A stretch of 32,309 nt of DNA from Sulfobacillus benefaciens (GTDB lineage: Bacteria; Bacillota; Sulfobacillia; Sulfobacillales; Sulfobacillaceae), in NCBI GenBank assembly GCA_003023725.1, contig PXYT01000042.1, forward strand, positions 1 to 32,309, given 5' to 3'. Within the stretch, counting starts at the first letter, position 1; each line of letters begins with the position of its first letter. Shown here in pieces: positions 1 through 32,309 of this stretch. The position numbers and the translations under genes are program-made. The notes beneath the pieces are model-generated. The model had not been told where the DNA came from. It made no database searches and worked only from the letters and a program-made list of their open reading frames with translations.

Positions 1-14
1 GGCATCTGACCCCG

Positions 15-323
15 TCAGATTAGAGTCCGATCCGGCATTGACGGACACGCGCGCCGTCGGATCATAGAAATCTTCCTGACAAAACCTGCACCACTATGAT
101 CCACAAAAGGCAAGATTTGGCTTATGGCGGTCCAAGAAAGAATCGTTGCCGTACCCCTGGTGGGGATGAAGACCCGGAATTCCATTACCCAGTCCGCCAC
201 CGTACTCTTCGCCACCCCTAATTTGTCCACTAAATCCCTTTTCCGCAGTAGCATCCGTCCGTCTGCTTCGTCCATCGGTCTGTCCTCCATCCCGTCCGGT
301 ATCCGACTATCCCTTATCCCCAT
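15..323 (-). CDS. Putative MerR-like helix-turn-helix protein, probably frameshifted
   Basis: Residues about 25-55 read as a helix-turn-helix: LLRKRDLVDKLGVAKSTVAD followed by a FRVFIPTRG turn, as in MerR-type or plasmid/ICE excisionase-like DNA-binding proteins. The ATG at 323 follows a GAGGACAG ribosome site. After FIPT the current frame loses the expected pattern. In a neighbouring frame YGNDSFLDRH fits, the ORF frame then resumes with AISQILPFVDH, and beyond that a third frame reads on towards the window edge. This suggests compensating or successive indels. It lies downstream of the TraD-like gene on the same strand, so it may be a remnant of a mobile element's control gene. The exact family is not identified and the function is inferred from the HTH only. 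Confidence 0.4.
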   Translation of the reverse strand: MGIRDSRIPDGMEDRPMDEADGRMLLRKRDLVDKLGVAKSTVADWVMEFRVFIPTRGTATILSWTAISQILPFVDHSGAGFVRKISMIRRRACPSMPDRTLI

Positions 324-766
324 CAATTCTCTATCTGTCCTCTTTCGTCCCTCCGACCTCGGAGAAGAAATGTCTCAAAAAAACTGAAAAACTGGGATCT
401 CTTGGCCGCGCTTAACCGCTTCGCGAGCTCCGAAATCCCGCCCAAAGCGAGGAAGGTGTTGTAGCACAATGATATCGTGGTGGGTCAGCGGAGGCCTTGC
501 CTAGATATCGGGGTGCGTGTGTGAGCTCATGCGTGTGCTGTTGAGGCTGAAGGACACAAAAGTCGTGAACCTTGACGGGCGTGTCAGACGGGTGAGGGGC
601 GAGGCGGGACACTGCGGGTTTGTGCTTTCTCGGCCTCGGGCATAAAACCTAGGACACGCCCCGTCAAGGGAAACGGTGGCCGTGATCGGATTGTGCGGTG
701 AGCTCGGGGCACATAAATAGCGAAGCGGTTTCAGCGAGGCTCCGTACAATCTTAATTGTTTTCGTT
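324..766. other. Gap without a convincing gene
   Basis: About 440 bases between two mobile-element relics. Short ORFs on both strands lack ribosome sites and protein-like composition. The left part is pyrimidine-rich on the plus strand, with many GTCC/CATCC near-repeats. No operator or origin was recognised. Confidence 0.5.
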
Positions 767-1036
767 TTATTCGCTTTTTGGGGCGGTTTCTTGTGGTGTC
801 TCTGTTGGCTGTTCTTCCGGGACGTCCACGATTCTTTGGATCCAGGCTTGCATGCGGGGACTGTGTTTAATGATTTCTAACAATCGTTGCGCTTTGGCCA
901 CTGAATCAGCACCTAAGTTGACCATGATTCCGCCGATCTGGATGAGTTCTCGGGTCCGTTTTTTTCGCGCTTGTTCGTTGGCCCGCGCTTCGAGTCCTTG
1001 TTTGCGCGCCTCTAATTGGTCGATTTTCTTTTCCAA
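767..1036 (-). CDS. TraD-like conjugal transfer/mobilisation accessory protein, 5'-truncated
   Basis: The protein has a charged coiled-coil N-terminus (LEKKIDQLEARKQGLEARA) followed by KKRTRELIQIGGIMVNLGAD. The RTREL-IQIGG element is typical of the small TraD proteins (TraD/MobC-like relaxosome accessories of plasmids and integrative elements) that accompany a relaxase. The only start in this frame is a TTG at 1036 with no ribosome site. The same frame stays open upstream (DVARTYERIAN continues the coiled coil) as far as the ferredoxin stop at 1124-1126. The gene therefore looks 5'-truncated, joined just behind the ferredoxin terminator. No relaxase is present in the window. Family assignment is moderate; expression is doubtful. 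Confidence 0.55.
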   Translation of the reverse strand: MEKKIDQLEARKQGLEARANEQARKKRTRELIQIGGIMVNLGADSVAKAQRLLEIIKHSPRMQAWIQRIVDVPEEQPTETPQETAPKSE

Positions 1037-1083
1037 GTTCGCAATGCGTTCGTAGGTCCGAGCAACATCATCACAGCACCAGA

Positions 1084-1119
1084 AAAGCCGCCCGAAGAAA
1101 CATGCCTTCAGGCGGCTTT
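1084..1119 (-). terminator. Rho-independent terminator of the ferredoxin gene
   Basis: Stem AAAGCCGCCCGAAG (1084-1097) pairs with CTTCAGGCGGCTTT (1106-1119), with one mismatch and an 8-nt loop. On the minus strand it is followed by TTTTCT. It begins 4 bases after the ferredoxin stop codon. Confidence 0.85.
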
Positions 1120-1123
1120 CTCG

Positions 1124-1405
1124 TCAAGCAGGTGACCAAGAACGATAAAATTGGCGATTGGTGTCAATGTCGTCACGGTACTCGTGCGGCACATCATCGA
1201 GATAAAAAATGGCTTCAACAGGACAAGCCGGCACACAAGCCCCACAGTCTATACAAACATCCGGATCAATAAATAGCTGCGGAGCGTCATTGAACGCATC
1301 CTGTCCATCCAAATCCGACGCAGGGTGAATGCAATCGACAGGACACACCTCGACACAACTCTGATCTTTTACCCCGACACAACGTTGCGTGATCACGTGA
1401 GCCAT
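1124..1405 (-). CDS. Ferredoxin, bacterial 7Fe/8Fe type
   Basis: A 93-residue soluble electron carrier. The N-terminal half has spaced cysteines (CVGVKDQSCVEVCPVDCIHP) and the second half has a classical CIDCGACVPACPVEAI cluster motif. The first cluster has the longer spacing of FdxA-type ferredoxins, usually one 3Fe-4S plus one 4Fe-4S centre. The C-terminal tail has the usual acidic character (DDVPHEYRDDIDTN). The ATG at 1405 follows GAGGGGGT with a 6-base spacer, which fixes the start. The gene is monocistronic, closed by a strong terminator. The electron partner cannot be told from context, since the neighbours are relics of a mobile element. Confidence 0.92.
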   Translation of the reverse strand: MAHVITQRCVGVKDQSCVEVCPVDCIHPASDLDGQDAFNDAPQLFIDPDVCIDCGACVPACPVEAIFYLDDVPHEYRDDIDTNRQFYRSWSPA

Positions 1406-1848
1406 TGTTAAACCCCCTCAATTTCTTCTTCGCTGCCGGTTTCTGTCCTCACTTTCCGCTGGTTCAAAAAGCCGAGTGGAGAGTGACGGACACGACACGG
1501 TTCTCGTATTCCTTTCACCAGAAATTGAGCTCAGCAAAGCACAGCAGAGAAATTTCAGGAAAGAACAGACAACCTTCATACCCTGCGATGATCGGGTATG
1601 TCGTATCCACTTGATGATTATCGGAGTCCAGACGGTTTTTGGGTTCACAAAAAAGACCCGGTTACACTTCCCCGACGAGGATTGCTCTGTTCTTCCCTAA
1701 GAAGTCTAATCCGGTGTATGCTCAGTTAAAGTGCGTGTGATCACATGACCATAATTCAGACATTTCACTCTTTCACCCGTCTTGTCAAAATCTCAAAGAA
1801 TTGAGTGCACTCATGTTCACCAAAATTTCTTGTCTTAGCTCTCTTTGC
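1406..1848. other. Gap upstream of the ferredoxin gene
   Basis: About 440 bases. The part next to 1405 must hold the ferredoxin promoter, but no clear -35/-10 pair was found. Overlapping short ORFs on both strands look like chance. Nothing else was recognised. Confidence 0.4.
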
Positions 1849-2231
1849 TCAACATGTACGGCGCCCTAGCGCCTTCCCCAGCATGGCCATGGCGGCATAA
1901 AACGGCACATCCCACCCAGCATCATCCAGAGTTACGATAACCGGATGTTTAACAGCTCCAGTTCAATCTCCCTGCCAAAAGCGGCTTCAAATGCATTATT
2001 TATGTAATCTGCCATCGGTTCGGAATGTCTCTTTATTCTTTTGGCAAGATTCGGCCTTTCACCAGTGGTTTGATACCGGTTAACACAGATCTGCACACGC
2101 TTGCCCCAGAATGCGTTTCTCTGAACCGTTACGTTAAGTTCTGTGATCTGGAATTAGGGGTATATCAACATATTCCGGCACGTGCCTCCACCTGCCACGC
2201 AAGAGTCGTAAATTGCCTCAACACAGGTCAT
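1849..2231 (-). pseudogene. Decayed gene of unknown family, interrupted by one stop and one frameshift
   Basis: Minus-strand translation from an ATG at 2231 gives 25 protein-like codons ending GGTCRNMLIYP, then a TAA (2154-2156). The same frame then continues for 73 codons with coding-like composition, including RNAFWGKRVQICVNRYQTTG and MADYINNAFEAAFGREIELE, up to a TAA at 1932-1934. Near 1940 the sense jumps to another frame reading KHPVIVTLDDAGWDVPFYAA and MAMLGKALGRRT, ending at TGA 1849-1851. Joined, these give about 125 residues of a plausible single protein. I do not recognise the family. Two lesions in one reading path are the evidence for decay. Confidence 0.45.
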
Positions 2232-2967
2232 TTAAGAATGACTACGACAATGTCTCACTGCCCATAGTCAACGTTATCACCCCTCGTATCCATAAGGTGA
2301 CCGAATTGGTCTTGTTGTTTTATGACCGTCTTTTGGAAAGTATGCGAGTGAACAATCGCTATCAACTGGTCCGAGGATTCCATCACATCTATCGCCAGAT
2401 CTTCAACGCCTGGGAGAAAATCATGAGTTTGTACGGGATTCCCCCTTACCGGTGCCATTACCTCATCAGGTAATCCTTGTTTAGCAAATGTCCTGACGTT
2501 CTCATACGACGAAGTAGGGGATTCATTCCCGCCAGATGGTGCCAGTGCACTATCTTCCAAGATTTCGTCATTCTGTCTCGTCCCTCTCAAATCAAAATAA
2601 TTCTTAATGCATCACGGAATTATTCACGGGGTTGATTTAATGGCTTGGCGCCGGCACTTGCCATAATCATGGTCATCAAGGTGAAATCTTGACATAGTAC
2701 GGCTCAAGAGATTCGAAGACTCTATCCTCTCTATCCTAAAGAAAGGAGGGAAGATTCGCTGAGGGAGCTCTCCACAAGATTTTCACGGTGCTGTTACACT
2801 CAATGTCTGGAAATTCCCGCCACGCACCTGTCACCAGATCAACTTGTCTTGCCCCGCTCTTCGCTGGTTTAGAGTACGGTGCTGTGATGCCAATCAATGA
2901 TCATAACGACGTACCCGGCCGGCACGCTTAGTGTGAAACGTTTACCGGGACGCACATGTGGCCGGCA
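2232..2967. other. Gap with no supported gene
   Basis: ORFs overlap on opposite strands at 2213-2590; neither has a ribosome site or a recognisable domain. One may be a further decayed part of the 1849-2231 relic. From 2600 to 2967 only an AAAGGAGGG-like run near 2739 is notable, and no start codon follows it at useful distance. Confidence 0.35.
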
Positions 2968-4224
2968 TCACATTTCAGAAACTCGTGAAAGTTTCTGTGG
3001 TCCATGGGTTTCCCGCATGCGAACGACAAGAATCCCGGCCATGACCCAAACGACGCCCACCACCACGAGAATCGTGCTAAATGATCCCATAAGGGACAGC
3101 AAGACACCTACGACGACGCCGCCAACGAAATAGCCTCCGTCCCTCCACAGACGATAAACACCCAATATACTCCCGCGGCGGTCGGGGGGCGCGACATCAC
3201 TGACAGTGGAATTCAAGTTGGGATACAAAAGGGCCATACCGCCTCCTGCAACCACAGCCATAACAATCCACGGCCATAACCCTCGTACCCAAAGCAGCCC
3301 CATGAAACCCGCCCCTAATAAGACGAACCCCGTAACAATGGGAATCTTGCGCCCAATTCGGTCCGAGAGAGAGCCCGTTCCGAACTGCCCGAAGCCCCAG
3401 GCTCCGGTATAGCTGCCGCTGACCCACGCGATGTCCATCACTGGCACGTGGCGGGCCGCCAAATACAGGGGAAGGACACCCCAAGCCACGGTGTCGGCCA
3501 ATTTGTTCACCAGACCGGCCCAAGAGGCGGCCGACAAGGTCGGTTCCTGAAAACTGGTGTAAACAAATGACCGCCACGCCGAATGTCTGCGAACCTCGGC
3601 GTCGTGGACCCGGTCAGTAGAGAGCTGGGTTTCCGTGGCAACCCAGGCGCGAGTATCCCGAATGAATAAAAGGCTCGTGATAAATCCCACCCCCACCACG
3701 ACTGCCGCAAATGTGAAGGCTCCCGTTGAACCCACAAAACCTGTAAGGTATCCGCTCAACCAGGTGGCCATGGTGACACCCAAATAGCCGGTGGCCTCAT
3801 TGATACCCATGGCCAGTCCGCGTTGGTGCGGCCCCACCAAATCCAATTGGGCACTAATGGTCATGGTCCAGGCAAAGGCCTGGTTAGCTCCCAGGAAAAC
3901 GTTGGCAACAACAACCGCCCACCAGGCATGGACTGCCAACAAAAGAGCAATCATGGGAATGCCAAAAATCCATCCCCAAATGAGCACCCGCCGACGGCCC
4001 ACCCGATCCGACCAGCGGCCCGCCACCAAATTCAATGGAGCCTTGGCCAATCCAAACGAAGCAATAAACGCCAGCGTACTCAATGCTCCGACATGGTACA
4101 CCTGATGCCCTAACAAAGGAACAATCGTCCGTTCCGTCCCCACGGTGAGTCCTACCAAAATTGTATTGGCCACCAGCCACAAAAATTGTCCCCGGTTCGG
4201 CCCAATCCCATGTTGTTTAGGCAT
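2968..4224 (-). CDS. Major facilitator superfamily (MFS) exporter, 12 transmembrane segments
   Basis: A 418-residue inner-membrane secondary transporter with about 12 hydrophobic segments. The MFS motif A appears after TM2 as GRWSDRVGRRRVLIWG and again in the second half as GSLSDRIGRKIPIV, showing the two homologous six-helix halves. A basic/acidic linker (TRAWVATETQLSTDRVHDAE) lies between them. The length is usual for single-substrate drug or metabolite exporters. The ATG at 4224 follows GGTGATG. It is divergent from the ArsR gene starting at 4556, with a 330-base shared region containing a perfect palindrome, so control by that repressor is plausible. The substrate is unknown. It resembles arsenite/drug-efflux MFS proteins only at the superfamily level. 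Confidence 0.88.
   Translation of the reverse strand: MPKQHGIGPNRGQFLWLVANTILVGLTVGTERTIVPLLGHQVYHVGALSTLAFIASFGLAKAPLNLVAGRWSDRVGRRRVLIWGWIFGIPMIALLLAVHAWWAVVVANVFLGANQAFAWTMTISAQLDLVGPHQRGLAMGINEATGYLGVTMATWLSGYLTGFVGSTGAFTFAAVVVGVGFITSLLFIRDTRAWVATETQLSTDRVHDAEVRRHSAWRSFVYTSFQEPTLSAASWAGLVNKLADTVAWGVLPLYLAARHVPVMDIAWVSGSYTGAWGFGQFGTGSLSDRIGRKIPIVTGFVLLGAGFMGLLWVRGLWPWIVMAVVAGGGMALLYPNLNSTVSDVAPPDRRGSILGVYRLWRDGGYFVGGVVVGVLLSLMGSFSTILVVVGVVWVMAGILVVRMRETHGPQKLSRVSEM
2976..2997 (-). terminator. Hairpin at the 3' end of the MFS gene
   Basis: CAGAAACT (2976-2983) and AGTTTCTG (2990-2997) form a perfect 8-bp stem with a 6-base loop. It lies within the last codons of the MFS gene. No T-run follows, so termination is only possible. 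Confidence 0.35.
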
Positions 4225-4480
4225 AAGGCATCACCGTGACTGCTGATCTCATCCGACACCATGCCTCCCCCGTCTCCGATCGGGATGTCGGCAACATACC
4301 CTGACCATGAACGGAAGTTACTCCCCATTTCCCAGCCATTTTGCCCCCACAGAAGACCTTAGTGGCTTTTTTCCGATGAATTCCGGTCTTTGGCGATGCC
4401 AAGTTCGTCCTGTTACTCCCCAATAATTCCGGCATCTCTGTTACATCTCCTCTGTTCACCACATCAATGTTCTCTACTAT

Positions 4481-4507
4481 TCGTGATTCCGCATATGCGG
4501 ATACAAT
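4481..4507 (+). promoter_or_regulatory. ArsR promoter with 14-bp palindromic operator
   Basis: TCCGCATATGCGGA (4488-4501) is a perfect palindrome. It is immediately followed by TACAAT (4502-4507), a good -10, with TTCGTG at 4480-4485 as a weak -35 at 16 bp. A palindrome filling the spacer of its own gene's promoter is what autorepression by an ArsR dimer would need. The link is inferred from position. Confidence 0.5.
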
Positions 4508-4555
4508 GGTCAGTCCGGGGAAAGTCTGGTACCATAACTTCAGAGTTGTGAGAAC

Positions 4556-4966
4556 ATGACGGGAGGAGGGGTCGCGATTAATATCGACGCAATTTTCAAG
4601 GCTTTGGCCGACCCCTTGAGGCGGCGGATTCTCGAAGTGCTCAGTGATCCTCAGTATTTTTGCGGGAATAGGGAGGACCCTATACACGGCATTTGCGTTC
4701 AGGATATCTCACGTTATTTGAAATTACCGCAATCCACAGTTTCCCGACATTTGGCGATTTTGGCTCAGGCCGGATTAATCTCCCAGTCCCGCCATCGTAC
4801 CTGGCACTATTACTACATTAATACAGAGGCCCTCTCCGGGGCCCTTGAATGGCTTCAGAGCGTGATGCCCCCTGGGAGCCATCTCGCTACCACGACCCTC
4901 CCGCAACATTTTGCTGACGAATGGCCGCAAAATCCGGGGGATGGGGCGGGAGAGTCGTCAAGATAA
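4556..4966 (+). CDS. ArsR/SmtB-family transcriptional repressor
   Basis: A 136-residue winged-helix repressor: IFKALADPLRRRILEVLSDP opens the fold, SRYLKLPQSTVSRHLAILAQ is the recognition helix, and RHRTWHYYYI is the wing. Cys36 and Cys47, in an insert between helices 2 and 3 (YFCGNREDPIHGICVQD), could form a metal or thiol sensing site, but the classical ELCVCDL box is absent. The ATG at 4556 has only a weak ribosome site. A GGAGGAGGGG run just inside the gene would better serve a start near AINIDAIF (an ATT at 4574), so the N-terminus is uncertain. The last roughly 27 codons overlap the 3' end of the opposite sulfur-dioxygenase reading frame, so the tail after about residue 110 may be accidental. 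Likely controls itself and the divergent MFS gene. Confidence 0.85.
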   Translation: MTGGGVAINIDAIFKALADPLRRRILEVLSDPQYFCGNREDPIHGICVQDISRYLKLPQSTVSRHLAILAQAGLISQSRHRTWHYYYINTEALSGALEWLQSVMPPGSHLATTTLPQHFADEWPQNPGDGAGESSR

Positions 4967-5063
4967 ATGACCGAAATGTCTCTTGAGACTGCGCACGGCA
5001 GGCCATATTATACCGGCGCTCAAACCCAATGGTGGAAACGACCTTTCCACTCAAATCTCGGCC
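4887..5063 (-). pseudogene. In-frame continuation of the sulfur dioxygenase beyond TGA
   Basis: After the TGA at 5064-5066 the same minus frame stays open for 59 codons to a TAG at 4887-4889. It keeps family sequence throughout: GRDLSGKVVSTIGFERRYN is the conserved SGK-x-x-STIGFERR-x-N block of MBL sulfur dioxygenase-like proteins, and LPPHPPDFAAIRQQN matches their LPP-x-P-x-DF-x-x-IR-x-x-N end. The stop therefore interrupts the gene rather than ending it. The segment is either an untranslated remnant or is reached by UGA decoding (see the hairpin at 5032-5050). Its last 80 bases overlap the ArsR gene tail to tail. Confidence 0.75.
5032..5050 (-). promoter_or_regulatory. SECIS-like hairpin downstream of the in-frame TGA
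   Basis: On the minus strand GTGGAAA (5050-5044) pairs perfectly with TTTCCAC (5038-5032) around the loop GGTCG. The loop starts 20 nt after the TGA. Bacterial SECIS elements put a short stem-loop with G (often GGUC) at the start of the loop some 16-37 nt after UGA, so geometry and loop fit. The stem also encodes the conserved SGKxxST residues, so it could be coincidence. Confidence 0.35.
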
Positions 5064-5621
5064 TCATGTGGATCCGGCAAAGGCGCCCGGATAAATCTCA
5101 ACGTAATCCGGTAGGGTCAAGAGGCGTTTAAAGAGGCTCGTATAAAGCATCGAAGCACCCTCTTCGGCAACAAGGTCGGGGCGGCCCGCATCTCCTATGA
5201 GCAGTGTATGGCCGGTCAGAACACACCACGGCTCCCCTCCCCGTCTTTTGTCCGTTATCAGCACACTCACGTGTTCCGGAGTATGCCCAGGAGTGTGCCA
5301 GAATTCCATGACCACATTGCCTAAAGTCAGCTGGCTTCCATCCTCAACGGGCAAAAACGGTGTTGCCAGGGGACTCGAATCATGCATAACTACCGCCACT
5401 CCTGTTGCTTCCGCCAGACGGCGCGCCCCCGAAAGGTGATCCGCATGAAGATGCGTGTCGATCACATAGCGCAATGATAATCCGTGCTTTTGCAGAGTCT
5501 CCAAGTAAGGTGTCGAGTCGGGAAGAGGATCCACAACGGCAGCCAACCCATGGCTGCCGCATCCTAACAGGTAACTGGCAGCTACGACAGGCGAGTCGTG
5601 GAGGAATTGGCGAAAGAACAT
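5064..5621 (-). CDS. Metallo-beta-lactamase fold sulfur (persulfide) dioxygenase-like protein, cut by TGA
   Basis: An MBL-fold protein of the ETHE1/persulfide dioxygenase group, which oxidises glutathione or low-molecular persulfide to sulfite using one Fe(II). The start at 5621 (MFFRQFLHDS) follows GGGAGGA with a 7-base spacer; a longer frame to 5756 has no ribosome site. Visible ligands: H57-x-H59-x-D61-H62 (THLHADH), H113 (TPGHT) and D144 (IGDAGRPDL). The last ligand, the His of the family's YPAHFAGS motif, is Ala here (YPGAFAGST). A G insertion plus an A deletion within the motif would explain it. The next family residue, the Cys of GSxCG, is TGA. The product would be 185 residues, shorter than the usual 230 or more. 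Either a recently inactivated gene or a selenoprotein candidate. Confidence 0.8.
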   Translation of the reverse strand: MFFRQFLHDSPVVAASYLLGCGSHGLAAVVDPLPDSTPYLETLQKHGLSLRYVIDTHLHADHLSGARRLAEATGVAVVMHDSSPLATPFLPVEDGSQLTLGNVVMEFWHTPGHTPEHVSVLITDKRRGGEPWCVLTGHTLLIGDAGRPDLVAEEGASMLYTSLFKRLLTLPDYVEIYPGAFAGST

Positions 5622-5653
5622 ATAAACATCCTCCCATCCGAGTATTCGGATAC

Positions 5654-5683
5654 AGTATAGCATAGGAGTTTTTGGGATGCTAT
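5654..5683 (-). promoter_or_regulatory. Promoter/operator of the sulfur dioxygenase-like gene
   Basis: ATAGCAT (5657-5663) and ATGCTAT (5677-5683) form a perfect 7-13-7 inverted repeat. On the minus strand TATACT (5659-5654) overlaps its inner arm and could be the -10, about 33 bases before the start codon. No clear -35. Looks like a repressor site; which repressor is unknown. Confidence 0.4.
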
Positions 5684-5756
5684 GGTCTGAACGGAAAAAT
5701 CCCTGGCGTTGTTCTTGGACAATACGCCGGCAATTAGTAATCCGCAAATTCTCCAA

Positions 5757-6363
5757 AGCATATCCTTGACAAGCATCATTCGGCCGCTGAAAGTGCGCCG
5801 CTCGTGGTAGGCTTTATACTGGTTCCTGGATTTCCTTTTGTGACGGGCAGTCCGGTGTTGCCACCCTTTCCCGTCGGCGGCCTGCCCGAATCCGCTGCTT
5901 TTGAATGGGTTTCAGCTCGCAAGTTTCCCCCGGCGAGATCATCAACTGCTTGGCCATGCCCTGATCTCCCCCGCTCTGCATTCCGCCTTTGAACGAGAGA
6001 GACGAATTTTATAACCGTTGAGCAACGCGAAACCCTCACCGAATATGTGTTCCCATTCCAGCATCCCATAGCTGTTCCCTTGTGGAGGAGGATGCTTTAG
6101 TCGCAGAAAACATTGACCATCCTGAATGAGCACCTGCCTGATCCTCGTGGGGCTGCGCGCCCACGGAAGAGGAAAACGCGGGATTTACGTTCAACTTTTC
6201 AGAGGTGATCAATATCACAAACCCATTTCATCGCATCTCGTATTGTCTTTCTTGGGCTTGAACCTGAATTCGGTTATCCCAAGGGCCGTCTTTGCTGGCC
6301 GTCAGCCCCGCAGTCTAACACGTAATCCACAGTTCACACACCTACAAGGGAGTTGACACATTT
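5757..6363. other. Gap with no supported gene
   Basis: About 600 bases. The minus-strand ORFs at 5776-6218 are mutually overlapping, low-complexity (Gly/Pro/Thr-rich) and lack ribosome sites. They may be a decayed gene, but no family is visible. Its right end must carry the DUF2249 gene's promoter; a TTGACA at 6354 lies too close to the start to serve. Confidence 0.4.
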
Positions 6364-6603
6364 ATGGCTATTTCGGATCCGGCAGTCATTATTAATGCAC
6401 CCATTTTACCTCCACCCGTTAAACACCAAACCATTTTGTCTGTCTTCGATGCATTCCCCCAGGGATTCACGGCTCTTCTGGTTAATGACCATGACCCCAA
6501 ACCCCTACTCTATCAATTAGAAGCCGAGCAACCAGGTGTATTTTCCATTACCTATCAGGAGCAAGGTCCCGAACGTTTTGCCATCCTCGTTACGCGGGAC
6601 TGA
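6364..6603 (+). CDS. DUF2249 domain protein
   Basis: A 79-residue protein made almost entirely of one DUF2249 domain. The signature LLVNDHDPKPLLYQLEAEQP is followed by YQEQGPERFAILVTR. These small soluble domains occur alone or with hemerythrin-type and Rrf2 genes in nitrite/NO and sulfur metabolism; the biochemical role is not settled. Start ATG 6364 follows AAGGGAG with a longish (about 11-base) spacer. A terminator follows directly, so it is probably monocistronic. The nearby sulfur-dioxygenase-like gene is on the other strand. Confidence 0.88.
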   Translation: MAISDPAVIINAPILPPPVKHQTILSVFDAFPQGFTALLVNDHDPKPLLYQLEAEQPGVFSITYQEQGPERFAILVTRD

Positions 6604-6610
6604 AACGAAA

Positions 6611-6653
6611 ACGCCGGGGCATCAAGACACTCTGTGGTGTTCCCGGCATTTTT
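6611..6653 (+). terminator. Terminator after the DUF2249 gene
   Basis: GCCGGG (6613-6618) pairs with CCCGGC (6642-6647), with partial pairing inside, followed by ATTTTT. It begins 8 bases after the stop codon. Confidence 0.65.
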
Positions 6654-6978
6654 CACACCCCGTAGCGAGCAAGTGCATAGGTTTTCTCTACGGACAGGCA
6701 CTGGCGCGATGCCGTTATCTTCCCTGCCGTTCCTCTCGCGAATGGAACAAACACACTAGGACGATGCGAGTATCGAGAAAACTCGAGAGACAGGACGAGC
6801 TAAGCGCAAACCGTTCCAGCGCGGCGGCAAAGGATAGCCCAACACAACATGCAAGCCCATGCCGTTTTATGGGCAGACACACAAACCCTGTGAAAAATAT
6901 GTCAGGATACCCCGCGCGCCAGCGTTTTCTGCCATTGCACCCGGTTGTCTAATCTCTTGGGTCCCTGGCTGGGGGAGT

Positions 6979-7317
6979 TTAGAAATGATTCGAAACACCG
7001 CCGCCAATCCAAGGCAGCCGACTTCCCGCAAGACGCTCACAGGCAGTCGCTGTCTCATTCGAGTCCGCATGGCAAACGCCCACAGCCCGCGACCAGTCCA
7101 AAACCATACCGTGCGGTGGTACCGACCCCTGCCGCAAGTGCTGGCGAATCAGCAAGGTAACAACTGTGGCCAAATCCCTGTGAATCGAATCATCGTCGTC
7201 AAACGCCAGGTGCGAAATTCGCACGGGGTAACTGTCTAAATGATAAACTCCTTCGCTGATGGCGAGACGAATCTCCCATCCTTCGTGGTTCCAGTCTACG
7301 GATTTAACCTCAACCAT
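6979..7317 (-). CDS. Hypothetical protein, about 112 residues
   Basis: The ATG at 7317 follows AAAGGA with a suitable spacer. The first 60 residues (WNHEGWEIRLAISEGVYHLD, then ISHLAFDDDDSIHRDLATVV) look like a folded soluble protein. The C-terminal 40 residues are less convincing and may run past an ancestral stop or through a frameshift. No family recognised, no signal peptide, no membrane segment. It stands alone between gaps. Confidence 0.4.
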   Translation of the reverse strand: MVEVKSVDWNHEGWEIRLAISEGVYHLDSYPVRISHLAFDDDDSIHRDLATVVTLLIRQHLRQGSVPPHGMVLDWSRAVGVCHADSNETATACERLAGSRLPWIGGGVSNHF

Positions 7318-7620
7318 CGATTTTTCCTTTCATGCATTCACCTATAACACTTGTCACTGCCCAAAACAACGAATGGCTTGGGACGATCATGAACCCAAGG
7401 CAATTTCTGCAAGCCATAACATCCCCATCATTAAGGTCACAATTACCCCCAGCCGGACGTTCGGCATGAGTTAGGGCAAGATGTGTTGAGTCTCAGTGTA
7501 TTCGCGCCCTGGTTCGTTCGCTGTGAGTTTGATCACCTTCTTTAGGTTAATCGGCCCTAAAGCTCTTGTGCGTTTATGGCGTCCCTCTTATACTCGTTGG
7601 CAAAGGAGGAGAGCCCCGCG
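7318..7620. other. Gap between two divergent hypothetical genes
   Basis: About 300 bases that should hold promoters for the minus-strand gene ending at 7317 and the plus-strand gene at 7621. No convincing -35/-10 pair or palindrome was found by eye. Confidence 0.35.
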
Positions 7621-8295
7621 ATGATCGATTCCGATGAATGGTATGCTGAACAACTCGCTCATCAGACTCGGAAATGGAACGTCCCCTGGGCTGGTCAACC
7701 CGCTGCCATCACCCAATATCTTGAGCCAGCTCGGAAATATCCCCGGCAGCCAAAATCTTGGCACGCCGATGCCACATGGGAACTCGTACGCCAAGCACTC
7801 AGGTGGCATCAGCGTCTTACAGACCGATTACAACGCTGGCAGTGGGCGGCCTGCCAAGATTGGTGGACAGAACATGATGGACCCGTGTGGGACCCATATG
7901 ACTGGATCATTGCCTGCGCTCACCGTTCACCCAAGGCTTGGATGCAGGATTTCGATGAAATTCTCCACCATCCTGAGGTTCATCCCGGGCTCACTGCCTG
8001 GGCCTATGCTATCTGGAAGGAGCATCCCCAGGTGCCGTCTTTCGGAACCATGACACCCCTCAAGGCCATCGACACCGCCCTGCGTGCGTGCAACCCGCCT
8101 TCCGGCAACGGAGGATGGGCTCAGGCTTGGCGCGGATGGGTCAGCGAACCCGCCCCGGACGATGCCAGCCAGTGTTCTTCCCCCTGGTATCCAACATCCC
8201 TGGTCCGCGCATGGGAAGAAGCACTTCTATCCTACGAAGATCTGGCGCCGGAGCACCTTCCGCCAAATCGTACCGAACAACTGCGATTTTTTTGA
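7621..8295 (+). CDS. Tryptophan-rich hypothetical protein
   Basis: The ATG at 7621 follows AAGGAGGAG with a 9-base spacer; an in-frame ATG at 7576 lacks one. The 224-residue product has 20 tryptophans (about 9 percent), spread over its length (RWQWAACQDWWTEHDGPVWD, then GGWAQAWRGW). It has few hydrophobic runs, so it is soluble, probably an all-helical fold with packed Trp/His. No signal peptide, no known motif, four scattered cysteines. A distant relation to helical chaperone-type proteins such as TorD is conceivable but not supported by motifs. It appears to be a single-gene unit. Confidence 0.65.
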   Translation: MIDSDEWYAEQLAHQTRKWNVPWAGQPAAITQYLEPARKYPRQPKSWHADATWELVRQALRWHQRLTDRLQRWQWAACQDWWTEHDGPVWDPYDWIIACAHRSPKAWMQDFDEILHHPEVHPGLTAWAYAIWKEHPQVPSFGTMTPLKAIDTALRACNPPSGNGGWAQAWRGWVSEPAPDDASQCSSPWYPTSLVRAWEEALLSYEDLAPEHLPPNRTEQLRFF

Positions 8296-8462
8296 CACTT
8301 CGGATCCCAACAGACAACCGGGAATTCCAGGCAACAAAAAGCGACCACTCGCATCTATTGGCTCCATTTATGACAAAGGTCTCAAAGCGGCTAGGTTCGT
8401 TACCTCAACCCTTCTCCTCAAGTGACCCCAGGGGTCATAGCAATAGCCCGGATACCTTATGA

Positions 8463-8562
8463 ATCGCGGTGCCGACGGCAAAGAGCAAAAAATGCGCGTG
8501 GCCACCGATGACATGAAAAGTCCTAGTCTGCCTGCAACCATGTCAACTTAGGCGGTATTTCG
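8463..8562. other. Short gap downstream of the Trp-rich and ArsR genes
   Basis: The convergent interval 8296-8562 contains no gene. ORFs starting near 8084 are shadows of the Trp-rich gene running past its stop. No strong hairpin with a T-run was seen. Confidence 0.35.
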
Positions 8563-8940
8563 CTAGATCTTCGGCTCCGAAAAAAACTGTTTCTGGTCCG
8601 CATTGGAGCGGGTCTGGATTATCGAACACGACGCGACTCCGTCAAGATGGTCCTGAAGTACAGCCGATCCCAGTTCAAGCAAAGTCGACACTCGCTCATC
8701 CCCTATCTGGTAATAGACATACCGTCCCTCCGGCTGACTTTGGACCAAACCGCAATTCTTTAAACAAGCTAAATGATTCGAAAGGTGACCCTGGCCAATA
8801 CCCAGACGCTCAACCAGTTCGCCAACATTGAGTCTGCCTTCGGCGCGAAGGCATTCCAGGACTCGTAATCGAATGGGATGGCTTAAAGCCTGCCAAAATG
8901 CGGCCAGCAGTTCGTCACGGTTCTGACCTACAAGACCCAT
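8563..8940 (-). CDS. ArsR/SmtB-family metalloregulator, CmtR-like
   Basis: A 125-residue winged-helix repressor: FWQALSHPIRLRVLECLRAE, then GIGQGHLSNHLACLKNCGLV as recognition helix, and GRYVYYQIG as wing. Cys59 and Cys63 (ACLKNCG) in the recognition helix plus Cys105 in the tail reproduce the Cys57/Cys61/Cys102 sensor of mycobacterial CmtR, which binds Cd/Pb. By analogy it senses a soft thiophilic metal, here most likely Hg(II). The ATG at 8940 follows GAGGGGGG. It lies 195 bases downstream of merA on the same strand, so it is either the last gene of a merA transcript or has its own promoter in the gap. The metal specificity is inference from the neighbour. Confidence 0.9.
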   Translation of the reverse strand: MGLVGQNRDELLAAFWQALSHPIRLRVLECLRAEGRLNVGELVERLGIGQGHLSNHLACLKNCGLVQSQPEGRYVYYQIGDERVSTLLELGSAVLQDHLDGVASCSIIQTRSNADQKQFFSEPKI

Positions 8941-9134
8941 ATTCTTCCCCCCTCACAATCAATTGACGACGGTGTGTGCCGGTCGTATTCTTTTTCCACA
9001 CAATCTAGCCATCATACTCTTCTCAAGCGCTTTAAAGACGGCCCTTCGTTCCCTGGTGGATAAGGTTCTGGCACTAGGGGCTTCTTTTCCCCGACCCATG
9101 AGCTTGGCTGTGTCGACACTGGCGTCACAAGGCG

Positions 9135-11030
9135 TTACCCGGCACAACACGATAACTTACTGACATCCTGATTAAATGTCAGCGCGGCCAGTTTCAGACC
9201 CTCAGCCATGGTGAGATACGGTGCCAGCGTGTCCGTCAAGTCATGAATGGTTAAGCCGAATTTCACCGCCAGTTGGGCTGCATAAATAACCTCCCCCGCG
9301 TTCTCCGAGACAATCTGTACCCCTAGCACACGACCACTGCCTTCATCGGCAACCATTTTAAAGAGACCCTGGGTCTCCCGGTTCACCACGGCTCGCGTCA
9401 CGGCATCCAAAGGCAAAACAGTGGAGATGACCTTCAAGCCCCGCTCTCTGGCCGCTTGTTCCGTGAGACCTACCGACGCAATTGCCGGTTGAGTAAAGAT
9501 CACCATGGGCACCACACTTAAATCAAGAGGCTGAGGGGCAGTTGTCAATCCCAGAGCATTTCTCGCGGCTAGTTTTCCTTCGTAGGCCGCCACATACACG
9601 AACTGCGGCCCCATGGTGACATCACCGGCCGCATAAACGTAAGGATTGGCGGTACCAAGATTTTCATTCACCGCAATCTCGCCTTGGGAACCCCATGCGA
9701 CACCAGCCGCTTGAAGATTCAAAGAACTGGTGTTGGGAATTCGGCCTGCGGCCACAAGCAGTGCATCACCGGTCACAACCCGTTGTGTTCCTTGATTTTG
9801 AAGATACACGGCCTTTTCCCCGCCCACAGCCTCCACGTGTTGATAGCTGGCGCCGGTGATGACCTCAATCCCTGCTTCTTCCAGCATCCGTCGGATTACT
9901 TTTCGCACCTCGGAGTCAAAAAAGGGCATGATCTCGGTTCCGCGCTGGATGAGCGTGACTTCTGAGCCCCAGTGCCTGAATAGCTGCCCAAGTTCGAGAC
10001 CAATGTACCCGGAACCGATAACTACCAGATGATCAGGTCTCTTCGTCAAGCTCAAGGCAGAGGTGCTGGTTAAATAATCGACGCTTTCTAGTCCAGAAAT
10101 ATGTGGAATACGAGGTGCGGAACCCGTGGCAATCACATAATGCCCAGCCTCCCAAATACGTTCGCCTACTTGCACCCGCTTGTTGTCCACAAACCGGGCT
10201 TCTCCGGTAAGAAGGTCGATATCATATTCCGCCATTAAATCCTCATATTTCACTTTGCGCAGACGAGCTACCAGCCCATCCTTTTCTTCTACCAGGGTTT
10301 CCAAATCAGGCGCCTCTGCCTTCGTGTGCAGCCCGCGAACAGGATTGGACTGGGCCCAATGATGCAAATCGCTAGCTCGCAGCAGGGCCTTGGACGGCAC
10401 GCATCCCACATTGACACACGTTCCCCCTATCACTCCCCGCTCTGCCATTGCCACGCGGGCTTTGGCGCGCGCAGCTTCAATGGCTGCTGCGAAGGCGGCG
10501 CTCCCGGAGCCAATAATCAGGAGATCGTATTCTTTCCGGGAACTGAAATGGGTGAGGGAGCCCGATGCCGCCGGTGCTTTCCGAACCGCCTTGGACGGCT
10601 GGTATCCAGCTTGAATGATCAGATCCCGCGCTGTATCCCACGAAAAATTTTCCGGTACCACAATCGTTGCCAGGCCTCGCTGAAAGTCTGCTTGCACATC
10701 AAGAGCGCCGGCCGTTTTCAACGCCTCGATCACGTGATGCTCGCAGCTTGTGCAAGTCATGCCCTGAATTTCCAGTGTATAGATCGCCGGTTCGGAGGCA
10801 GATTCCGCCAAAATATGCAGATCCAAAGGCTGGTAACCCGCCCGAATCACAGCTTCTCGAGCCTCTTTAGCCGAAAATGTCCTGTCCGCCTGAAATATCG
10901 CCTCATTTCGTTTGAAACTGGCCTCGACGTCAACGGCTCCCACGGATGACAACGCTTGCCTCACATGGTGTTCGCAATCGGAACAGGTCATCCCCTCAAT
11001 TCTCATCCGGTATTTTGTGCTCTGATTCAT
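9135..11030 (-). CDS. merA: Mercuric reductase with two N-terminal heavy-metal-associated domains
   Basis: Reduces Hg(II) to volatile Hg(0) with NADPH in the cytoplasm. The start ATG at 11030 (MNQSTKYRMR) follows GGGAGTGA; product 631 residues. Two HMA domains lie at about 7-70 (GMTCSDCEHH, Cys16/19) and 84-147 (GMTCTSCEHH, Cys93/96). Then come the FAD site GSGSAA near 174, the active-site disulfide GGTCVNVGCVPSK (Cys205/210), a central NAD(P)-binding domain with GSGYIGLELGQ, the second FAD motif YAAGDV and the C-terminal KLSCCAG, whose vicinal cysteines deliver Hg(II) to the partner subunit. All catalytic elements are present. The frame also stays open 119 codons upstream of this start to 11387. 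Probably regulated by the CmtR-like gene downstream, as no MerR is present. Confidence 0.96.
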   Translation of the reverse strand: MNQSTKYRMRIEGMTCSDCEHHVRQALSSVGAVDVEASFKRNEAIFQADRTFSAKEAREAVIRAGYQPLDLHILAESASEPAIYTLEIQGMTCTSCEHHVIEALKTAGALDVQADFQRGLATIVVPENFSWDTARDLIIQAGYQPSKAVRKAPAASGSLTHFSSRKEYDLLIIGSGSAAFAAAIEAARAKARVAMAERGVIGGTCVNVGCVPSKALLRASDLHHWAQSNPVRGLHTKAEAPDLETLVEEKDGLVARLRKVKYEDLMAEYDIDLLTGEARFVDNKRVQVGERIWEAGHYVIATGSAPRIPHISGLESVDYLTSTSALSLTKRPDHLVVIGSGYIGLELGQLFRHWGSEVTLIQRGTEIMPFFDSEVRKVIRRMLEEAGIEVITGASYQHVEAVGGEKAVYLQNQGTQRVVTGDALLVAAGRIPNTSSLNLQAAGVAWGSQGEIAVNENLGTANPYVYAAGDVTMGPQFVYVAAYEGKLAARNALGLTTAPQPLDLSVVPMVIFTQPAIASVGLTEQAARERGLKVISTVLPLDAVTRAVVNRETQGLFKMVADEGSGRVLGVQIVSENAGEVIYAAQLAVKFGLTIHDLTDTLAPYLTMAEGLKLAALTFNQDVSKLSCCAG

Positions 11031-11835
11031 GTTTCTGCTCACTCCCGTCAGTCCCCTTGTCGGCCTCTCATACACAGACTCCATACAGTTCGGACATTTT
11101 TCTACCCCTAAACGCAAACAAATGCTTTTTCCGGCTCCACCAGGGTTCTGGCTGTTCTCCGGGAAGCTACAGTTCCTCCACGGCTCTGATTTCAAAAATT
11201 TGGTGGGAGAAGAGGCCACCAGAATCGGCAGAGTCTCTGGCGACTTCTCTACGTCACTGAACCCTTTCGGAGCCAACTCGTTGCATCTGCTATGCCCCTC
11301 GCCCTGCATTAGTTTGATGGGACTCAACAATATTATAACATTATATTGCAATTTTAGAATATATTTCTCATGCACGACCTTCGCCACCCCGATAAAGTCC
11401 GCGTCACCCTAGCTTCTGCAGTAGCCGAGGAAACGGAGGCACTGTGCCATTGAGCCCTCCCAATTGTTCCATTCCTGGTTCCATTCCTGGTTCAATTCAT
11501 GCACTCAAATTGCCGAAATCACGCACCCTCGAAGACTTGGTAAGCTGGCATTTTACCCCGCTATCGGAAGACAGGGAAGATGCGCATAAGATCTTTGTTA
11601 ACATATTCCATGGTCGTCAAACCAAAATCCTTGACGATCTTCCCATCCTCCATGACATCCCAGTTCCCGGATCGGCCATGGGATTGGCATGAAGAACCCA
11701 TGAAAATCTCTCCGGCAATAGCGGGCAACACATAAACCGCTCACGCTATCCAGAGGCATGAACTAGGTCTAAGGCATCAGATGTTATTGAATTCCTTTCG
11801 CCAAGTGCTGTATTATACTTGTTGAACATTATATT
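11031..11835. other. Long leader/intergenic region between merA and marR
   Basis: About 800 bases. The merA frame runs open to 11387, but its extra residues match nothing I know apart from a CPNC motif just before the merA start. A plus-strand ORF at 11444-11692 has no good ribosome site and contains the direct repeat CCATTCCTGGTT twice near 11468. The AT-rich stretch 11326-11370 is the likely merA promoter zone. Confidence 0.4.
11328..11348. promoter_or_regulatory. AT-rich inverted repeat, candidate ArsR-type operator of merA
   Basis: CAATATTATAACATTATATTG: arms CAATAT and ATATTG pair perfectly, with further matches inside. On the minus strand TATAAT overlaps it and could be a -10. AT-rich interrupted palindromes are typical ArsR/SmtB sites. 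It lies about 300 bases before the merA start, so the leader would be long. Confidence 0.4.
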
Positions 11836-11873
11836 ATTGTCGTGTTGACAATGATTGTTATAGCGTATACAAA
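11836..11873 (+). promoter_or_regulatory. marR promoter with overlapping operator
   Basis: TTGACA (11845-11850) is a consensus -35; TACAAA (11868-11873, 17-bp spacer) or TATACA (11866-11871) serves as -10. The perfect inverted repeat ATTGTC-GTGTT-GACAAT (11836-11852) covers the -35, the expected position for MarR autorepression. Confidence 0.6.
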
Positions 11874-11894
11874 TTTGACTAAGGTGGTGAAAGA

Positions 11895-12392
11895 ATGTCG
11901 GAACCTGAAGCTGATTTGTCACCGCCCCCGGAAAATGTTCGGCGTGCCCTTCAGGCATTTGTGGAAACGGTGGGGCTGGGAGAGTCTCTTGTTGTTGAGT
12001 TGTGGCGATCCCATGAACTGACGTTACTGCAAGCACATTGTTTAACAATGGTCCAAGAGGCGCCCAAACAACCGGGAACGTTAGCCAGACGACTTCATTT
12101 GTCTCAAACTTCGGTGACTCGTGTTCTCGAACGTATCGAAGATCGCGGACTCGTGAAGCGGGTAATGGACCTCCATGACCGTCGGCGGATTTGGGTAGAA
12201 CTCACCGACCAGGGCCGCACGGTTCTGGAGGAACTACATGCATGGCGGTCTTCTCCTGTTTTTACCGCTATCAGGTCCATGGACGACGTCGCGTTGGAAC
12301 GTCTCACGACGGCCTTAAATGACTTAGCCGACCGCGTTCACCGTATTTCCCCGACCAAACGAACCGTGTCACCGCTAAAGACGCCAAATTAG
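11895..12392 (+). CDS. MarR-family transcriptional regulator
   Basis: A 165-residue winged-helix dimeric repressor. LTLLQAHCLTMVQEAP leads into the HTH GTLARRLHLSQTSVTRVLER, and the wing is RVMDLHDRRRIWVELTDQGR with the DxRR-type turn of the family. The terminal helices (residues 14-35 and 110-150) form the dimer interface. The ATG at 11895 follows GGTGGTGAAAG. It is the first gene of a four-gene run, 19 bases ahead of the DHA2 exporter; MarR proteins typically repress such an operon until a phenolic or lipophilic ligand, or oxidation, releases them. One Cys (in QAHCLTM) could sense oxidants, but this is speculative. Confidence 0.9.
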   Translation: MSEPEADLSPPPENVRRALQAFVETVGLGESLVVELWRSHELTLLQAHCLTMVQEAPKQPGTLARRLHLSQTSVTRVLERIEDRGLVKRVMDLHDRRRIWVELTDQGRTVLEELHAWRSSPVFTAIRSMDDVALERLTTALNDLADRVHRISPTKRTVSPLKTPN

Positions 12393-12411
12393 GAGGTGCC
12401 TATCCGAATTT

Positions 12412-14319
12412 ATGGCCACTGCGAAAATTTCGGCGACCCGTCAGTCATTACCGCCCGGATACAAATGGATTGCGCTGAGCAATACCACTCTTGGCACACT
12501 GATGGCCGCGATCAACCAAACCATCTTGATTATCTCTTTGCCAGCTATTTTCCGTGGCATCGGCATCGATCCTCTGAAAGGCGGACAGACAAGTCTGCTG
12601 CTCTGGATTCTGATGGGATTCAATGTCGCCACAACCGTGTTACTGGTGTCATTCGGTCGCATCTCCGACACCTATGGACGGGTGCGACTCTATAATCTGG
12701 GATTCGCTGTTTTCACGATTGGATCTCTGTTGCTCTTTCTCACCCCGGGAAAGGGGACGGCCGGTGAATGGGAATTAATCATTTTCCGATTCATCCAAGG
12801 CATTGGCGGCGCCTTCCTTTTTGCCAACAGCGCAGCCATTCTCACTGATTCCTTTCCTGCCAGTGAGAGAGGCTTTGCACTGGGTCTTAATCAAATCGCC
12901 GGAATTGGCGGCGGTATTATCGGTCTGATTGTCGGCGGTATTTTATCGACCATCTATTGGCGGGCGATCTTTCTGGTGAATGTGCCCATCGGCATAGCGG
13001 GAACCATTTGGGCCTATATCGCCCTGAAGGAAACAGCCGTAAGCCGGGAGGCCAAACGCATTGACTGGTGGGGAAACATCACCTTTGCTTTAGGCATTTT
13101 GGGGGTGCTGGTCGGATTAACATACAGCATTAAACCCTATAACGGGCATGCGACAGGGTGGACTAATCCCTTCGTTATCACCAGCCTCATTCTTGGCATC
13201 GTCATGCTTGTCGCCTTTGTGATTGTCGAAAGCTATGTCGAGGATCCCATGTTTTCTTTGCCGCTCTTCAAGATTCGCGCCTTTTCGGTAGGCAATTTCA
13301 CGTCGCTGATGGCGGCCACGGCACGCGGCGGACTGAGTTTTATGCTGATCATCTGGCTGCAGGGAATCTGGTTGCCTATGCACGGAGTGCGATTTGCCAA
13401 TACTCCGTTACAGGCTGCCTTAGATACGATCCCGCAGATGGTGGGATTTCTGATCTTTGGACCGATTAGCGGAAGACTGTCCGACCGTTATGGAGCGCGC
13501 TGGTTTGCGACGGCCGGCATGTTCGTATCCGCAGTGGGTTTCTATTTGCTCAATACCCTGCACGCGGACTTTAACTATTGGACATTCGCGTCGTATATTT
13601 TCATCGTGGGCGCAGGCATGGGCCTTTTTGCCTCTCCCAATACTTCTTCGGTGATGAGCGCGGTTCCCGCCCGTTACCGAGGAGTCGCGTCGGGAATGCG
13701 GGCTACGTTTATGAATGCCGGGATGATGTTTAGCATGGGCTTGTTCTTTACTATTTTGATCGGCTCGCTGGCCACCGGATTGCCTCCGGCTATTTCCACC
13801 GGTCTCAGCCACTTTGCGCTGCCGGCAGTGATGATACACCGTTTTTCGCACCTGCCGCCCTTGGCCGTTCTATTCGCAAGCCTTTTGGGATATAATCCCC
13901 TGAAAATGCTGCTGCCCCCCGCAGTATTGCACGCTCTCCCTCCGGCACAGGCGGCACGTCTAACATCACTGCGCTTCTTCCCGACGTTAATCTCGGTAGC
14001 GTTCATCAAAGCTCTGCGCGTCGTGTTCTTATTCTCCGTGGCCATGACTCTGTTGTCCACAATCCTGTCCATGTTTCGGGGCAATCAGCCGGCACCGGAA
14101 TCCGTCGCCGTCTCCACCTTCTCCGGTCCCGAACCGGTACGTCCGCAAGTGCCGAGAGAGATGCTGTTGCTAGCCATATCCGCAGCCATTGCCGCCCGCA
14201 AGGGCGTGGAGGAATCTGCCTCGGAGCATGAAGTGGCCCGTCTTCGCCGCGCCTTGATGCTTTTGGCTTTGACACTCGGTCACAGGGTTGACTTGGTCGA
14301 AGAGAAATATGTCAGTTAA
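12412..14319 (+). CDS. MFS drug:H+ antiporter, DHA2 family (14 transmembrane segments)
   Basis: A 635-residue inner-membrane exporter of the EmrB/QacA type. Family marks: LGTLMAAINQTILIISLPAI in TM1 (motif D1), GRISDTYGRVRLYNLGF (motif A), IQGIGGAFLFANSAAILTDS (TM4, motif B) and LNQIAGIGGGIIGLIVGGIL (TM5, motif C of antiporters). A large loop between TM13 and TM14 (about 470-530) and a C-terminal cytoplasmic tail of about 85 residues rich in Arg/Glu make it longer than the usual 480-510. AGGAGGT lies 14 bases before the ATG, a long spacer. Proton-driven export of lipophilic or organic compounds is expected; substrate unknown. Transcribed with marR and the two small membrane proteins downstream. 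Confidence 0.92.
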   Translation: MATAKISATRQSLPPGYKWIALSNTTLGTLMAAINQTILIISLPAIFRGIGIDPLKGGQTSLLLWILMGFNVATTVLLVSFGRISDTYGRVRLYNLGFAVFTIGSLLLFLTPGKGTAGEWELIIFRFIQGIGGAFLFANSAAILTDSFPASERGFALGLNQIAGIGGGIIGLIVGGILSTIYWRAIFLVNVPIGIAGTIWAYIALKETAVSREAKRIDWWGNITFALGILGVLVGLTYSIKPYNGHATGWTNPFVITSLILGIVMLVAFVIVESYVEDPMFSLPLFKIRAFSVGNFTSLMAATARGGLSFMLIIWLQGIWLPMHGVRFANTPLQAALDTIPQMVGFLIFGPISGRLSDRYGARWFATAGMFVSAVGFYLLNTLHADFNYWTFASYIFIVGAGMGLFASPNTSSVMSAVPARYRGVASGMRATFMNAGMMFSMGLFFTILIGSLATGLPPAISTGLSHFALPAVMIHRFSHLPPLAVLFASLLGYNPLKMLLPPAVLHALPPAQAARLTSLRFFPTLISVAFIKALRVVFLFSVAMTLLSTILSMFRGNQPAPESVAVSTFSGPEPVRPQVPREMLLLAISAAIAARKGVEESASEHEVARLRRALMLLALTLGHRVDLVEEKYVS

Positions 14320-14370
14320 GGCCGGGTGTATCAAAAACACGGGAGACATCACGAAAGAAGGAGTGAGTCA

Positions 14371-14787
14371 ATGTACAAATATCTGTGGCCCATCGTGACA
14401 GGCGGTCTAGCACTTCTGGCTGAAGTCATGCTCATGATTCTGCCTTTTGCAATGCATGTCAATCACGGCGGTGCGTGGCGCACCGCCACCTACCTCGATT
14501 TTTGGAGTGGTATCGGGATGATTGTGATAACGCTTATCATGACCGGTGCCTGGCTCTGGGCTCTTCGTGCCGAATTGATCCGCCGTGGAATCATTAGTCG
14601 TCCGGAACCCGCCGCCTCCCGCAAACCCGCCCCCGGGCAGGGCTCTGCCTCATTCGAGGAGTCTCGTGGAAGAAGTGATGCCGAATGGGACGAGTTACTG
14701 CGACCATTGGCCGAAGCTGTTCTCCTCGATCTTTCGGAGCAACTAAACCACAAAGAGAGCCGTCAGCGTGAGGAGGTCGAACTATGA
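14371..14787 (+). CDS. Small two-TM membrane protein with acidic cytoplasmic tail
   Basis: The ATG at 14371 follows AAGGAGTGAGTC; a longer frame from 14326 has no ribosome site. The 138-residue product has TM1 (GGLALLAEVMLMILPFAM) and TM2 (GIGMIVITLIMTGAWLWAL) joined by a short loop, then a Pro/Ala linker and a charged helix (AEWDELLRPLAEAVLLDLSE). No family recognised. It sits between the DHA2 exporter and an SPW-type protein and overlaps the latter by 4 bases, so it is translationally coupled. An accessory to the exporter is a reasonable guess. Confidence 0.75.
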   Translation: MYKYLWPIVTGGLALLAEVMLMILPFAMHVNHGGAWRTATYLDFWSGIGMIVITLIMTGAWLWALRAELIRRGIISRPEPAASRKPAPGQGSASFEESRGRSDAEWDELLRPLAEAVLLDLSEQLNHKESRQREEVEL

Positions 14788-15026
14788 AGTTTGGAACCTG
14801 GATGAGCATCATAACTTTTGTGGGCGGTATCTGGGTTATACTGTCTCCGACTATAGTCGGCGTCATCCCCCGCCACGGCAATCCCTGGACCAACGTGGTT
14901 CTGGGTACTGAGATTTTAGGGTTGGCCATCTGCCTGTTTTCTCTTTTAGGGGTGATGGGGTTTTGGGCTATTCGTCTGAAGTGGCTATCCTCACAAAAAT
15001 TTGACCCTCCTAAACCCAACTCCTGA
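14784..15026 (+). CDS. SPW-repeat-like small membrane protein
   Basis: An 80-residue protein with two hydrophobic segments. GGIWVILSPTIVGV carries the W-(x)3-SP pattern of SPW-repeat proteins, followed by NPWTNVVLGTEILGLAICLF. Such proteins are integral membrane proteins of unknown function. Start ATG 14784 overlaps the preceding stop (ATGA), with GAGGAGGT-like GTGAGGAGG upstream inside that gene. It is the last gene of the marR operon; no clear terminator follows. Confidence 0.7.
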   Translation: MKFGTWMSIITFVGGIWVILSPTIVGVIPRHGNPWTNVVLGTEILGLAICLFSLLGVMGFWAIRLKWLSSQKFDPPKPNS

Positions 15027-15916
15027 TAGTTCACCCTGACATTTCCTTCGTATACACCGATATACCGAACTTTGGCCTACCCCCTTCATTAGTCGTGTCA
15101 TTAAGCGTGTTAAGGAGTTCTTGATGACAAATCCCCGAAGAGAAATGGATGCAGGCTGGAGATGCCACCGAGCACGGCCGTCTTGTGCGACACAAGGGTG
15201 CTGTTCACTAAGATAAAATGTCTCTTCGGGGAAACGTTCTGAGACTTGTTCCCCTTAGGCAACAAATCTTGACCAAATTGCGTCCCTATTGACTCATGGC
15301 ACACGTGTCGGTTGTGAAGCCTGGAGTGATGTCGTCCCCCTCCCGAGTTTCATGGCATGATGTGTGCGCCGGCCCAACAAAGAAAGAGGAGCTTAGGAGA
15401 AATTTTTCTGCTTATAGACCACTAACCCACCGTCCCGCCGGAAGCGATTTCGTCTTCGACTAAGACAAGCCCTATGTTCCGCCAATGAAGCTTGAGATCA
15501 CCAAGCGAATAACACCGAAGGAGTTAGTTAGGCCACCATTTCGTGCCCTTTGCCGGTCCGCTCTCAACGGTTCTTCCGATTGGCTTGTGCAGTCATCGTC
15601 ATAGCGCCTCATCTGTGATCTGGGCCAAAAGAAACGTAGCTCACGTCAAAAGAAGAGAATTGACTGAGGAACGAAACGGGGAAAGAACCTTCGCCAAAAG
15701 GTGTGCCTTATATCTTAGTAGAGAAGGAAATTCCTCAGCTTGTGCCGAACTCATGAGTGAAGTAGTTGGACAGGAACTGGTGACCGCTTTCATTGACTTC
15801 ATGAGAGCTGGGTAGATGGGACGTCGAATTCCGCCTCAAGTTTTTCAAGGCGCGGAAATTGGCCCCGTTCGTTTATGAATGATTGGCACCAGAGAATAGG
15901 CGTAGAAGGTGATGGT
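15027..15916. other. Long intergenic region holding a structured element
   Basis: About 890 bases. Contains the nested inverted repeats at 15133-15231. A plus-strand ORF at 15543-15815 (90 residues, tail ELMSEVVGQELVTAFIDFM) looks partly protein-like but has no ribosome site or known motif and was not called. The end of the gap must hold the promoter of the gene at 15917. Confidence 0.4.
15133..15231. ncRNA. Candidate structured RNA (nested stems), strand undetermined
   Basis: Three nested perfect helices: outer CCCCGAAGAGA (15133-15143) with TCTCTTCGGGG (15221-15231), middle AGCAC (15171-15175) with GTGCT (15198-15202), inner CTTGTG (15182-15187) with CACAAG (15191-15196), loop CGA. Together they close a 99-nt structure with an asymmetric 27/18-nt internal loop. 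No T-run follows on either strand, so it is not a simple terminator. It does not match any riboswitch or housekeeping RNA consensus I know. Confidence 0.4.
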
Positions 15917-17803
15917 ATGAAATCGTCCATTACCACCGACACCCAACACCGTGCCAATGTGGATGCATCCCTTATGCGCCATGGTTTGGCTTTCGTTCTT
16001 TTTCTTATTCTGTCGGTGATATTTTTCGGGATTCCTGTGCTTAGTCACATGACAACCCGATATGTCGGACCCACTCAAGACCCCACGCAGTTTATCATGG
16101 CGATGCTGTGGTGGCCCCGGGCTCTTTTCCACGGAACTAATCCCTTTATTGACCGCTGGATATGGATGCCTGGGGGACAAAATCTTCTCTGGGTTACCTC
16201 TATGCCTTTAATTAGCCTCATCATGAGTCCCGTGACGGCTATCGTGGGACCGGTAGCCTCCTATAACATCGCGATGCTTCTGGGGCCAGTGCTTTGTGCC
16301 TGGGCGATGTATTTTCTTCTCTCTGTTCTAACCAAACAGTGGGCGCTGCAAATGTGGGGAGGGTACGTGTTCGGATTTTCATCTTACATACTGGGGGAAA
16401 CTTTGGGACACCTCATTCTCATCTGGGCCTTTCCTCTGCCACTGTTGGTATTGATTGGCATCCATGTCTATCGAATGCAGGCGAACAGCGTTATTCCGCC
16501 TCGGCGATATCGCATATGGGCCGTAACCCTTTTGATCTTCCTTTTTGGCAGTACCATGGAAATCTTTGCAACTTTTGTTTTTTTCTCGACCTTGGCATTA
16601 ATCATCGCCCATCTTTTCGCCATTAAGAACCCGCTCTTGCGGCACCGTGTCCTGAGCCTTTCCCGGTGGGTGTTGACAACTTACATCCTGGTGGCATTAG
16701 CCATCAGCCCGTTGGTCGCATGGATGCTCGCTCACCCCTCTTACTCCGGCCCACCCTATAGCCCCGCAATGTTTTCGGCAAATTTGCTCAATTATTTTAT
16801 TCCCACTCCTTTAACTTGGTTGGGCGGCATGGAGTTTTGGCGATTTAGCAGCACCTTTACCGGAAATCTGACCGAACAGGGTGCTTACCTCGGTTTACCT
16901 TTGATCCTGCTGACGTTGCTTGCCGTGATCCAAAATCGTTCCCAATTTTGGATCAAGACCATAACAGCGACTCTGGCCATGGTTGTCGTATTCTCCTTCG
17001 GACCCGTTCTGCATATTGGCCGCCACATAGTCCTGCCTTTTCTCCCCTGGCTGCTGTTTACCCATATCCCCTTACTTCAGGATGCTCTTCCCACGCGGTT
17101 CACGCTCTATGTCTTCTTCCTGGTAACGGTTCTGACAATCCTCGGACTCGAAAAACTCCCCCGGGACCGGATCTATTCCCAATATTTATTGCTGGCGGGT
17201 TTAGTCCCATTATTCTTGTTGCCGAATTTGACATTGGGTAAGAATATCCGGTGGACGCCACTGCGAATTCCTCCTTTGTTTTCGGTCAAAGCGCGCTATC
17301 AAAAACTTATACCAAGACATAGCAACGTCTTGATGTTTCCTTATGGTCACTACGGCAACGGCATTGCCATTCAAGCCCAAACGCATTTTTGGTTTCGACT
17401 AGCCGACGGTTACTGGAGTCCCCCGCCACCAGCCTACAACTCATGGCCTCTCGTTCAACAATTGTGGTCATCACCCCGAATTGTCGTGAATCCGGCCTTG
17501 AACTGGCAATTGGCCGCAATGCTCAAGGCACAACAAGTTGAGCGCGTGGTGGCCATAAAGCCAGACATACAAAGCGCATCCCTACTGCTGCGCAATATCC
17601 CGGGTGTTCGGCTGATCTATTCGGGTTCCCATACCCGGGTGTGGGCCGTATCGTTCCCCGACACCTACCGGGGCAATCCGTCTCTGAGTTCGGTACTTAC
17701 GCGCTCTAACCTTTTGCAGGAAAAGGCCCTCCGCCAGGGAGCCCTTTCCTGGCTATTCCAGCACGGGAGGCTCTCCGTTGCTTTGTTGTCGCACGATGCA
17801 TAA
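15917..17803 (+). CDS. GT-C-type polytopic membrane protein (putative glycosyltransferase)
   Basis: Start ATG 15917 follows GAAGGTGA; an in-frame ATG at 15875 has no site. The 628-residue product has a first TM, then a periplasmic loop (YVGPTQDPTQFIMAMLWWPR, then HGTNPFIDRWIWMPGGQNLL) with the acidic and aromatic pattern of GT-C fold transferases and YfhO-like proteins. About 11-12 further TM segments follow to residue about 460, then a soluble outer domain of about 160 residues. These enzymes move sugars from polyprenyl-phosphate carriers to cell-surface acceptors. The catalytic Asp would be in the QDPTQF loop. Specific substrate unknown. It stands alone, with long flanking gaps. Confidence 0.7.
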   Translation: MKSSITTDTQHRANVDASLMRHGLAFVLFLILSVIFFGIPVLSHMTTRYVGPTQDPTQFIMAMLWWPRALFHGTNPFIDRWIWMPGGQNLLWVTSMPLISLIMSPVTAIVGPVASYNIAMLLGPVLCAWAMYFLLSVLTKQWALQMWGGYVFGFSSYILGETLGHLILIWAFPLPLLVLIGIHVYRMQANSVIPPRRYRIWAVTLLIFLFGSTMEIFATFVFFSTLALIIAHLFAIKNPLLRHRVLSLSRWVLTTYILVALAISPLVAWMLAHPSYSGPPYSPAMFSANLLNYFIPTPLTWLGGMEFWRFSSTFTGNLTEQGAYLGLPLILLTLLAVIQNRSQFWIKTITATLAMVVVFSFGPVLHIGRHIVLPFLPWLLFTHIPLLQDALPTRFTLYVFFLVTVLTILGLEKLPRDRIYSQYLLLAGLVPLFLLPNLTLGKNIRWTPLRIPPLFSVKARYQKLIPRHSNVLMFPYGHYGNGIAIQAQTHFWFRLADGYWSPPPPAYNSWPLVQQLWSSPRIVVNPALNWQLAAMLKAQQVERVVAIKPDIQSASLLLRNIPGVRLIYSGSHTRVWAVSFPDTYRGNPSLSSVLTRSNLLQEKALRQGALSWLFQHGRLSVALLSHDA

Positions 17804-18342
17804 AATTTCTGTGAAACCCGGGCCCTACTGCATCCATGAGGCTTCCTCATTCATACGACATAGCTAGTCGTCTCCGACTCGCGAGGGTTCTCCTGAAGCT
17901 CGAGACTTACAATGACCCCACTGAGGGAGAGTATTCCACCACCCGCAATGATCCATGAGAGTGGAACGCGATTCGAAGACGATTTCCTCAGTGGCCGAGG
18001 GCTTGGGGCGTCAACCGTCGGTGGTTGCCCCGCCTCCGCTACGTTTACCTTTCCGTCATCGGCATATATCGGTCATGGCGGCCCATCCCGCCCCAACTGG
18101 ATGCGTCATCTCATTGTCGGCATCCGCGCTGTGAAAAGGGTCTTCCTGCAATCATTCCATCATCGGAAGAGACAATTCACAGCCCTGCGTCATCTGGCCG
18201 CAAGGCGCCATGATAGAAAATTCCGCAAGACACGTGAAACCCAGACCCACCCGTTTCGGGTGGCCTAATGGGCTGCTATCAAGCCACAACGGAACGCTCG
18301 CAGTAGCACAACCGCGCCGCCCTCTGGAATGCCGTAAAGTTG
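17804..18342. other. Gap with a 17-bp hairpin
   Basis: No supported gene in about 540 bases; the plus ORF at 17912-18268 has no ribosome site and looks random. CCACCCG-TTT-CGGGTGG (18247-18263) is a perfect 7-bp stem without a T-run on either side. Confidence 0.4.
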
Positions 18343-18588
18343 TCAATGTGCCATAATGTCCCACCTCCCGGTCGAAGAGGATGGACGTAACCGTCGGTGG
18401 GCCCAGTCTTGAACCAGCCGTGTCAAATCATGGGTGATCGTCTCAAACGATTGTGGAGTCACTAATAGGCTTAATGCGCTATCACAATCCGCAAGATCCA
18501 GCGTATAGGTCAATTGTTGGAGAAATACCGGATGGTCACAAATGTCATGCAGCTTGGCTTCCATCACCCTTTGTTCTATTCGAATCAT
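18343..18588 (-). CDS. Hypothetical protein, coupled to the upstream ORF
   Basis: An 81-residue ORF whose ATG overlaps the upstream stop as ATGA, a typical coupling junction. LHDICDHPVFLQQLTYTLDL and TPQSFETITHDLTRLVQDWA read as amphipathic helices of a soluble protein. No family recognised. The upstream gene is itself uncertain, and there is no independent ribosome site. Confidence 0.35.
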   Translation of the reverse strand: MIRIEQRVMEAKLHDICDHPVFLQQLTYTLDLADCDSALSLLVTPQSFETITHDLTRLVQDWAHRRLRPSSSTGRWDIMAH

Positions 18589-18923
18589 CTTTGGCTGTTA
18601 ACCGCCAAGGCCTCATCGCGTTTTCTGGGCACAATATCCATTCCGGAGACCCCCGGTGGATGTTCAATCGTTGCCGTGTCGCGTTCTTCGGCATTAATTC
18701 TAGCTATTTCCCTACCCCCGGGACTCCGCAATAGATCCGAGATTCTACGCAACACCTCATGGGAGCTTCTTTGTTCACGACGACAGGAAGGCCGCGACGT
18801 GATGGTTGCCGAGGCCGCCCGGCCCGATGACGGCAAGACATTGGCCTCATCTATCGACTGGTCAACGTTTTTAGGTAATGGACGTCGGGGTTCCACAATC
18901 CAGACTGACATGCCAGCGCACAC
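18585..18923 (-). CDS. Hypothetical protein, first of a coupled pair
   Basis: A 112-residue, very Arg/Ser-rich ORF (ASATITSRPSCRREQRSSHE, SDLLRSPGGREIARINAEER). The ATG at 18923 has at best a GAG 3 bases upstream, so the start is weak. Support comes mainly from the 4-base ATGA overlap with the next ORF. No domain or membrane segment. It could be a chance ORF. Confidence 0.3.
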   Translation of the reverse strand: MCAGMSVWIVEPRRPLPKNVDQSIDEANVLPSSGRAASATITSRPSCRREQRSSHEVLRRISDLLRSPGGREIARINAEERDTATIEHPPGVSGMDIVPRKRDEALAVNSQR

Positions 18924-19066
18924 ATGATCTCAATACAGTGGACCCCGTAGTGCCGTTGAGAGTCCCAGCCACTATCTCGTCAATCTTGCACCATCAGTTG
19001 TGCTCCGTTACTTCGGGCATCCACGTCTTAGCAAGGATGCTGCGACTTAGTCTTTGCGTCACTTTA

Positions 19067-19837
19067 TCAAGCGTTGCCGTTTCCGTACGGAATACGCACG
19101 GCATAATGCGTTCCCGGCAATCCGAGAATGTGCGAAGGGGGCGTCACCGCCCTATACCCGTTTAGTGCAGCAGTCTCACTGGCAAGGGCATTTTGCTGCC
19201 CGGTTATCAGATTCAGCACCATGTATGTGCCTTGGTCCATATTTCCCAGGACGACGGTGTCTTGATTAAATGCCAATACATCGAAAGCGGCAGCGGGGCC
19301 GTAACCAAAATATACCGGGTGATGGTTGTATTGGACTCCAACATATAATCCGGCTGACGACGGCTGGGAGTTTTGATAAAAATCCAGAACAAATGAATGC
19401 CCCGCGAGAGTCCCCCTAAATCCCTCCACCGGGCGATAGGCTGCGGTGGAAAAGATCAGATGTTGCCCGGACGATGCGTGAAAACCGGCGGGAAGCGCCA
19501 GGGGAACCTGCGATCCCATATAGCGTACGACATGATCGCCTCCGAATGCCAACGTGTGGCTTGTCCTGGACGAGGTAGATGTTGTCTTCCCAGACAGCGA
19601 TTTTCTAAACGTCGAGGATGGATTGACGCTCGAAGTTGGTCCCCTCGTCGGCGTGATCACAGATTTTTGAGCAGACGACGATGACGGAGCTTTTGGAACC
19701 CTATTCGCATGCCCTGGGCTCGAAACAGTGCTCACACCTCTTGAGGTGGCCGTTGAAGACGCGTGATAAGGCGCTCCACAGCCTGCGAGAGCGACCGAGC
19801 CGAGTAGACCGGCTGTCAATAACGTCATGGGTTTCAT
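19067..19837 (-). CDS. Putative secreted lipoprotein
   Basis: A 256-residue exported protein. The signal peptide MKPMTLLTAGLLGSVALAGC ends in a clear lipobox (LAGC, Cys20) for lipid attachment and anchoring on the outer face of the membrane. A Ser/Thr/Pro-rich linker to about residue 90 follows, then a globular domain of about 160 residues (HVVRYMGSQVPLALPAGFHA, NMDQGTYMVLNLITGQQNAL) that I do not recognise. The start at 19837 follows AGGAGG (spacer about 10). A near-perfect 26-bp hairpin lies right before the ribosome site. The downstream pair at 18343-18923 is on the same strand but 140 bases away. Confidence 0.75.
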   Translation of the reverse strand: MKPMTLLTAGLLGSVALAGCGAPYHASSTATSRGVSTVSSPGHANRVPKAPSSSSAQKSVITPTRGPTSSVNPSSTFRKSLSGKTTSTSSRTSHTLAFGGDHVVRYMGSQVPLALPAGFHASSGQHLIFSTAAYRPVEGFRGTLAGHSFVLDFYQNSQPSSAGLYVGVQYNHHPVYFGYGPAAAFDVLAFNQDTVVLGNMDQGTYMVLNLITGQQNALASETAALNGYRAVTPPSHILGLPGTHYAVRIPYGNGNA

Positions 19838-19854
19838 TACACTGAAACCTCCTC

Positions 19855-19919
19855 GTTACTCTCTCTTTAGAGAGAATAACGACCGATTCGAGAAAAAGGT
19901 TACAGTTGCACGGCCGCGA
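19855..19919 (-). promoter_or_regulatory. Hairpin and possible ECF-type promoter before the lipoprotein
   Basis: GTTACTCTCTCT (19855-19866) pairs with AGAGAGAATAAC (19869-19880), 11 of 12 bp with a 2-base loop, ending 2 bases before AGGAGG. On the minus strand upstream, TGTAAC, 17 bases, then CGTTA resembles an ECF sigma -35/-10 pair, with CGTTA being the start of the hairpin. The hairpin could be an operator or a translational control element. Promoter assignment is tentative. Confidence 0.35.
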
Positions 19920-20108
19920 TCGGTCATGCCAAAATTCGCGGGACCTTTACCTCGATGGGAATAGTGAGAAACATTACGGATCGATGACGACAATACGGCC
20001 CGTCAAGTGCCCCGTCCCCCTCACCCTTTGGACGACGACCCCAAGCTGTCAGGGCAACAATGCGCTAGAATATCAAGGCACGGGGCCGGCGTTGCCATTG
20101 CGCGTCTG

Positions 20109-20582
20109 TCAAGAACCCGCAGGGTGTGTGTTCCCGAAAGGATCCCTACGGGCCCGAAAGCACCAAATATCGGACGGCACAGCGGCCGCGATAATCAGCG
20201 TCTGCATGACACTGCACCACAAACAAACATGACCGTCCAAAATTTCGTGAGTCCATGCCCAAATCAAACCCCCAACGCCCAGAACAGCCCACATCCATCC
20301 GATCCTCACGCGCCACGTCCTTCGCAGGAGTCCAGGAAGAAGGAGGCCGGTGGCGGCCCACAATGCGCCCCATAGGGCCAGGGGAATCCCCATCGTGACA
20401 CTGCCCGGACCGCTCAAGACACTCTCGCAGTTGATAAGACCCGAAACGGGACAACCAACCACCTGATGGTCGCCACCCATACTGGCGAGATAGAGACCTA
20501 TCATTGTCGCAATCACCAGTGCCCCGATTTGGATCCTCCGGCGATGTTTCATCCTTGCGTCACCACCATCCCTACGGGCCAT
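20109..20582 (-). CDS. Vitamin K epoxide reductase (VKOR) family membrane protein
   Basis: A membrane thiol oxidase that reoxidises DsbA-like thioredoxins with quinone, making disulfides in exported proteins. Counting from the inner Met at 20552: TM1 at about 8-26, the loop cysteines Cys34 and Cys42 (GCPVSGLINCESVLSG), GIPLALWGALWA in TM2, TM3 near 86-100 and the redox pair Cys110-Leu-Trp-Cys113 (HVCLWCSVMQ) at the start of TM4. This is the full VKOR core without a fused thioredoxin domain. The ATG at 20582 immediately follows the sigma factor's TGA; the Met at 20552 is an alternative. Cotranscribed and probably coupled with the sigma factor. Confidence 0.9.
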   Translation of the reverse strand: MARRDGGDARMKHRRRIQIGALVIATMIGLYLASMGGDHQVVGCPVSGLINCESVLSGPGSVTMGIPLALWGALWAATGLLLPGLLRRTWRVRIGWMWAVLGVGGLIWAWTHEILDGHVCLWCSVMQTLIIAAAVPSDIWCFRARRDPFGNTHPAGS

Positions 20583-21497
20583 TCAATGTTCCCGCAATGC
20601 ATCCATATCCGGCGTGTTCCGCAGCTTACACAAAGCGGCTTGCTCAATTTGCCGAATGCGTTCCCGGCTTAACCCCAAAATCTGGCCGGTTTCCTCGAGT
20701 GTTCGGGCATGACCGTCATCATCCCAACCGAATCGAAGGTGAAGGACGCGTTTCTGTTGCGACGACAAGTGCTTAAAGGCCGAATCCAAACGACTGTGAA
20801 GCCATTGGTCGGTGGCATAGTCTTCGGGCGGCACGGCTTGCGGGTCAGCGACAAAGTCGGCCAAAAGCGTGTCTTGTTCTTCTTGCATTGGCATATCCAA
20901 AGACAAAGCCGGCTGATCATACTGCATCATGTGAATAACTTCGTCGACAGACACGTTCAGTGATTCCGCCACCATCGCCGGCGTTGCCGTATCATGCTGC
21001 TGCTGCAGCGTATACACGACACGGTGGAGCCTTGACACCTTTTCATGCATGTGCACCGGAAGGCGGATTGTGCGTCCGTGATCCGCCACAGCCCGGGCAA
21101 CAGCTTGACGGATCCACCAAGTAGCATAGGTACTAAATCGGTATCCGGAACGATAATCAAATTTCTCGACGGCCCGCATGAGACCTGCGTTGCCTTCCTG
21201 AATGAGATCCAAGAGCGGCACGCCCCGGTTTACATAGCGCTTGGCAATGGACACGACCAGTCGCAGGTTGCCTTCAACCAAAGTGTTTTTGGCACCATGG
21301 TCACCTTGTTCCCAGAGCTTTGCCAAAGCTACCATGGTAGCATGATCGAGGAGCGGAAACTGTGCCATATCCCGAAAATATTGCTGCAGCGCATCTGCAT
21401 CCTCGGTTACGGCAGCAGATGAAGGCGAGACGGAACCTGCGCTCTCTTCGGACATGGCCGCTAAAGAGGGAGATCGAGAGCGGTTATGACGGGACAT
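20583..21497 (-). CDS. RNA polymerase sigma-70 factor, RpoD/group 2 type
   Basis: A 304-residue sigma factor. Region 1.2 at about 33-65 ([20 protein letters not shown]); region 2 at 70-150 with [40 protein letters not shown] and [20 protein letters not shown], the core-binding and -10-recognising helices; region 3 at 150-220; region 4.2 [20 protein letters not shown] for -35 binding. The 1.1 region is absent, as in group 2 (SigA-like accessory) factors. The start at 21497 follows GGAGG, with an out-of-frame ATG 5 bases before it. It heads an operon with the VKOR gene. Being in an accessory region, it is more likely an alternative than the primary sigma factor. Confidence 0.93.
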
Positions 21498-22348
21498 CTC
21501 ATTTTTTCCTCCTCTCAAGAGGTTTAGCGTTGAAGTAACCATACCACAAGGACAAAGGACCTCCCAAATCCCACCGACGGATTGAGACATCAGCCTCTTG
21601 GACTCGAAAAAATCTGGGGTGAAACTTCGAATGCACAATACTCTAGACGAGACTGGCATACAACCAGAAGGCGTGGAAGCCAGGAGGCGGAGCCTGTCTC
21701 AAACAGCAGTCTCTCCGCAAAACGGGCAGCGCTGCACCGAAGGGATCTTGACCCGAGACATTAGCCTTGTGGGCAGTTTTTACGACGCCTTTTGGTATCA
21801 TTGGTTTTCTTGCGCGGCTTGTCCTTGTATATACTCATCTTCACAGGGTAACGTGGGGCAACTGTGTCGGATACGGTTTAAGCAACACCAGGCCTGCCGC
21901 ATGCATGTGACATGCGCCTGCCAAGAGGTTCGATCCGTATTCTCCGTCACGCTCGTGAGTCAGGCGATTTCGCGGTGGGCTAGCCCCAATTAATGCCATT
22001 AATTTTCCGTTGGACCCGCGGATGGGGGTAGCGAAAACGTTCATCCCACAATCGGGGATTTCCTCTTGGCAAATCGCCGATGACATGTGCATCAAAAACT
22101 TGGGTGCACTTTCATAGTGAACGCTACGGCCCCCATTGGCCCAGGATCAAAACTCAGCTCGGAGCGGCTTTATCCTCCGCCGCACCGTGAAACGCCGAAC
22201 CAGAGTATTCCGGTTCCATATGCCATTCGTGGCATACGTCAGTCAGGCGCGAGAGCAATAGTGAAATTCGAACTGATGATACCTCGCCGCGATACGCTGG
22301 CGAGGTATGCGATTTTGCGATTATTTCTCACGAAATGGAGGTCCGTGA
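21498..22348. other. Gap containing a gene fragment
   Basis: About 850 bases between the sigma factor and the dehydrogenase, empty except for the ligand-domain fragment at 21841-22095. The short inverted repeat CCTCT-CA-AGAGG at 21511-21522 lies just before the sigma gene's ribosome site. Confidence 0.4.
21841..22095 (-). pseudogene. Fragment of an IclR/GAF-type regulator ligand domain
   Basis: ICQEEIPDCGMNVFATPIRG followed by SNGKLMALIGASPP and RNRL reproduces the core of IclR effector and related GAF domains (E-x-PG-x-x-x-x-ATPI-x-D-x-x-G-x-x-x-ALIG-x-x-x-P-x-x-RL). No DNA-binding domain precedes it: the frame closes at a TGA shortly upstream, and the final 30 residues look like read-through. 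This is a remnant of a regulator, possibly of the neighbouring dehydrogenase. Confidence 0.45.
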
Positions 22349-23437
22349 TTACGACTTTTGACCGGACAAAGGGCCTAAAGTATTCCACACTTCAATTTTG
22401 GTGCGAACACGCCGAATCACCTCGTCGGTGAACTCGACCGTCCCAGTGCTGCCGCCTAAATCCGGGGTTTTGATGCCGCTCGCCACGGACTCTAAGGTCG
22501 CTTCATAAATGGCCCGGGAAGCGATTTGTGCACTGTCTTCGTTACTATGAGCCAAAAGAGACGCGGTGGCCAGAATCATGGCCATGGGATTGGCGATATT
22601 TTTTCCAAACAATGTCGGCGCCGTGCCGTGAGGAGCTTCAGCCATGACGACCTTGGGTTGCCATGCCTCGTCCAGAGACAGGAGCAAGGACTCGGATCCC
22701 GCTAGCGATCCAAACATCTGCAACACCAAGTCCGACAAACAATCGCCGTCCCGGTTCAACGCCGGAATGACCAGCGGTTCTCCGGCTTTCACCAGCAATA
22801 GGGCATACGTCGCATCAATCAGTTGCGGTTCATAGGGCACCTCAGGATGACGTTGGGCTGCCGCGTCCATTTCCTCTTTGAACATGCCTTCATAAACAGG
22901 GCTCACGGTAAATTTGGGTCCACCAAAAACCTTAGCGTGCGTCCGTCCCGCATGCAAAAAGGCATATTCAGCAACTCCCCGGCAAATCTTCCGGGAAATC
23001 ATCTCGGTGCGATAGGCTAGTTCGTCGCTGCCTTCGCCGGTTCGCCACTCTTTGGCTCCATAGGCATCATCCACCGCCATCCTCACCACGGATATGGGAG
23101 AATAAACCCCAACCGGCGGGGCAATTCCTGGGATTCTCCGGCCGGTTCGGACAATGACGGTCCCTTCGATTTCATTTCGCAATATCGCATTGGGACTACC
23201 GACGTCGTCTTTAGACTCCGGCGTTATCGTGGCCGCCTTCAGCCCGAAACGGTACGTCTTCATGGCCTGTGCCGCTTCCAGTACGACTTGATTTTTCGTC
23301 TTACGGCGGTTTTCCAGACTCAGGTCAAACCGCACAATTTCTACCGGAAAACCCAAAACATTTGCGGAAAGCACTCGTAAAGACTGTTCCAGTAACTCTT
23401 GACCTGTTTGGTCTCCATCGGTAACAACAATATGCAT
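22349..23437 (-). CDS. Isocitrate dehydrogenase-like beta-decarboxylating dehydrogenase
   Basis: A 362-residue cytoplasmic enzyme of the isocitrate/isopropylmalate dehydrogenase superfamily that oxidatively decarboxylates a 2-hydroxy diacid. The substrate loop SPNAILRNEIEGTVIVRTGR contains the Ser and Arg residues that hold isocitrate; VFGGPKFTVSPVYEGMFKEE, RDGDCLSDLV (metal-binding Asp) and MAEAPHGTAP (cofactor loop) follow. The N-terminal glycine motif is GDQTGQELL instead of the usual GDGIGPE. This variant belongs to a subgroup of non-classical isocitrate dehydrogenases. The start at 23437 follows GAGGT. Monocistronic on the minus strand. Isocitrate is the best guess; homoisocitrate or another acid is possible. 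Confidence 0.8.
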   Translation of the reverse strand: MHIVVTDGDQTGQELLEQSLRVLSANVLGFPVEIVRFDLSLENRRKTKNQVVLEAAQAMKTYRFGLKAATITPESKDDVGSPNAILRNEIEGTVIVRTGRRIPGIAPPVGVYSPISVVRMAVDDAYGAKEWRTGEGSDELAYRTEMISRKICRGVAEYAFLHAGRTHAKVFGGPKFTVSPVYEGMFKEEMDAAAQRHPEVPYEPQLIDATYALLLVKAGEPLVIPALNRDGDCLSDLVLQMFGSLAGSESLLLSLDEAWQPKVVMAEAPHGTAPTLFGKNIANPMAMILATASLLAHSNEDSAQIASRAIYEATLESVASGIKTPDLGGSTGTVEFTDEVIRRVRTKIEVWNTLGPLSGQKS

Positions 23438-23714
23438 AATTTTAACCTCGTTCCTGTCAACGGTGCCAACGTTATGGACACCCTCCAATATCATAAATCA
23501 TAGCACACCCAAGATTGCTGCCCCGACAAGATTTCACAACATTGTGACAGCCAAGGAGGAAACAATCCCCAGCCAGCACACACTCAAATCCTGCCGGAAA
23601 TGATCGTGCCGCCCAAGTAGCTTTTATGCCTTTTCTTAAACCTACACTATGGCGCCCAAGGGCCCCTCATAAGTATGCGACCAACTGGTCGGCTGCGGTC
23701 CTTGTGGCGCCTCA

Positions 23715-24263
23715 TTAGCCGAAGGGTCCACTTTCATTGCGTTGGTAGCGCAGTTCAACAAACTCTTTGTATTGAGTGACCTTCACCAAGTCGAGCGACG
23801 TTTCCCGAGTGCCAGCCTTAAACAAGGGTATTCCTCCGCCGAGAATTATTGGTGCGATATGAATGATAAACTCGTCGACCAAGTTGTCACGAAGTAGCGG
23901 GTTCAACACCTGGGCACCACCTACAATCCAAATGTCCTGACCGGGTTGCGCCTTGAGAGAGGCCGTAAAACTGGCTATATCTTGATTCACAAATGTGACA
24001 CTGTTGGTCCGTCCGCTCAACGAGCGGGAAAATACGTAGCATTCTTTGCCTTGATATGGAAATTCGGATTGCACCTTTTTTAAAATCCACTCATACGTGC
24101 GGCGCCCCAACAATATCGTCCCAACCGTTTCATAAAATGCAGAGTAGCCGTTGTCCCCCGAACCCTCATACTTCAGTAGCCAGTCGAGCGATTCGTCCTC
24201 CCGTGCGATATAGCCATCCAAGCTTTGGGCGATAAAGAGGACCAGTTTCCTCGTCGAATGCAT
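23715..24263 (-). CDS. Dihydrofolate reductase/RibD C-terminal-like reductase
   Basis: A 182-residue protein of the YyaP/YwjB type. LVLFIAQSLDGYIAREDESL is the substrate/cofactor opening strand, TILLGRRTYEWI the next element, and IWIVGGAQVLNPLLRDNLVD the NADPH-binding GG motif, followed by DEFIIHIAPIILGGGIPLF. These resemble the reductase half of RibD and bacterial DHFR, but the true substrates of the stand-alone group are unknown. GAGGAGG lies before the ATG. The downstream end (23637-23714) shows no clear terminator. It lies 103 bases from the acetyltransferase stop on the same strand. Confidence 0.92.
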   Translation of the reverse strand: MHSTRKLVLFIAQSLDGYIAREDESLDWLLKYEGSGDNGYSAFYETVGTILLGRRTYEWILKKVQSEFPYQGKECYVFSRSLSGRTNSVTFVNQDIASFTASLKAQPGQDIWIVGGAQVLNPLLRDNLVDEFIIHIAPIILGGGIPLFKAGTRETSLDLVKVTQYKEFVELRYQRNESGPFG

Positions 24264-24366
24264 TGGATTCCTCCTCAGTTACCCATCGTGAGCGTACCAT
24301 TGATGGAGACCCAATCTATTGTGGGGTGCAGCGGTATTCCCAACACGCGTCCGTCCCCATTCAGCT

Positions 24367-24870
24367 TCATGCGCGTTTGCCCCCATATAAGAACGGACGG
24401 AGGCGTGTCAGTTCAGCGGCCATTTCTACAAATTCGTATTCGCCTCCGTTGGTTTTCTGCACAAATGTTGTCGTCACGGCAAACCCCACACGCTCATAGA
24501 CTTTGATAGCCCGTTTGTTGAATGTCGCAACGGTGAGTTTGAGATGCCGTGGTTTGAATCGGTCTACCGAGAAGAGCAGGCCTGCTCGAAGAAACCTCTG
24601 ACCTTGTCCCTGGCCAGTCAAATCCGGCCGTAATCCAAGGCCTATCTCTGTCACGTCATCGCGGGTCGTAAATTCGAAAAAACCTACCAGTTCTCCACCG
24701 TCGTCCGTCACTGCGAATTTGGTGTCCGGCTCCCATTTCTCGGAGGCAAGAAACTCGTGAAGATCTTCCGCATCCGCGTCCATATTGTAAAATGCATATT
24801 CTTCCGGATAACGCCACCGAACTATGGCATGCGCATCCGCTGAGCTCATTGGCCGCAGAAAATAATCCAT
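24367..24870 (-). CDS. GNAT-family N-acetyltransferase
   Basis: A 167-residue enzyme that transfers acetyl from acetyl-CoA to an amine. Start ATG 24870 (MDYFLRPMSSADAHAI) follows GGGAGGT. IGLGLRPDLTGQGQGQRFLR is motif A with the Q/R-x-x-G-x-G/A pyrophosphate loop (here TGQGQG), and LTVATFNKRAIKVYERVGFA is motif B. The whole domain is present. It is closest to RimJ/RimL-like small acetyltransferases by pattern; substrate unknown. Probably co-oriented in one unit with the reductase downstream (103-base gap). Confidence 0.92.
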   Translation of the reverse strand: MDYFLRPMSSADAHAIVRWRYPEEYAFYNMDADAEDLHEFLASEKWEPDTKFAVTDDGGELVGFFEFTTRDDVTEIGLGLRPDLTGQGQGQRFLRAGLLFSVDRFKPRHLKLTVATFNKRAIKVYERVGFAVTTTFVQKTNGGEYEFVEMAAELTRLRPFLYGGKRA

Positions 24871-25637
24871 TACAGTACCTCCCACGATGTAGGGCCTGGC
24901 ATTCAAAAGGATCGTAGCATAGCAGGTTCCGTCAATTCACTCCAGGAATCCTCAGCCAAGCGTCCGTTGGCATAATACTATGCAAACCCACTATCCAGTC
25001 CGTTACGGTACTATCTCCAGACTGCGGATTCCAAACGGCGTCGATATGCGTCCCAGCGGTCTGCCACGGCAGAAAAAATTTCCTTAATGGACATTTCGGT
25101 CCATCTCAAAATCCACATATGTTATTTTCCCATGTACCGCACCATCATAGCGTCCCCGCACCCTCGGGAACCTCGCAGCGATCGAATAACCCGAAATCGT
25201 TATTTCCACTCGCCTCTATGAATTCACACGCCTTGATCCTTACCACAAGAATCACGGTGCACATCTCTCGCGTCAGCAATAGGCCTGCAAGTGAGCATCG
25301 ATTTGAGTTTACCGGACGTGCGCAAGGAATTCACCACCTTCCAGGGATTCCTACCTCCCGCTCAAGAATCGAACGCCCTGGCCCACAACAACTCCTCAAT
25401 CACTTGGCCCCTTTCTTGCCTTCTGTGCAATAACCCGTAGATATAGGATATTTTTTGATCGTTTAACTTCTGGCAAGACAAGAGGTTTGTCATTTCCCTT
25501 GGATGCAACCCTTAGAAGGAAAGTCCGACTGGGCCAAGGTTTAGACCAGTCAGAGAAATGACGCTCAAATATATAAGTAGTGTAAAATAGAAACGGTTAG
25601 TGTCATTGGACAACACGGCAGAAAGAGGGGATTCTTC
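24871..25637. other. Divergent intergenic region
   Basis: About 770 bases between the acetyltransferase and the aldo/keto reductase, with no supported gene. The right end has an inverted repeat, GACTGG (25527-25532) with CCAGTC (25546-25551), 13-base spacer. AT-rich TATATAAG and GTAAAAT follow near 25568-25585 and could be the aldo/keto reductase -10 region. Confidence 0.4.
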
Positions 25638-26618
25638 GTGCAGTATGTCAAGCTTGGCCATACCGGTCTTGACGTGTCTCGTATTTGTCTGGGATGCATG
25701 AGTTACGGGGTTCCGGAGCGTGGAGCTCATCAGTGGGTTCTGGACGAGGAACACAGCCGTCCCTTCATTAAAAGAGCGTTGGAGTTGGGAATTAACTTTT
25801 TCGACACAGCCAACGTCTATTCCGACGGAACCAGTGAAGAAATTGTGGGCCGTGCCCTGAAAGAATATGCCCGCCGCGATGAAATTGTCATTGCCACCAA
25901 GGTCCATGGGCGCATGCATCCGGGGCCGAACGGCGCAGGGTTATCACGCAAATCCATTATGACAGAAATTGACAATAGCCTAAGACGCCTCGGTACCGAT
26001 TACGTCGACCTGTACCAAATACATCGGTGGGACTACGATACACCCATAGAGGAGACCCTGGAAGCTTTGAACGATGTGATCAAAGCGGGGAAAGTCCGGT
26101 ATATTGGCGCCTCTTCGATGTACGCTTGGCAATTCCTCAAAGCGTTACATATTTCGGAGAAACACGGCTGGGCCCGCTTTGTGTCGATGCAGAACTATCT
26201 TAATCTCCTGTACCGCGAAGAGGAACGGGAAATGCTGCCATTGTGTAAGGAAGAAGGCATTGGCGTGATTCCATGGAGCCCTTTGGCGCGCGGCAGACTG
26301 ACCCGCAATTGGGATGAAAAGACCATTCGGTCCGAAACGGATGAATTTGGTAAGAAGCTTTACGCTTCGACAGAATCCACCGACAAAGAAATCGTGCAAC
26401 GGGTAGGAGAAGTGGCAGCCCACCACGGAGTTCCGTACGCCCAAATCGCCTTAGCCTGGGTTCTCCAGAAAGATGAGGTCACCGCCCCAATCATTGGCGC
26501 TACCAAGATGAATCATCTCGATGATAGCGTTCAAGCCCTTTCCATCCGGTTAACTCCGGAAGAGGTCGATTTTTTGGAGGAGCCCTATGTTCCTCATCCC
26601 GTGCTGGGTTTCCACTAA
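25638..26618 (+). CDS. Aldo/keto reductase
   Basis: A 326-residue NADPH-dependent (beta/alpha)8 oxidoreductase. The tetrad is visible: Asp and Tyr in NFFDTANVYSDGTSEEIVGR, Lys in IVIATKVHG, His in LYQIHRWDYD. The cofactor end is VIPWSPLARGRLTRNWDEKT and IIGATKMNHLDDSV. It belongs to the single-domain YhdN/voltage-channel-beta-like branch that reduces aldehydes and methylglyoxal-type carbonyls. The start is GTG at 25638 after AGAGGGG. Monocistronic. Its upstream inverted repeat at 25527-25551 may be a regulator site. The specific substrate is unknown. Confidence 0.94.
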   Translation: MQYVKLGHTGLDVSRICLGCMSYGVPERGAHQWVLDEEHSRPFIKRALELGINFFDTANVYSDGTSEEIVGRALKEYARRDEIVIATKVHGRMHPGPNGAGLSRKSIMTEIDNSLRRLGTDYVDLYQIHRWDYDTPIEETLEALNDVIKAGKVRYIGASSMYAWQFLKALHISEKHGWARFVSMQNYLNLLYREEEREMLPLCKEEGIGVIPWSPLARGRLTRNWDEKTIRSETDEFGKKLYASTESTDKEIVQRVGEVAAHHGVPYAQIALAWVLQKDEVTAPIIGATKMNHLDDSVQALSIRLTPEEVDFLEEPYVPHPVLGFH

Positions 26619-26681
26619 GGGCCGTACGCGCGAGATTACGGAACAAGAAAATAACATGTCCATCATAGTCATTACCTTTGA

Positions 26682-26726
26682 CGCCCCTAAAGCCGCGATG
26701 ACAAAAAATTCGCGACTTTAGGGGCG
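26682..26726. repeat. Long hairpin after the aldo/keto reductase gene
   Basis: CGCCCCTAAAGCCGCG (26682-26697) pairs with CGCGACTTTAGGGGCG (26711-26726): 15 of 16 bp, 13-base loop with a run of A. No T-run follows on the plus strand, and only the loop is T-rich on the minus strand. It may be a terminator of unusual form or a recombination or RNA-structure relic. Confidence 0.6.
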
Positions 26727-27009
26727 AACAAGGTCTAAATCGTGACAGGAAGAGGATGAAGCCTCGAGTCGCAGAACACGGCTCCCCAGCCATCATCCCT
26801 GGTGCCGAATTCCTTGGCCCGGCGAAAGTGCTGCCACAATGTTCATGAGTTCGCGTCTATGACTTCTGGGCACGTCAGGGATCGACCCAATTCCTGTCAA
26901 AATCCAACCTCCTGGACTGCACGTGCCCCCGACGTTGACCGGCATCAATGCATACACTTTTCCATTGATTAATTCCAGGTTATTTGCTAGCCCCCTATGA
27001 CACTTTGGC
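26727..27009. other. Gap downstream of tatA
   Basis: About 280 bases, with the ORFs at 26500-27068 on the minus strand judged to be chance. No T-rich terminator of tatA was found. Confidence 0.35.
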
Positions 27010-27276
27010 TTACTTGGCATCATTCTTGGTATCGGGTTTGGTTGCAAAGCCTTGCGGAATCTCGCCACTCATCAACGTCGCTTGCGGCATATTCCCCTCT
27101 TGACGGGAAGCGGACTGAACAGAATTGTCTTTTGCCCCACTGAGTGCATCCCGAAATCCGCGCAAAGCCTGTCCTAAACCGGACCCCAGGTCCGGCAGCC
27201 GTTTGGGTCCAAAAATCAGCAAAACCACGATGCCTAAAACAATTAAATGCTCTGGACTCAGTAAATCATCGAACAT
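27010..27276 (-). CDS. tatA: Twin-arginine translocase subunit TatA/E
   Basis: An 88-residue protein with the TatA layout: one N-terminal TM segment (LIVLGIVVLLIFGPKRLPDL) ending in the conserved FGP hinge, then the amphipathic helix GSGLGQALRGFRDAL and a polar unstructured tail. The start ATG 27276 follows AGAGGAGA. TatA multimers form the pore that exports folded, often cofactor-containing proteins after recognition by TatBC. It lies 24 bases after the TorD-family chaperone gene, so both are likely cotranscribed. No tatC lies in the window. Confidence 0.93.
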   Translation of the reverse strand: MFDDLLSPEHLIVLGIVVLLIFGPKRLPDLGSGLGQALRGFRDALSGAKDNSVQSASRQEGNMPQATLMSGEIPQGFATKPDTKNDAK

Positions 27277-27300
27277 TGAACACATCTCCTCTCTCAACCG

Positions 27301-27924
27301 TTATGGCATGATTTTTCTGCCCGCCTCCGTCTCCATCATGCGGGTCGCCGTTATCCACGCGAGTCCCCAGCGTCCCAGGGCAGGGTAATAGGGACTGTGG
27401 GCAGATTTCTCGAGACGGCTTAAAAATAACGGAAACCAGCTCTGGATATGTGCCGCGACCAGCGGCCTGATATAGGGAACCTCCGGCAACCGCCATGTGC
27501 TCAATTCCGCCAAGAACGCCCATTCCACACCTGCGTGGTCCGGAGCCACAATGTGGCGAAACGGATGCCATTCCAAACCGCCTTGGTCATACCATCCCAG
27601 CACTTTCCGGGTACTCGGCCCCCACAGCACCGCCGGTGTGTCAAGGTAGCAGGAAGCATAGGGCGGAACATAACGTCCCGGCACTGGCATTTCCAAACAC
27701 TGGTGAAAGTCCTGGATAGCACGCTCCTCGGCAGCATTTCCATCCAGACTTGCGATAAGACTCCGCCACATGTCCCTTAATACCGGTGCCTTTTGTGCCA
27801 ATCTCCCGTGCCATGCTCTTTGTTCATTGGGGTCCAGGTGCACGGGGCCGTATAAGAATCCTGCGGCTACCATATGACATCCCGCCGCCACCTCCTCCGG
27901 AGTCCAAATCATGGCGTCGTTCAT
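27301..27924 (-). CDS. TorD/DmsD-family molybdoenzyme maturation chaperone
   Basis: Start ATG 27924 follows AAAGGGGAG; the frame upstream has no site. The 207-residue all-helical protein shows the family pattern: DFHQCLEMPVPGRYVPPYAS, then LWGPSTRKVLGWYDQGGLEW and IVAPDHAGVEWAFLAELS (the PxDHxGVE core). Such chaperones bind twin-arginine signal peptides of molybdopterin enzymes and hold them until the cofactor is inserted, then hand them to Tat. Its partner enzyme is not in the window, but tatA immediately follows, which fits the function. Confidence 0.85.
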   Translation of the reverse strand: MNDAMIWTPEEVAAGCHMVAAGFLYGPVHLDPNEQRAWHGRLAQKAPVLRDMWRSLIASLDGNAAEERAIQDFHQCLEMPVPGRYVPPYASCYLDTPAVLWGPSTRKVLGWYDQGGLEWHPFRHIVAPDHAGVEWAFLAELSTWRLPEVPYIRPLVAAHIQSWFPLFLSRLEKSAHSPYYPALGRWGLAWITATRMMETEAGRKIMP

Positions 27925-28515
27925 GTTCCGCGCTCCCCTTTCCGCCACATGATGGTTCCTACACCTTTCCAACGTTAAGCCGGGTTTTATAGTGGACGGC
28001 CCCGCCCCCCACGGGGGTCCTCCAAACCTGCAATCCATCCGGCCCGGGGGGACACAACGACTAAGGAGCGGGCCAAAGGGTGACAACAACCGGATTCAGG
28101 GAATATCGCGCATGCGATCTCGGTAACCTTGTGACGATAGGAAATTCCAATCAAATTCACTCCCCACAGTGCGGCCCCACGGAGACGCATATGCGGCCGG
28201 GGGCACCGGAAGGCTGGATGTGCTGGTTTGCCTTTGTTGTTCCCTTCTTTAAGATCTTTCTCTTGGCTCCTTGGGATTCGGATTCTTGTTGCTAAGCATC
28301 CGTTTCCTTGAATCTTCCTCTTTCAATATTTTTCAATATTCCTAAGACGTTGATGCGCAGAGAACATAGCTCACATCCACGGCAGAGCAGAAGATGAGAG
28401 ACGGTTTCTGTCCCATCCCAGAGCCCTCTCTTGGTCAGGGAAGCGACTTCTTTCAACCCATGAACCCGTCGGTTTGCCAGCCAAGAATAGCTTAGACTAC
28501 ACCCGAAAGCATCAT

Positions 28516-28562
28516 AAGGACCGTTCAGTTCGATACCGAGAGAACCGACGGTCCTTTTCTTC
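28516..28562 (+). terminator. Terminator-like hairpin, plus strand
   Basis: AAGGACCG (28516-28523) pairs with CGGTCCTT (28549-28556), with GTTC/GAAC pairing inside, followed by TTCTTC. No plus-strand gene ends here, so it could end a lost gene or an unseen small RNA. Confidence 0.35.
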
Positions 28563-28628
28563 GGGTCCTGGATCGCTCGGCAGGAACTCCGGACCCATTG
28601 CATGGGACAGATATCTTCTCGATGCGGA

Positions 28629-28662
28629 GTCCCTCTGGACCATAGAAGTGGTCCAGAGGGAC
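28629..28662. repeat. Perfect 13-bp inverted repeat
   Basis: GTCCCTCTGGACC (28629-28641) and GGTCCAGAGGGAC (28650-28662) are exact complements around 8 bases, with extra GA/TC pairing beyond a one-base bulge. No T-run follows. Confidence 0.7.
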
Positions 28663-28882
28663 CTCCTGACCGCAATTAGGCGCCAGTCATTTCGATTGGC
28701 ACAGTGTGTCATTGTTCGAACATATCACGAGTCAGACATCCTTAACCAACAAATAGCGACGGTGGAAAAAGAAACGATGCGGGTCCGGATTTCATCTCCA
28801 TGCCCGAAAGCCGCAATAGTTGTCTCTTTAGCCATATCATCGGAACGTGAGCTTCTTGAGCTCGGGTTTGGCTGATCCACAG

Positions 28883-29977
28883 CTAGTCCGAGCTTACTCC
28901 CATTTCCTGCGGCCATAATTGACGGATAAACTGAATAATATGGTCGGTGACCTCGGATGTTGTCGCCATACCGCCCAAATCAGCCGTTTTTATACCGCTC
29001 GAGAGGGTACGGGACACCGCTTGGCTGATGATGGAGCCCGCTTGGGGCAAGCCCAGAAAGTCCACCATCATTTTAGCTGTCAGGATTTGTCCGATGGGGT
29101 TGGCTACTTTTTTCCCCGTCAATTGCGGTGCCGAACCATGCACCGGCTCGAACATCGAAGGATAGCGTTTCGTGGGATTGAGATTGGCAGCCGGTGCCAT
29201 CCCTATCCCGCCCTGAATGGCACCGCCGATATCACTGAGAATGTCGCCGAACAAATTGGTGCCCACCACCACATCCAAGCTGTCTGGATCCGTAATACAC
29301 CGGGCAGCGAGAGCGTCTATGTGCACTAATTCCTGAATGACGTCGGGATAATCTCTGCCGACCAGATGGAATACCTCGTCCCAAAAGGGCATACTGAAAT
29401 TAATCCCGTTGGATTTGGTGGCCGCGACGAGCTTATGACGCCGGGTTCTGGCCAAGTCAAACGCGTAACGCATAATTCGCTCGGTCCCGTAGCGCGTGAA
29501 CACGGAATTTTGCACCACCACTTCTTCAAGGTGCCCTTGCCTCAGACGTCCTCCCATATTGGAATATTCACCTTCGGTGTTTTCCCGTACAATCACAAAA
29601 TCAATATCCCCACTCTGAAAGCGTTTAAGGGGGCCCACAACCCCGGGCAACAGTTGAGTCGGCCGTAAGTTTACATATTGGTCAAATTCCCGTCGAATTG
29701 GCAGCAACAGCCCCCACAACGAAACATGATCCGGAACGGTGGGAAAGCCAATGGCTCCCAGAAAAATCGCATCAAACGGTTTGAGCAATTCAAGGCCATC
29801 TTGGGGCATCATTTTGCCATGCTTTAAGTAATAAGTGCAGCTCCATTCAAACGTTTCATATTGGAACCGAAACTCATGCGATAAGTCTGATAGTGTATCA
29901 AGAACGCGGATGGCCTCCGTGACCACTTCCGGACCAATCCCGTCTCCTGGAATGACAGCAATATTGAACGTATTCAT
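28883..29977 (-). CDS. Tartrate/D-malate dehydrogenase (TtuC/DmlA type)
   Basis: A 364-residue NAD-dependent beta-decarboxylating dehydrogenase. GDGIGPEV is the N-terminal glycine motif. WSCTYYLKHGKMMPQDGLEL, FLGAIGFPTVPDHVSLWGLL and PIRREFDQYVNLRP are the signature of the tartrate dehydrogenase/decarboxylase and D-malate dehydrogenase branch, distinct from LeuB. Metal Asp residues lie in VVVGTNLFGDILSDIGGAIQ, the cofactor loop is FEPVHGSAP. D-malate goes to pyruvate plus CO2, or tartrate to oxaloglycolate or glycerate. Start ATG 29977 follows TAAGGAG. Monocistronic; an EamA exporter gene follows upstream by 480 bases on the same strand. Confidence 0.9.
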   Translation of the reverse strand: MNTFNIAVIPGDGIGPEVVTEAIRVLDTLSDLSHEFRFQYETFEWSCTYYLKHGKMMPQDGLELLKPFDAIFLGAIGFPTVPDHVSLWGLLLPIRREFDQYVNLRPTQLLPGVVGPLKRFQSGDIDFVIVRENTEGEYSNMGGRLRQGHLEEVVVQNSVFTRYGTERIMRYAFDLARTRRHKLVAATKSNGINFSMPFWDEVFHLVGRDYPDVIQELVHIDALAARCITDPDSLDVVVGTNLFGDILSDIGGAIQGGIGMAPAANLNPTKRYPSMFEPVHGSAPQLTGKKVANPIGQILTAKMMVDFLGLPQAGSIISQAVSRTLSSGIKTADLGGMATTSEVTDHIIQFIRQLWPQEMGVSSD

Positions 29978-30460
29978 CGTGCTCCTTAGCGGATTGTGAC
30001 GTGTGAAATCTCCTCACTCCCATCATAATACCCCGCCGGAACAATTCGTCATTCAATTGAATTCCGGCAAGGAAGGATATTTCATGAAATTCCGGAAAAC
30101 CGCGGACCAGCCTAGTCCATCCCAATTCTTGGCCACGGGGCCGAGTGTGCGTTTTCAGTGACTGTCTTGCCGCATCGGCTGCCATGGGTGGGCATTTGCC
30201 AATGGAGACGAGGGCAATTCCAAAGACATGACCCCAAATCCATGGTCTCGACGTGTCTACCTGGCCTTATGCTGGGTTCTTTTGCGACACGCCGAATATG
30301 AGGAGCACCGGGTTCCCGAAAGCAAATTTGAGTTCGTACCCGACGATCCTCCAACCCAAGGTCTTACTATCATCATCGTTTCTTAAAGAAGACACGGAAC
30401 GCACACGGTTAGCAAAAATCCCCGCCTTTTCCCCACTTCTTGATCTTGAGGTCGCATCCT
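29978..30460. other. Gap with no supported gene
   Basis: About 480 bases between the dehydrogenase and EamA genes. Minus ORFs at 29898-30354 lack ribosome sites and domains. Nothing else recognised. Confidence 0.35.
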
Positions 30461-31360
30461 TTATTTGCGTGTCGTCACTCTTTGAAGGATTTCCGTAACA
30501 GCCGCAAAATGGCCTTTTGTGCGAGAAAGAACAAGTCCTGCCATAACCAGCATGCTGGCTATCATGTCCATCGTCGTAAACGGATCGTGAAAAAAGATAA
30601 AGCCCAGGCCATACCCTATCACCGGTGTCAGCAAGAGCCACATGCTGGCTTGGGCCGCACCACGGCGCAATAGCCGGAACCACAACAACATTGCGCCGAT
30701 AGACACGCCCCCCACCAGCCAGCCCAGGGCCCCCCACCACTCAAGGTTCCAGGTGACAATTTTTGGCTCAGCGGGCAGAAACGCAAAAGGCCACAGGAGT
30801 ATGCTCCCCCATATAAGCTGCCATGTATTTATGGTAATGGAGGGCAATGGAACGCGGGCGTGATGAAAATAAATACTGCCTATCGCCATCGCTGTTTGTC
30901 CTCCAATCATAAGGGCGATTCCCCACCAGGGGGTGCGAAATTGCCCCACAGCTTGCCAGGAGCCGATAGCCAATCCCGTGGTCGCTACCACGAATCCTAA
31001 CCACTGGGTGGACAGCACAGTTTTTCTCAACCAGACATGTTCCAAGATTAAAACTAAAAAGGGATTAATGGCGACGAAGAGGTTAAAGAGACCTGCCGAA
31101 ACCACGGTAAGGGCCTCGAACGATGCTCCGAGATAAAGTGTGGTGTTCAAAAAACCTAAAATAGCCAAAGGCCTCATAAAACCTGTTCCGGGCCACGGAT
31201 GTTTACGGAACATGACCAAGGCAATCCATAACAACATCCCCGCCATGCTAAAACGTAGAGAAGCGAGAATTAACGGCGGTCCCGCTTGTAACCCTACTTT
31301 TGTGGCTATCGAGGCTGACGACCATAAGATCGTGTAAATCAAAGCCAGAATGGTGTCCAT
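30461..31360 (-). CDS. EamA-family (drug/metabolite transporter, DMT) permease
   Basis: A 299-residue inner-membrane protein with ten TM segments arranged as two EamA halves. TM1 begins ILALIYTILWSSASIATKVG, and the first half ends WLGFVVATTGLAIGS. The second half starts WWGIALMIGGQTAMAIGSIY and ends with FTTMDMIASMLVMAGLVLS. Such proteins export amino acids, nucleobases or other metabolites; the substrate is not predictable. Start chosen at ATG 31360 (MDTILALIYT), with GAGGA some 14 bases upstream; a TTG at 31387 is an alternative. Divergent from a CGNR zinc-finger gene across 170 bases, which is its likely regulator. Confidence 0.9.
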   Translation of the reverse strand: MDTILALIYTILWSSASIATKVGLQAGPPLILASLRFSMAGMLLWIALVMFRKHPWPGTGFMRPLAILGFLNTTLYLGASFEALTVVSAGLFNLFVAINPFLVLILEHVWLRKTVLSTQWLGFVVATTGLAIGSWQAVGQFRTPWWGIALMIGGQTAMAIGSIYFHHARVPLPSITINTWQLIWGSILLWPFAFLPAEPKIVTWNLEWWGALGWLVGGVSIGAMLLWFRLLRRGAAQASMWLLLTPVIGYGLGFIFFHDPFTTMDMIASMLVMAGLVLSRTKGHFAAVTEILQRVTTRK

Positions 31361-31530
31361 ACCCAGTCTTCTGTCCTCATGAGCCAAGATGTTTCACCGT
31401 ACCTCTCGGCTCCCGCAAGTTTTTATAACCCTAATATGATATGTAATAAGTTATATTCGAAAAAGTCAATGGCATGAGAACATTTAGTTTTATAATAAAG
31501 GGGGGTACGGAAAACGATAGGTGGTATACC
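31361..31530. promoter_or_regulatory. Divergent promoter region of EamA and CGNR genes
   Basis: AT-rich. On the minus strand TTGACT (31469-31464) is a good -35 for the EamA gene, with TTACAT about 18 bases on. On the plus strand TATAAT (31491-31496) is a good -10 for the CGNR gene, with a weak -35. The two -35 regions nearly touch, so one regulator could control both. Confidence 0.45.
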
Positions 31531-32121
31531 ATGAAAAAACCAGCATTTACTAACTTTGGTGATCGCCTAGTGCTGAATTTCACGAACACTGTGCAATATT
31601 TTCGGGGACAGACCGTAGATCTGATCGACTCCCCCAGCGCTGTGATTGCCTGGATCCGGTACATGGAAGAGGTAGGGGAAATTGCAACTGTCCAATACGA
31701 GAGATTGCTTGGTGAAAGTACGTGGGACCTTCCGCTATTGGGAGAATTTCGCCGACGCCTCCGGGAATTTCTGGTGAATAACCCTCCGGATCACATTCAG
31801 CAATTTTCCCCGTATCTGACCAGCGTTATGGCACACTCGCCCTTGATGTTCACCGTCGTGCCGCACGTTGAATCCCTGAATTTTGATCTCGTGCCGATTC
31901 CTCAGCTAGGAGGTGTTCCAGGGCTCCTCGCCCTCCTGTCCTATGACAGTCTGAAGATGATCACAAGCGAGACACTGCTGCGTGTGAAGAAGTGCGAAAA
32001 TCCATCCTGTCTGGCTTATTTTGTTAATAATTCCGGCAAACGCAAATGGTGTTCGATGGAAACCTGTGGCAACCGCCGAAAGAGTTTCAGGCATTACCGC
32101 CGATACCATCACAGAGAATAA
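31531..32121 (+). CDS. CGNR zinc-finger transcriptional regulator (ABATE domain)
   Basis: A 196-residue putative DNA-binding protein. The N-terminal ABATE domain (about 1-140) starts GDRLVLNFTNTVQYFRGQTV. The C-terminal treble-clef-like finger has Cys155, Cys160 (KKCENPSCLAYFVNNSGKRK), Cys174 and Cys179 in the CGNR box (WCSMETCGNRRKSFRHYRR). Start ATG 31531 follows AGGTGG; an in-frame ATG at 31474 has no site. Such proteins are thought to be ligand-responsive regulators often beside transporters. Here the divergent EamA exporter is the evident candidate target. Confidence 0.9.
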   Translation: MKKPAFTNFGDRLVLNFTNTVQYFRGQTVDLIDSPSAVIAWIRYMEEVGEIATVQYERLLGESTWDLPLLGEFRRRLREFLVNNPPDHIQQFSPYLTSVMAHSPLMFTVVPHVESLNFDLVPIPQLGGVPGLLALLSYDSLKMITSETLLRVKKCENPSCLAYFVNNSGKRKWCSMETCGNRRKSFRHYRRYHHRE

Positions 32122-32130
32122 GGCCAGGAA

Positions 32131-32154
32131 ACGGCGGATTATCAAATGCGCCGT
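32131..32154. repeat. Short inverted repeat after the CGNR gene
   Basis: ACGGCG (32131-32136) pairs with CGCCGT (32149-32154), 12-base loop. No T-run on plus; weak TTT on minus. It could be a weak terminator or the end hairpin of the IS605-type element starting at the right edge. Confidence 0.4.
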
Positions 32155-32199
32155 AAAACCCCTTGCTTTAGCTATGGGGATATCAGGCGAAATGTTGGG

Positions 32200-32229
32200 T
32201 TGATCCCAGCCAGATAGTTGCTATATAAT
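32200..32229 (+). promoter_or_regulatory. Promoter of the TnpB-like gene
   Basis: TTGATC (32200-32205) and TATAAT (32224-32229) with an 18-bp spacer; the start codon lies 27 bases beyond. Confidence 0.6.
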
Positions 32230-32255
32230 GTATCTGTAGAAAGAAGGTGGTTCTG

Positions 32256-32309
32256 GTGTACCTGACACAACGCAATCAGATTAAAGGCTTAACGAAAACC
32301 GAATACGAA
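32256..32309 (+). CDS. IS200/IS605-family TnpB (OrfB) transposase-associated nuclease, partial
   Basis: The first 18 codons only: a GTG start at 32256 after AGAAGGTGG, reading MYLTQRNQIKGLTKTEYE. This N-terminus, YLTQ-x-N-x-I-x-GL-x-K-x-EY, matches TnpB/OrfB proteins of IS605/IS1341-type elements, RNA-guided nucleases encoded beside or without TnpA. The rest runs off the window, so completeness cannot be judged. Confidence 0.65.
   Translation, partial: MYLTQRNQIKGLTKTEYE

Follow-up and report, generated by a model that had tools for sequence, protein, structure and literature searches.

A putative selenocysteine codon with its own hairpin, conserved in a metallo-beta-lactamase-fold protein of acid-loving sulfur bacteria

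Comparison of sequences across an order of bacteria indicates that a selenocysteine (Sec) codon, accompanied by its own hairpin, has almost certainly been kept in a metallo-beta-lactamase (MBL) fold protein throughout a group of acidophilic sulfur bacteria, and that the majority of them would carry a second Sec in the same protein. The gene was found in a stretch of 32,309 nucleotides of Sulfobacillus benefaciens DNA, which is referred to as the window throughout. We conclude that this gene very probably encodes a selenoprotein in which UGA at codon 186 is decoded as Sec.

Results

The in-frame TGA and its conservation

The reading frame of the MBL gene begins with an ATG at 5621, preceded by a Shine-Dalgarno-like GGGAGG, runs through 185 codons to a TGA (5066-5064) and continues for 58 further sense codons to a TAG (4889-4887) (Table 1). 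Frame, TGA and TAG are as the first-pass annotation had described them. That annotation had weighed a UGA decoded as Sec in place of Cys against a pseudogene, and had leaned toward decay. Its placement of a Cys opposite the TGA was borne out, since homologues from Bacillota and Proteobacteria at about 50-57% identity read GSxCGR at this point. Pfam assigns the gene product to the metallo-beta-lactamase superfamily. Of the NCBIfam equivalogs shown, none reached its cut-off: TIGR03413 (GloB) scored 81.8 bits against the 200.8 needed, and NF040641 (Blh) scored 44.2 bits against a cut-off of 625.

Table 1. Positions of the MBL gene, its codons of interest, hairpins and neighbours in the window.
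Feature	Position	Strand	Remarks
MBL-fold gene	5621-4887	minus	244 residues with UGA186 as putative Sec; terminal stop TAG 4889-4887
In-frame UGA, codon 186	5064..5066	minus	Opposite the Cys of GSxCGR in homologues and Cys201 of CstB
Codon 21, TGC (Cys) in the window	5559..5561	minus	TGA in 15 relatives; opposite Cys20 of CstB
Metal-binding motif H57-x-H59-x-D61-H62 (HxHxDH)	5436..5453	minus	
H113, second metal-ligand position	5283..5285	minus	
H138	5208..5210	minus	Replaces the iron-ligand Asp of persulfide dioxygenases
SECIS2	5032..5050	minus	Stem GUGGAAA/UUUCCAC, 7 bp, loop GGUCG
Degraded SECIS1 remnant	5521..5541	minus	In the window, where codon 21 is TGC
ArsR/SmtB-type regulator	4556..4966	plus	Convergent, overlaps the 3' end of the MBL gene; like neighbour in relatives
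MFS transporter	2968..4224	minus	Conserved neighbour at UGA and Cys loci

Forty-two genomes of the order were surveyed, and genes of this family with in-frame UGA (UGA genes) were found in 16 of them, amounting to 18 distinct genes. Seventeen of these, from 15 genomes, are full length, and all 17 have TGA at codon 186, although this codon is numbered 185 or 187 in some. A TGA at codon 21 occurs in 15 UGA genes, comprising 14 full-length genes that also have TGA186 and one that is cut by a contig end. Over the roughly 240 codons of each gene, codons 21 and 186 were the only internal stops, and both are Cys in the Cys homologues. The alignment of relatives proposed by the first-pass annotation returned TGA in the relatives as well, and Cys in further homologues. 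The two-TGA form is carried by a chromosome assembled as a single contig of 3,472,898 bases (G028), at 193598-194323 on its plus strand, and two metagenome-assembled genomes (MAGs) in a public genome collection have TGA at codon 186, at 86% (a sister MAG) and 71% identity. The window's own assembly holds a paralogue (L002; G000:C130:10471-11199) that is 85% identical and also has TGA at codon 186; because it lies on another contig of a draft of 155 contigs with about 3% estimated contamination, it may stem from a close relative. Among 299 genomes drawn across the phylum, one further match was found at E <= 1e-60, in a form without the stop, and relatives with less than 60% identity were found on 111 plasmid records.

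In a maximum-likelihood tree, all UGA genes of the order formed one clade (support 100/98), and the TGC21/TGA186 group to which the window belongs was nested within the two-TGA genes. The parsimonious reading of this topology is that both Sec positions would have been gained from Cys in the ancestor of the clade, with one SECIS element each, and that in the window's genus Sec21 would later have returned to Cys while SECIS1 decayed. The dN/dS ratio 3' of UGA186 was about 0.12-0.36 in the pairs tested, which is the mark of purifying selection, and the sequence beyond the stop is therefore taken to be translated and under constraint.

A separate case was observed in a Chloroflexota MAG, where a PDO-rhodanese fusion (L027:3762-4500) of 45% identity has a TGA at the codon-186 position. 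It has the usual Asp/His ligands and a 6-bp hairpin of its own, in a register differing from that of SECIS2; the SelB match in its genome was fragmentary (184.5 bits over about 148 positions) and below the cut-off. Because this locus is separate and has both the TGA and its own hairpin, L027 is possibly an independent gain, in which case Sec would have evolved repeatedly at this position.

Hairpins behind the two TGA codons

A perfect 7-bp hairpin with loop GGTCG had been reported to start 20 nt after the TGA. The hairpin is present at 5050-5032, but the distance of 20 nt is that to the loop, whereas the stem begins 13 nt after the TGA. In bacterial SECIS elements the apical loop lies about 16-37 nt after the UGA and has a G within its first two bases, and SECIS2, with GGUCG at 20 nt from UGA186, conforms to this rule. 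However, 4.2% of the TGA triplets in the window are followed by a hairpin of at least 7 bp so placed, which means that a lone hairpin like SECIS2 is not beyond chance. Hairpin strength as sole evidence was dropped for this reason.

Unlike the hairpin alone, the conservation of SECIS2 is beyond chance. The codons AGT GGA AAG GTC GTT TCC are nearly invariant in the 17 UGA genes and unconstrained in Cys homologues. Over SECIS2 (alignment columns +4 to +11 from the UGA) the same-codon rate reached 1.65 times expectation, more than in any other window of the gene, and the second-highest peak, at about 1.5 times expectation, lay over SECIS1 (columns 27-37); the mean of this synonymous-codon identity ratio over the whole gene in the 17 UGA genes was 0.98, with a standard deviation of 0.18. 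In ten Cys homologues there was no such peak at either site. The protein sequence follows the same division, with SGKP in Cys homologues versus SGKV in UGA genes, and the V agrees with GGTC in the loop of the hairpin. In one UGA relative (L110) the loop is ACTCG, which breaks the rule of a G in the first two bases, and the stem is intact.

In the relatives with TGA21, SECIS1 has a stem of up to 8 bp around AGUGG/CCACU and a loop, UGGAU, that lies 25 nt after UGA21; roughly half of the two-TGA genes have a stem of 5 bp, beneath which there is a mismatch. The state of SECIS1 follows codon 21, in that genes with TGA have the hairpin and those with TGC have a degraded one. Pairing was kept in 90% and 96% of cells for the two hairpins, mostly by invariant bases, and covariation adds little: each hairpin has one compensatory pair, and that of SECIS2 is contributed by L027, a distant relative with its hairpin in a different register. 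An Rfam scan of the region gave no match.

Selenocysteine machinery

The search for sel genes suggested by the first-pass annotation was positive throughout. The window's genome encodes SelB (358 bits, over the cut-off), SelA (556 bits) and SelD (358 bits), and ARAGORN detected a tRNA-Sec with the anticodon UCA. The SelD of this genome itself contains a UGA, in the context SG-U-GCK. SelB scored above the curated cut-off in all 16 UGA genomes; under strict filters tRNA-Sec was not detected in two of these (G037 and G039), and SelB was found in both. In G023, which has the Cys/Cys form of the MBL gene, SelB and tRNA-Sec were not detected. Use of Sec has been reported in Sulfobacillus before: every genome in one survey had putative selenocysteine formate dehydrogenases (PMC4378227), and a peroxiredoxin with selenocysteine has also been described (PMC7409299).

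Many genomes of the order also have a second tRNA-Sec-like gene that scores over the Rfam cut-off, with the anticodon GCA (Cys) in a Sec-like long-arm frame (L156, L158-L161 and L163-L165, in G028, G020, G019, G008, G036, G033, G032 and G010). We take this tRNA to resemble the tRNA-ReC of Soll's group.

Alternative readings of the UGA

In our reading, SelB and tRNA-Sec(UCA) would decode UGA186, with SECIS2 as the guiding signal. Alternatively, this UGA could be a true, selected stop, or one read through at a low level, so that the working product has 185 residues, with the remainder as an optional extension. All metal-ligand positions precede residue 186 and a truncated protein could therefore keep its metal site. 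However, the homologues are full length with Cys at 186, a stop at UGA21 in 15 genes would leave 20 residues only, both UGA sites have a conserved hairpin, and the window's genome has the Sec machinery. We regard this alternative as very improbable. A reading of UGA as some other amino acid, by a reassigned code or a suppressor tRNA, has nothing specific in its favour and seems less credible still: UGA is the terminal stop of several UGA genes (L114-L117), which disfavours reassignment, it occurs inside genes of this family only at Cys positions with hairpins, and tRNA-Sec(UCA), SelA, SelB and SelD are all present.

The pseudogene reading, with the TGA as a nonsense mutation and the gene in decay, is hardly tenable. 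This reading drew on the in-frame stop itself and on the argument of the first-pass annotation that a metal-site His had become Ala through two small indels. All close Cys homologues read PGA as well, so that Ala characterizes the subfamily as a whole, and TGA is kept in the 17 full-length genes from 15 genomes, with no further internal stop or frameshift, low dN/dS behind it and very little synonymous variation across the hairpin. A decaying gene had been expected to go with a genome lacking selB and selC or with a strain alone in its changes, but selB and tRNA-Sec are present and the strain is not alone in either TGA or Ala. Least plausible is a sequencing or assembly error at 5064-5066, as might befall a draft assembly, since the same codon is TGA in independent assemblies that include the single-contig chromosome. 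The conservation of TGA in independent genomes rules out both a pseudogene and an error. Of the two explanations first proposed, decoding as Sec is thus strongly supported, by conservation across genomes together with the hairpin, the Sec machinery and purifying selection downstream.

Fold and metal site

An AlphaFold2 model of the protein, built with 33 relatives, had a pLDDT of 93.7. Its best structural matches were 3tp9 (Z 38.0, rmsd 1.1) and 3r2u (Z 35.7), followed by known persulfide dioxygenases (Z scores from VIA). We take 3r2u to be CstB of Staphylococcus aureus, and the MBL protein consists of one domain, akin to the dioxygenase domain of CstB. In the alignment with 3r2u, Sec186 lies opposite Cys201 and codon 21 opposite Cys20, where the CstB residue numbers are those of the 3r2u chain minus a 24-residue tag.

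Persulfide dioxygenases bind iron through two His and one Asp, such as His71, His146 and Asp163 in PaPDO (PMC12856154). The MBL protein departs from this set, in that His57 and His113 are kept and the Asp is replaced by His138, likewise in all close Cys homologues. The His of the YPxH motif is Ala in the MBL protein and in the close Cys homologues. Because the catalytic Asp of persulfide dioxygenases is a His here, dioxygenase activity is doubtful. The name "sulfur dioxygenase" given by the first-pass annotation is therefore apt for the fold, which is closest to persulfide dioxygenases, but less so for the active site, where one of the three iron ligands is replaced.

Gene neighbourhood

Many UGA loci retain the trio of ArsR/SmtB regulator, MBL gene and MFS transporter, and some UGA loci have the regulator fused to a rhodanese. 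With a Cys homologue, the trio occurs on plasmids of Cytobacillus, Acidithiobacillus, Acidiphilium, Methylocystis, Bradyrhizobium and Deinococcus. It often lies beside genes for rhodanese, TusA, DsrE or cysteine desulfurase, or beside metal-resistance genes. The arrangement of ArsR, three-His MBL and MFS genes (L150-L155) is a widespread plasmid module found in several phyla. The window also contains a mercuric-reductase-like gene (9135-11387, minus strand) with two N-terminal repeats that, read by eye, resemble heavy-metal-binding domains, and a second ArsR-type gene (8563-8940) adjoins it.

Discussion

The predicted selenoprotein would add the metallo-beta-lactamase fold to those known among selenoproteins. 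A chain would contain as many as two Sec, which lie far apart in sequence and have separate SECIS elements. Its hosts are acidophilic sulfur bacteria, in which such genes are likely annotated as broken or truncated. A single order offers a natural series of Sec/Sec, Cys/Sec and Cys/Cys forms, in which decay of a SECIS element is tied to the loss of one Sec, and it therefore becomes testable what advantage selenium has over sulfur in the chemistry of persulfides.

By analogy with CstB and from the neighbouring genes, the MBL protein probably handles sulfane sulfur with Sec186. In the mechanism that we propose, Sec186 would pick up the sulfane sulfur of a persulfide as a selenopersulfide or selenenylsulfide and would pass it on, to be oxidized or released, to a non-heme metal with His57, His113 and His138 as its ligands; residue 21 may serve as the resolving partner, the flanking ArsR regulator would sense stress and the MFS transporter would export the product. 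The identity of the metal, the substrate and the redox pairing of residues 21 and 186 are putative, as is persulfide dioxygenase activity, and we consider the scheme as a whole about evenly balanced between right and wrong.

The protein might instead be no oxygenase at all but a metal-binding hydrolase, a sulfurtransferase-like enzyme or a factor in metal- or metalloid-thiolate detoxification with Sec as a soft ligand, any of which is compatible with the decoding of UGA as Sec. The change of the iron-ligand Asp to His and of the YPxH His to Ala point this way, as do the frequent position of the module beside merA, RND, CDF or MerT genes and the mercuric-reductase-like gene in the window. On the other hand, the solved structures nearest to it are those of MBL-rhodanese and persulfide dioxygenase proteins, and the neighbours include rhodanese, TusA, DsrE and cysteine desulfurase. 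We hold a non-oxygenase role to be a serious contender, if somewhat short of an even chance. A further tentative proposal, toward which we are slightly more sceptical, is an enzyme with a three-His site in which Sec21 and Sec186, both catalytic and both with a SECIS of their own, form a diselenide or selenenylsulfide couple beside an oxygen-activating metal, one Sec having returned to Cys in the window's genus.

We found no selenocysteine-containing MBL protein and no selenocysteine-containing persulfide or sulfur dioxygenase in searches of open-access articles, and no MBL-fold or persulfide-dioxygenase-like entry among the 119 prokaryotic families of a 2026 inventory (PMC13188914, Table 1). 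The prokaryotic selenoprotein families collected there share with the present case a UGA, a downstream SECIS, Cys homologues and the Sec machinery, and a few of them have two Sec (PMC13188914).

Among proteins of known structure, CstB (3r2u) and the Alicyclobacillus acidocaldarius protein 3tp9, which belong to the MBL-rhodanese, persulfide dioxygenase group, have the MBL fold in common with the protein described here. In contrast to them, it lacks a rhodanese domain and has a predicted Sec in place of Cys, His138 in place of the ligand Asp and Ala in place of the YPxH His. The ETHE1-type and type II persulfide dioxygenases (4chl, 4ysb, 9g8t) likewise share the fold and the HxHxDH and PGH ligand positions, but their iron site consists of two His and one Asp rather than three His, and the ETHE1 sequences aligned do not have the GSxUGR loop. 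There is also a likeness in active site and setting to the three-His MBL proteins of Cytobacillus plasmid pBO1 (WP_016204420.1) and Acidiphilium (WP_007424875.1), which are about 48-57% identical and agree with the MBL gene in their ligand residues and in their ArsR-MBL-MFS neighbours, whereas their residues opposite 21 and 186 are both Cys and conserved hairpins are absent.
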